Part shown: positions 1 to 36,685 of the stretch, one piece after another
Layout: the number at the start of each line of letters is the position of its first letter
Position numbering within the stretch: the first letter of the stretch is position 1
Assembly (NCBI GenBank): GCA_944358325.1
Contig: CALVQV010000005.1
Coordinates: 1-36,685 of the forward strand
Direction: 5' to 3'
Length of the DNA: 36,685 nt
Origin: an uncultured Bacilli bacterium
GTDB lineage: Bacteria; Bacillota_I; Bacilli_A; RF39; UBA660
Position numbers and translations under genes: made by a program
Notes under the pieces: model-generated
Database searches by the model: none
Seen by the model: the letters and a program-made list of their open reading frames with translations, nothing else
Told to the model about the DNA's origin: nothing

Positions 1-112
1 CAATAATTTTATTGATAAGGCAGTAAATTATATTAAATCTGCCATAAACTATCTATTGACATTTACCAGATGTTCTATATAAAATAATTATATCATAAAT
101 TTTTATAACAAA

Positions 113-143
113 AAAAGTTTTTAGAAAAATTCTAAAAACTTTT
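113..143 (-). terminator. rpoC intrinsic terminator
   Basis: A 14-bp stem (113-126 paired with 130-143) with a 3-base loop lies just after the rpoC stop and is followed on the minus strand by a run of six U. It ends the rpoB-rpoC transcript. The outer 112 bases of the window hold no ORF that I can support. Confidence 0.85.
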
Positions 144-148
144 ATTTA

Positions 149-3100
149 TTAATCCATTAATTCTTGTTCTAAAACTTCAAGTGGTTCATCAGTTATATAA
201 GGATGTTCTAAAGTATATTTCTTTTCCGTATATTGTCTAGCTCCTGTACCAGCTGGAATTAATTTACCAAGAATAACATTTTCTTTTAAACCATTTAAAT
301 GATCTACTTTTCCATGAATTGCAGCATCTGTTAAGATACGTGTTGTTTCTTGGAATGAAGCAGCTGATAAGAAAGAATCAGTTTCCAAACTTGCTTTAGT
401 AATACCTAATAATACTGGACGACCAGTAGCAGGTACCTTACCTTCAAGAATAAGCTTTTTGTTTTCTTCTGTAAATTTTTGGATATTTACCATAGTTCCT
501 GGTAAGAATAATGAATCACCACTAGTAATAATCTTAATTCTAGAAATCATACGTTTAGCCATAATTTCAACGTGTTTATCAGAAATATCAACACCTTGAG
601 AACGATAAACTTTTTGAATTTCTAATAAGATATATTGTTGAACTGTGATTGGATCTGTAACAACTAATAATTCTTTTGGACTAATAGCACCAAATGTTAA
701 TCTGTCTCCTGCTTTAACTTCTTGATTTAATTCAACAGCTAATTTAGAACCATAGTGTGTTGTATGTTCACGAGTTTCAACATCGTTTTTAACAGAGATA
801 ACGTATTTACCATTTTCATCTTCAATTTTAGTAACAATACCATTAATTTCAGCAATTGTTGCTTTACCTTTTGGATTACGAGCTTCAAATACTTCTTGAA
901 CACGTGGTAACCCTTGTGTAATGTCTTCTCCACCGGCAACACCACCAGTATTAAAGTTACGCATTGTAAGTTGTGTACCTGGTTCCCCAATTGATTGAGC
1001 AGCCATAATACCAACAGCTTCTCCAGTTTCAACAATATGTCCTGTAGCAAGGTTACGACCATAACATTTTTGACATACGCCACCATGAGTTTTACATGTC
1101 AATACTGTTCTAATAGGTACTTTAGTAATACCTGCTTTAATAATTTTATCAGCTAATTGTTCTGTAATATATGTATTACGTTCACAAATAACTTCTTTTG
1201 TTTCTGGATTAACAATATTTTTGCTTGAGTAACGACCAATAATACGATCACGTAATGTTTCAACAACAGTTCCGTCGTTTTCATTTACGAATGCTTCAAC
1301 AAGTACACCTTGATCAGTACCACAATCTTCTTCTTTAACAATAATGTCTTGAACAACATCAACTAAACGACGTGTTAAGTATCCTGCTTCTGCAGTTTTT
1401 AACGCTGTATCAACGGCACCTTTACGAGCACCATGAGTAGCTAAGAAGAATTCTGTAACGCTTTCACCTTCTAGGAATGAAGATGTAATTGGAATTTCTA
1501 CAGCTTCTCCTGTAGGTTTTAACATTAACCCACGCATACCAGCCATTTGGTTATAGTTACTCATGTTACCACGAGCCCCAGAATCAATCATCATTGAAAT
1601 AGAATTATCTTTATTATTTTTAATAATTTCTTTTAACTCTGCTTCAACTTTTGATTTAGCATTATTCCATGTTTCAACAACTTTTAAATAACGTTCACGA
1701 TCAGTAATTAAACCACGATTACATTGTTTGTTAATTTGATTTACCATTGCTGTTGCTTCAGCTAATATTTCTTCTTTCTTACTTGATAAGATAATATCTC
1801 CTATACCAATAGAAATACCTGATAAAGTAGAATGTTTAAAACCTAAATCTTTTAATTTATCAAGCATAATAGAAGTTTCTGTAGTTTGATAACGTTTATA
1901 AGTTTCAGCAATCAACTTACTTAATACTTTTTTACCAAATGGACCAACTAAAGGCATTTCTTTAATAGCTTCTTTGATATCAGTACCAGGAGCTAAAAAA
2001 TATTTTGCTGGTGTAATCTTTGTAATATTTTCCTCAGTAGAATCATTAATATATTGATATGTATCAGGGAAGATTTGATTAAACAAAATCTTACCTGGTG
2101 TTGTTACTAAATATTTATCTAGATAATTATCAGGGAATACTTTATGTTTAAAACCACGAGCAGGAACAGCAATACGAGTATGAAGTGTTATTTCTCTTCT
2201 TTCATATGCCATTAAAGCTTCGTTATCATTTTTAAATACACGACCTTCTCCTGGAAGTCCTGCTTTTTCAATTGTAATATAATAATTACCTAAAATCATA
2301 TCTTGGCTAGGAGTCGCAATTGGACTACCATCTTTAGGTGACAAGATATTATTAGCTGCAAGCATTAAAACACGTGCTTCTGTTTGTGCTTCTGTACTAA
2401 TAGGTACGTGAACAGCCATTTGGTCTCCATCGAAGTCAGCATTAAATGCCGCACAAACAAGTGGATGAAGTCTAATCGCACGACCACCGATTAACTTAGG
2501 TTCAAATGCTTGAATACCTAATCTATGTAATGTAGGCGCACGGTTTAACATAACTGGATGTTCTTTAATTTTTTCTTCTACGACATCCCATACACGTGGA
2601 TCTTGATTTTCAATCATACGTTTAGCAGCTTTAATATTAGAAGCGATTTCTTTATCAACTAAACCACTAATAACATGAGGCTTGAATAATTCAAGAGCCA
2701 TTTCTTTTGGAATACCACATTCGTACATTTTTAAACTTGGACCAACAACGATAACTGAACGTCCTGAATAATCAACACGTTTACCTAACAAGTTTTGACG
2801 GAAACGTCCTTGTTTACCCTTTAACATACTTGATAAAGATTTTAAACTACGATTTCCAGCACCTGTTACTGCACGACTTCTACGTCCATTATCAAATAAT
2901 GCATCAACAGCTTCTTGTAACATACGTTTTTCATTTTGAATAATAATTGAAGGAGCACCTAAATCAATTAATTTCTTTAAACGATTATTACGATTAATAA
3001 CACGTCTATATAGATCATTTAAATCACTAGTAGCAAATCTACCACCATCTAATTGAATCATAGGTCTTAAATCAGGTGGAATAACAGGAAGTGCTGTTAA

Positions 3101-3787
3101 AATCATCCATTCAGGACGATTTCCTGATTTTAAGAAAGCATCTAGAACATCTAATCTCTTAATTAAACGAACACGTTTTTGACTAGTTGTATCTTTTATT
3201 GCTTCTATTTCTTCAGTAATTTTCTTTACTTCTTCTTCAATATTTACTTGTTCAAGTAATTCTTTAATTGCTTCAGCACCCATACCTGCTCTAAAAGAAT
3301 TACCATATTTTTCATAGTAAGCACGATATTCTTTATCACTAATTATTTGTTTCTTTAATAAAGGTGTATCCCCTGGTTCAAGAACAACATAACTAACGAA
3401 ATATAAAACTTCTTCCAAATCTCTTGGACTCATATCAAGAACAAGTCCCATACGAGAAGGAACACCTTTAAAAAACCAGATGTGAGAGACTGGTGTTGCA
3501 AGTTCAATATGTCCCATACGTTCACGACGAACTTTAGAACGTGTTACTTCAACACCACATCTATCACAAACAATGTTTTTATATCTTAATCTTTTATATT
3601 TACCACAAGAACATTCATAATCTTTCATAGGTCCGAAGATTTTTTCACAGAATAATCCATCACGTTCTGGTTTTAAAGTACGATAATTAATTGTTTCTGC
3701 TTTCTTTACTTCACCATATGACCAAGAGCGAATTTTTTCAGGTGATGCGATTGAAATTCTTAATCCTGCAAATTGATTAACATCCAT
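149..3787 (-). CDS. rpoC: RNA polymerase subunit beta-prime (RpoC)
   Basis: Largest catalytic subunit of RNA polymerase, 1212 residues, a normal length for Firmicutes. Seen directly: the N-terminal zinc cluster (Cys59, Cys61, Cys74, Cys77), the catalytic Mg2+ motif NADFDGD at residues 449-455, and the second zinc site with [11 protein letters not shown] near the C-terminal third. The ATG overlaps the rpoB stop by one base (TAATG), so translation is probably coupled to rpoB. A strong terminator follows directly. No frameshift or missing domain is visible. Identification is certain. Confidence 0.99.
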
Positions 3788-6700
3788 TATTCAACATCTC
3801 CTTCCATTAAATCTTCTTCTGTTGGTTCTAATTCATCTAAACTATCTTCTTCGAACTCATCATCATCTTCTTCATAATCTAGAGAAGGTTCTTCTGCTGG
3901 TTCATCAGAAGGTAATTCCGTATTTTCAAGTCCTTCAGAAGACATAAATGAATCTTCTTCTTCTCTTTCAAGATCTTTTAATTCACGATAATTTCCTTCT
4001 GGATCTAATACTGTAATATCTAATCCTAAAGCTTGGAATTCTTTAATTAAAACTTTAAAACTTTCTGGAACATCAGGTTTTGGTAAAGGAATTCCCTTAA
4101 CTAATGCTTCATATGTTTTAACACGACCAACTTGATCATCTGACTTAATTGTCATCATTTCTTGTAATACATGAGCAGCACCATAAGCATATAATGCCCA
4201 AACTTCCATTTCACCGAAACGTTGACCACCCATTTGTGCTTTACCACCTAGAGGTTGTTGTGTTACTAAACTATAAGGTCCAGTTGCACGAGCATGAAGT
4301 TTATCATCAACCATATGGTTAAGTTTGATCATATACATAACCCCAACACTAACACGATTGTCTAGTTTTTCACCTGTACGTCCATCGTATAACCATGTCT
4401 TACCATCACGATCTAAACCAGCTTCTTCTAAAGCATCAACTATTTCTTCACTAGTTGCCCCATCAAATACTGGTGTTGCAACATGAATATTTAATTTTTG
4501 AGCTGCAATACCTAAATGCATTTCTAGAATTTGTCCTAAATTCATACGAGAAGGAACTCCAAGTGGGTTAAGTAAGATATCTACTGGTTTACCATTTGGT
4601 AAATATGGCATATCCTCTTCAGGTAAAATTAGTGAGATAACCCCTTTATTACCATGACGTCCAGCCATCTTATCCCCAACAGATATTTTACGTTTTTGAG
4701 CGATATATACTCTGATTTGTTTAGAAACACCTGCTCCTAATTCATCAGAATCTTCTTTAGTGAACACTTTGATATCATGAACAATACCACCACCACCATG
4801 TGGAACACGAAGTGATGTATCACGAACTTCACGTGTTTTTTCACCAAAGATTGCATGTAATAATTTTTCTTCACTAGTAAGTTCAGCCATACCTTTAGGT
4901 GTAACTTTACCTACTAAGATATCATCATCTTTAACTTCTGTACCAATACGAATTAAACCGTTTTCATCCAAATTCTTACGTGCTTCTTCCCCTACATTTG
5001 GAATATCACGTGTAAATTCTTCAGGTCCTAATTTTGTATCACGGCAATCAATTTGATACATTTCAATATGAATTGATGTATAAACATCATCTTTAACTAA
5101 TCTTTCATTTAAAATAACAGCATCTTCATAGTTGTATCCGTTATAGTTCATGAAAGCAACCGTAACGTTCTTACCTAATGCAATTTCACCTTTATCAGTA
5201 GAAGGTCCATCAGCGATAACTTCATCTTTCTTAATCTTATCACCAACTCTAACAATAGGTCTTTGATGATAACATGTACCAGCATTACTTCTTTCATAAC
5301 CATTTAAATAATATGTATCTGTTCCTTTGGCGTTTTTTACAATGATTTTGTTACCATCAACATAATCAACAATACCATCAGCTTTAGCAATAACAACAGC
5401 TCCACTATCACGAGCAGCAATAGCTTCTACCCCAGTACCAACAAGTGGTGCTTCAGCAGTAAGAAGTGGAATTGCTTGACGTTGCATGTTAGAACCCATT
5501 AAGGCACGTTTAGCATCATCGTGTTCCAAGAATGGAATCGCACTAGTTGTAATAGAAACAACTTGTTGTGGTGATACGTCAATAAAGTCAACTTGTTCTT
5601 TATTAACAATAATATCATCCCCACGATAACGAACAGGAACTCTATCTTCAATCATTTCATTATTATCATTTAATTTAACAGCAGCTTGACTAATATAATA
5701 ATCTAATTCTTCATCAGCAGTCATATAAACGATTTCATCAGTTAATTTACAATTATCGACACGACGATATGGAGTCATAATAAATCCATATTCATTTACT
5801 TTAGCATAACTACTTAAAGATGTAATAAGCCCAATGTTAGGTCCTTCTGGAGATTCAATTGGACAAAGTCTACCATAATGTGATGGGTTAACGTCACGTA
5901 CTTCCATACCAGCACGATCACGAGATAAACCACCAGGTCCTAAACTTGACAAACGTCTTTTACTAGTAAGTTCAGCAAGTGGATTAATTTGATCCATAAA
6001 TTGTGACAATTGACTGCTACCAAAAAACTCTTTAATAGTAGCTGTTAAAGGTCTTATATTAATTAATGTCTTAGGAGTTACTTCTGTAATTTCTTGCGTT
6101 GACATTCTTTCACGAATAACTCTTTCAATACGACTAATACCAATCTTAAATTGATTTTGTAAAAGTTCTCCAACTTGACGAACACGACGATTTGATAAAT
6201 GATCGATTTCATCAAAAGAACCAATACCTTCAAATAAATTTAAGTAATATGAAATTGAAGCATAAACATCAGAAATAGTTAAACGTTTTGAATCAATAGT
6301 TTGATCATTACCAATAACTCTAACTATTCTATCTGGATTAGTTTTAGAATATACTTTAACAACTTGAACTTTGTTATAAGTATCTAAATCTGTATTTATT
6401 TTAGTTTCAATAACACCATAGCCATTAGCAAGAACTTCTCTTAATTCTTTTAATACTTCTTTTGTAACAACTGTACCCTCTTTAAATTCTTTACCATCAC
6501 TACTAATAGTTTCAGCTAAAGTACATCCTAACAAACGATCACAAATATTTAATTTGCGGTTAAACTTGTAACGTCCTACTTTAGATAACTCATAGTGGAA
6601 AGAATCAAAAAATCTAGAAATTAATTGGTTTTTCGCACTATCAAGAGTTGATGGTTCTCCAGGTCTTAACTTAGAATGAATATCAATTAATGATTCATCT

Positions 6701-7386
6701 GTATTCTTATTAGTATCTTTTTCAATTGTTTTTTCAAGATAATAATCTTCACCAAATAAATCATAAATATCTAAATCACTAGATAAACCTAAAGCACGTA
6801 ATAAAGTTGTTAATGGAACTTTACGTGTACGATCAATACGTACATACATTACATCACGAGCATCAGTTTCATACTCTAACCATGTACCACGATTAGGTAT
6901 TAATTGTGATGTAATCATAACACGTTCATTTTTATCAATTTCTTTACCAAAATAAACGCTAGGAGAACGAACTAATTGCGAAACAATAACACGTTCTGCC
7001 CCATTAATAATAAATGTTCCACTATCAGTCATAATAGGCATATCTCCAAGGTAGATTTCTTGTTCTTTAACTTCACCTGTTTCGTGGTTAAATAATCTTG
7101 CTTCTACCTTTAAAGGTGCCGCATAAGTTGCACTTCTATCTTTGCAACCCTTAATTGAATATCTTGGTTCATCAAAAGAATATTCTCCAAATTCAAGCGA
7201 TAAATTTCCAGTAAAACTTTCTACTGGAAAAATGCTTTCGAATACTTCTTTTATCCCTTCATTAATGAACCAATTATAAGAACTTTTTTGAATTTCAAGT
7301 AAGTTACCTAATTCAATCGCATTTTTTGTCTTAGCATAACTTCTTCTTTCTCGGTGATCACCAAATTTTTTAACTGTGTAAGCCAC
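3787..7386 (-). CDS. rpoB: RNA polymerase subunit beta (RpoB)
   Basis: Beta subunit of RNA polymerase, 1199 residues from the start chosen here. The longest reading frame opens at a TTG at 7452 that has no ribosome binding site. The GTG at 7386 is preceded by AGGGGTGA at proper spacing and gives the usual short N-terminus ([19 protein letters not shown]). All conserved RpoB blocks are present, including the rifampicin pocket and [13 protein letters not shown]. The C-terminus carries an acidic tail of about 60 residues. In the rifampicin pocket the residue equivalent to E. coli His526 is Ser (residue 475; codon at 5962-5964). It lies in the same operon as rpoC and follows the ybxB-like gene, as in Bacillus. 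Confidence 0.98.
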
Positions 7387-7483
7387 TCTTTCACCCCTAT
7401 AACTAGTTTTAAAATCAAACATATTAAACCCGCAAAATTTATATGTCGCCAATTTATAATTTTACTAAAAACATTTCAAGATG

Positions 7484-8071
7484 TCAATTGTTTTTACAAC
7501 GAATAATATAAAATCCTTTTATTTTATCAACAATATCAACTTTATAAACATTTTCTAAATCACGAACCAAACTTTTAGCCCCATGATTCTTATTAATTAC
7601 AAGCCATAATTCCCCATCACTTGTAAGATAATCTTTAGCGCCAAATAAAATCTTATATAAAATTTCTTTACCAACCCTAATTGGTGGATTAGTAACAATA
7701 AAATCATATTTTTTCGTAACATTTTCATAAATATTACTTTCAAAAATATTAACGTTGACATTATTTAAAGAAGCATTTTTGCGGGCAAGTTCCATACTTC
7801 TTTTATTAATGTCAAGCATATCAATATGAGCATTAGTTTTCTTACTCAAATAAATACCAATTGGTCCATAACCACAACCAAAATCCAGAACATTACCACT
7901 AATTTTTGTTAGATCGATCGTTTCTAACAAACACTTTGTAGCAAAGTCTAACCCCTGTTTAGAAAATACACCGTTGTCCGTAAAAAAACTAAAAACTTCA
8001 CCATTAATAATAGCTTCTCTTTTTTTAATATCACTTTTTAAGTTATCATCATTTGTAAAATAATGTGACAA
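7484..8071 (-). CDS. RsmC-like 16S rRNA (guanine-N2) methyltransferase (YbxB family)
   Basis: SAM-dependent methyltransferase of the RsmC/YbxB family, 195 residues, expected to modify 16S rRNA. Visible motifs are the SAM-binding loop LDFGCGYGPIG and the catalytic NPPI motif (VTNPPIRVG) typical of N-methylating enzymes. The start is a TTG at 8069-8071 preceded by AAGGTAG; the resulting N-terminus (MSHYFTNDD) aligns with that of Bacillus YbxB. Its position between rplL and rpoB is the same as ybxB in Bacillus subtilis. The exact target base is inferred from the family. Confidence 0.9.
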   Translation of the reverse strand: MSHYFTNDDNLKSDIKKREAIINGEVFSFFTDNGVFSKQGLDFATKCLLETIDLTKISGNVLDFGCGYGPIGIYLSKKTNAHIDMLDINKRSMELARKNASLNNVNVNIFESNIYENVTKKYDFIVTNPPIRVGKEILYKILFGAKDYLTSDGELWLVINKNHGAKSLVRDLENVYKVDIVDKIKGFYIIRCKNN

Positions 8072-8099
8072 TTTATCACTACCTTTAATAAACGACTAA

Positions 8100-8126
8100 A
8101 GCCCATACTAAAAATTAGTACAGGCT
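8100..8126 (-). other. strong hairpin between rplL and the methyltransferase gene
   Basis: A 12-bp stem with a 3-base loop (two G-U pairs) sits 18 bases after the rplL stop. It lacks a clean U tract on the minus strand. It may be a partial terminator or an mRNA processing site that keeps ribosomal protein output above RNA polymerase output, as the rplL-rpoB gap does in other bacteria. That role is inference. Confidence 0.55.
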
Positions 8127-8143
8127 AGCCATTAAATTTTTAA

Positions 8144-8512
8144 TTATTTTAATTCGATTGTTGCGCCAGCTTCTTCGAATTTAGCTTTCATTTCATTAGC
8201 TTCATCAGAAGAAACTTTTTCTTTAACTACACCACCATTATCAGCGATATCTTTAGCTTCTTTTAATCCTAAACCTGTAATATCACGGATAATTTTGATA
8301 ACAGCGATTTTGTTAGCACCACAACTAGCTAATACTACATCAACTGAGCTTGGTCCTTCTTCAACAGCAGCACCTGCTACTGGAGCAGCTACAGCTACAC
8401 TACTTGGATCAACACCAAATTCTTCTTTCATTAAATCTACTACTTCTTTAATTTCTAAAAGAGTCATTTCTTTTAGTGAATCAATAATTTCTTTTGCGCT
8501 TAATTTTGCCAT
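8144..8512 (-). CDS. rplL: 50S ribosomal protein L7/L12
   Basis: Stalk protein of the large ribosomal subunit, 122 residues. It binds elongation factors as dimers attached to L10. The N-terminal dimerisation helices, the Ala/Val-rich hinge (VAVAAPVAGAAVEEG) and the C-terminal factor-binding domain (KIAVIKIIRDITGLGLKEAKDI) are all visible. The ribosome binding site AAAGGAGGAA precedes the ATG. It lies 23 bases after rplJ in the same transcript and shares the upstream L10 leader control. Confidence 0.98.
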   Translation of the reverse strand: MAKLSAKEIIDSLKEMTLLEIKEVVDLMKEEFGVDPSSVAVAAPVAGAAVEEGPSSVDVVLASCGANKIAVIKIIRDITGLGLKEAKDIADNGGVVKEKVSSDEANEMKAKFEEAGATIELK

Positions 8513-8535
8513 TATATATTCCTCCTTTATTTTAA

Positions 8536-9033
8536 TTATTTATTTTCTTCTAGATTTTTAGCATGTAAATCTAGACAAATAGCAAAGTTTTTAACATGTT
8601 CAAGTAATCCACCTGCGAACATAGTATATAATCCTTCTCTTGATGGAATAGATGCATAAGTATTAAGTAAATCTTTATCAGCAATAGCACCATCCACATA
8701 ACCAATCTTAAGAACTAAAGCATCGTGTTTCTTAGCAAAATCACTCAAAGTTTTAATTGGAGCGATTGCATCAGTACCAAAAGCAATAGCCTTAGGTCCA
8801 TTTAATTCTTCATCTAAATTAATATCTAAAGAATTTAAAGCACGTCTTACAAGCGTATTCTTGTAAACTTTTAATTCAGAACCAGATTCTCTTAATTTTC
8901 TTCTTAGTTCATTAGTTTCAGCAACTGTTAGTCCGTGGTATTCAAATACTACAAAACCAGCAGCATCTTTAACTTTATTTGTAATTTCATCAATAATTTG
9001 TTGTTTTTGATCTAAGATCTTTTGATTTGCCAT
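8536..9033 (-). CDS. rplJ: 50S ribosomal protein L10
   Basis: L10 anchors the L7/L12 stalk, 165 residues. The open frame extends 22 codons further upstream, but that part lies in the leader hairpin. The ATG at 9031-9033 is preceded by AGGAGGTG and gives the family-typical N-terminus MANQKILDQKQ. Expression is very probably autoregulated through the L10 leader that precedes it. First gene of the rplJ-rplL unit. Confidence 0.97.
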   Translation of the reverse strand: MANQKILDQKQQIIDEITNKVKDAAGFVVFEYHGLTVAETNELRRKLRESGSELKVYKNTLVRRALNSLDINLDEELNGPKAIAFGTDAIAPIKTLSDFAKKHDALVLKIGYVDGAIADKDLLNTYASIPSREGLYTMFAGGLLEHVKNFAICLDLHAKNLEENK

Positions 9034-9194
9034 ATTACACCTCCTATATTTAATTTTATCTATAGTACAACAAAAAATCCTTACAGCATAAAGTACCATA
9101 AGGATTTAACTTAATAATTTAAGTTCCTCGGTAGGAAATTAAGTTTTAAAAACACCTACTGTCTACGGTACTAAAAGATATATTTTTCAAAGAC
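9034..9194 (-). ncRNA. L10 leader (ribosomal protein autoregulatory mRNA leader)
   Basis: This 5' leader of rplJ-rplL has the marks of the known L10 leader: the minus strand carries GACAGTAGGTG and later CCTACCGAGG, which pair, then an AU-rich hairpin, then a terminator-like hairpin with a U tract. L10(L7/L12) binding is known to favour premature termination in this family. Ends are approximate; the start is placed from the promoter at 9201-9229. Confidence 0.88.
9075..9107 (-). terminator. attenuator hairpin of the L10 leader
   Basis: A 9-bp stem (9075-9083 with 9099-9107) is followed on the minus strand by a run of U. It lies between the leader start and the rplJ ribosome binding site, so it can stop transcription before rplJ. 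Its upstream arm lies next to the alternative hairpin at about 9108-9125. Confidence 0.8.
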
Positions 9195-9200
9195 ACCTTG

Positions 9201-9229
9201 ATTATAACATAGCATCAATTAAAAGTCAA
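9201..9229 (-). promoter_or_regulatory. sigma-A promoter of rplJ-rplL
   Basis: TTGACT (9224-9229) and TATAAT (9201-9206) are separated by exactly 17 bases. The -35 box lies inside the last codons of rplA, so rplJ-rplL has its own promoter within the ribosomal protein cluster. Confidence 0.85.
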
Positions 9230-9914
9230 AGCTTTTTGCATCAATTTTAACACCAGGTCCCATAGTTGAAGATAAACTTACATTTTCTATGTATTCACCT
9301 TTAACTGATGATGGTCTAGTTTTAACAATTAATGATACAAAGGCTTTAATATTTTCAACTAATTTAGCTTCATCAAATGAAACTTTTCCAACTACTACAG
9401 CAACATTTCCGAAACTATCAGTTCTGTATTCAGCACGTCCTTTTTTAACGTCTTCTACAGCTTTCTTAGTATCCATAGTAACTGTACCAGTTTTAGGGTT
9501 AGGCATTAAACCTTTAGGCCCTAAAATCTTACCAATCTTACCTAAAGCAGGCATCATATCAGGTGTAGCAATCATAGTATCAAAATCGAACCAATTTTCT
9601 TTTTCAATTTTTTCTACCATATCAGTATCACCAACATAATCAGCACCAGCTTCTTTTGCAGCTTTTGCAGCTTCTCCTTTAGCAATAACTAATACTTTCT
9701 TAGTTTTTCCTGTTCCGTTAGGTAATACTAAAGCTCCTCTTAATTGTTGATCTGCTTTCTTAGTATCAAGATTTAATTTTAATACTAATTCAACAGTTTC
9801 ATCAAACTTAGCAGGCGCTACTTCTTTAACTAACTTAGCAGCTTCTTCAATTGTATAAGCTTTACCTTTTTCAATCTTAGCAAGACTAGCTGTATATTTT
9901 TTTCCTTTTTTCAT
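9219..9914 (-). CDS. rplA: 50S ribosomal protein L1
   Basis: L1 forms the mobile L1 stalk at the ribosomal E site and acts as a translational repressor of its own operon in many bacteria. Length 231 residues, typical. The signature GPKGLMPNPKTGTV is present near the middle. The ribosome binding site AAGGAGGT lies just before the ATG. It follows rplK in the same transcript; the gap between them carries a candidate L1 target (9928-9991). Confidence 0.98.
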   Translation of the reverse strand: MKKGKKYTASLAKIEKGKAYTIEEAAKLVKEVAPAKFDETVELVLKLNLDTKKADQQLRGALVLPNGTGKTKKVLVIAKGEAAKAAKEAGADYVGDTDMVEKIEKENWFDFDTMIATPDMMPALGKIGKILGPKGLMPNPKTGTVTMDTKKAVEDVKKGRAEYRTDSFGNVAVVVGKVSFDEAKLVENIKAFVSLIVKTRPSSVKGEYIENVSLSSTMGPGVKIDAKSFDF

Positions 9915-9927
9915 TATTTTACCTCCT

Positions 9928-9991
9928 TATGTGGTATATCTAAACGAAAGCGGATAGTTTTATATACCCTTCCACATAGGTGAGACCTATG
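9928..9991 (-). promoter_or_regulatory. candidate L1 autoregulatory mRNA element before rplA
   Basis: Two mutually exclusive RNA stems can form here: a 7-bp hairpin with a 3-base loop (9975-9981 with 9985-9991), and a longer-range stem joining 9928-9934 to 9972-9978, whose downstream arm touches the rplA Shine-Dalgarno. The enclosed sequence has GTGGAAGGGTAT and ATCCGC elements that resemble the L1-binding fold. The L1 assignment is inference from position and form. Confidence 0.5.
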
Positions 9992-10003
9992 ATTTATTTA
10001 TAA

Positions 10004-10429
10004 TTATTCTTCTACTTTAACACCCATATTACGAGCAGTACCTTCAATAATCTTAATTGCTTCTTCTACACTATATGCATTTAAATCAGGTAATTTAGTT
10101 TCCGCAATTTCTTTAATTTGGTCTTTAGTTAAAGTAGCCACAACTTCTTTACTTCCTTTTGAAGAACCAGATTTGATTTTAGCATACTTCTTAATTAAGA
10201 AAGCAGCTGGTGGAGTTTTTACCACGAAATCAAATGTTCTGTCATCATAAACAGTGATAACTACAGGTAGGATGTCACCCATCTTATCTTTAGTAGCATC
10301 ATTATATTTAGTACAGAATTCTCCTAAATTAATTCCAGCAGGCCCTAAAACTGTTCCAACTGGTGGAGCAGATGTTGCTTTTCCTGCAGGTAATTGTAAC
10401 TTAATTTCTTTTACTACTTGTTTTGCCAC
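10004..10429 (-). CDS. rplK: 50S ribosomal protein L11
   Basis: L11 forms the GTPase-associated centre with 23S rRNA, 141 residues, equal to the Bacillus length. The start chosen is GTG at 10427-10429, preceded by GGGAGGTG; an in-frame TTG nine bases upstream overlaps that ribosome binding site and is unlikely. The N-terminal [18 protein letters not shown] segment is the usual L11 hallmark. First gene of the rplK-rplA unit, with its own promoter behind nusG. Confidence 0.97.
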
Positions 10430-10530
10430 GAAAAACACCTCCCATATTTTTTTCGTCTTTGGTTCAAACAGCTTTTCCGCTTATCAAAGCTTGCCTCCCA
10501 CTGACAAATCTATATCAAAAATAATATAGC
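10430..10530 (-). promoter_or_regulatory. structured 5' leader of rplK
   Basis: About 100 bases separate the predicted transcription start from the rplK start codon. They contain a 6-bp hairpin (10470-10475 with 10486-10491) and a GTGGGAGG element. No U-tract terminator is seen. Such leaders often serve ribosomal protein feedback, but I cannot assign the ligand. Confidence 0.4.
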
Positions 10531-10536
10531 CATTTA

Positions 10537-10565
10537 ATAATAACACAAAATAAATACTTTGTAAA
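10537..10565 (-). promoter_or_regulatory. sigma-A promoter of rplK-rplA
   Basis: TTTACA (10560-10565) and TATTAT (10537-10542) with a 17-base spacer, placed directly after the nusG stop. It would start a leader of about 100 bases before rplK. Confidence 0.65.
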
Positions 10566-10569
10566 TATA

Positions 10570-11103
10570 TTATGCTTTTTCTATTTCAGTTAACTCAAGT
10601 TCAACAATGGTTTCTTGTCCAAACAAATCAAGAGCAACCTCTAACTTAGCATGTTCTTTATCAACATTTTTAACTTTACCAAACATATTGGCAAATGGTC
10701 CACCAATAACCTTAACCATATCGTCAACATTAAGTTCATTGCCAATTTCTAAGCGACTCATTCCCATACTACCAAGAACTTTATCAACTTCTTGTGGCGT
10801 TAATGGGAAAGGTTTAGCTCCTTTACCACTTGATCCGATAAAGCCTGTAACACCAGGCGTATTACGTACAACAAACCATGCTTCATCAGTCATAATCATT
10901 TCAACCAAAATATATCCCGGAAACATCTTCTTAACTTTTTCTTTTCTAACACCATCTTTATATTCAACTTCTGTTTGTTCAGGAACAACTACACGAAAAA
11001 TATAATCTTCCATTCCCATACTAGAAGCACGCATTAAAAGATTTTCTTTTACTTTAGATTCATGTCCAGAATAAGTGTTAACAACATACCATTCTTTTTC
11101 CAT
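10570..11103 (-). CDS. nusG: transcription antitermination/elongation factor NusG
   Basis: NusG binds RNA polymerase and modulates pausing and termination. Length 177 residues from the ATG at 11101-11103, which overlaps the secE stop by one base (TAATG); a longer in-frame start inside secE is rejected because MEKEWYVVNTYSGHE is the standard N-terminus. The NGN domain (residues 1-110, with MFPGYILVEM and NTPGVTGFIG) and the C-terminal KOW domain (VKVIGGPFANMFGKV) are both present. Coupled to secE, as in most bacteria. Confidence 0.97.
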   Translation of the reverse strand: MEKEWYVVNTYSGHESKVKENLLMRASSMGMEDYIFRVVVPEQTEVEYKDGVRKEKVKKMFPGYILVEMIMTDEAWFVVRNTPGVTGFIGSSGKGAKPFPLTPQEVDKVLGSMGMSRLEIGNELNVDDMVKVIGGPFANMFGKVKNVDKEHAKLEVALDLFGQETIVELELTEIEKA

Positions 11104-11375
11104 TATCTCATCACCTGTTTCAATCCCCAAATAATGCCATCAGCTAATAAAAAGAATAAAGCAAAGAAAACAACAAACGCAAGTGTCGCACCAGCATACT
11201 TAATCATTTCCTTCTTATTAGGCCAACGAACCTTACCTAATTCTTTTCTAACATCCTTTAAAAATTGTAAACCTTTCTTCACAAAACTATCTTTTTTCTT
11301 CTTTGTCTTTTTCTTAGCATTTACAACCTTTTTAACATTATCTTTTTTCTTTTCTTCTTTAACTTTCTTAGTCAC
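11103..11375 (-). CDS. secE: protein translocase subunit SecE
   Basis: SecE is the small essential membrane subunit of the SecYEG channel. The start chosen is GTG at 11373-11375 with AGGTGA five bases upstream; the open frame continues 25 codons upstream through the promoter and is not used. The 90-residue product has a Lys-rich N-terminal extension of about 35 residues, then the amphipathic helix with ELGKVRWPNKKE and one transmembrane helix (ATLAFVVFFALFFLLADGII). No rpmG gene is found upstream of secE, unlike many Bacilli. Confidence 0.95.
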   Translation of the reverse strand: MTKKVKEEKKKDNVKKVVNAKKKTKKKKDSFVKKGLQFLKDVRKELGKVRWPNKKEMIKYAGATLAFVVFFALFFLLADGIIWGLKQVMR

Positions 11376-11428
11376 AATTTCACCTACTTTTTCAAAATAA
11401 AAACAACTTTTAGTTGCATTACACCTAA

Positions 11429-11457
11429 AATATAACACACCAAACATCAAAAGTCAA
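11429..11457 (-). promoter_or_regulatory. sigma-A promoter of secE-nusG
   Basis: TTGACT (11452-11457), 17-base spacer, TATATT (11429-11434). It lies about 50 bases before the secE GTG start. Confidence 0.8.
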
Positions 11458-11500
11458 TCAAAATAACACATTTTCCACCATAATAATATGAAAACAAAAA

Positions 11501-11524
11501 AAGCATATACCTAAGTATATACTT
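11501..11524 (-). terminator. terminator of the pilin-like gene
   Basis: A 10-bp stem (11501-11510 with 11515-11524, one G-U pair), a 4-base loop and a run of seven U on the minus strand. The stem takes in the first bases of the stop codon region of the gene it ends. Confidence 0.85.
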
Positions 11525-12971
11525 ATTTAACAACAAAGTTAATATTAGATGGTTTACCAGATGAAGCATTTAACTTATCAGCATCTGCTTGCGTTCTTGC
11601 ATAAGCTGTAGTTATTGATGAAGGCAAATACCTAAACATATAATCTACATTAGTAACATTAGTTAAATCCCATCCAGATAAATCTATTGTATTAACGCCA
11701 CCTAAACTCCATGTTGTAGCATTACGTCCTGTCATATAAAACATAGAACCCATATTGGTTACACTCACTGTATCCCAGCCACTTATATCTCCGATATCAA
11801 ACGTTTGAGCATTATACCCAGCAGAAGAAAACATAGAACTCATATCGGTTACTTTTGATACATCCCAATTACTTATATCTCCTATGTCAAATGTGGTAGC
11901 ATTATATCCAGCTGAAGCAAACATCATTTTCATACTGGTTACATTTGATACATCCCAATTACTTATATCTCCTATATCAAATGTTGTAGCATTTTTTCCT
12001 ACACTTCTAAACATATAATACATATTTGTTACTTTCGATGTATTAAACATTTCACCAAAAACAATTTTTTCTAAATTTTCATCATTTCCAAACATCAAAT
12101 CCATACTAGTTACTTTTGATGTATCAAAATTGTTTAAATCTAATGTTACTAATTTCTCCATAGAGAGAAACATTCTGCTCATACTAGTTACTTTTGATGT
12201 GTCCCAATTACTTATATCTAAAGATATTATACTTGAACATGATTCAAACATAGAATACATATTTGTTACATTAGTTGTATCAAAATTATCAAAATTAATT
12301 GTATGAACATTTTCAAATTTATAAAATAAATTTGATGAATTTTCAGGTGCCATTATTTTTAGATTTGATGTTACTGTTAATTCATATAAAGAGTTATTAT
12401 CAATATCGGTGTAATAAGCTAGTATTTTACCATTTTTATCTTGTGATACATCCCAATATCCTATATAATCAGTTGGAGCATTTCCTAAAACAAAATCAAT
12501 TTGTTCTATTTGATTTTTCTTTAATGTACCACCCCAGAATGTACTTTCTCCACCACCAGAACCACTTCCTCTAGCCAAAGTAGTTCCTTCAAACATTCTT
12601 AAACAATCATCTTTAGATATTTCTTTATCTACAACTACATCTTTGTTAAATCCAAAAACATAATAACAAACATTATCTTTATATACTGCGACACTTGCTT
12701 TATCTAATTCATCAAAGTTAATTGCTATATCTTGATATTGTTCTCCTTCATATTTAAAATCTCTAATATTAAAAATATAGCCTGGATCAACCATTTTTTC
12801 TGATGCTAAGAAAGTTTCAGATGCATGTTTTATTTGTGCAACATTTTTCTTAGTTACACTTTCTTTATAATCATTTACAACTCCCATTATCATTGGTGTT
12901 GTTATTAAGGCTATAAAACCTAATACAATAATTACACCCAATAATTCAACTAAGGTAAATGCTTTTTTCAT
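11523..12971 (-). CDS. prepilin-leader surface protein with BspA/DUF285 repeats
   Basis: The 482-residue product starts at the ATG at 12969-12971, seven codons inside the longest frame, because AAAGGAGTG lies just before it. Residues 1-30 are a type IV prepilin/pseudopilin leader: MKKAFTLVELL with Glu at +5 of the mature protein, followed by a hydrophobic helix. Position -1 is Ala rather than the usual Gly. Residues from about 225 on are tandem repeats of the DUF285 / bacterial surface protein type (NWDTSKVTSMSRMF-like units), including three near-identical 30-residue units. The middle is Gly/Ser-rich (RGSGSGGGES). It has its own promoter and terminator. No pilin assembly genes are in the window. 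Probably a cell-surface adhesin or minor pilin; the exact role is unknown. Confidence 0.85.
   Translation of the reverse strand: MKKAFTLVELLGVIIVLGFIALITTPMIMGVVNDYKESVTKKNVAQIKHASETFLASEKMVDPGYIFNIRDFKYEGEQYQDIAINFDELDKASVAVYKDNVCYYVFGFNKDVVVDKEISKDDCLRMFEGTTLARGSGSGGGESTFWGGTLKKNQIEQIDFVLGNAPTDYIGYWDVSQDKNGKILAYYTDIDNNSLYELTVTSNLKIMAPENSSNLFYKFENVHTINFDNFDTTNVTNMYSMFESCSSIISLDISNWDTSKVTSMSRMFLSMEKLVTLDLNNFDTSKVTSMDLMFGNDENLEKIVFGEMFNTSKVTNMYYMFRSVGKNATTFDIGDISNWDVSNVTSMKMMFASAGYNATTFDIGDISNWDVSKVTDMSSMFSSAGYNAQTFDIGDISGWDTVSVTNMGSMFYMTGRNATTWSLGGVNTIDLSGWDLTNVTNVDYMFRYLPSSITTAYARTQADADKLNASSGKPSNINFVVK
11761..12020 (-). repeat. 90-bp tandem repeats in the pilin-like gene
   Basis: Units recur at 11781, 11871 and 11961, exactly 90 bases apart and nearly identical, encoding 30-residue DUF285 units (TFDIGDISNWDVS...). 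More diverged units of the same type flank them. The high DNA identity suggests recent expansion and the possibility of copy-number change. Confidence 0.85.
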
Positions 12972-12998
12972 TGTTTTACACTCCTTTATCATAATTCA

Positions 12999-13027
12999 AT
13001 TATAATATTTTTTTTAGTATATTACAA
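12999..13027 (-). promoter_or_regulatory. sigma-A promoter of the pilin-like gene
   Basis: TTGTAA (13022-13027) and TATAAT (12999-13004) with a 17-base spacer, about 28 bases upstream of the start codon. It lies between the upstream terminator and the gene. Confidence 0.75.
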
Positions 13028-13036
13028 GGCAAAATG

Positions 13037-13062
13037 AAAAAGAAGAATTGCTTCTTCTTTTT
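13037..13062. terminator. terminator after the folD-yihY unit
   Basis: An 11-bp stem (13037-13047 with 13052-13062) and a 4-base loop; the A-rich and U-rich arms let it act on either strand. It insulates the pilin-like gene from folD-yihY. Confidence 0.75.
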
Positions 13063-13087
13063 AGGAGATATTACCTATTGTAGTCTA

Positions 13088-13116
13088 TATGTACATACGG
13101 TAATAATATGTACATA
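13088..13116. repeat. two copies of a 10-bp perfect palindrome
   Basis: TATGTACATA occurs at 13088-13097 and again at 13107-13116, centres 19 bp apart (close to two helical turns). They lie just after the YihY stop and about 60 bases upstream of the pilin promoter. They could be an operator for a dimeric regulator; no regulator is encoded nearby. Confidence 0.5.
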
Positions 13117-13120
13117 TATA

Positions 13121-13942
13121 TTATTTTCTATTTATGCTATCTTTATACGTTTTAGCATTTATTGCTATACCTAAAACTAAAACATAAGATACAATATATA
13201 TCCATACCATCATAATCATTATATTTGATAAACTGCCATAAAATAAATCATAATCAGCAAAATGACTAACATAGTATGAATATATAAATGTTGCTAGTAT
13301 TGTACAAACTGTAGTAAATAATGAACCACGATTCATGTATTTACTTGATATATTTTTATTTAAGGCCATGGTATATATTACTTTTATCATATAGAAAAAT
13401 AAAATAAAAGCAATTGGCCATTTTAATAAACTAAACCAACTATAGATAGATTCATTTAAGTTCATAAATACTTTTAAATTTAAAATTGTTTTTAAAATTA
13501 AATTACCAAAGCCTAAAATAATAAGTGAAAAGAAAAGTAAAAATATCATAATTATCGTCATAAAAATAGCTTTAATTCTACTTTTAACATATGAATCTTT
13601 TCCTACTTCAAATAAAGTATTAGAAGTTGTAATAATTGAATGAGGACCATTTGAAGCTAAAAAGAAACCAATAATCATAAAAATAACTACATTAGTATCA
13701 ATACCATTACCACTTATAAATGGAACTAAAGTATCTATTATTTCTTCTGGTAAAGTATCACTAAAAAAATTAATAACACTATCCATAGATACACCTAGTA
13801 AAGATGAAACAAATCCAATTAGTGTTACAATAGGAATTATTGATAACATTAAAAAGAAAGCTAAATTACCTGGTAATATTAACATATTAGGTGTTTTAAT
13901 AATTTTAAATATTTCTTTTAACCACCTTTTATATTTTTCCAT
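13121..13942 (-). CDS. YihY/BrkB-family inner membrane protein
   Basis: A polytopic membrane protein of 273 residues with about six hydrophobic segments, matching the YihY/UPF0761 (formerly RNase BN) family: the N-terminal LPGNLAFFLMLSIIPIVTLI and the NGPHSIITTSNTLFEV segment are family-like. Molecular function of the family is not established. It starts ten bases after folD and shares its transcript. Ribosome binding site GAGGTG. Confidence 0.85.
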   Translation of the reverse strand: MEKYKRWLKEIFKIIKTPNMLILPGNLAFFLMLSIIPIVTLIGFVSSLLGVSMDSVINFFSDTLPEEIIDTLVPFISGNGIDTNVVIFMIIGFFLASNGPHSIITTSNTLFEVGKDSYVKSRIKAIFMTIIMIFLLFFSLIILGFGNLILKTILNLKVFMNLNESIYSWFSLLKWPIAFILFFYMIKVIYTMALNKNISSKYMNRGSLFTTVCTILATFIYSYYVSHFADYDLFYGSLSNIMIMMVWIYIVSYVLVLGIAINAKTYKDSINRK

Positions 13943-13951
13943 ACTACACCT

Positions 13952-14812
13952 CTATTTTTTTATTAATTTCTTTCCTTTTTTATTTTCTGCTGCTGTCATC
14001 GTTTGATCTAATAATTTAGCTATAGTAACAGGCCCTACGCCACCTGGAACAGGAGTATAAGCACTAGCTTTATCTAAACATGTATTAATATCCACATCAC
14101 CAATATTACCTTTATTATACCCAGCATCGATAATAACAACACCATCTTTTAAACTATCACCTTTAATAAAATTAGGTTTACCAACGGCTGCCACAACAAT
14201 ATCAGCAGTTTTTAAATATTCATCTAAATCTTTCGTTTTAGAATGACATATTGTAACTGTTGCGTTTTTATTTAATAAAAGCATAGATACTGGTTTACCT
14301 AAAATAGGACTTCTTCCAACAACTACAGCATGTTTACCTTCTATATCAATATTATAAAAATCTATTATTTCCATAATTGCTGCTGGAGTTGCAGATAAAA
14401 ATGCTTCTCCTTTCATAGTCATTTTTCCAAAACTAGCTGTATTAACACCATCAACATCTTTCTCTAATACTATTGCATCAAAGCATAAACCTTCATCCAT
14501 ATGTTTAGCAATTGGATGTTGTAATAAAATCCCCGTAACTTTGGAATCAGCATTTAATTTATTAATAACTTCCAAAACATCTTCTGTTTTAGCATTTTCA
14601 TCTATTTCAATTTTAATAGATTCTAAACCTACTCTTTTACAAGCATTCATTTTCATCTTAACATACATTTCACTAGCTGGATTATGCCCAACAATAATAG
14701 TTGCTAAAAGAGGTCTATAACCATAATTATCATAAAAATTGTCTGCCCTTTTCTTAATATTTTCTTCTAAAGCTTTAGCAACTACTTTGCCATTTAATAC
14801 TTTTGTTTCCAT
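13952..14812 (-). CDS. folD: bifunctional methylenetetrahydrofolate dehydrogenase/cyclohydrolase (FolD)
   Basis: FolD interconverts 5,10-methylene-, 5,10-methenyl- and 10-formyl-tetrahydrofolate, feeding purine and formyl-Met synthesis in the cytoplasm. Length 286 residues. The catalytic Tyr50 and Lys54 (YVKMKMNAC), Gln98 (GILLQHP), Asp121 (KDVDGVN), the NADP-binding VVGRSPILGKP loop and C-terminal TPVPGGVGP motif are visible. Followed by the yihY gene; preceded by the terminator of the GGDEF gene. Confidence 0.97.
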   Translation of the reverse strand: METKVLNGKVVAKALEENIKKRADNFYDNYGYRPLLATIIVGHNPASEMYVKMKMNACKRVGLESIKIEIDENAKTEDVLEVINKLNADSKVTGILLQHPIAKHMDEGLCFDAIVLEKDVDGVNTASFGKMTMKGEAFLSATPAAIMEIIDFYNIDIEGKHAVVVGRSPILGKPVSMLLLNKNATVTICHSKTKDLDEYLKTADIVVAAVGKPNFIKGDSLKDGVVIIDAGYNKGNIGDVDINTCLDKASAYTPVPGGVGPVTIAKLLDQTMTAAENKKGKKLIKK

Positions 14813-14828
14813 ATCATCACCTAATATA

Positions 14829-14837
14829 AGTATATCA
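14829..14837 (-). promoter_or_regulatory. extended -10 promoter of folD
   Basis: TATACT (14829-14834) with an upstream TG one base away, 17 bases before the folD start. No good -35 box is present because the sequence there is the terminator of the GGDEF gene. Confidence 0.5.
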
Positions 14838-14849
14838 TTAAAATGTAAA

Positions 14850-14888
14850 AAAAAGAAGAAAACTAATTATTATTAGCTTCTTCTTTTT
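14850..14888 (-). terminator. terminator inside the end of the GGDEF gene
   Basis: An 11-bp outer stem (14850-14860 with 14878-14888) plus a 5-bp inner stem (14863-14867 with 14872-14876), with a U run on the minus strand. The structure contains the stop codon and the last eight codons of the GGDEF-protein gene. Confidence 0.85.
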
Positions 14889-16914
14889 GCGTACGCATAT
14901 CAAGTGTTGCTTCATTTACAGCATCATCAATTGTTTTTATAGCATCTGTAATCATACTATAACCAACTGCCGCTCCAAAACCATGAGCAATAGTTTTCAT
15001 TTCTTTATTTAGTTTACGAATATAACTTACAATTTCTTTTTCATCATGACCAACTAAATAAATCAAAAACTCATTACCATTAGTTCTGATAATATCACTA
15101 TTATCAATTTGAGTTTTAATTAAAATATTAGCGGCTTCCTTAATAACATTATCTCCTTCTTGATGTCCATAATTATCATTAATATAAGCAACATTATTTA
15201 AATCAACAATAACAATTGACTGTGGATAAATTTCTGATTCATCCCATTCATCAATATTATCATTTAAATAATTTCTATTTTTTAATGATGTCAACATATC
15301 TATATATTTGATCTTATCAGTTTTACCCATTTTAGCAACTTTTTTAGCTCCTATATGAATATATTTATATAAACCAAAAATAGCAAACATAAAGACAATA
15401 ATACCGCCTATAATTGTTAAAAATAATGTAAATAAATTAACATGCACATCTTTAATTAAAAGTGTTGCATAAGCACTATTAACTAGTGATTCTGTTTCTA
15501 TGAAACTAAGATAAAAATCTAAATAATTAGCAAACACTTTATTATCATTAATATCTCTTACCGTAAAACCATAAGTAGTATCTAAATCTTCTTGATAACG
15601 AATACCAAAATCTTCTAATCCATTATGAACATAATACATATAAGAATCATAATCCATAGCTAAAATAGTATCACTATTACTAGATTCAACCAAAGATTGT
15701 AAATTATCATACTCTTTTACTTTAGCACCAGATTCTTCTAACATACTACTTATTTTCGTATCTTTAATTGTTAAAACTTTTAAATCTTTAAGTGAATTTA
15801 AAGAATTAACTTTAATTTGATTTTCATATGAAGCTACAATAACTAAATCTTCATCTGTAATAGAAACAGTCTTTTTAACATCCATATCATATTTAGTAGC
15901 ATCATTATTACTAAAAAAGATATCAATACCATTTTTATTAAAACTATTTACTAAACTTCCAACACTATTATAACTATCTGCATATTCTATTTCAATATCA
16001 GCAACTTTCGAAAAAGACTTCAAAATATTACTATTAATACCTACTAAGCGATTATCTTCAAAAGCATCAAATGGATAATTAACAACAAAGCCATATTTAT
16101 ATCTTTTACTTTTAAAACTAACTTGTTGTTCTTGATCAACATTAGCTAAAGCAAAATAATTGCTAGTTAAATACTTATTAAAAGTTTCTTCAAAATTTTC
16201 ATTAGACCATTTCTTGTAATATTTCTTTAAAATAACATTTAATTTATCGACATTACCTAAAGAAAGAACATAATTAGCTTTATATTCATCAATATGATAA
16301 ATAATATTAACATTCGTATTAGGAATAATACGACTTAAATTTTCTAAGCGAGGTAATGCTATAACATTTACTTCATCATTTTCTAAAGCCGCAATTATAG
16401 CATCCGTTGACTCATAAGTTTTATAACTAAGATTTTGATTAACATTTAAATAAGTTTCTATATTAGCTAAATCATCTTTTAAAACTCCTACACTTTGGTT
16501 AGCAAGTTCAACTAAATCATAAATTTTATTTTCATTTTTGGATAATAAAACATAATGATCTTCATAAATCAAAATATCGTTTTTATCTACTTTATTTTTT
16601 ACTTGAAAAGCATATTCACTAACACCTTCACTAGTTACATCATAAGCTAATTTATTAAATTTTAAATTAGTATCTTTTTCCAAAGCAGTAACAAAATCTA
16701 AAATTAAACCAGTTCCATTATAATTTAAAACAGGAACATCAGTTATAATTGATAAATCGATAACATTATTTTTATTACTTTCAATCCATTGTTTTTCTAA
16801 AATCGTAAGAGTTGAATCAGCATCTTGTTTAGTGTAATAAGTAAAAACACCAAAAGATACACCTACAATTAAAATAATAGCAATTAAACCAATTAAAAAC
16901 TTCTTCTTTTTCAT
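14863..16914 (-). CDS. membrane receptor with two solute-binding-like domains and a degenerate GGDEF domain
   Basis: A 683-residue protein. Residues 5-27 are a signal anchor; about 40-255 and 268-485 look like two extracellular SBP_bac_3-type solute-binding domains; 491-515 is a transmembrane helix; 535-675 is a cytoplasmic GGDEF-family domain (DMLTSLKNRNYL, IVDLNNVAYINDNYGHQEGD). The first metal ligand Asp571 is kept, but the signature is NGNEF at 612-616: the first Gly and the metal-binding Asp are both Asn. I infer that it makes little or no c-di-GMP and may act as a nucleotide sensor or scaffold. It follows a small membrane protein gene by nine bases in one transcript and ends in a terminator. 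Confidence 0.85.
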   Translation of the reverse strand: MKKKKFLIGLIAIILIVGVSFGVFTYYTKQDADSTLTILEKQWIESNKNNVIDLSIITDVPVLNYNGTGLILDFVTALEKDTNLKFNKLAYDVTSEGVSEYAFQVKNKVDKNDILIYEDHYVLLSKNENKIYDLVELANQSVGVLKDDLANIETYLNVNQNLSYKTYESTDAIIAALENDEVNVIALPRLENLSRIIPNTNVNIIYHIDEYKANYVLSLGNVDKLNVILKKYYKKWSNENFEETFNKYLTSNYFALANVDQEQQVSFKSKRYKYGFVVNYPFDAFEDNRLVGINSNILKSFSKVADIEIEYADSYNSVGSLVNSFNKNGIDIFFSNNDATKYDMDVKKTVSITDEDLVIVASYENQIKVNSLNSLKDLKVLTIKDTKISSMLEESGAKVKEYDNLQSLVESSNSDTILAMDYDSYMYYVHNGLEDFGIRYQEDLDTTYGFTVRDINDNKVFANYLDFYLSFIETESLVNSAYATLLIKDVHVNLFTLFLTIIGGIIVFMFAIFGLYKYIHIGAKKVAKMGKTDKIKYIDMLTSLKNRNYLNDNIDEWDESEIYPQSIVIVDLNNVAYINDNYGHQEGDNVIKEAANILIKTQIDNSDIIRTNGNEFLIYLVGHDEKEIVSYIRKLNKEMKTIAHGFGAAVGYSMITDAIKTIDDAVNEATLDMRTQKEEANNN

Positions 16915-16923
16915 GGTTTCCTC

Positions 16924-17394
16924 CTAATCAGTATTAGTAGTTGTAAATACTGTTGCTGTACGATGTTTATAAGCAACAAAAGGATAGATACTTTCTTCAC
17001 CTTCTGCTAATTCTTCACCTTTACATGTGAAATAAACTTGTATATCAAAATAACTTTTTTGTCCCTCAGTCAAATGTTCCAAAATCTTATTGGCAAATGA
17101 AACACTTGAAACTTTATCTGTTCCTACTTCAACATCAATAACAAAATTAAGTATTTTACCACTAATTGTATACTCTACTTCTTTAACATGAGTATTACTC
17201 TTTAAATCATTTTTAATTTCATTAATAACTGTATCACTAGGCACATTTTCTTCTATACCTTCTAACCTATTACCATAAACACTACCACCACTTGGAATTA
17301 AAATATCCCATAAAGCAATTACAATAGCCACTAAAGCAATAAGAAAAACAATAATCCCAATCGCATAAACCTTATTCTTTTTTAAAAAATCCAT
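16924..17394 (-). CDS. small single-pass membrane protein of unknown function
   Basis: 156 residues with a short cytoplasmic N-terminus (MDFLKKNK), one transmembrane helix (about 10-32) and an extracellular alpha/beta domain (about 45-150) with two Thr/Asp-rich strands at the end. I do not recognise the family. It has its own promoter inside the end of gatB and lies nine bases before the GGDEF receptor gene, so the two may act together. Ribosome binding site GGGGTGA. Confidence 0.75.
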   Translation of the reverse strand: MDFLKKNKVYAIGIIVFLIALVAIVIALWDILIPSGGSVYGNRLEGIEENVPSDTVINEIKNDLKSNTHVKEVEYTISGKILNFVIDVEVGTDKVSSVSFANKILEHLTEGQKSYFDIQVYFTCKGEELAEGEESIYPFVAYKHRTATVFTTTNTD

Positions 17395-17417
17395 TTGTTC
17401 ACCCCAATCATACTCAT

Positions 17418-17446
17418 ATTATACTATATTAAAATTTATTTTTCAA
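17418..17446 (-). promoter_or_regulatory. sigma-A promoter of the membrane protein-GGDEF unit
   Basis: TTGAAA (17441-17446), 17-base spacer, TATAAT (17418-17423). The -35 box is within the last codons of gatB. It starts the two-gene unit with the degenerate GGDEF receptor. Confidence 0.8.
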
Positions 17447-18854
17447 TTTTATCTAATTCTTCTACAAGTAACTTACTTACAGTTTGAGGATTGGCTTGAC
17501 CACGACTTGCCTTCATAATTTGTCCCATTAAATACTTAACTGCACGGTCTAAACCATTTTTATAATCTTCTACACTATTTGGATTATCACTAATCACTTT
17601 TTTTACCATATCAAGTAATGCATTAGTATCACTTATTTGTACAAGTCCTAGTTCTTTAGCAATACTTTTTGGACTTATCTTCTTTTCTAAGAAAACAGGT
17701 AATAGCTCTTTAACTTGCTTACTACTTACTTCGTTATTAGAAATCATATTTACTAATTCTTCAAATAAATCTTGTTTTAACTCTAAATCTTCAAAATTAA
17801 GTTTATGTTTATTTAAATAAGCCAAAATATCTCCCGTAAGTAAATTAGCACTAATAACTTTATCACAATTTAAAATATCCAAAAATTTAGACATTGGAGC
17901 ATTAGCAATCAAGGTTTTAATATTATTATTATTTAACCCCCAAACCTTATATTCTTCTCTTAATTCTTCTGGTAACTTAGGCATATTTTCTTTTACTTCA
18001 GTTATCCAACTTTTATCTAAATAAATAAAAGGAATGTCTGGTTCTGGAAAATAACGATAATCATTTCCTGTTTCTTTAACACGCATTAAAATAGTTGTAT
18101 TAGTATTATCATCATAACGACGTGTTTCTTCAACAATCTTAATACCATCTTCTATTAATTTTTTTTGTCTTGCAATTTCATAATTTAAACTTAAACCAAC
18201 ATTTGTAATACTACCAATATTTTTAATTTCGACTTTTGTCCCAAATTCTTTAGCGTTTTCTTCTTTAAGAGAAATATTTGTATCACAACGCATACTTCCT
18301 TCTTCAATCTTAACATCACTAATACCTAAATATAATAATGTTTCACGAAGTGCTTCAACATAAGCAACAGCTTCTTCTGGAGAAGCAATATCAGGTTTAC
18401 TTACAATTTCAATTAGTGGTACCCCTGCTCTATTAAAGTTTAATAAAGTACCAGCTAAACTATGAATACTTTTACAAGTATCTTCTTCAATATGAATTCT
18501 CTCAATCCCTATTTTTTTCTTTTTACCATCTACTTCTATTTCTAAGTAACCATCATAACCAATTGGTGTGTCTTGTTGCGTAATTTGATATCCTTTAGGT
18601 AAATCAGGATAAAAATAATTTTTACGATCAAAATGCATAACATCATTAATCTTACAATTTAAAGCAACACAAGCTTTTAAAGCATTTTTAATAACTTGTT
18701 CATTTAACTTAGGTAAAACACCAGGATACCCTAAATCAATAATATCAACAAAACTATTAGGTTCATTACTATAAGCATTTTTTGCTTTAGAATAAACTTT
18801 TGCATTACTCTTTAATTCAACATGCACTTCAATCCCAATAGTTGGTACTAACAT
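17436..18854 (-). CDS. gatB: Asp-tRNA(Asn)/Glu-tRNA(Gln) amidotransferase subunit B
   Basis: GatB carries the kinase/transamidase site that turns mischarged Glu-tRNA(Gln) or Asp-tRNA(Asn) into the amidated form, using ammonia from GatA. 472 residues. The family opening (PTIGIEVHVELKSNAKVYSKAKN), FDRKNYFYPDLPKGYQITQ and the tail domain with KASRGQANPQ are visible. It overlaps the end of gatA by seven bases. The presence of gatCAB suggests that Gln-tRNA (and perhaps Asn-tRNA) is made by the indirect route. Confidence 0.97.
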   Translation of the reverse strand: MLVPTIGIEVHVELKSNAKVYSKAKNAYSNEPNSFVDIIDLGYPGVLPKLNEQVIKNALKACVALNCKINDVMHFDRKNYFYPDLPKGYQITQQDTPIGYDGYLEIEVDGKKKKIGIERIHIEEDTCKSIHSLAGTLLNFNRAGVPLIEIVSKPDIASPEEAVAYVEALRETLLYLGISDVKIEEGSMRCDTNISLKEENAKEFGTKVEIKNIGSITNVGLSLNYEIARQKKLIEDGIKIVEETRRYDDNTNTTILMRVKETGNDYRYFPEPDIPFIYLDKSWITEVKENMPKLPEELREEYKVWGLNNNNIKTLIANAPMSKFLDILNCDKVISANLLTGDILAYLNKHKLNFEDLELKQDLFEELVNMISNNEVSSKQVKELLPVFLEKKISPKSIAKELGLVQISDTNALLDMVKKVISDNPNSVEDYKNGLDRAVKYLMGQIMKASRGQANPQTVSKLLVEELDKIEK

Positions 18855-20302
18855 ATTTTACCTCCTTTAGGATTCATATCTAAATCTAGTTCTTTTTCAA
18901 TAAAAGAAGCTAACTTATAAATAACATCTTCCTTAAAATAATTACCAATAATATGCATACCAATAGGTAACTTTTCACTATTAAAACCAATTGGCATACT
19001 AAGACCTGGAAGGCCTGCCATATTAACTGGTATAGTTAATAAATCATCATAAAAACATTTTAAAGCATCATCTGTTTTTAATCCAAAATCATATGCAACA
19101 TTTGTATTAGTTGGACCAATAATTAAATCATAATTATCAAAAACCTTAACTAAGGCATCAGTCATTTCTTTACGAAGTTTTAAAGCTTTTCTAAAATAAA
19201 TATTTGCATTTTCACCACTTAAAACATAAGAACCAATCATAATTCTTCTTTTAACTTCAGCCCCAAAACCTTCACTACGACTCTTTTTATATAACTCTTC
19301 AATATTACTAAATTCATCGGTTATATGTCCAAACTTAATACCATCAAAACGAGCTAGATTACTACTTGCTTCACCTAGAGCAATCGTTTGATATAGAGGA
19401 ATCGCATATTCTAAATAAGGAACATCGACATAATCTACAGTACATCCATTTTTTTCTAATAAAGAAATAATATCTTTAACTTTATTACGTACCTCACTAT
19501 TAATAACATCACTCATATAGTAATTTGGAACTGCAATACGCATACCTTTAACATCTTCACCAATTAGATGTGTAAAATGGGTAACTTCACTATCGCTACT
19601 AGTTAAATCATTATCATCTTTACCACTAATCGCACCAAGTAATATTGCATTATCCATAACATTAGTTGTCATCGGTCCAATTTGATCTAAACTAGATGCA
19701 AAAGCAATAAGTCCATAACGAGATACACGACCATATGTGGGTTTTAACCCCACTAATCCACAAAAACTAGCAGGTTGACGAATACTACCACCTGTATCAC
19801 TACCAAGTGCCAAACTAGTTAAACGCCCACTTACACAAGCCGCACTACCACTACTAGAACCTCCTGGAACTTTAGAAGTATTCCATGGATTTTGAGCAAA
19901 AGGAAAATAACTAGTTTCTCCAGTAGAACCCATCGCAAACTCATCCATATTAGTTTTACCTATAATAATCATATGACAATCTTTAATCTTTTTAATAACA
20001 GTAGCATCATAAATAGGGTCAAAATTATCTAACATATGCGAAGCACAAGTAGTTTTTAAATCTTTAGTACAAATATTATCTTTAATCGCAATAGGAAGTC
20101 CAAATAATAAATTATCAACTTCCATATTTTCTAACTCTAAAGCCTCTTTAATAGCTTCTTCTTTGTTAAGTGTAATAAATGCATTATAACTATTTTCTTC
20201 AATCTTACTAAATGCCTCATTAACTAAATCAATAGGTTTAATTTCTTTACTTTTTAATAAAGCATTTAACTCCTTAACACTCTTACTCAAATAATTAGTC
20301 AT
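18848..20302 (-). CDS. gatA: Asp-tRNA(Asn)/Glu-tRNA(Gln) amidotransferase subunit A
   Basis: GatA is the glutaminase subunit of GatCAB, 484 residues, amidase-signature family. The Ser-cisSer-Lys triad is intact: Lys74 (GLPIAIKDN), Ser149 in the GGSSSGSAA loop and the nucleophile Ser173 (SDTGGSIR). The start overlaps the end of gatC by eight bases and its end overlaps gatB by seven, so the three subunits are translationally coupled. Confidence 0.97.
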   Translation of the reverse strand: MTNYLSKSVKELNALLKSKEIKPIDLVNEAFSKIEENSYNAFITLNKEEAIKEALELENMEVDNLLFGLPIAIKDNICTKDLKTTCASHMLDNFDPIYDATVIKKIKDCHMIIIGKTNMDEFAMGSTGETSYFPFAQNPWNTSKVPGGSSSGSAACVSGRLTSLALGSDTGGSIRQPASFCGLVGLKPTYGRVSRYGLIAFASSLDQIGPMTTNVMDNAILLGAISGKDDNDLTSSDSEVTHFTHLIGEDVKGMRIAVPNYYMSDVINSEVRNKVKDIISLLEKNGCTVDYVDVPYLEYAIPLYQTIALGEASSNLARFDGIKFGHITDEFSNIEELYKKSRSEGFGAEVKRRIMIGSYVLSGENANIYFRKALKLRKEMTDALVKVFDNYDLIIGPTNTNVAYDFGLKTDDALKCFYDDLLTIPVNMAGLPGLSMPIGFNSEKLPIGMHIIGNYFKEDVIYKLASFIEKELDLDMNPKGGKIC

Positions 20303-20591
20303 TACTTATCACCCTCGGAACAACAATATATCCATCACTAGCATTATTAGCATTCTTAAAAATTTCATCACGACTTAACATATCACCAACTGTATCACTA
20401 CTATACATATTAGAATTAGTAGTTGGTGCGATTAAAATATCATCATTTTTAATATCAACACTTAATATCTTATCTATCTCTGTTAATATAGAAGCAAGTT
20501 CTCTACCATATTTAGCTACTTCTTCATTATTAATATCTAACTTAGCTAAATTAGCAACATGCATAACTTGTTTTTCATTTAAAGCTTCCAT
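20295..20591 (-). CDS. gatC: Asp-tRNA(Asn)/Glu-tRNA(Gln) amidotransferase subunit C
   Basis: GatC is the small linker subunit that stabilises GatAB, 98 residues. The open frame begins six codons upstream, but AAGGAGGT is placed for the ATG at 20589-20591, giving MEALNEKQVMHVANLAKLDI, the usual N-terminus. First gene of gatCAB. Confidence 0.95.
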   Translation of the reverse strand: MEALNEKQVMHVANLAKLDINNEEVAKYGRELASILTEIDKILSVDIKNDDILIAPTTNSNMYSSDTVGDMLSRDEIFKNANNASDGYIVVPRVISND

Positions 20592-20615
20592 ATATAACCT
20601 CCTTCTCATTTACTA

Positions 20616-20642
20616 ATTATACCATAAATTATTTATTTCCAA
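20616..20642 (-). promoter_or_regulatory. promoter of gatCAB
   Basis: TATAAT at 20616-20621 with an extended TGG just upstream; a weak -35 TTGGAA at 20637-20642 is only 15 bases away. The -35 region abuts the U tract of the terminator at 20647-20670. Confidence 0.6.
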
Positions 20643-20646
20643 GAAA

Positions 20647-20673
20647 AAAGTTGCATATGCATGCAACTTTAAA
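20647..20673 (-). terminator. terminator of the DinD-like gene (repeat copy 1)
   Basis: A 10-bp stem (20647-20656 with 20661-20670), 4-base loop and U run on the minus strand. Bases 20651-20673 are identical to 21655-21677, a second terminator on the other side of the DinD-like gene. Confidence 0.85.
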
Positions 20674-20697
20674 GAACAAATATAACATTTTAAATCA

Positions 20698-21552
20698 TTA
20701 ATACTTCATTTCTATTTCTTTTTCATCAACATATTCGTAGTCTAGTGTATTATTCCTAGTAACTACACTTTCACCAATTTCTTTTTCTAAATCTTTTCTA
20801 GCATTACCGGCAATTTTACCGCCTCGTCTTGCTACTTCAATATTTTGATTTAATCCTTTGGGATTTTTCTTTTTAGCAATTTCTCTTGTTGCTATTTCAC
20901 CTAAATCAGCGAGTGCCACTTCAACATCTGTCATATTATCCCTTAAGGATTCCTTTCTTAAACCTTTATATTGTTTATATTCTTTTGCAGTCATACCAGA
21001 CCATTCTTTATAAATCTCATTAGTAAGAATAGCATATTCTTTTTTCTCAACAATTCCACCTTGTTGCCAAACATCTGTTAACTCTTTTCTATGTTGAATA
21101 CCTTTCATACGTTTAGCAATCCAGTTTTCATCAAATCCTTTTAATCTATATAAATCAATAGCTCTTTGTGCTGCTAACGATGGATCAAAAGTTTCATCTA
21201 TTCTTTCACTTCCTAATTTTGCTAACCATTGCTTAATAGGTTCAGCATTCTTACTAGGAATTGACTCAATAATTCTAAACATTCCTTCAATATCAACTAC
21301 ATCAGTATTATAATATTTACCATCAGAAGCTTTTAATTTCAGTTGGTGACATTTTGTCACCGACTCATTTCCTTCTTCTCTAAGACGTTGTTTTAGTTTA
21401 TTCCAGTATTTACGTCCATCTTTACTTTCTGAAATAACACTTACTATATCTACAACACTTATAAAATATTTTTCTTGTTCTTTATCCCAAATAGTTCTAA
21501 TTTTTTCATCATTAAATATTTTATTTACTAAATGCATTTTATCTTGATTCAT
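20698..21552 (-). CDS. DinD-like / Bro-N domain protein
   Basis: 284 residues, similar in length to E. coli DinD. Residues about 10-105 form a Bro-N-type domain (IRTIWDKEQEKYFISVVDIVSVISES, YWNKLKQRLREEGNE, DVVDIEGMFRIIESIPSKNAEPIKQWLAKLG), as in phage antirepressors and DinD. The C-terminal part (MTAKEYKQYKGLRKESLRDNMTDVEVALADLGE, RGGKIAGNARKDLE) is also DinD-like. DinD is known as an SOS-induced protein that inhibits RecA filaments; phage relatives are antirepressors. No clear LexA box is visible upstream. The gene stands alone between gatCAB and the ytxH unit, bracketed by two copies of one terminator, which suggests an inserted accessory gene. Confidence 0.8.
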   Translation of the reverse strand: MNQDKMHLVNKIFNDEKIRTIWDKEQEKYFISVVDIVSVISESKDGRKYWNKLKQRLREEGNESVTKCHQLKLKASDGKYYNTDVVDIEGMFRIIESIPSKNAEPIKQWLAKLGSERIDETFDPSLAAQRAIDLYRLKGFDENWIAKRMKGIQHRKELTDVWQQGGIVEKKEYAILTNEIYKEWSGMTAKEYKQYKGLRKESLRDNMTDVEVALADLGEIATREIAKKKNPKGLNQNIEVARRGGKIAGNARKDLEKEIGESVVTRNNTLDYEYVDEKEIEMKY

Positions 21553-21594
21553 TCTTCCTCCTTTATCTTAAAACTCTCATTAAACAGCCTTTAT

Positions 21595-21603
21595 ATTATA
21601 ACA
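21595..21603 (-). promoter_or_regulatory. extended -10 promoter of the DinD-like gene
   Basis: TATAAT at 21595-21600 with TG one base upstream, about 43 bases before the start codon. No convincing -35 box or SOS operator is present. Confidence 0.55.
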
Positions 21604-21654
21604 ACATATTCCCATTAAAATTATATCATACATTACTTATTTAAATTAAAAAAA

Positions 21655-21677
21655 TTGCATATGCATGCAACTTTAAA
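21655..21677 (-). terminator. terminator of the YtxH unit (repeat copy 2)
   Basis: A hairpin with the same sequence as the terminator at 20651-20673, again followed by a U run on the minus strand. It ends the four-gene unit 21692-23863. The 23-base identity over 1004 bp distance is discussed as a finding. Confidence 0.8.
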
Positions 21678-21691
21678 ACTAAAAGAAACTA

Positions 21692-22102
21692 CTATTCTTT
21701 AGTAGCTTCTAATTTTTTTAATACTTCTTTTGTAACTTCAATTGCTTTTTCACGAACAGCGTTTGCTGATTTTTCTAATACAGGTGTTCCTTTTTCAACT
21801 GCATATGCAACTAAATCTTCAGCAGAATCTTGAAGTTGTTTAGCTTTTTCTTTTGCTATTTTTAATACTTTTTCTTTATCTAAATCTTCTAATTCATTTT
21901 GAATTTGAACTAATTTAATTTCAAATTCAGCTTTAACTTCTTCTTTATCAATTTGTTTTACTTTATGTATCATTTCATCTAATTTTGCTTTTAATTCACG
22001 TCTTGTATCTTCACCTTTTTTAGGAGCAAATAAAACACCTAAACCAGCACCAATTGCAACACCTGCTAAAAGTTTACCAAAACCGCTTTTTTTCTTACTC
22101 AT
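21692..22102 (-). CDS. YtxH-domain protein
   Basis: 136 residues from the ATG at 22100-22102, chosen because AAGGAGA precedes it and because MSKKKSGFGKLLAGVAIGAGLGVLFAPKKGEDTR is the classical YtxH opening: a short Gly-rich transmembrane helix followed by a charged coiled-coil (about 35-136). Homologues are envelope-associated general stress proteins of unknown mechanism. Start overlaps the preceding gene by eight bases. Last gene of its operon. Confidence 0.85.
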   Translation of the reverse strand: MSKKKSGFGKLLAGVAIGAGLGVLFAPKKGEDTRRELKAKLDEMIHKVKQIDKEEVKAEFEIKLVQIQNELEDLDKEKVLKIAKEKAKQLQDSAEDLVAYAVEKGTPVLEKSANAVREKAIEVTKEVLKKLEATKE

Positions 22103-22388
22103 TAATATCGTCTCCTTCCTTATCTTTCTTTCTATTAACAAGCTTTAAAAACCAACCAGTAACATAATTTACCGCTGTATCACTTACAGTATTTAAAACA
22201 TCTGCTGATTTATCCACTAAATCAAACATTCCATCAAGTTTGGCTGATTTTTGATTTATATCATCAATTGTTTTGTCAACTTTTGATAAAGTTTTTATCA
22301 TTTTAATAACAAAAACAATTAACGCTAATAATAATATGCATCCTAATACATACATTATGATTAAAAATGTTTGTTCAGTACAACTCAT
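22095..22388 (-). CDS. DUF948-like (YtxG-like) small membrane protein
   Basis: 97 residues with an N-terminal transmembrane helix (about 8-30) and a C-terminal helical tail with LSKVDKTIDDINQKSAKLDGMFDLVDKSADVL, as in DUF948/YtxG proteins that pair with YtxH in Bacillus. I use the ATG at 22386-22388, nine bases after AGAAGGG; upstream in-frame ATGs lie in the end of the preceding gene. Its stop overlaps the ytxH start. Confidence 0.75.
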   Translation of the reverse strand: MSCTEQTFLIIMYVLGCILLLALIVFVIKMIKTLSKVDKTIDDINQKSAKLDGMFDLVDKSADVLNTVSDTAVNYVTGWFLKLVNRKKDKEGDDINE

Positions 22389-22389
22389 A

Positions 22390-23238
22390 TTATTCATCCC
22401 TTCTATCATACATTGAATCAATTAAATCAAACAACTCACTATTAGAAATAGTATCCTCAGTTGCTTCAACTGTAACTTTTTTACTTCTACGTGTTCTTGT
22501 TTTAGCTCTCTCTAAATTTTCTAACTCTTCAAGAGTCATATTTTTATTTATTTCATCATCTTCTGTTACTTCAACATCATTATCTAATGAATGTTTAGGT
22601 TTTGGATCTTCTGTTAAATCTGCAAATAATTCATCAGAAATAGGTTCAATCTTCTTAACATCATAATCTTGTTCTTCAAATATTGGAGCATTTACTAATG
22701 TTGTTTCTAAATCATCTTCTAATGTTCCAAAAGCTTTATTTCTAACTTCATCAATTGTTATTTTTTTAGTGCTTTTATATGACAATCTACTTGTTGCACT
22801 CGACTTAGTTGTAATATCTTCTTTATGATAGTTCTTATCTAAAATACCATATACTGGTGAAATAATAGGTGTTGGTGAAAATTTCTTTTTTTCTTCTACT
22901 TTTTTAATACCATATGTTTCTTTTTTAACTTCAACTTTTGGTTGTTTTTTTATTTCTTTAGTTTTTTCTAAATCTAAGAAATCTTTATCATCAAAGAAAA
23001 CAGGCTTACGAATTTCTTCACGTTTAATTTCTCTTGGTATTTCTCTTTTATATTCTTCTTTTGGAAGTTCAATTTGTTCATTTGGAACTTCTACTTCTCT
23101 TCTCTTAGGAAGTTCAAATTTTACATCTTCCACTGGTGCTGGAATTTCAACTTGGACCATTTCTTTTTTGATTGGTTTTTGTTCTTCTACTTCATATTCT
23201 TCTGTAAATAAATTTTTTACTTTATCTAAAAATCCCAT
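22390..23238 (-). CDS. acidic/basic low-complexity protein with N-terminal amphipathic helix
   Basis: 282 residues, no family that I recognise with certainty. The N-terminus MGFLDKVKNLFTEEYE resembles the membrane-targeting amphipathic helix of SepF. A long disordered Glu/Lys/Pro-rich stretch (about 20-125) follows, then a compact motif SPTPIISPVYGILDKNY (about 126-142), then a mixed-charge region and a short C-terminal helix (NSELFDLIDSMYD). It could be a membrane-associated scaffold or division-linked protein; that is inference. It lies between a lipoprotein gene and the YtxG/YtxH pair, one base apart from its downstream neighbour. Confidence 0.65.
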   Translation of the reverse strand: MGFLDKVKNLFTEEYEVEEQKPIKKEMVQVEIPAPVEDVKFELPKRREVEVPNEQIELPKEEYKREIPREIKREEIRKPVFFDDKDFLDLEKTKEIKKQPKVEVKKETYGIKKVEEKKKFSPTPIISPVYGILDKNYHKEDITTKSSATSRLSYKSTKKITIDEVRNKAFGTLEDDLETTLVNAPIFEEQDYDVKKIEPISDELFADLTEDPKPKHSLDNDVEVTEDDEINKNMTLEELENLERAKTRTRRSKKVTVEATEDTISNSELFDLIDSMYDRRDE

Positions 23239-23245
23239 GAAAGAT

Positions 23246-23863
23246 TCACTCCTCCTCTGGCTCTTCAGCCGTTTCTAATTTATTATAATTTTCTGTATCC
23301 TTATCCGTTTTAAATATATCATAAACTTCTTCTTGATTAGTAAAATAATCTTCTGTTAAATTTAACGCAATTACATTATCATTAAACTTGATAGTAGATA
23401 AAATATATGAAGCATTTAAAACAACCTCATTAATACTATTTTTATCTACCATTGCTTCTATTTTAGCATAATTATACATAAATTGCACAAAATATTTATT
23501 ATTTTCTACTTCTTGTATCTCTAAATAACCTTTTTTACCATTCTGTTCTATTAACCTTGAATAATAAGCATCTTCTTTTTCTGTATAACTAAATTCTTTT
23601 TGATAATAATAACTAATTGCATCAACATATAAATAATAATAATTACCATCTGAATAAAGTTTTTCATTTAAATCAGTTGTATCAATATAATTAACGCCAC
23701 GTGGAACATAGTATTTATATCCTTTACCTACACGATTATATAAATCATTATTTTTAGATAAAACAACATTAACTATATTATCTATAGAATTAGTATCAAT
23801 TCTAACCATTGTACATCCTGTTAATAAACAAGATAAACAAAGTATTAATATTATCTTTTTCAT
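23246..23863 (-). CDS. predicted lipoprotein
   Basis: 205 residues with a lipoprotein signal (MKKIILILCLSCLLTGC; lipobox LLTGC, Cys17). The mature part is Tyr/Asn-rich with an alpha/beta pattern and ends in a Glu-rich tail. The function is unknown to me. It is the first gene of the envelope operon that continues with the acidic protein, YtxG-like and YtxH proteins. Confidence 0.75.
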   Translation of the reverse strand: MKKIILILCLSCLLTGCTMVRIDTNSIDNIVNVVLSKNNDLYNRVGKGYKYYVPRGVNYIDTTDLNEKLYSDGNYYYLYVDAISYYYQKEFSYTEKEDAYYSRLIEQNGKKGYLEIQEVENNKYFVQFMYNYAKIEAMVDKNSINEVVLNASYILSTIKFNDNVIALNLTEDYFTNQEEVYDIFKTDKDTENYNKLETAEEPEEE

Positions 23864-23887
23864 TAAGTCACCACATTTACTATAAAT

Positions 23888-23916
23888 AGTATATCAAAAA
23901 AAAGTTCATGATTAAA
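23888..23916 (-). promoter_or_regulatory. promoter of the lipoprotein-YtxH operon
   Basis: TTTAAT (23911-23916), 17-base spacer, TATACT (23888-23893), with an extended TG one base before the -10 box. About 25 bases before the lipoprotein start. Confidence 0.7.
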
Positions 23917-23924
23917 GATTTATT

Positions 23925-24557
23925 TTATTTTTCGACATCAATATAATAAATTGGCATACCTTTTAAAGTGAATTTTTTTTCATATTCTGTTTTAACATTA
24001 TCTTTAACATAAATGCTTTTATGTAAATCAAAACTCAAAGCATTTATTTTATAATTATAGTTATTAAAAGATATAATTGAAAAAGTAAATAAATCTTGAT
24101 TATCTGTCTTTTGAACAATATGACATCTATCTTTAAAAATTTGATCATATCTTTTTAAGAAAATAGGACTAGTAAGTCTTCTATCTTCATGACGATTTTT
24201 AGGCCATGGATCACTAAAATTTAAATATAATGTATCTATTTCTTTAGAAAAAATATCTTCGATCCATGTAGCATCTGCCCTAATAAATTTTAAATTAGGA
24301 ATATCATCTTCTTCTACTTTTTCTATTGCTCTTACTAAAACACTATCGTATTTTTCAACTCCAATAAAATTAATATCAGGGTATTTTTTAGCCATTCCTA
24401 TAATAAAGTCACCTTTACCAGTTCCTATTTCTAAATGAATAGGATTTAAATTATCAAATAAATTTTTAAACTTTCCTCTATATAGTTTTGGTTCATTAAT
24501 AATATAATTTGAACTATTTATTTTTTCTTTTGCATAAGGCACATTTTTTAGTCGCAT
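23925..24557 (-). CDS. trmB: tRNA (guanine-N7-)-methyltransferase TrmB
   Basis: TrmB makes m7G46 in tRNA variable loops using SAM. 210 residues. The SAM-binding LEIGTGKGD (42-50) and the family signature DPWPKNRHEDRR (116-127) are present. It stands alone; its promoter diverges from that of the small plus-strand gene at 24641. Confidence 0.96.
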   Translation of the reverse strand: MRLKNVPYAKEKINSSNYIINEPKLYRGKFKNLFDNLNPIHLEIGTGKGDFIIGMAKKYPDINFIGVEKYDSVLVRAIEKVEEDDIPNLKFIRADATWIEDIFSKEIDTLYLNFSDPWPKNRHEDRRLTSPIFLKRYDQIFKDRCHIVQKTDNQDLFTFSIISFNNYNYKINALSFDLHKSIYVKDNVKTEYEKKFTLKGMPIYYIDVEK

Positions 24558-24572
24558 AACATCACCAACTAA

Positions 24573-24581
24573 ATTATACCA
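24573..24581 (-). promoter_or_regulatory. extended -10 promoter of trmB
   Basis: TATAAT (24573-24578) with TG one base upstream, 16 bases before the trmB ATG; no clear -35. Confidence 0.5.
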
Positions 24582-24589
24582 TATTAGTA

Positions 24590-24616
24590 ACTAAAAGAAA
24601 ATAAACGCATATAATG
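24590..24616 (+). promoter_or_regulatory. possible late mother-cell (sigma-K-like) promoter of the small coat-like gene
   Basis: CATATAATG (24608-24616) with AC 16 bases upstream (24590-24591) fits the sigma-K pattern AC-N16-CATAnnnTA except the last base. The same sequence contains a plain TATAAT, so a sigma-A reading with a poor -35 is equally possible. Confidence 0.3.
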
Positions 24617-24640
24617 AAATTAGAAATGAAGGAGTGAATT

Positions 24641-24886
24641 ATGAAACAAAATAGAAATATGTATCCAAACTATCCTGTTTACCCTATGCCTAACCCTAAT
24701 ATGGGACCTAATCCAATGCCTATGCCAATGCCTAATCCTAATATGATGCCTAATTATGATTATGATAATAAAATGCAAGAAGAAATAAATGATTTAAAAC
24801 GTCGTGTTACTGCGTTAGAAAAAACAGTAAATAATACTAATTATAATAGTACTAAATTTACTGATAGTAACTATCATATGATGTAA
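24641..24886 (+). CDS. small Pro/Met/Asn-rich protein with C-terminal coiled coil, possibly spore-coat related
   Basis: 81 residues. Residues 7-43 are low-complexity Pro/Met/Asn/Tyr repeats (PNPNM and PMPMP units); residues 46-66 form a short coiled coil (EEINDLKRRVTALEKTVNN). The ribosome binding site AAGGAGTGA is excellent. It is one of only two plus-strand genes here. Such Pro/Tyr/Asn-rich small proteins occur in spore coats, and the neighbour is spoVAE, but no family is recognised and the coat role is inference. Confidence 0.65.
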   Translation: MKQNRNMYPNYPVYPMPNPNMGPNPMPMPMPNPNMMPNYDYDNKMQEEINDLKRRVTALEKTVNNTNYNSTKFTDSNYHMM

Positions 24887-24913
24887 AAAAGTAGTAAATA
24901 AATTACTACTTTT
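24887..24913. terminator. bidirectional terminator between the coat-like gene and spoVAE
   Basis: An 11-bp stem (24887-24897 with 24903-24913) and a 5-base loop directly after the plus-strand stop; A and U runs on the two sides let it serve both convergent genes. It includes the spoVAE stop codon. Confidence 0.85.
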
Positions 24914-25262
24914 AATTTTGTGGTTTAAATAAAAAACTAAGAAAAAATGAAAAAATAATCGCTGCAACAATTCCTGTTGAAGTTAAATCAAACATTCCCA
25001 TCATAAGTCCCATAAATCCTAAATCACAAGCTTTATCCAAAGCTCCATGAATAAGTAAATGCCCAAAACTAGTAATTGGTACTAAAGCTCCTCCACCAGC
25101 AATTTTAACAAAATAATCATATATATTAAATATATCTAAAAAAGAGCCAGTAATAACAAAAATAGTCGTTATATGTCCTGGAGTTAATTTAGTATTATCT
25201 AAAATAATTTCTCCAAGTAGACATATAAGTCCTGAAAATAAAAATGCATTTATATATATCAT
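24912..25262 (-). CDS. spoVAE: stage V sporulation protein AE (SpoVAEb type)
   Basis: Small integral membrane protein, 116 residues, of the SpoVA channel that moves dipicolinic acid into the forespore and out at germination. Features: three to four hydrophobic helices and the family-like segments GHITTIFVITGSFLDIFNIYDYFVKIAGGGALVPITSFGH and FDLTSTGIVAAIIFS (shown to the reader as positions about 29-69 and 90-105). The start overlaps spoVAD by four bases (ATGA). SpoVAC and SpoVAE are distant relatives of each other. Confidence 0.93.
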   Translation of the reverse strand: MIYINAFLFSGLICLLGEIILDNTKLTPGHITTIFVITGSFLDIFNIYDYFVKIAGGGALVPITSFGHLLIHGALDKACDLGFMGLMMGMFDLTSTGIVAAIIFSFFLSFLFKPQN

Positions 25263-26251
25263 ATTAAAGCCTCCAAACTAATGGCATGTGCAATAGAAGG
25301 TATGGATAATTTTTGATTAACGAAAGTTGGACTCATTAAAGCACCAGTAGCCACTAATAAAACTTTTTTTAATTCTCCCTTTTGCATCTTATTAAAAATA
25401 TCTCCAAAGGCAACTAATGGTAGACAAGCAGGTCCACTACCACCAGCATGAACATCCTTTGTTTTTTCATAATCAAAAATTAAAGTTCCAGCATCTTCTA
25501 AATTGTTCATTTTTATTTGATAATCTGTTTGCATCATATCTTTTAAAATTTTAACCCCATAAATCCCTAAATCACCAGTTAAAACTAAATCATAATAATC
25601 TATTTCTCTTTTTGTTTCATCTAAATGCTTTTTAATAACATAACTAGCAGCAGGTGCCATAACTGCACCCATATGATAAGTATCACTTACTCCCATATCT
25701 TTTACAACACCAACTGTAGCACTTTCTACTTTAACACCACACCTATTATATGATAAATAAGCACTACAACCACCAGTACAAGTAAAAGTACTAGTAACTC
25801 TTTTTGGTCCTCCATACTCTACAGGATAACGAAATTGTTTCTCTGCACTAGCATTATGAGAACTAACAGTCATAATAAAATTTTTAATTTGTCCAGCTTC
25901 CAACATATTAGAACCAATTATTAATCCCTCAACACTAGATGCACATGCACTATAAATTCCTAGTAAAGGTATGCCTATAGTACGCGAAGCATAATTAGTT
26001 GCGGTTAACTGATTAAGTAAATCCCCTCCAATATGTAAATCAATCTCACTTTTTACTTTTTTAACTTTATATAATAATAAATCAACACTCTCTTCTATTA
26101 ATTTACTTTCAGCTTGTTCAAAAGTCTTCTTACCAAAATAAAGATTATCATAAGTTTTATCATAAGTATGCGCTAAAGGTCCTAATTGTTCATATGGACC
26201 AGCAATAGTAGCCGTTTCATTTAAATAAACATTCTTATATTTAAAAGTCAT
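25259..26251 (-). CDS. spoVAD: stage V sporulation protein AD
   Basis: SpoVAD is the soluble, thiolase-fold, dipicolinic-acid-binding subunit of the SpoVA channel. 330 residues, close to the Bacillus length. Recognised from NVYLNETATIAGPYEQLGPL near the start, GIPLLGIYSACASSVEG and FTCTGGCSAYLSY in the middle, and HAGGSGPACLP near the C-terminus. It overlaps its neighbours by four bases on both sides. It ends in TGA, showing that TGA is a stop codon in this organism. Confidence 0.96.
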   Translation of the reverse strand: MTFKYKNVYLNETATIAGPYEQLGPLAHTYDKTYDNLYFGKKTFEQAESKLIEESVDLLLYKVKKVKSEIDLHIGGDLLNQLTATNYASRTIGIPLLGIYSACASSVEGLIIGSNMLEAGQIKNFIMTVSSHNASAEKQFRYPVEYGGPKRVTSTFTCTGGCSAYLSYNRCGVKVESATVGVVKDMGVSDTYHMGAVMAPAASYVIKKHLDETKREIDYYDLVLTGDLGIYGVKILKDMMQTDYQIKMNNLEDAGTLIFDYEKTKDVHAGGSGPACLPLVAFGDIFNKMQKGELKKVLLVATGALMSPTFVNQKLSIPSIAHAISLEALI

Positions 26252-26694
26252 ACATTGCCTCCAAAAATAAGAAAACGTACAATACCAAAAATATAAGCAC
26301 TAATGATACCATAAATAATAACAGACCCAGCAAGCTTCAACATATTAGAACCTAAACCTGTTACAAAACCTTCACGTCGATAATCTAAAGCAGCACTTTG
26401 CATAGAATGCGCAAAACCAGTAATCGGAATAATTAAACCACATCTAGCAAAATTAACCCACTTATCAAAAAAACCAAAACAAGTTAAAAGACAACCAATG
26501 AAAATTAAAGTTGTAGTCATAAAAACACCAGCATCTTGTTTAGGAATATCCAAAATATAAGCATAAAATGTTCTTAATAACTCTCCAATAACTCCTAGCA
26601 TACCACCAATTCCAAAAGCAATAAATGCATTCAGTAATCTATTTTCTTTAGGTGTATGCTTTGTAACTAAATCTTTATATTTATTTTTTTCCAT
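26248..26694 (-). CDS. spoVAC: stage V sporulation protein AC
   Basis: Mechanosensitive membrane subunit of the SpoVA dipicolinic acid channel, 148 residues with about four hydrophobic segments (for example NAFIAFGIGGMLGVIGELL and CGLIIPITGFAHSMQSAALDYRREG split over residues about 23-41 and 86-110). First gene of spoVAC-spoVAD-spoVAE, with ribosome binding site TTGGAGG and a sigma-F/G-type promoter upstream. spoVAA, spoVAB and spoVAF are not present here, as is common outside Bacillus. Confidence 0.95.
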   Translation of the reverse strand: MEKNKYKDLVTKHTPKENRLLNAFIAFGIGGMLGVIGELLRTFYAYILDIPKQDAGVFMTTTLIFIGCLLTCFGFFDKWVNFARCGLIIPITGFAHSMQSAALDYRREGFVTGLGSNMLKLAGSVIIYGIISAYIFGIVRFLIFGGNV

Positions 26695-26710
26695 ATATTG
26701 CCTCCAAAAA

Positions 26711-26739
26711 TAGTATGTATAAAAAATAATATTGTATAC
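26711..26739 (-). promoter_or_regulatory. sigma-F/sigma-G type promoter of spoVAC-spoVAD-spoVAE
   Basis: GTATA (26735-26739) and CATACTA (26711-26717) with a 17-base spacer match the forespore consensus GHATR-N17/18-CATAMTA. The promoter lies between the sigF terminator and the spoVAC ribosome binding site, 17 bases before the ATG. In Bacillus spoVA is transcribed by sigma-G. Confidence 0.75.
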
Positions 26740-26740
26740 A

Positions 26741-26768
26741 AAAAACCAAACTAACTTTTTAGTTTGGT
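26741..26768 (-). terminator. terminator inside the end of sigF
   Basis: A 10-bp stem with two G-C pairs (26745-26754 with 26759-26768), 4-base loop and a U run at 26741-26744. The stem includes the sigF stop codon and separates sigF from the spoVA operon. Confidence 0.85.
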
Positions 26769-27401
26769 CTTTAATTTACTAAGCACTTTAGACTCATTAC
26801 GGGAAACTTGCACTTGACTAATACCAAATAAATTAGCAACTTCCGTCTGTGTTAAATCTTCCATATATCTTTTCTTAATAAGTTCCTTTTCAAAATTAGG
26901 TAAACTATTCAAAGCTGAATCTAACATAAGTTTAGTATCTAAATCTTCTTTTTCATCTTCAATAACTTCGTATAAATTAGTGTCTTTATCTTCTGTGTAA
27001 GAATTATCCATACTTATAATTGGATTATTAGAATTAATAGCTAGACTAACCACTTCATAAGGCATCTCTAAAAAATTAGATAACTCAAAAGTCGTCGGAA
27101 CATGACCTAATTTTTGTGTCAATAAAATACTTGCTTTTTCTATTTTTAAATTAAGTTTTGTAAGATCACGACTAACTTTAATAGAACGATCTTCACGAAC
27201 TAATTTTTTCATTTCTCCTAAAATATAAGTATATGCATAAGTACTAAATTTTGTATTTTTATCATCTTGAAAATTTTTAAAAGCATTCAATAAACCAATA
27301 TAACCAACTTGATATAAATCTTCCTTATTAGGATAATTATTAAACATCTTAGCAATATAATAAATCAAATTTTGATAATTTAAAAACTCTTGTTCAGTCA
27401 T
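26751..27401 (-). CDS. sigF: RNA polymerase sporulation sigma factor, SigF-like
   Basis: Sigma-70 family group 3 factor, 216 residues against about 255 in Bacillus sigma-F; the missing part is the first 35 or so residues. Region 2 (KEDLYQVGYIGLLNAFKNF, KFSTYAYTYILGEMKKLVRED), region 3 (IKVSRDLTKLNLKI, LTQKLGHVPT) and the region 4 helix-turn-helix (LTQTEVANLFGISQVQVSR, about 183-201) are visible. The VKVSR...LG.VPT block is closer to sigma-F than sigma-G, and the place between a SpoIIAA-like gene and spoVA is that of sigF. There is no spoIIAB upstream. Sigma-F starts the forespore programme. Ribosome binding site AAAGGA. Confidence 0.9.
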   Translation of the reverse strand: MTEQEFLNYQNLIYYIAKMFNNYPNKEDLYQVGYIGLLNAFKNFQDDKNTKFSTYAYTYILGEMKKLVREDRSIKVSRDLTKLNLKIEKASILLTQKLGHVPTTFELSNFLEMPYEVVSLAINSNNPIISMDNSYTEDKDTNLYEVIEDEKEDLDTKLMLDSALNSLPNFEKELIKKRYMEDLTQTEVANLFGISQVQVSRNESKVLSKLKTKLKS

Positions 27402-27414
27402 ATTATTTTCCTTT

Positions 27415-27750
27415 CTAATTAGAAAATGCTTTTATCTCACTACCTATCTCACCAATATAATTAAGTATTCTACCTTTCTTAATCATCTTTGAAACCTTAG
27501 AATTAATACCACATATTAAAGTCTTACCATGATTATTTTTAATTAATTCATATGTATATAAAAGAGCATGCACACCTTTTACATCAATATAATCTAAGTT
27601 TTCTAAATTATAAACAACATTAGTAATACCACCTTTTTTAATTTTAGCAATAACATCTCTACTCATAATATCAAAAGTATCTTTTGTAAGTTCACCATTT
27701 AATCTTACAAATAAAATTCCTTTGCGAAACTCCATATCTATACTTAACAT
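27415..27750 (-). CDS. spoIIAA: SpoIIAA-like STAS protein lacking the phosphorylation serine
   Basis: 111-residue STAS-domain protein of the anti-anti-sigma type, aligning over its whole length with Bacillus SpoIIAA (GEL...T, VVYNLENLDYID, ICGINSKV...). In the family the conserved DSSG carries the Ser that SpoIIAB phosphorylates (Ser58). Here the four residues are DVKG (56-59), with Val57 and Lys58, so no phosphorylation is possible at that site. It lies 13 bases before sigF with no spoIIAB gene between. Probably it still contacts a regulator of sigma-F or has become a direct partner; that is inference. Confidence 0.88.
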   Translation of the reverse strand: MLSIDMEFRKGILFVRLNGELTKDTFDIMSRDVIAKIKKGGITNVVYNLENLDYIDVKGVHALLYTYELIKNNHGKTLICGINSKVSKMIKKGRILNYIGEIGSEIKAFSN

Positions 27751-27798
27751 ACATCACCTCTATCCTAATTTAGCACACCAATATCTTTTTTTATACAA

Positions 27799-27808
27799 AA
27801 TCGACAAA
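27799..27808 (-). promoter_or_regulatory. possible Spo0A box upstream of spoIIAA
   Basis: TTTGTCGATT on the minus strand differs from the Spo0A box TTTGTCRAA at one core base and lies about 50 bases before the spoIIAA start. A single short match in AT-rich DNA; no clear sigma-H or sigma-A promoter accompanies it. Confidence 0.3.
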
Positions 27809-27809
27809 A

Positions 27810-29582
27810 CTAGTTATTCTTTTTAATAACTACTATAATAGATAAAATTAAACCAACAATAATAAAACCAAAACCTAAATAATATAAACTATCTAACTCT
27901 AAAACAGAACTTTTAGTTACATCAATATCACTATCACATTTTTTATTTTGTAATAAATTATTTAAACTATCTATCTCTTCTAAATAACTAGCTTGCATAT
28001 CACTTTTAGAAGCATTTAAAAGATTATTATCATTTTCTAAAAATTGATTTAAATGCTTTAAAGATTCCATTTCTAATAATAAATCCTTTATCTTCTTATT
28101 AGTAGCTTCAATCTGTTTATCTTTACTTAAACTTTCCTCTTCTTGTTTTAAAATAGTTTCATAAAATGATTTAGCGACACGTTCTAAAAGTAATAAAGAT
28201 TTTTTTAAACTATCTACTCTTTCTAAATAACTTTCAATTTCTTTTTTCAAAATATCATTATCTATAACTAATTCTTTTTGATCTTTAAAGTCTTCTTCTA
28301 AAACTAATAATTTATCTTGCATATCTTTTATTAAAATTAAAACATCATTTAATTCTTGTTTATTTAAATCAGTTAAAACAATATTATCTTTTTGCTTTTC
28401 CAAAGAAATAAGATTATCTAAAAGACTATCTAATACCTCTCTAATACTATTCTCTAAAATGTTTACTTTTACATTAGCAATAACTTTTTTTACGGGACTA
28501 TCCACAATAAATTGATATAATCCATTAACACCTAAATCAACATCACTGCTAATAGTAAAATCAATATTACTATCTATAAAACTTTCCAATCTAGTCTCTA
28601 AAGATGTAATTTCAATATCATCTTGAATAGTTAAATAATCTCTTTTATAAACTTGATAATATGTCTTAACATCATCATAATCACATAGTGGATAATTACT
28701 AGTTCCGTCTTTCATATAATCAGAACTATAAATCTTTTCTATTTTATAATGACGATATTTTTTTATAACCTCACAATATTGTTTTTCTTCTCTAATAACT
28801 CTATTAACAATAGCTTCTGGTTTTTCTGTTGTTTTAATTTCATCTGTATAATTTAAAATAACAGGACTAAAAACAATTTTATCTAAATAACTTAATTCAA
28901 TATCTTGAGTTCCTTGAAAGCCATAATCTGTTCGCCAATTATAAATATAATTTACATCACTATCATCTAATATTTTAATTGTCATAATCTCTTCTGAACC
29001 ACCACTATCATAAACACCTAAATAAATTATCAAATCGTTTAAATAATGATATGTTCCAAGATCTAACTTAAATGAACCTCCATTAGTAACACTAGACATA
29101 TTTTCTTTATAATTACCATTGTGAATATAATCACTAAAAGTAGCATTACAGCCATTACACTCTATAACCGAATATGGTATCTCATAAGCTCCATCCATAA
29201 CTTTTATTTCACTAATTCGTAAAGAGCCATTTGATCCACTTAAATTTTCAAAAGATATATAACGACTAGGTCTTAACTCTTTATAATAATAAACAACTTT
29301 CTCTTTTTTATTGTCACTATAATCTAAACTGCATTCACCTTCTAATTCAATATAATCATTATAATCAATTAAAGGATAATCTAATGACTCTTCATAACCA
29401 CCATATACTTTCTTTTCACTATACCATTTATACCTTTTTTCTTCTTTAACTAAAGTTAAATTATCCTCACTAACAAAATCGGTATTCCAATCTTTAGCTA
29501 AAGTATAATCAGAATAATAAGTTTCTGCTTTGACATTACTTGTTATTAAAAATAAACATAAAAATAATAAAATTTTCTTCAT
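27810..29582 (-). CDS. large secreted, C-terminally anchored protein with discoidin-like and coiled-coil regions
   Basis: 590 residues: signal peptide (1-19, MKKILLFLCLFLITSNVKA), extracellular part, coiled coil (about 390-555, Leu/Asp/Lys-rich), a C-terminal transmembrane helix (about 567-585) and a KKNN tail. Residues about 105-205 look like an F5/8 type C (discoidin) fold (SRYISFENLSGSNG, RISEIKVMDG, FKLDLGTYHYLNDLIIYLG). Two Tyr-rich modules with a YPLxDYxD core (near 72-80 and 300-310) flank it. No catalytic motif is seen. It may bind glycans or another envelope protein; unknown. Ribosome binding site AAGGAGTGA; a terminator precedes the gene. Confidence 0.7.
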   Translation of the reverse strand: MKKILLFLCLFLITSNVKAETYYSDYTLAKDWNTDFVSEDNLTLVKEEKRYKWYSEKKVYGGYEESLDYPLIDYNDYIELEGECSLDYSDNKKEKVVYYYKELRPSRYISFENLSGSNGSLRISEIKVMDGAYEIPYSVIECNGCNATFSDYIHNGNYKENMSSVTNGGSFKLDLGTYHYLNDLIIYLGVYDSGGSEEIMTIKILDDSDVNYIYNWRTDYGFQGTQDIELSYLDKIVFSPVILNYTDEIKTTEKPEAIVNRVIREEKQYCEVIKKYRHYKIEKIYSSDYMKDGTSNYPLCDYDDVKTYYQVYKRDYLTIQDDIEITSLETRLESFIDSNIDFTISSDVDLGVNGLYQFIVDSPVKKVIANVKVNILENSIREVLDSLLDNLISLEKQKDNIVLTDLNKQELNDVLILIKDMQDKLLVLEEDFKDQKELVIDNDILKKEIESYLERVDSLKKSLLLLERVAKSFYETILKQEEESLSKDKQIEATNKKIKDLLLEMESLKHLNQFLENDNNLLNASKSDMQASYLEEIDSLNNLLQNKKCDSDIDVTKSSVLELDSLYYLGFGFIIVGLILSIIVVIKKNN

Positions 29583-29618
29583 AAATCACTCCTTGTGCCT
29601 CCTAGAAGAAAATAAAAA

Positions 29619-29657
29619 AGAGTATATATTTATCTTCTTCTAATAAATATATACTCT
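29619..29657 (-). terminator. terminator of the paralogous membrane protein unit
   Basis: A perfect 15-bp stem (29619-29633 with 29643-29657), 9-base loop, and U run on the minus strand, nine bases after the stop of the gene at 29666. Confidence 0.9.
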
Positions 29658-29665
29658 ATAACTTT

Positions 29666-30313
29666 TTAAAATCCTTCTCGTATATTAATTTTATCTTTAT
29701 CTTTAGAATTATATCTAATCATTATTTTTTCTTCTAATAAATCATAATTATAATATTTTTTCTCATTAACTAAATTATCTAAAATATCTAAAAACAATTC
29801 ATATTTAATTTTTCCACTCTTAAACTCATCTTCACCTAAATCATAAATATTATTCTTTGGGTCAGCTGTAGATAAACTATATAAACCATAATTTGTATAA
29901 TAATTAATAGCTAAAAAAATCTTACCAGGTGCGATAGCATCATCAACAACAACAGTATAATCATCATCATCTAAATAAACTGTAATTTTATCTTTAACAT
30001 CAACTAAATAAGTTTGAACATCATAATAATTATTATATTCTTCTGGTAAATAAGATATATATTCAATACTAAAAGAGCGATATATAACTAATCCAAAACC
30101 TATAACAATTAATAACAAAGGTAAAATAAAATACACCTTAGAAATTTTTTTATAAGTACTATAAAAAGATAAAACTAAAATCAAAACTAAACCAAACAAT
30201 AAAATAAAAGTTTCATATAAAACAATACCTTTTATAGCCAAGAAAATAAAAGGTAAAACTAACAAAACTAAACATAAACTTACTAAACAAATAATAAATC
30301 TTAATATTTTCAT
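29666..30313 (-). CDS. membrane protein with extracellular domain (paralogue A)
   Basis: 215 residues: three hydrophobic segments (about 5-27, 31-50, 59-78), then an extracellular domain rich in Tyr/Asp. Its C-terminal half matches that of the next gene: DDAIAPGKIFLAINYY and YELFLDIL, DKINI here against DDSIESGTAIIEAYY and YEVFLISL, NKINV there. I do not recognise the family. It follows its paralogue by 27 bases in one transcript and ends at a strong terminator. Confidence 0.6.
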   Translation of the reverse strand: MKILRFIICLVSLCLVLLVLPFIFLAIKGIVLYETFILLFGLVLILVLSFYSTYKKISKVYFILPLLLIVIGFGLVIYRSFSIEYISYLPEEYNNYYDVQTYLVDVKDKITVYLDDDDYTVVVDDAIAPGKIFLAINYYTNYGLYSLSTADPKNNIYDLGEDEFKSGKIKYELFLDILDNLVNEKKYYNYDLLEEKIMIRYNSKDKDKINIREGF

Positions 30314-30340
30314 AATATCACCATAATAATTATAACATAA

Positions 30341-31222
30341 TTAATATCTTTTAACATTAATTTTATTAACGTCTAAACCATTTATTTTAATAACTATATA
30401 ATAATCATCTCTAGTCATATTGTGATTATTATAAAAATCACTTAAAGAAATTAAAAAAACTTCATAAGTATTTTTACTATCAATATCAACAGTATAAGAA
30501 CTAGCATCTTGTTTATATATAATATCAGCATAATCACCCAAATAATAAGCTTCAATAATAGCCGTTCCACTTTCTATACTATCATCAACTTCATAATAAT
30601 AATTAGTATTTGTTTTAAAAACAACATTACTAGTTAAATCAAGTTTATAACTACTAGTTGCTACATCTAAATCATTATCATAACTAACATTAGAACGTAC
30701 TGTTATTAATCTAATAGTAGTCATAACCAAACCAAAACATGATAAAAGGAGAAAAAAGACAAAAGGAAATAATTTAAACTCACTACTCTTACTAGCATTT
30801 AAAATATTATTAAAACTATAAAAGAAAAATAACGTCATACCACCAAATAAAAGAAGAATTTCTAAAAAATTGTAGCCGTCATAATTTAATAAGAAAAAAA
30901 AGATAAACAATATACCTGATATAACAGAACTTAAAAGAAAAGGTATAGAAATAACAAATAAAATAATACGTATTAATGCTTGTTTATTTAATTCTAAACT
31001 AGTAAAATCAAAATTACGTTTCAATAAATAAAAACTAAACATAAAACATGAGCAAAAACATAATGTTAAAATAATCATCTTCCAAAAAACATTTAAAACA
31101 TTACTCAAAGATATATTAGTATAATTTAAAATATTACACCCTATTTTTTCAATAATAGAACCTATAATAAAAATCCAAACAAATAAAATTAATAATAAAA
31201 GTACTTTAATAACCCTTTTCAT
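30341..31222 (-). CDS. membrane protein with extracellular domain (paralogue B)
   Basis: 293 residues: five or six hydrophobic segments in residues 1-175, then an extracellular domain (about 180-293) related to that of the downstream gene. No known motif. The ribosome binding site is GGTGG; its promoter lies directly after the cse60 stop. The pair looks like a tandem duplication that gained or lost membrane helices. Confidence 0.6.
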   Translation of the reverse strand: MKRVIKVLLLLILFVWIFIIGSIIEKIGCNILNYTNISLSNVLNVFWKMIILTLCFCSCFMFSFYLLKRNFDFTSLELNKQALIRIILFVISIPFLLSSVISGILFIFFFLLNYDGYNFLEILLLFGGMTLFFFYSFNNILNASKSSEFKLFPFVFFLLLSCFGLVMTTIRLITVRSNVSYDNDLDVATSSYKLDLTSNVVFKTNTNYYYEVDDSIESGTAIIEAYYLGDYADIIYKQDASSYTVDIDSKNTYEVFLISLSDFYNNHNMTRDDYYIVIKINGLDVNKINVKRY

Positions 31223-31241
31223 ATAACCACCAACGCGAAAT

Positions 31242-31270
31242 ATAATAATGAAATTATATTATTTTGTCAA
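31242..31270 (-). promoter_or_regulatory. sigma-A promoter of the paralogous membrane protein pair
   Basis: Consensus TTGACA (31265-31270), 17-base spacer, TATTAT (31242-31247), directly after the cse60 stop codon. Confidence 0.75.
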
Positions 31271-31271
31271 A

Positions 31272-31439
31272 TTAACGATATATAACTAAAGCACTAAAAC
31301 AATAAATTTGATCTTCAGAAAACAAACCAACTGCCACATTAAACTTAATGTCAATTAACTCAACACCTGTACTTAAAAAATTATTAATAGCTTCTTCTAA
31401 ATCTTTTTCATGATCTTCATCAAAAACTTTTACTTTCAT
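31272..31439 (-). CDS. cse60: sporulation protein Cse60 (DUF2758 family)
   Basis: A 55-residue gene. The product begins MKVKVFDEDHEKDLEEAIN and ends QIYCFSALVIYR, the pattern of Cse60, which in Bacillus subtilis is a sigma-E-dependent sporulation protein of unknown action. The ribosome binding site AGGTGAT precedes the ATG at 31437-31439 and lies in the 3' arm of the hairpin at 31442-31473. I see no clear sigma-E promoter. Assignment rests on remembered family sequence features. Confidence 0.75.
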   Translation of the reverse strand: MKVKVFDEDHEKDLEEAINNFLSTGVELIDIKFNVAVGLFSEDQIYCFSALVIYR

Positions 31440-31441
31440 AA

Positions 31442-31473
31442 AAAAATCACCTATTTAATTATAAGTGATTTTT
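31442..31473 (-). terminator. terminator-like hairpin carrying the cse60 ribosome binding site
   Basis: A 9-bp stem (31442-31450 with 31465-31473) and a 14-base loop, followed by a U run that ends at the cse60 start codon. It can end the M23 peptidase-lipoprotein transcript and, in read-through RNA, would cover the cse60 Shine-Dalgarno. Confidence 0.65.
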
Positions 31474-31478
31474 AATAT

Positions 31479-31922
31479 TTATTTTGTCGAATTCCAATAT
31501 ACTTCGTAAACTTCATTATCTATTTTATAGCTTACATATAATTTATAATTAACCTTTTCTTCATTATAGGGCATATAACCAACTAATATAACACCTTTAC
31601 TAGTACCATTAGGTTCTAATGTAACTTTTGAATCAAAAATACCAATACTAGGAAAAACATCATCTGTTTTATAATCATGATAAGCAAGAGCTTTTAGATC
31701 AGTAATTTTCTCTTTTACATTACTAATAGCTAAAGTATATCTTATTTCATCAACTAAAACTTCTGTTTCTAAAGTTATATCAAAAGGTATATCAGAACTA
31801 TTTTCATGACTATTAGCTAAGTTATCTACTAATCTATTATATTCTCTTTGTTCTTCACTTATCGCTTTACTACATCCTGAAATAACAAATAAACAACAAA
31901 CAATAATAAATATTTTTTTCAT
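31479..31922 (-). CDS. predicted lipoprotein
   Basis: 147 residues with a lipoprotein signal (MKKIFIIVCCLFVISGC, lipobox VISGC, Cys17). The mature domain is a beta-rich, immunoglobulin-like stretch (FDITLETEVLVDEIRYTLAISN, VTLEPNGTSKGVILVGY), similar in style to DUF4352/DUF5067-type envelope domains, but I do not assign a family. It begins three bases after the M23 peptidase stop without a clear ribosome binding site, so translation is likely coupled. Confidence 0.65.
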   Translation of the reverse strand: MKKIFIIVCCLFVISGCSKAISEEQREYNRLVDNLANSHENSSDIPFDITLETEVLVDEIRYTLAISNVKEKITDLKALAYHDYKTDDVFPSIGIFDSKVTLEPNGTSKGVILVGYMPYNEEKVNYKLYVSYKIDNEVYEVYWNSTK

Positions 31923-31925
31923 AAA

Positions 31926-33182
31926 TTAATACTTAGAAATACGATCATAAAACCAATTTCTTGTACCACTAGGAAAATTAATTAATAAGCGTGGGTTAAT
32001 TGATTTAGATTGGAATGTATAATAACTAGTATAATCAGTTAAATATAAACCATAAGCTATTTGTGTATGTAAATGAGCACCAGTTGAACAACTATCCCAT
32101 GTTTGAACATTAGGATCGCCACCCATCATTCCAATAACTGTATCTCGTGTAACAACTTGTCCTTTACTAACATTAATACTTGCTAAATGAACATAACTAC
32201 TAGTATATGTTGTCCCATCAGATAACTTATGTTGAACATAAACTTTATTACCACCACAACTTGACTTGTAAACTACACCAGCAACTAAACCAGTTCCAAT
32301 CGAATATACTTTTTGTGTTTTATTTGTATTAGACATATCTATTCCATAATGGAAATCACACGTATATTTACCATTTAAAGTATAACAACGTTCACCAAAA
32401 TTACTAGTTACATAACCACTTCCTAATGGACGATAAAAATTAGTTGTAACTGGTAAAACTTCACGACCACAAGTCGCAATATCATCATTTTCCTTGCAAC
32501 CACGGTCTAAATATATTTGAATAATTTCTTTTTGCATCTTGATTGCTTCTTCAATGCTAACCATATCATCTTGTAATTCATCTAACTGTTCTTGTAATAA
32601 TGCTAATTGTTCACCTAATTTAACTTGTTCAGCTTGTAAAGAAGTCTTCTTTTCTTCTAACTCAACCTTTTTCTTTTTATTTTGCTCAATCAAATTAGTA
32701 AACTCTTCTATTAAATCTTTATTATATCCAGATAATTGTTCAGCAACTGCAAAACGATAAATAAAATCAGTAAAATCAGCAGCACCAAACGCATACTCTA
32801 AATAAGCACTTTCACCATCAGCTATTTGAATAAAATTAAGAATTTTCTTAATTTCCTCATCTTTCGCAATAATCTGTTCTTCTAAATCAGCAATCTCATT
32901 AGTTAAATCAACCATTTGATTACTAATCGTATTAATATTAGATCTAATTGAAGCTACTTTACTTTGTGCCTCTTTTATTTGACTTTCTGTCAAATTTTGA
33001 TTATTTTGATTTTGATTATAATTATTTTCATATTCCTCTAATTCTTTTTTTAAATCTCCCAAAGTCTTACCCTTAACTTTAAATGGTGCGATAAAAAAAG
33101 TAGGCATAACAAACACAAGCATTATCATAAAATAACCTAATGTTTTAAAAATAAACTTTATTTTTTCTTGAATCTTTTGCAT
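31926..33182 (-). CDS. coiled-coil M23 (LytM) peptidase, PcsB/EnvC-like
   Basis: Peptidoglycan endopeptidase, 418 residues: signal anchor (about 13-33), long coiled coil (about 38-220), linker, and C-terminal M23 domain. The zinc ligands are visible: HYGID (His278, Asp282) and HLH (His370, His372), so the enzyme should be active. The architecture is that of division-associated hydrolases regulated by FtsEX (PcsB, EnvC); in spore formers it could equally act in engulfment. The ftsEX genes are not in the window. It follows the DUF45 metallopeptidase gene by ten bases; ribosome binding site AAGGAG. Confidence 0.9.
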   Translation of the reverse strand: MQKIQEKIKFIFKTLGYFMIMLVFVMPTFFIAPFKVKGKTLGDLKKELEEYENNYNQNQNNQNLTESQIKEAQSKVASIRSNINTISNQMVDLTNEIADLEEQIIAKDEEIKKILNFIQIADGESAYLEYAFGAADFTDFIYRFAVAEQLSGYNKDLIEEFTNLIEQNKKKKVELEEKKTSLQAEQVKLGEQLALLQEQLDELQDDMVSIEEAIKMQKEIIQIYLDRGCKENDDIATCGREVLPVTTNFYRPLGSGYVTSNFGERCYTLNGKYTCDFHYGIDMSNTNKTQKVYSIGTGLVAGVVYKSSCGGNKVYVQHKLSDGTTYTSSYVHLASINVSKGQVVTRDTVIGMMGGDPNVQTWDSCSTGAHLHTQIAYGLYLTDYTSYYTFQSKSINPRLLINFPSGTRNWFYDRISKY

Positions 33183-33192
33183 AAAAAACTCC

Positions 33193-33825
33193 TTACTTCA
33201 ATAATTTCTTAACTTGCTTATAATTTGGATAATTTTTAAAAACTAAATTCCAAAAATCTTTAGAATGATCAAAATGAATTAAATGTGAAAGTTCATGAAC
33301 AATAACATAATCTAAACAATCAATATCATATTTAAATAAATTAGTATTTAAAGTTATTGTTTTACTTTTCTTATTACATACACCCCATCTAGTTTTCATA
33401 TTTCGAAAACGTAAACGATAATAAGGAATTCTTTCACTAAAATGACTATACCAATATTCATAATGTTCTAAAAAAATTTTATTAATTTCTTTTGTTATCC
33501 ATTTACTTAACATCTTTTCATCTTTTACATAAATATATTTATCAACTACATCTATTTCATCTATAGTTGGCATAATAATTATATCATAAATTTTACCAAA
33601 ATAATAGAATTCTTCACTTCTTTCATTTTGTTTGACACGATTATTAATCATTTTTTTTAAAGCTTTTTTATTACGATCTAATAGATTTAAAATTTCCATA
33701 TTAGAAGTGAACTTATTACAAGTAACACATATCTTCAAATTATTATCAACTCGTACATATATATTCTTATTATTTTTCCTAACAATAATTACTTCATATA
33801 TATTATCATCTAATTCATATTGCAT
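33193..33825 (-). CDS. YgjP-like (DUF45) metallopeptidase
   Basis: 210 residues of the M48-related YgjP/DUF45 family. The zinc motif HELSH (177-181) with a third ligand in FDHSKDFW (His187), and the RWGVC...TITLNTNLFKY segment are classical. It is predicted cytoplasmic and its natural substrate is unknown. A TATAAT box lies 15 bases before the ribosome binding site (GGTGAT), just after the terminator at 33855-33877. It leads the transcript with the M23 peptidase. Confidence 0.85.
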   Translation of the reverse strand: MQYELDDNIYEVIIVRKNNKNIYVRVDNNLKICVTCNKFTSNMEILNLLDRNKKALKKMINNRVKQNERSEEFYYFGKIYDIIIMPTIDEIDVVDKYIYVKDEKMLSKWITKEINKIFLEHYEYWYSHFSERIPYYRLRFRNMKTRWGVCNKKSKTITLNTNLFKYDIDCLDYVIVHELSHLIHFDHSKDFWNLVFKNYPNYKQVKKLLK

Positions 33826-33854
33826 AATATCACCTATCTAATTATATCAAAAGA

Positions 33855-33877
33855 AAAAGAGTTTTTAAAACTCTTTT
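33855..33877 (-). terminator. terminator of the carrier gene
   Basis: A 10-bp stem (33855-33864 with 33868-33877), 3-base loop and U run. It includes the stop codon of the carrier gene at 33876. Confidence 0.85.
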
Positions 33878-35486
33878 ACATAAACATTGCGATTGCAACA
33901 AATATAATTAAACAAATTACAAGAACTTGTAATAAGAACATCCAAATATATTTTAAATATTCTTTATAATCAATCTTTAAATAAGATAATCCACCTACTA
34001 AAATCATACTAGTTGGAACAAACAACATAACAAAGCCATGAATAGTTTGCATGATTAAAGCCATATAAGCATACATTTCTGTATCTGTATATAAAGTTGT
34101 TAATGGTGAAGACATATATCCTACAAAATAAGAAAAATCATTTAAGAATAATCCACTTACAAATGAGAATAAACTCATAACTAAAGCATGAACATTTTCA
34201 CTTAAACCTAAAATTGCATTAGAAATAGTGAAATAAATATTATTACCAGTTGATGTTCCTAAAATTGCATAAATAATAACACTTGATAAAGTAACATATA
34301 AAGCTGGTCTCAAAGCTTTTTTACATCCTTCAGCAAAAGAACTTAAAGTATCTTTTAAACTTAAACTATATAACCAAGCAATTAACATACTAGCAATTAA
34401 TAAAACCATTGTAAATTCTGTTGGTCCCCAATAACCAAATGGTGAATATTGACCAATAACATTATTTATCCAAGCATAATTACCTTCAATATTTTCATAC
34501 AAATTAACAAAACCATTGTATCCAGTACCATAATACCAATTATACCCAGCAACTAATAGTAAAACTACTGTAATAACTAAAATAGACACTAATGGCCAAA
34601 CACTACGTTTTTCTCCATTTGAAATTACCTTTTCATTATCTTCTAAATTAATAACTTCATCTTTATTATTTTTATTGATATAAATAGTTAAAATAACTAT
34701 TAGCATAATAAATAAAATTACCTTAGTAAAGACATCTTGATTAATATCTAAACCAATATAATAATTTAAATATCCACAAATATTAAAACCATAAATACAG
34801 CCAATATTACCTACTAATATAGCACCAACAGTGGCCATAAAACTAGATAAACGTGAATAATTTAATCTTCTTAAAACACTAACAAATAATGGTACTAAAA
34901 TTACAATTACCCATTGTAAACCTGTAATAGCAGATAAAAGTCCAAAGAAAGTAACTGTAGTAGCTAAAAATACTTTTCTATTATGAGCAAATTTATTAGC
35001 TAACTTATCTACTAAAACATCATAAGCACCTGTTTTCTTCATTACGCCGTATAAACCACCAATAAATAAAATTAAAACAGTATAACTAGCATAATTTACT
35101 AACGTACTTATAGGAATACGAATTAAATCTAATAGTCCTAATGGTTCATAATCTGCTTCGGCAAATGTTCCACTAGAAAATTGACCACCCTTAACTACCC
35201 AAGTAAGAACTACTAAAATTAAGAAAAGACCACCAATCCATTTTAATAAATCAAACTTGTTATATTTTTTGGAATTTGTATTAACTTCAGCATGATTATC
35301 ACCTTTAGGAGCAGCTTCAATTTTAATCTTGAATTCTTCTTTTGCCTTTACTGGTTCAACAACATTACTAGACTTTTTTATTTCTTTTACATCTTTTTCT
35401 TTAACAACTTGTTTTTTGTTATTTTTATTATTCTTCTTGTTTAATTCTTTTTTGTTATTATTTTTAACATTTTCTTTTTTTACCAT
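33876..35486 (-). CDS. DcuC/YfcC-family membrane carrier
   Basis: 536 residues. Residues 1-75 are a Lys/Asn-rich hydrophilic extension with no equivalent in known members; about 80-536 hold 12 or so hydrophobic segments. The overall pattern, including SYTVLILFIGGLYGVMKKTGAYD and the late LFVPTSMILVGGLSYLKIDYKEYLKYIW, fits the DcuC/YfcC superfamily of C4-dicarboxylate or basic amino acid carriers (as in ArcD-like YfcC proteins). The substrate cannot be told from the sequence. It is a single-gene unit with terminator at its end. Confidence 0.65.
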   Translation of the reverse strand: MVKKENVKNNNKKELNKKNNKNNKKQVVKEKDVKEIKKSSNVVEPVKAKEEFKIKIEAAPKGDNHAEVNTNSKKYNKFDLLKWIGGLFLILVVLTWVVKGGQFSSGTFAEADYEPLGLLDLIRIPISTLVNYASYTVLILFIGGLYGVMKKTGAYDVLVDKLANKFAHNRKVFLATTVTFFGLLSAITGLQWVIVILVPLFVSVLRRLNYSRLSSFMATVGAILVGNIGCIYGFNICGYLNYYIGLDINQDVFTKVILFIMLIVILTIYINKNNKDEVINLEDNEKVISNGEKRSVWPLVSILVITVVLLLVAGYNWYYGTGYNGFVNLYENIEGNYAWINNVIGQYSPFGYWGPTEFTMVLLIASMLIAWLYSLSLKDTLSSFAEGCKKALRPALYVTLSSVIIYAILGTSTGNNIYFTISNAILGLSENVHALVMSLFSFVSGLFLNDFSYFVGYMSSPLTTLYTDTEMYAYMALIMQTIHGFVMLFVPTSMILVGGLSYLKIDYKEYLKYIWMFLLQVLVICLIIFVAIAMFM

Positions 35487-35614
35487 AATCTCACCTGCTT
35501 TTTTCTATTTCTTAGGAAAATATAAATATATCTAGTAATATATGATCAAAAGCTGAATTACGCTTCCATATTAATTATAAACAATAAAAGCAAATATTTC
35601 AAACATTATAGCTA

Positions 35615-35659
35615 TTTTTTCATTATTTTTTCACATTTTTTCATATTTTTTGATATAAT
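35615..35659 (+). promoter_or_regulatory. promoter with four phased T-tracts
   Basis: TATAAT at 35654-35659 with TG one base upstream, and a weak TTCACA at 35630-35635 (18-base spacer). Four T6 tracts begin at 35615, 35626, 35636 and 35646, that is 11, 10 and 10 bases apart, so the DNA should be curved. Phased tracts may replace a good -35 box. Confidence 0.6.
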
Positions 35660-35679
35660 TTGTTCTAAAGGTGATAAAA

Positions 35680-36615
35680 ATGACAAAATTTTTATATAGT
35701 GATTCTAATAAAAGATATCATACTCTAGATTATTTTTATAAACATAAATTCAAATCAAAAATATTTAAAGTAAGCTTAAATGCAGGTTTTACTTGTCCAA
35801 ATATCGATGGAACAGTTGGAACAAAAGGATGTATATATTGTTCTAAAAGTGGAAGCGGTGATTTTGCAGGTAATCCTAATGATGATTTAATAAAACAATT
35901 TGAAACAATCAAAAATATTGTTTTAAACAAATGGCCAAAAGCTAAATACATAGGATACTTTCAAGCTAGAACAAACACCTATGCTCCACTTTCCATATTA
36001 AAAGAAAAATATGAAACTATCTTAAGCTTACCAAATGTAGTTGGTTTAAACATTGCAACTAGAAGTGATTCAATTACTGATGAATGCTTAGACTATCTAG
36101 AAGAATTAAATAAAAAAACATATTTAACAATTGAATTAGGACTACAAACTATCCATGAAAAAACAGCAACTTTAATAAACCGCTGTTCTACATTAGAAAA
36201 TTTTGAAAAAATGGTATATAAATTAAAACAAAAAAATATCAATGTTGTAGTTCATATTATTAATGGTCTACCATACGAAACAAAAAAAATGATGATTGAC
36301 ACAGTTAAATATTTAAACAAACTACCAATTGATGGAATAAAAATTCACATGCTTCACATTGTAAAAGATACCCAATTAGCATACATGTATAAACAAGAAC
36401 CATTTCATGTTCTAACAAGAGACGAATACGTTGACATCGTAATCAACCAATTAGAAAATTTAAGACCTGAAATAGTAATTCATCGCATAACAGGTGACCC
36501 TAAAAAAGAAGATTTAATAGAACCAACATGGTTATTAAAAAAATTCTGTGTCTTAAATGAAATAGATAAAGAAATGGTAAAAAGAGATTCATATCAAGGA
36601 AAAAGCGTAAATTAA
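35680..36615 (+). CDS. radical SAM protein, YhcC/YtqA family (TIGR01212)
   Basis: 311 residues from the ATG at 35680-35682; an in-frame GTG at 35671 is part of the ribosome binding site AAAGGTGAT and is not the start. The Fe-S cluster cysteines are Cys39, Cys51 and Cys54 (CPNIDGTVGTKGCIYC), the widened spacing typical of the YhcC/YtqA family rather than CxxxCxxC. Further family marks are YFQARTNTYAP, IATRSDSI and LTIELGLQTIHEKT. Members are radical SAM enzymes whose substrate is not well settled. One of two plus-strand genes; it has its own terminator. Confidence 0.92.
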   Translation: MTKFLYSDSNKRYHTLDYFYKHKFKSKIFKVSLNAGFTCPNIDGTVGTKGCIYCSKSGSGDFAGNPNDDLIKQFETIKNIVLNKWPKAKYIGYFQARTNTYAPLSILKEKYETILSLPNVVGLNIATRSDSITDECLDYLEELNKKTYLTIELGLQTIHEKTATLINRCSTLENFEKMVYKLKQKNINVVVHIINGLPYETKKMMIDTVKYLNKLPIDGIKIHMLHIVKDTQLAYMYKQEPFHVLTRDEYVDIVINQLENLRPEIVIHRITGDPKKEDLIEPTWLLKKFCVLNEIDKEMVKRDSYQGKSVN

Positions 36616-36633
36616 TTTCAATGTCATTAACTT

Positions 36634-36667
36634 AAGCAAGAAATTTTTTAATAAATTTCTTGCTTTT
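36634..36667 (+). terminator. terminator of the radical SAM gene
   Basis: A 13-bp stem (36634-36646 with 36653-36665) with a 6-base loop, followed by U-rich sequence. Confidence 0.88.
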
Positions 36668-36685
36668 AATTTTATATCACATCTC

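Follow-up and report, generated by a model that had tools for sequence, protein, structure and literature searches.

How is sigma-F controlled at a sporulation locus in which a gene for a SpoIIAA-like protein leads straight into sigF? By the textbook account, forespore development starts with the compartment-specific activation of sigma-F by SpoIIAA, SpoIIAB and SpoIIE; in B. subtilis the loss of SpoIIAB is very harmful. The genes spoIIAA, spoIIAB, sigF and spoIIE are common to spore-forming bacilli and clostridia (Galperin et al. 2012, PMC3533761). The locus examined here lies in a 36,685-nucleotide stretch of DNA from an uncultured Bacilli bacterium, referred to throughout as the window. The family concerned is large and consists of uncultured bacteria of the gut and rumen, with small genomes in which most spore-making genes are kept.

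The STAS-sigF locus and the absence of SpoIIAB

The features of the locus are listed below.

24912 to 25262, minus strand: spoVAE (TIGR02839, 2.9e-38)
25259 to 26251, minus strand: spoVAD (TIGR02845, 1.2e-113)
26248 to 26694, minus strand: spoVAC (TIGR02838, 1.1e-46)
26711 to 26740, minus strand: sigma-G-type promoter ahead of spoVAC, TGTATA-N17-CATACTA, from reading the sequence; we take it to fit the sigma-G consensus
26745 to 26768, no strand assigned: terminator-like hairpin that overlaps sigF at its end; the hairpin is listed on the plus strand and its T run read on the minus strand
26751 to 27401, minus strand: sigma-F-like sporulation sigma factor, 216 aa, with a short N-terminus (TIGR02980, 1.7e-49; TIGR02885, 3.4e-48)
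27415 to 27750, minus strand: SpoIIAA-like STAS protein, 111 aa, with its phospho-site replaced (IDVKG) (TIGR02886, 2.2e-15; STAS PF01740)
27577 to 27582, minus strand: codons of Val57 (the position of B. subtilis phosphoserine 58) and Lys58 (the position of Ser59), from alignment to SpoIIAA chains
27767 to 27772, minus strand: -10-like TAAATT, at a start-to-start distance of 34 nt from the Spo0A box, a spacing shared with relatives
27791 to 27808, minus strand: composite element TTTGTCGATTTTGTATAA, the sole TTTGTCGAWNNNGTWTAA match among the searched contigs of the window's genome
27800 to 27806, minus strand: Spo0A-box-like TGTCGAT (relatives' consensus TGTCGAA, present in 71 of 84 upstream regions)
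27810 to 29582, minus strand: 590-aa exported protein with a C-terminal membrane anchor, the upstream neighbour, of a clade-specific family

The minus strand thus reads, in order, the 590-aa exported protein, STAS, sigF, spoVAC, spoVAD and spoVAE. Only 13 nt separate the STAS gene from sigF downstream of it, so spoIIAB is gone from its usual place, as the preliminary description of this DNA had stated. The same pair, with STAS directly preceding sigF, recurs in 80 loci of the window's family, which excludes chance or an assembly gap as the source of the adjacency. The hairpin and its minus-strand T run appear to close the STAS-sigF unit. In one genome (G001) metK sits between STAS and sigF (L004 2057-3223).

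Completeness of the window's genome is just 76.65%, and the absence of SpoIIAB was therefore tested on its relatives. A profile search for SpoIIAB gave no match over cut-off in any of 117 family genomes, 91 of them at least 90% complete, and no match at E 1e-14 in any of 241 genomes of the order. The search also recovers B. subtilis SpoIIAB, and found SpoIIAB in 59 of 296 class genomes, all of them in other families. SpoIIE was over cut-off in only one of the 117 family genomes (G099). The window's system has neither the GHKL kinase and anti-sigma factor nor the PP2C phosphatase of a SpoIIA/SpoIIE partner switch. That spoIIAB lies elsewhere or was overlooked, a reading in keeping with the incompleteness of the window's genome, has a vanishingly small probability in our estimation: none of 91 family genomes at least 90% complete has SpoIIAB over cut-off, nor has any of 216 order genomes at E 1e-14, in searches that do recover it in B. 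subtilis and the 59 class genomes. For the family this explanation is already refuted; the gene is gone and not displaced in the 117 family and 241 order genomes, and the earlier argument against an annotation gap holds.

Several candidate kinases were set aside. Weak family matches to the SpoIIAB model lie, among those listed, nearly all in frames of more than 250 aa; the short and intermediate frames (G028, 140 aa; G014, 174 aa; G031; G069) look like truncated or separate histidine kinases, and so do the two matches in the window's own genome. Three Clostridia of the named set that seemed to lack SpoIIAB (L213, L219 and L233) all have the canonical DSSG and a SpoIIAB-like product.

The upstream neighbour (27810-29582) comprises a signal peptide, a large exported part and a C-terminal membrane anchor, and had no sequence match in Pfam, NCBIfam, PHROG or PDB. 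Its family is found upstream of STAS-sigF in 30 of 86 family loci, in 15 of 31 named SpoIIAB-less loci and in none of 79 SpoIIAB-bearing loci. This bears on the proposal that sigma-F is held by an unrelated, unlinked anti-sigma factor of a non-GHKL type, which we consider unlikely. Sigma-F presumably must stay off outside the forespore, these reduced genomes hold many unannotated genes, and the exported membrane protein accompanies the operon at those 30 of 86 STAS loci. However, no candidate adjoins sigF in most genomes; the linked exported protein is missing at most loci, and the part of it left in the cytoplasm is a very short tail.

The SpoIIAA-like STAS protein and sigma-F

The STAS protein of the window matches solved SpoIIAA chains at 7.8e-13, and its model (pLDDT 93.7) superposes on the SpoIIAA of SpoIIAA-SpoIIAB crystals with a TM score of 0.91 (1thn_B). 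Its score of 56.6 lies below the curated equivalog cut-off of TIGR02886 (114.75). The protein thus shares with SpoIIAA the STAS fold, sequence homology and a place directly upstream in the sigF operon, and lacks both the phosphorylatable Ser58 in D-S-[ST]-G and a cognate SpoIIAB in its genome.

Among the aligned SpoIIAA chains, 1tid and 1til carry DASG where 1th8 has DSSG. We take the DASG chains to be S58A constructs, and the comparison identifies the B. subtilis phosphoserine, Ser58, as the first Ser of DSSG. In the alignment to solved SpoIIAA the equivalent position in the window is Val57 (codon 27582-27580), with Lys58 aligned to Ser59; the serine is lost from DVKG as first described, and the residue in the place of the phosphoserine is Val57, not Lys58. 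A Ser occupies the phospho-position in 7 of 80 family STAS proteins, against 28 of 28 SpoIIAA proteins encoded beside SpoIIAB, and the family has E, N, L, K, I, M and others in its stead. The proposal that the kinase and its target serine were lost together is therefore borne out relative to the SpoIIAB-bearing families. The seven relatives that keep the Ser are themselves without SpoIIAB. Almost every family genome yields one STAS match only, and thus no second canonical SpoIIAA; no spoIIAB accompanied by one was found elsewhere in these genomes.

Further residues that are invariant or nearly so in SpoIIAB-bearing SpoIIAA are lost in the family (E21, D23, F55, S58, G62, R67, G95 and I99), and E8, G12 and F15 are newly near-invariant in the family STAS proteins. 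At a given sigma-F identity, STAS identity is similar in the family and in the canonical SpoIIAA set; the family STAS keeps pace with canonical divergence and is therefore still under selection in most lineages. Its conservation there implies a leftover job, one that loss of the switch does not by itself name.

The STAS gene is nevertheless dispensable. In 14 family genomes sigF has no STAS gene before it, and 13 of these have SpoIIR; they correspond to loci L256-L265 and L268-L271, usually with spoVAC behind sigF. Two more loci (L266 and L267) hold a truncated or strongly diverged STAS remnant. The STAS-less genomes are spread over a quick sigma-F tree: parsimony gives 11 changes, of which well-supported branches force only 2. 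In that tree a branch with support of 96 sets the whole SpoIIAB-less group apart from the rest.

These losses weaken the idea, raised in the preliminary description, of direct STAS control of sigma-F. In a fuller form of it the STAS protein, as an anti-sigma factor or a phosphorylation-free chaperone, would have taken the place of SpoIIAB. The strict adjacency to sigF across about 80 genera, a divergence relative to sigma-F no faster than that of canonical SpoIIAA and the clade-specific near-invariant E8, G12 and F15 all speak for such a role. The adjacency, however, is ancestral, metK has entered between the genes in G001, and scattered genomes keep sigma-F, mostly with SpoIIR, after losing STAS. 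As STAS is dispensable, direct control by it is not a general answer for sigma-F; it is improbable as the replacement of SpoIIAB and unlikely to be the main control. The more specific form of the idea, in which SpoIIAA would have become a phosphorylation-independent regulator that acts on sigma-F directly through a newly conserved surface in the region of E8, G12 and F15, and would confine it to the forespore by a mechanism unlike any described, we consider slightly less probable again.

The sigma factor is closest to the SigB/F/G group of sporulation sigma factors and distinct from sigma-G, with the sigma-F of 1l0o as its best solved match. Its score of 164.5 bits falls below the TIGR02885 equivalog cut-off (321.45 bits), and by position and similarity the gene is best regarded as a diverged sigma-F. 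In chain C of 1l0o, residue 39 is the counterpart of residue 11 in the window protein. Because the open frame permits just 10 extra N-terminal residues (226 aa), the short N-terminus reported earlier is no start-site error. As a sign of rewiring it was rejected, since some SpoIIAB-bearing relatives also carry a short sigma-F (206-223 aa).

The sigF promoter and the retained sporulation programme

The Spo0A-box core TGTCGAA stands before STAS-sigF in 71 of 84 loci, compared with 1.0 expected in dinucleotide shuffles. The box is usually followed by GTATAA or GTTTAA and then by TAwATT; in 53 of 68 cases the distance between the starts of box and TAwATT is 34 nt. A strict composite pattern had 33 matches in 98 genomes, 31 of them at the STAS-sigF unit when positions were compared. 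Where STAS is missing, the box stands before sigF in at least 11 of the 14 cases. A similar layout of Spo0A box and -10 element lies before spoIIAA in some SpoIIAB-bearing relatives, which argues that the promoter was inherited and is not a compensating invention. Judged from its sequence, the putative Spo0A box appears to be an inherited input, kept where SpoIIAB and even STAS have gone. In G063 (L008) the composite sits between STAS and sigF and uncouples the two genes.

The box is not a mark of every early sporulation operon, as no intergenic Spo0A box was found before spoIIGA-sigE in 20 regions, several of them short. That the sigF promoter is itself a sigma-F promoter (GTATA plus an xGxxAnAHTR-like -10), with autoregulation as the consequence, is doubtful: the strict pattern gave 0 hits, the -10 is unlike that of spoIIR and SpoIIAB-bearing relatives have similar promoters, although a loose sigma-F-promoter-like pattern is enriched before STAS-sigF (20 versus 1.25). 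Upstream of the family's spoIIR genes (L284-L323), TGWATAAA lies about 24 nt before a CAnTATT-like box and is likely to be a sigma-F-type promoter.

The genes on either side of sigma-F in the programme are widely kept. Spo0A is over cut-off in 95 of the 117 family genomes, SpoIIR is present in 101 and sigma-F persists in about 98. In the three loci read, spoIIGA-sigE-sigG is intact, with sigma-G adjoining sigE and its N-terminus full. Spo0A, SpoIIR and two sigma-E/K-type factors are also encoded in the genome from which the window comes. As SpoIIR, SpoIIGA, sigma-E and sigma-G are retained, sigma-F appears to head the forespore programme.

That sporulation is decaying in the family, with the operon a relic, we hold to be quite improbable. 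It would suit the stepwise losses (SpoIIAB, SpoIIE and then STAS in some), the dozen or so members that appear to have neither sigma-F nor SpoIIR and the 0% spore probability that SpoMAG assigns to RF39 (PMC12536801). Yet about 100 genera, deeply diverged from one another, have conserved sigma-F, SpoIIR and Spo0A with intact reading frames, and RF39 sequences were transferred on egg shells to chicks together with spore formers (PMC7028958), which counts here if the family is RF39. SpoMAG, moreover, may miss these lineages, because spoIIAB is present in all of its predicted spore formers (PMC12536801).

With the SpoIIAB/SpoIIE switch gone and the SpoIIAA phosphorylation site lost, spore development must start in some other way in this family. 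The best explanation, in which we place an even measure of belief and doubt, is that the operon is a remnant of spoIIA after loss of the partner switch, with Spo0A-driven transcription of sigF now the main control. The ancestral operon would have been spoIIAA-spoIIAB-sigF, and the whole sigma-F partner switch would have been lost: SpoIIAB, both kinase and anti-sigma factor, before the family diversified, and the SpoIIE phosphatase from nearly all members. Freed of its kinase, SpoIIAA may have dropped the phosphoserine and other canonical invariant residues, keeping its fold and fixing new residues in most lineages and being discarded entirely in others. Control of sigma-F would then rest mainly on transcription from the Spo0A box and the -10-like element at a fixed distance from it, before STAS-sigF or before sigF alone. 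Beyond the observed gene losses, retained genes and promoter sequence, we infer that the cells sporulate, that Spo0A binds the box and that sigma-F is controlled chiefly through transcription. Spo0A-driven transcription on its own would not confine sigma-F to the forespore.

Known systems and earlier accounts

The window's family probably falls within the order RF39 (class Bacilli), to judge by its Bacilli-like relatives, genomes of about 1.1 Mb and a gene set like the one published for RF39; its named relatives are MAGs labelled 'Tenericutes', 'Mollicutes' and 'Bacilli'. A 2024 study of gene-family presence (PMC10868615) reports that spoIIAB and spoIIE are reduced or absent in RF39 while spoIIGA, spoIIM, spoIIP and spoIIQ are kept, and predicts spores under markedly different regulation. 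The RF39 set described there shares the lack of spoIIAB and spoIIE with the window's family; the loss of kinase and phosphatase stands as a finding and had already been published in outline for that order. A SpoIIAA devoid of its phospho-site, the repeated loss of that protein and the sigF promoter had no prior description in the mostly open-access literature searched, and the fate and losses of STAS, like the promoter, appear to be new.

That a family comprising well over a hundred genera lacks the switch yet keeps Spo0A, sigma-F, SpoIIR, sigma-E and sigma-G implies either that cell-specific sigma-F activity is achievable by other means or that the switch is unneeded. Spore predictors that lean on spoIIAB as if every spore former had it (see SpoMAG, PMC12536801) may class these gut bacteria as non-sporulating. 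The series from canonical SpoIIAA through a phospho-site-less STAS protein to no STAS offers a natural set of variants with which to work out the switch's contribution.

With the spoIIA operon of B. subtilis the window shares a SpoIIAA-fold STAS protein, sigma-F, the order next to spoVA and an upstream Spo0A-box promoter, but it is without spoIIAB, SpoIIE and the STAS phosphoserine, and its sigma-F is about 30 residues shorter. Candidatus Arthromitus likewise combines a reduced genome with a minimal sporulation set; unlike the window's family, it keeps SpoIIAA, SpoIIAB and SpoIIE (PMC3533761). The RsbV/RsbW/RsbU partner switches have the STAS and GHKL logic in common with the ancestor of the window's system, whereas the family is without a GHKL kinase of that type. 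In G099, where no STAS gene adjoins sigF, a 619-aa membrane protein (L273 3491-5347) fuses a SpoIIE-type PP2C domain to a C-terminal HATPase domain.
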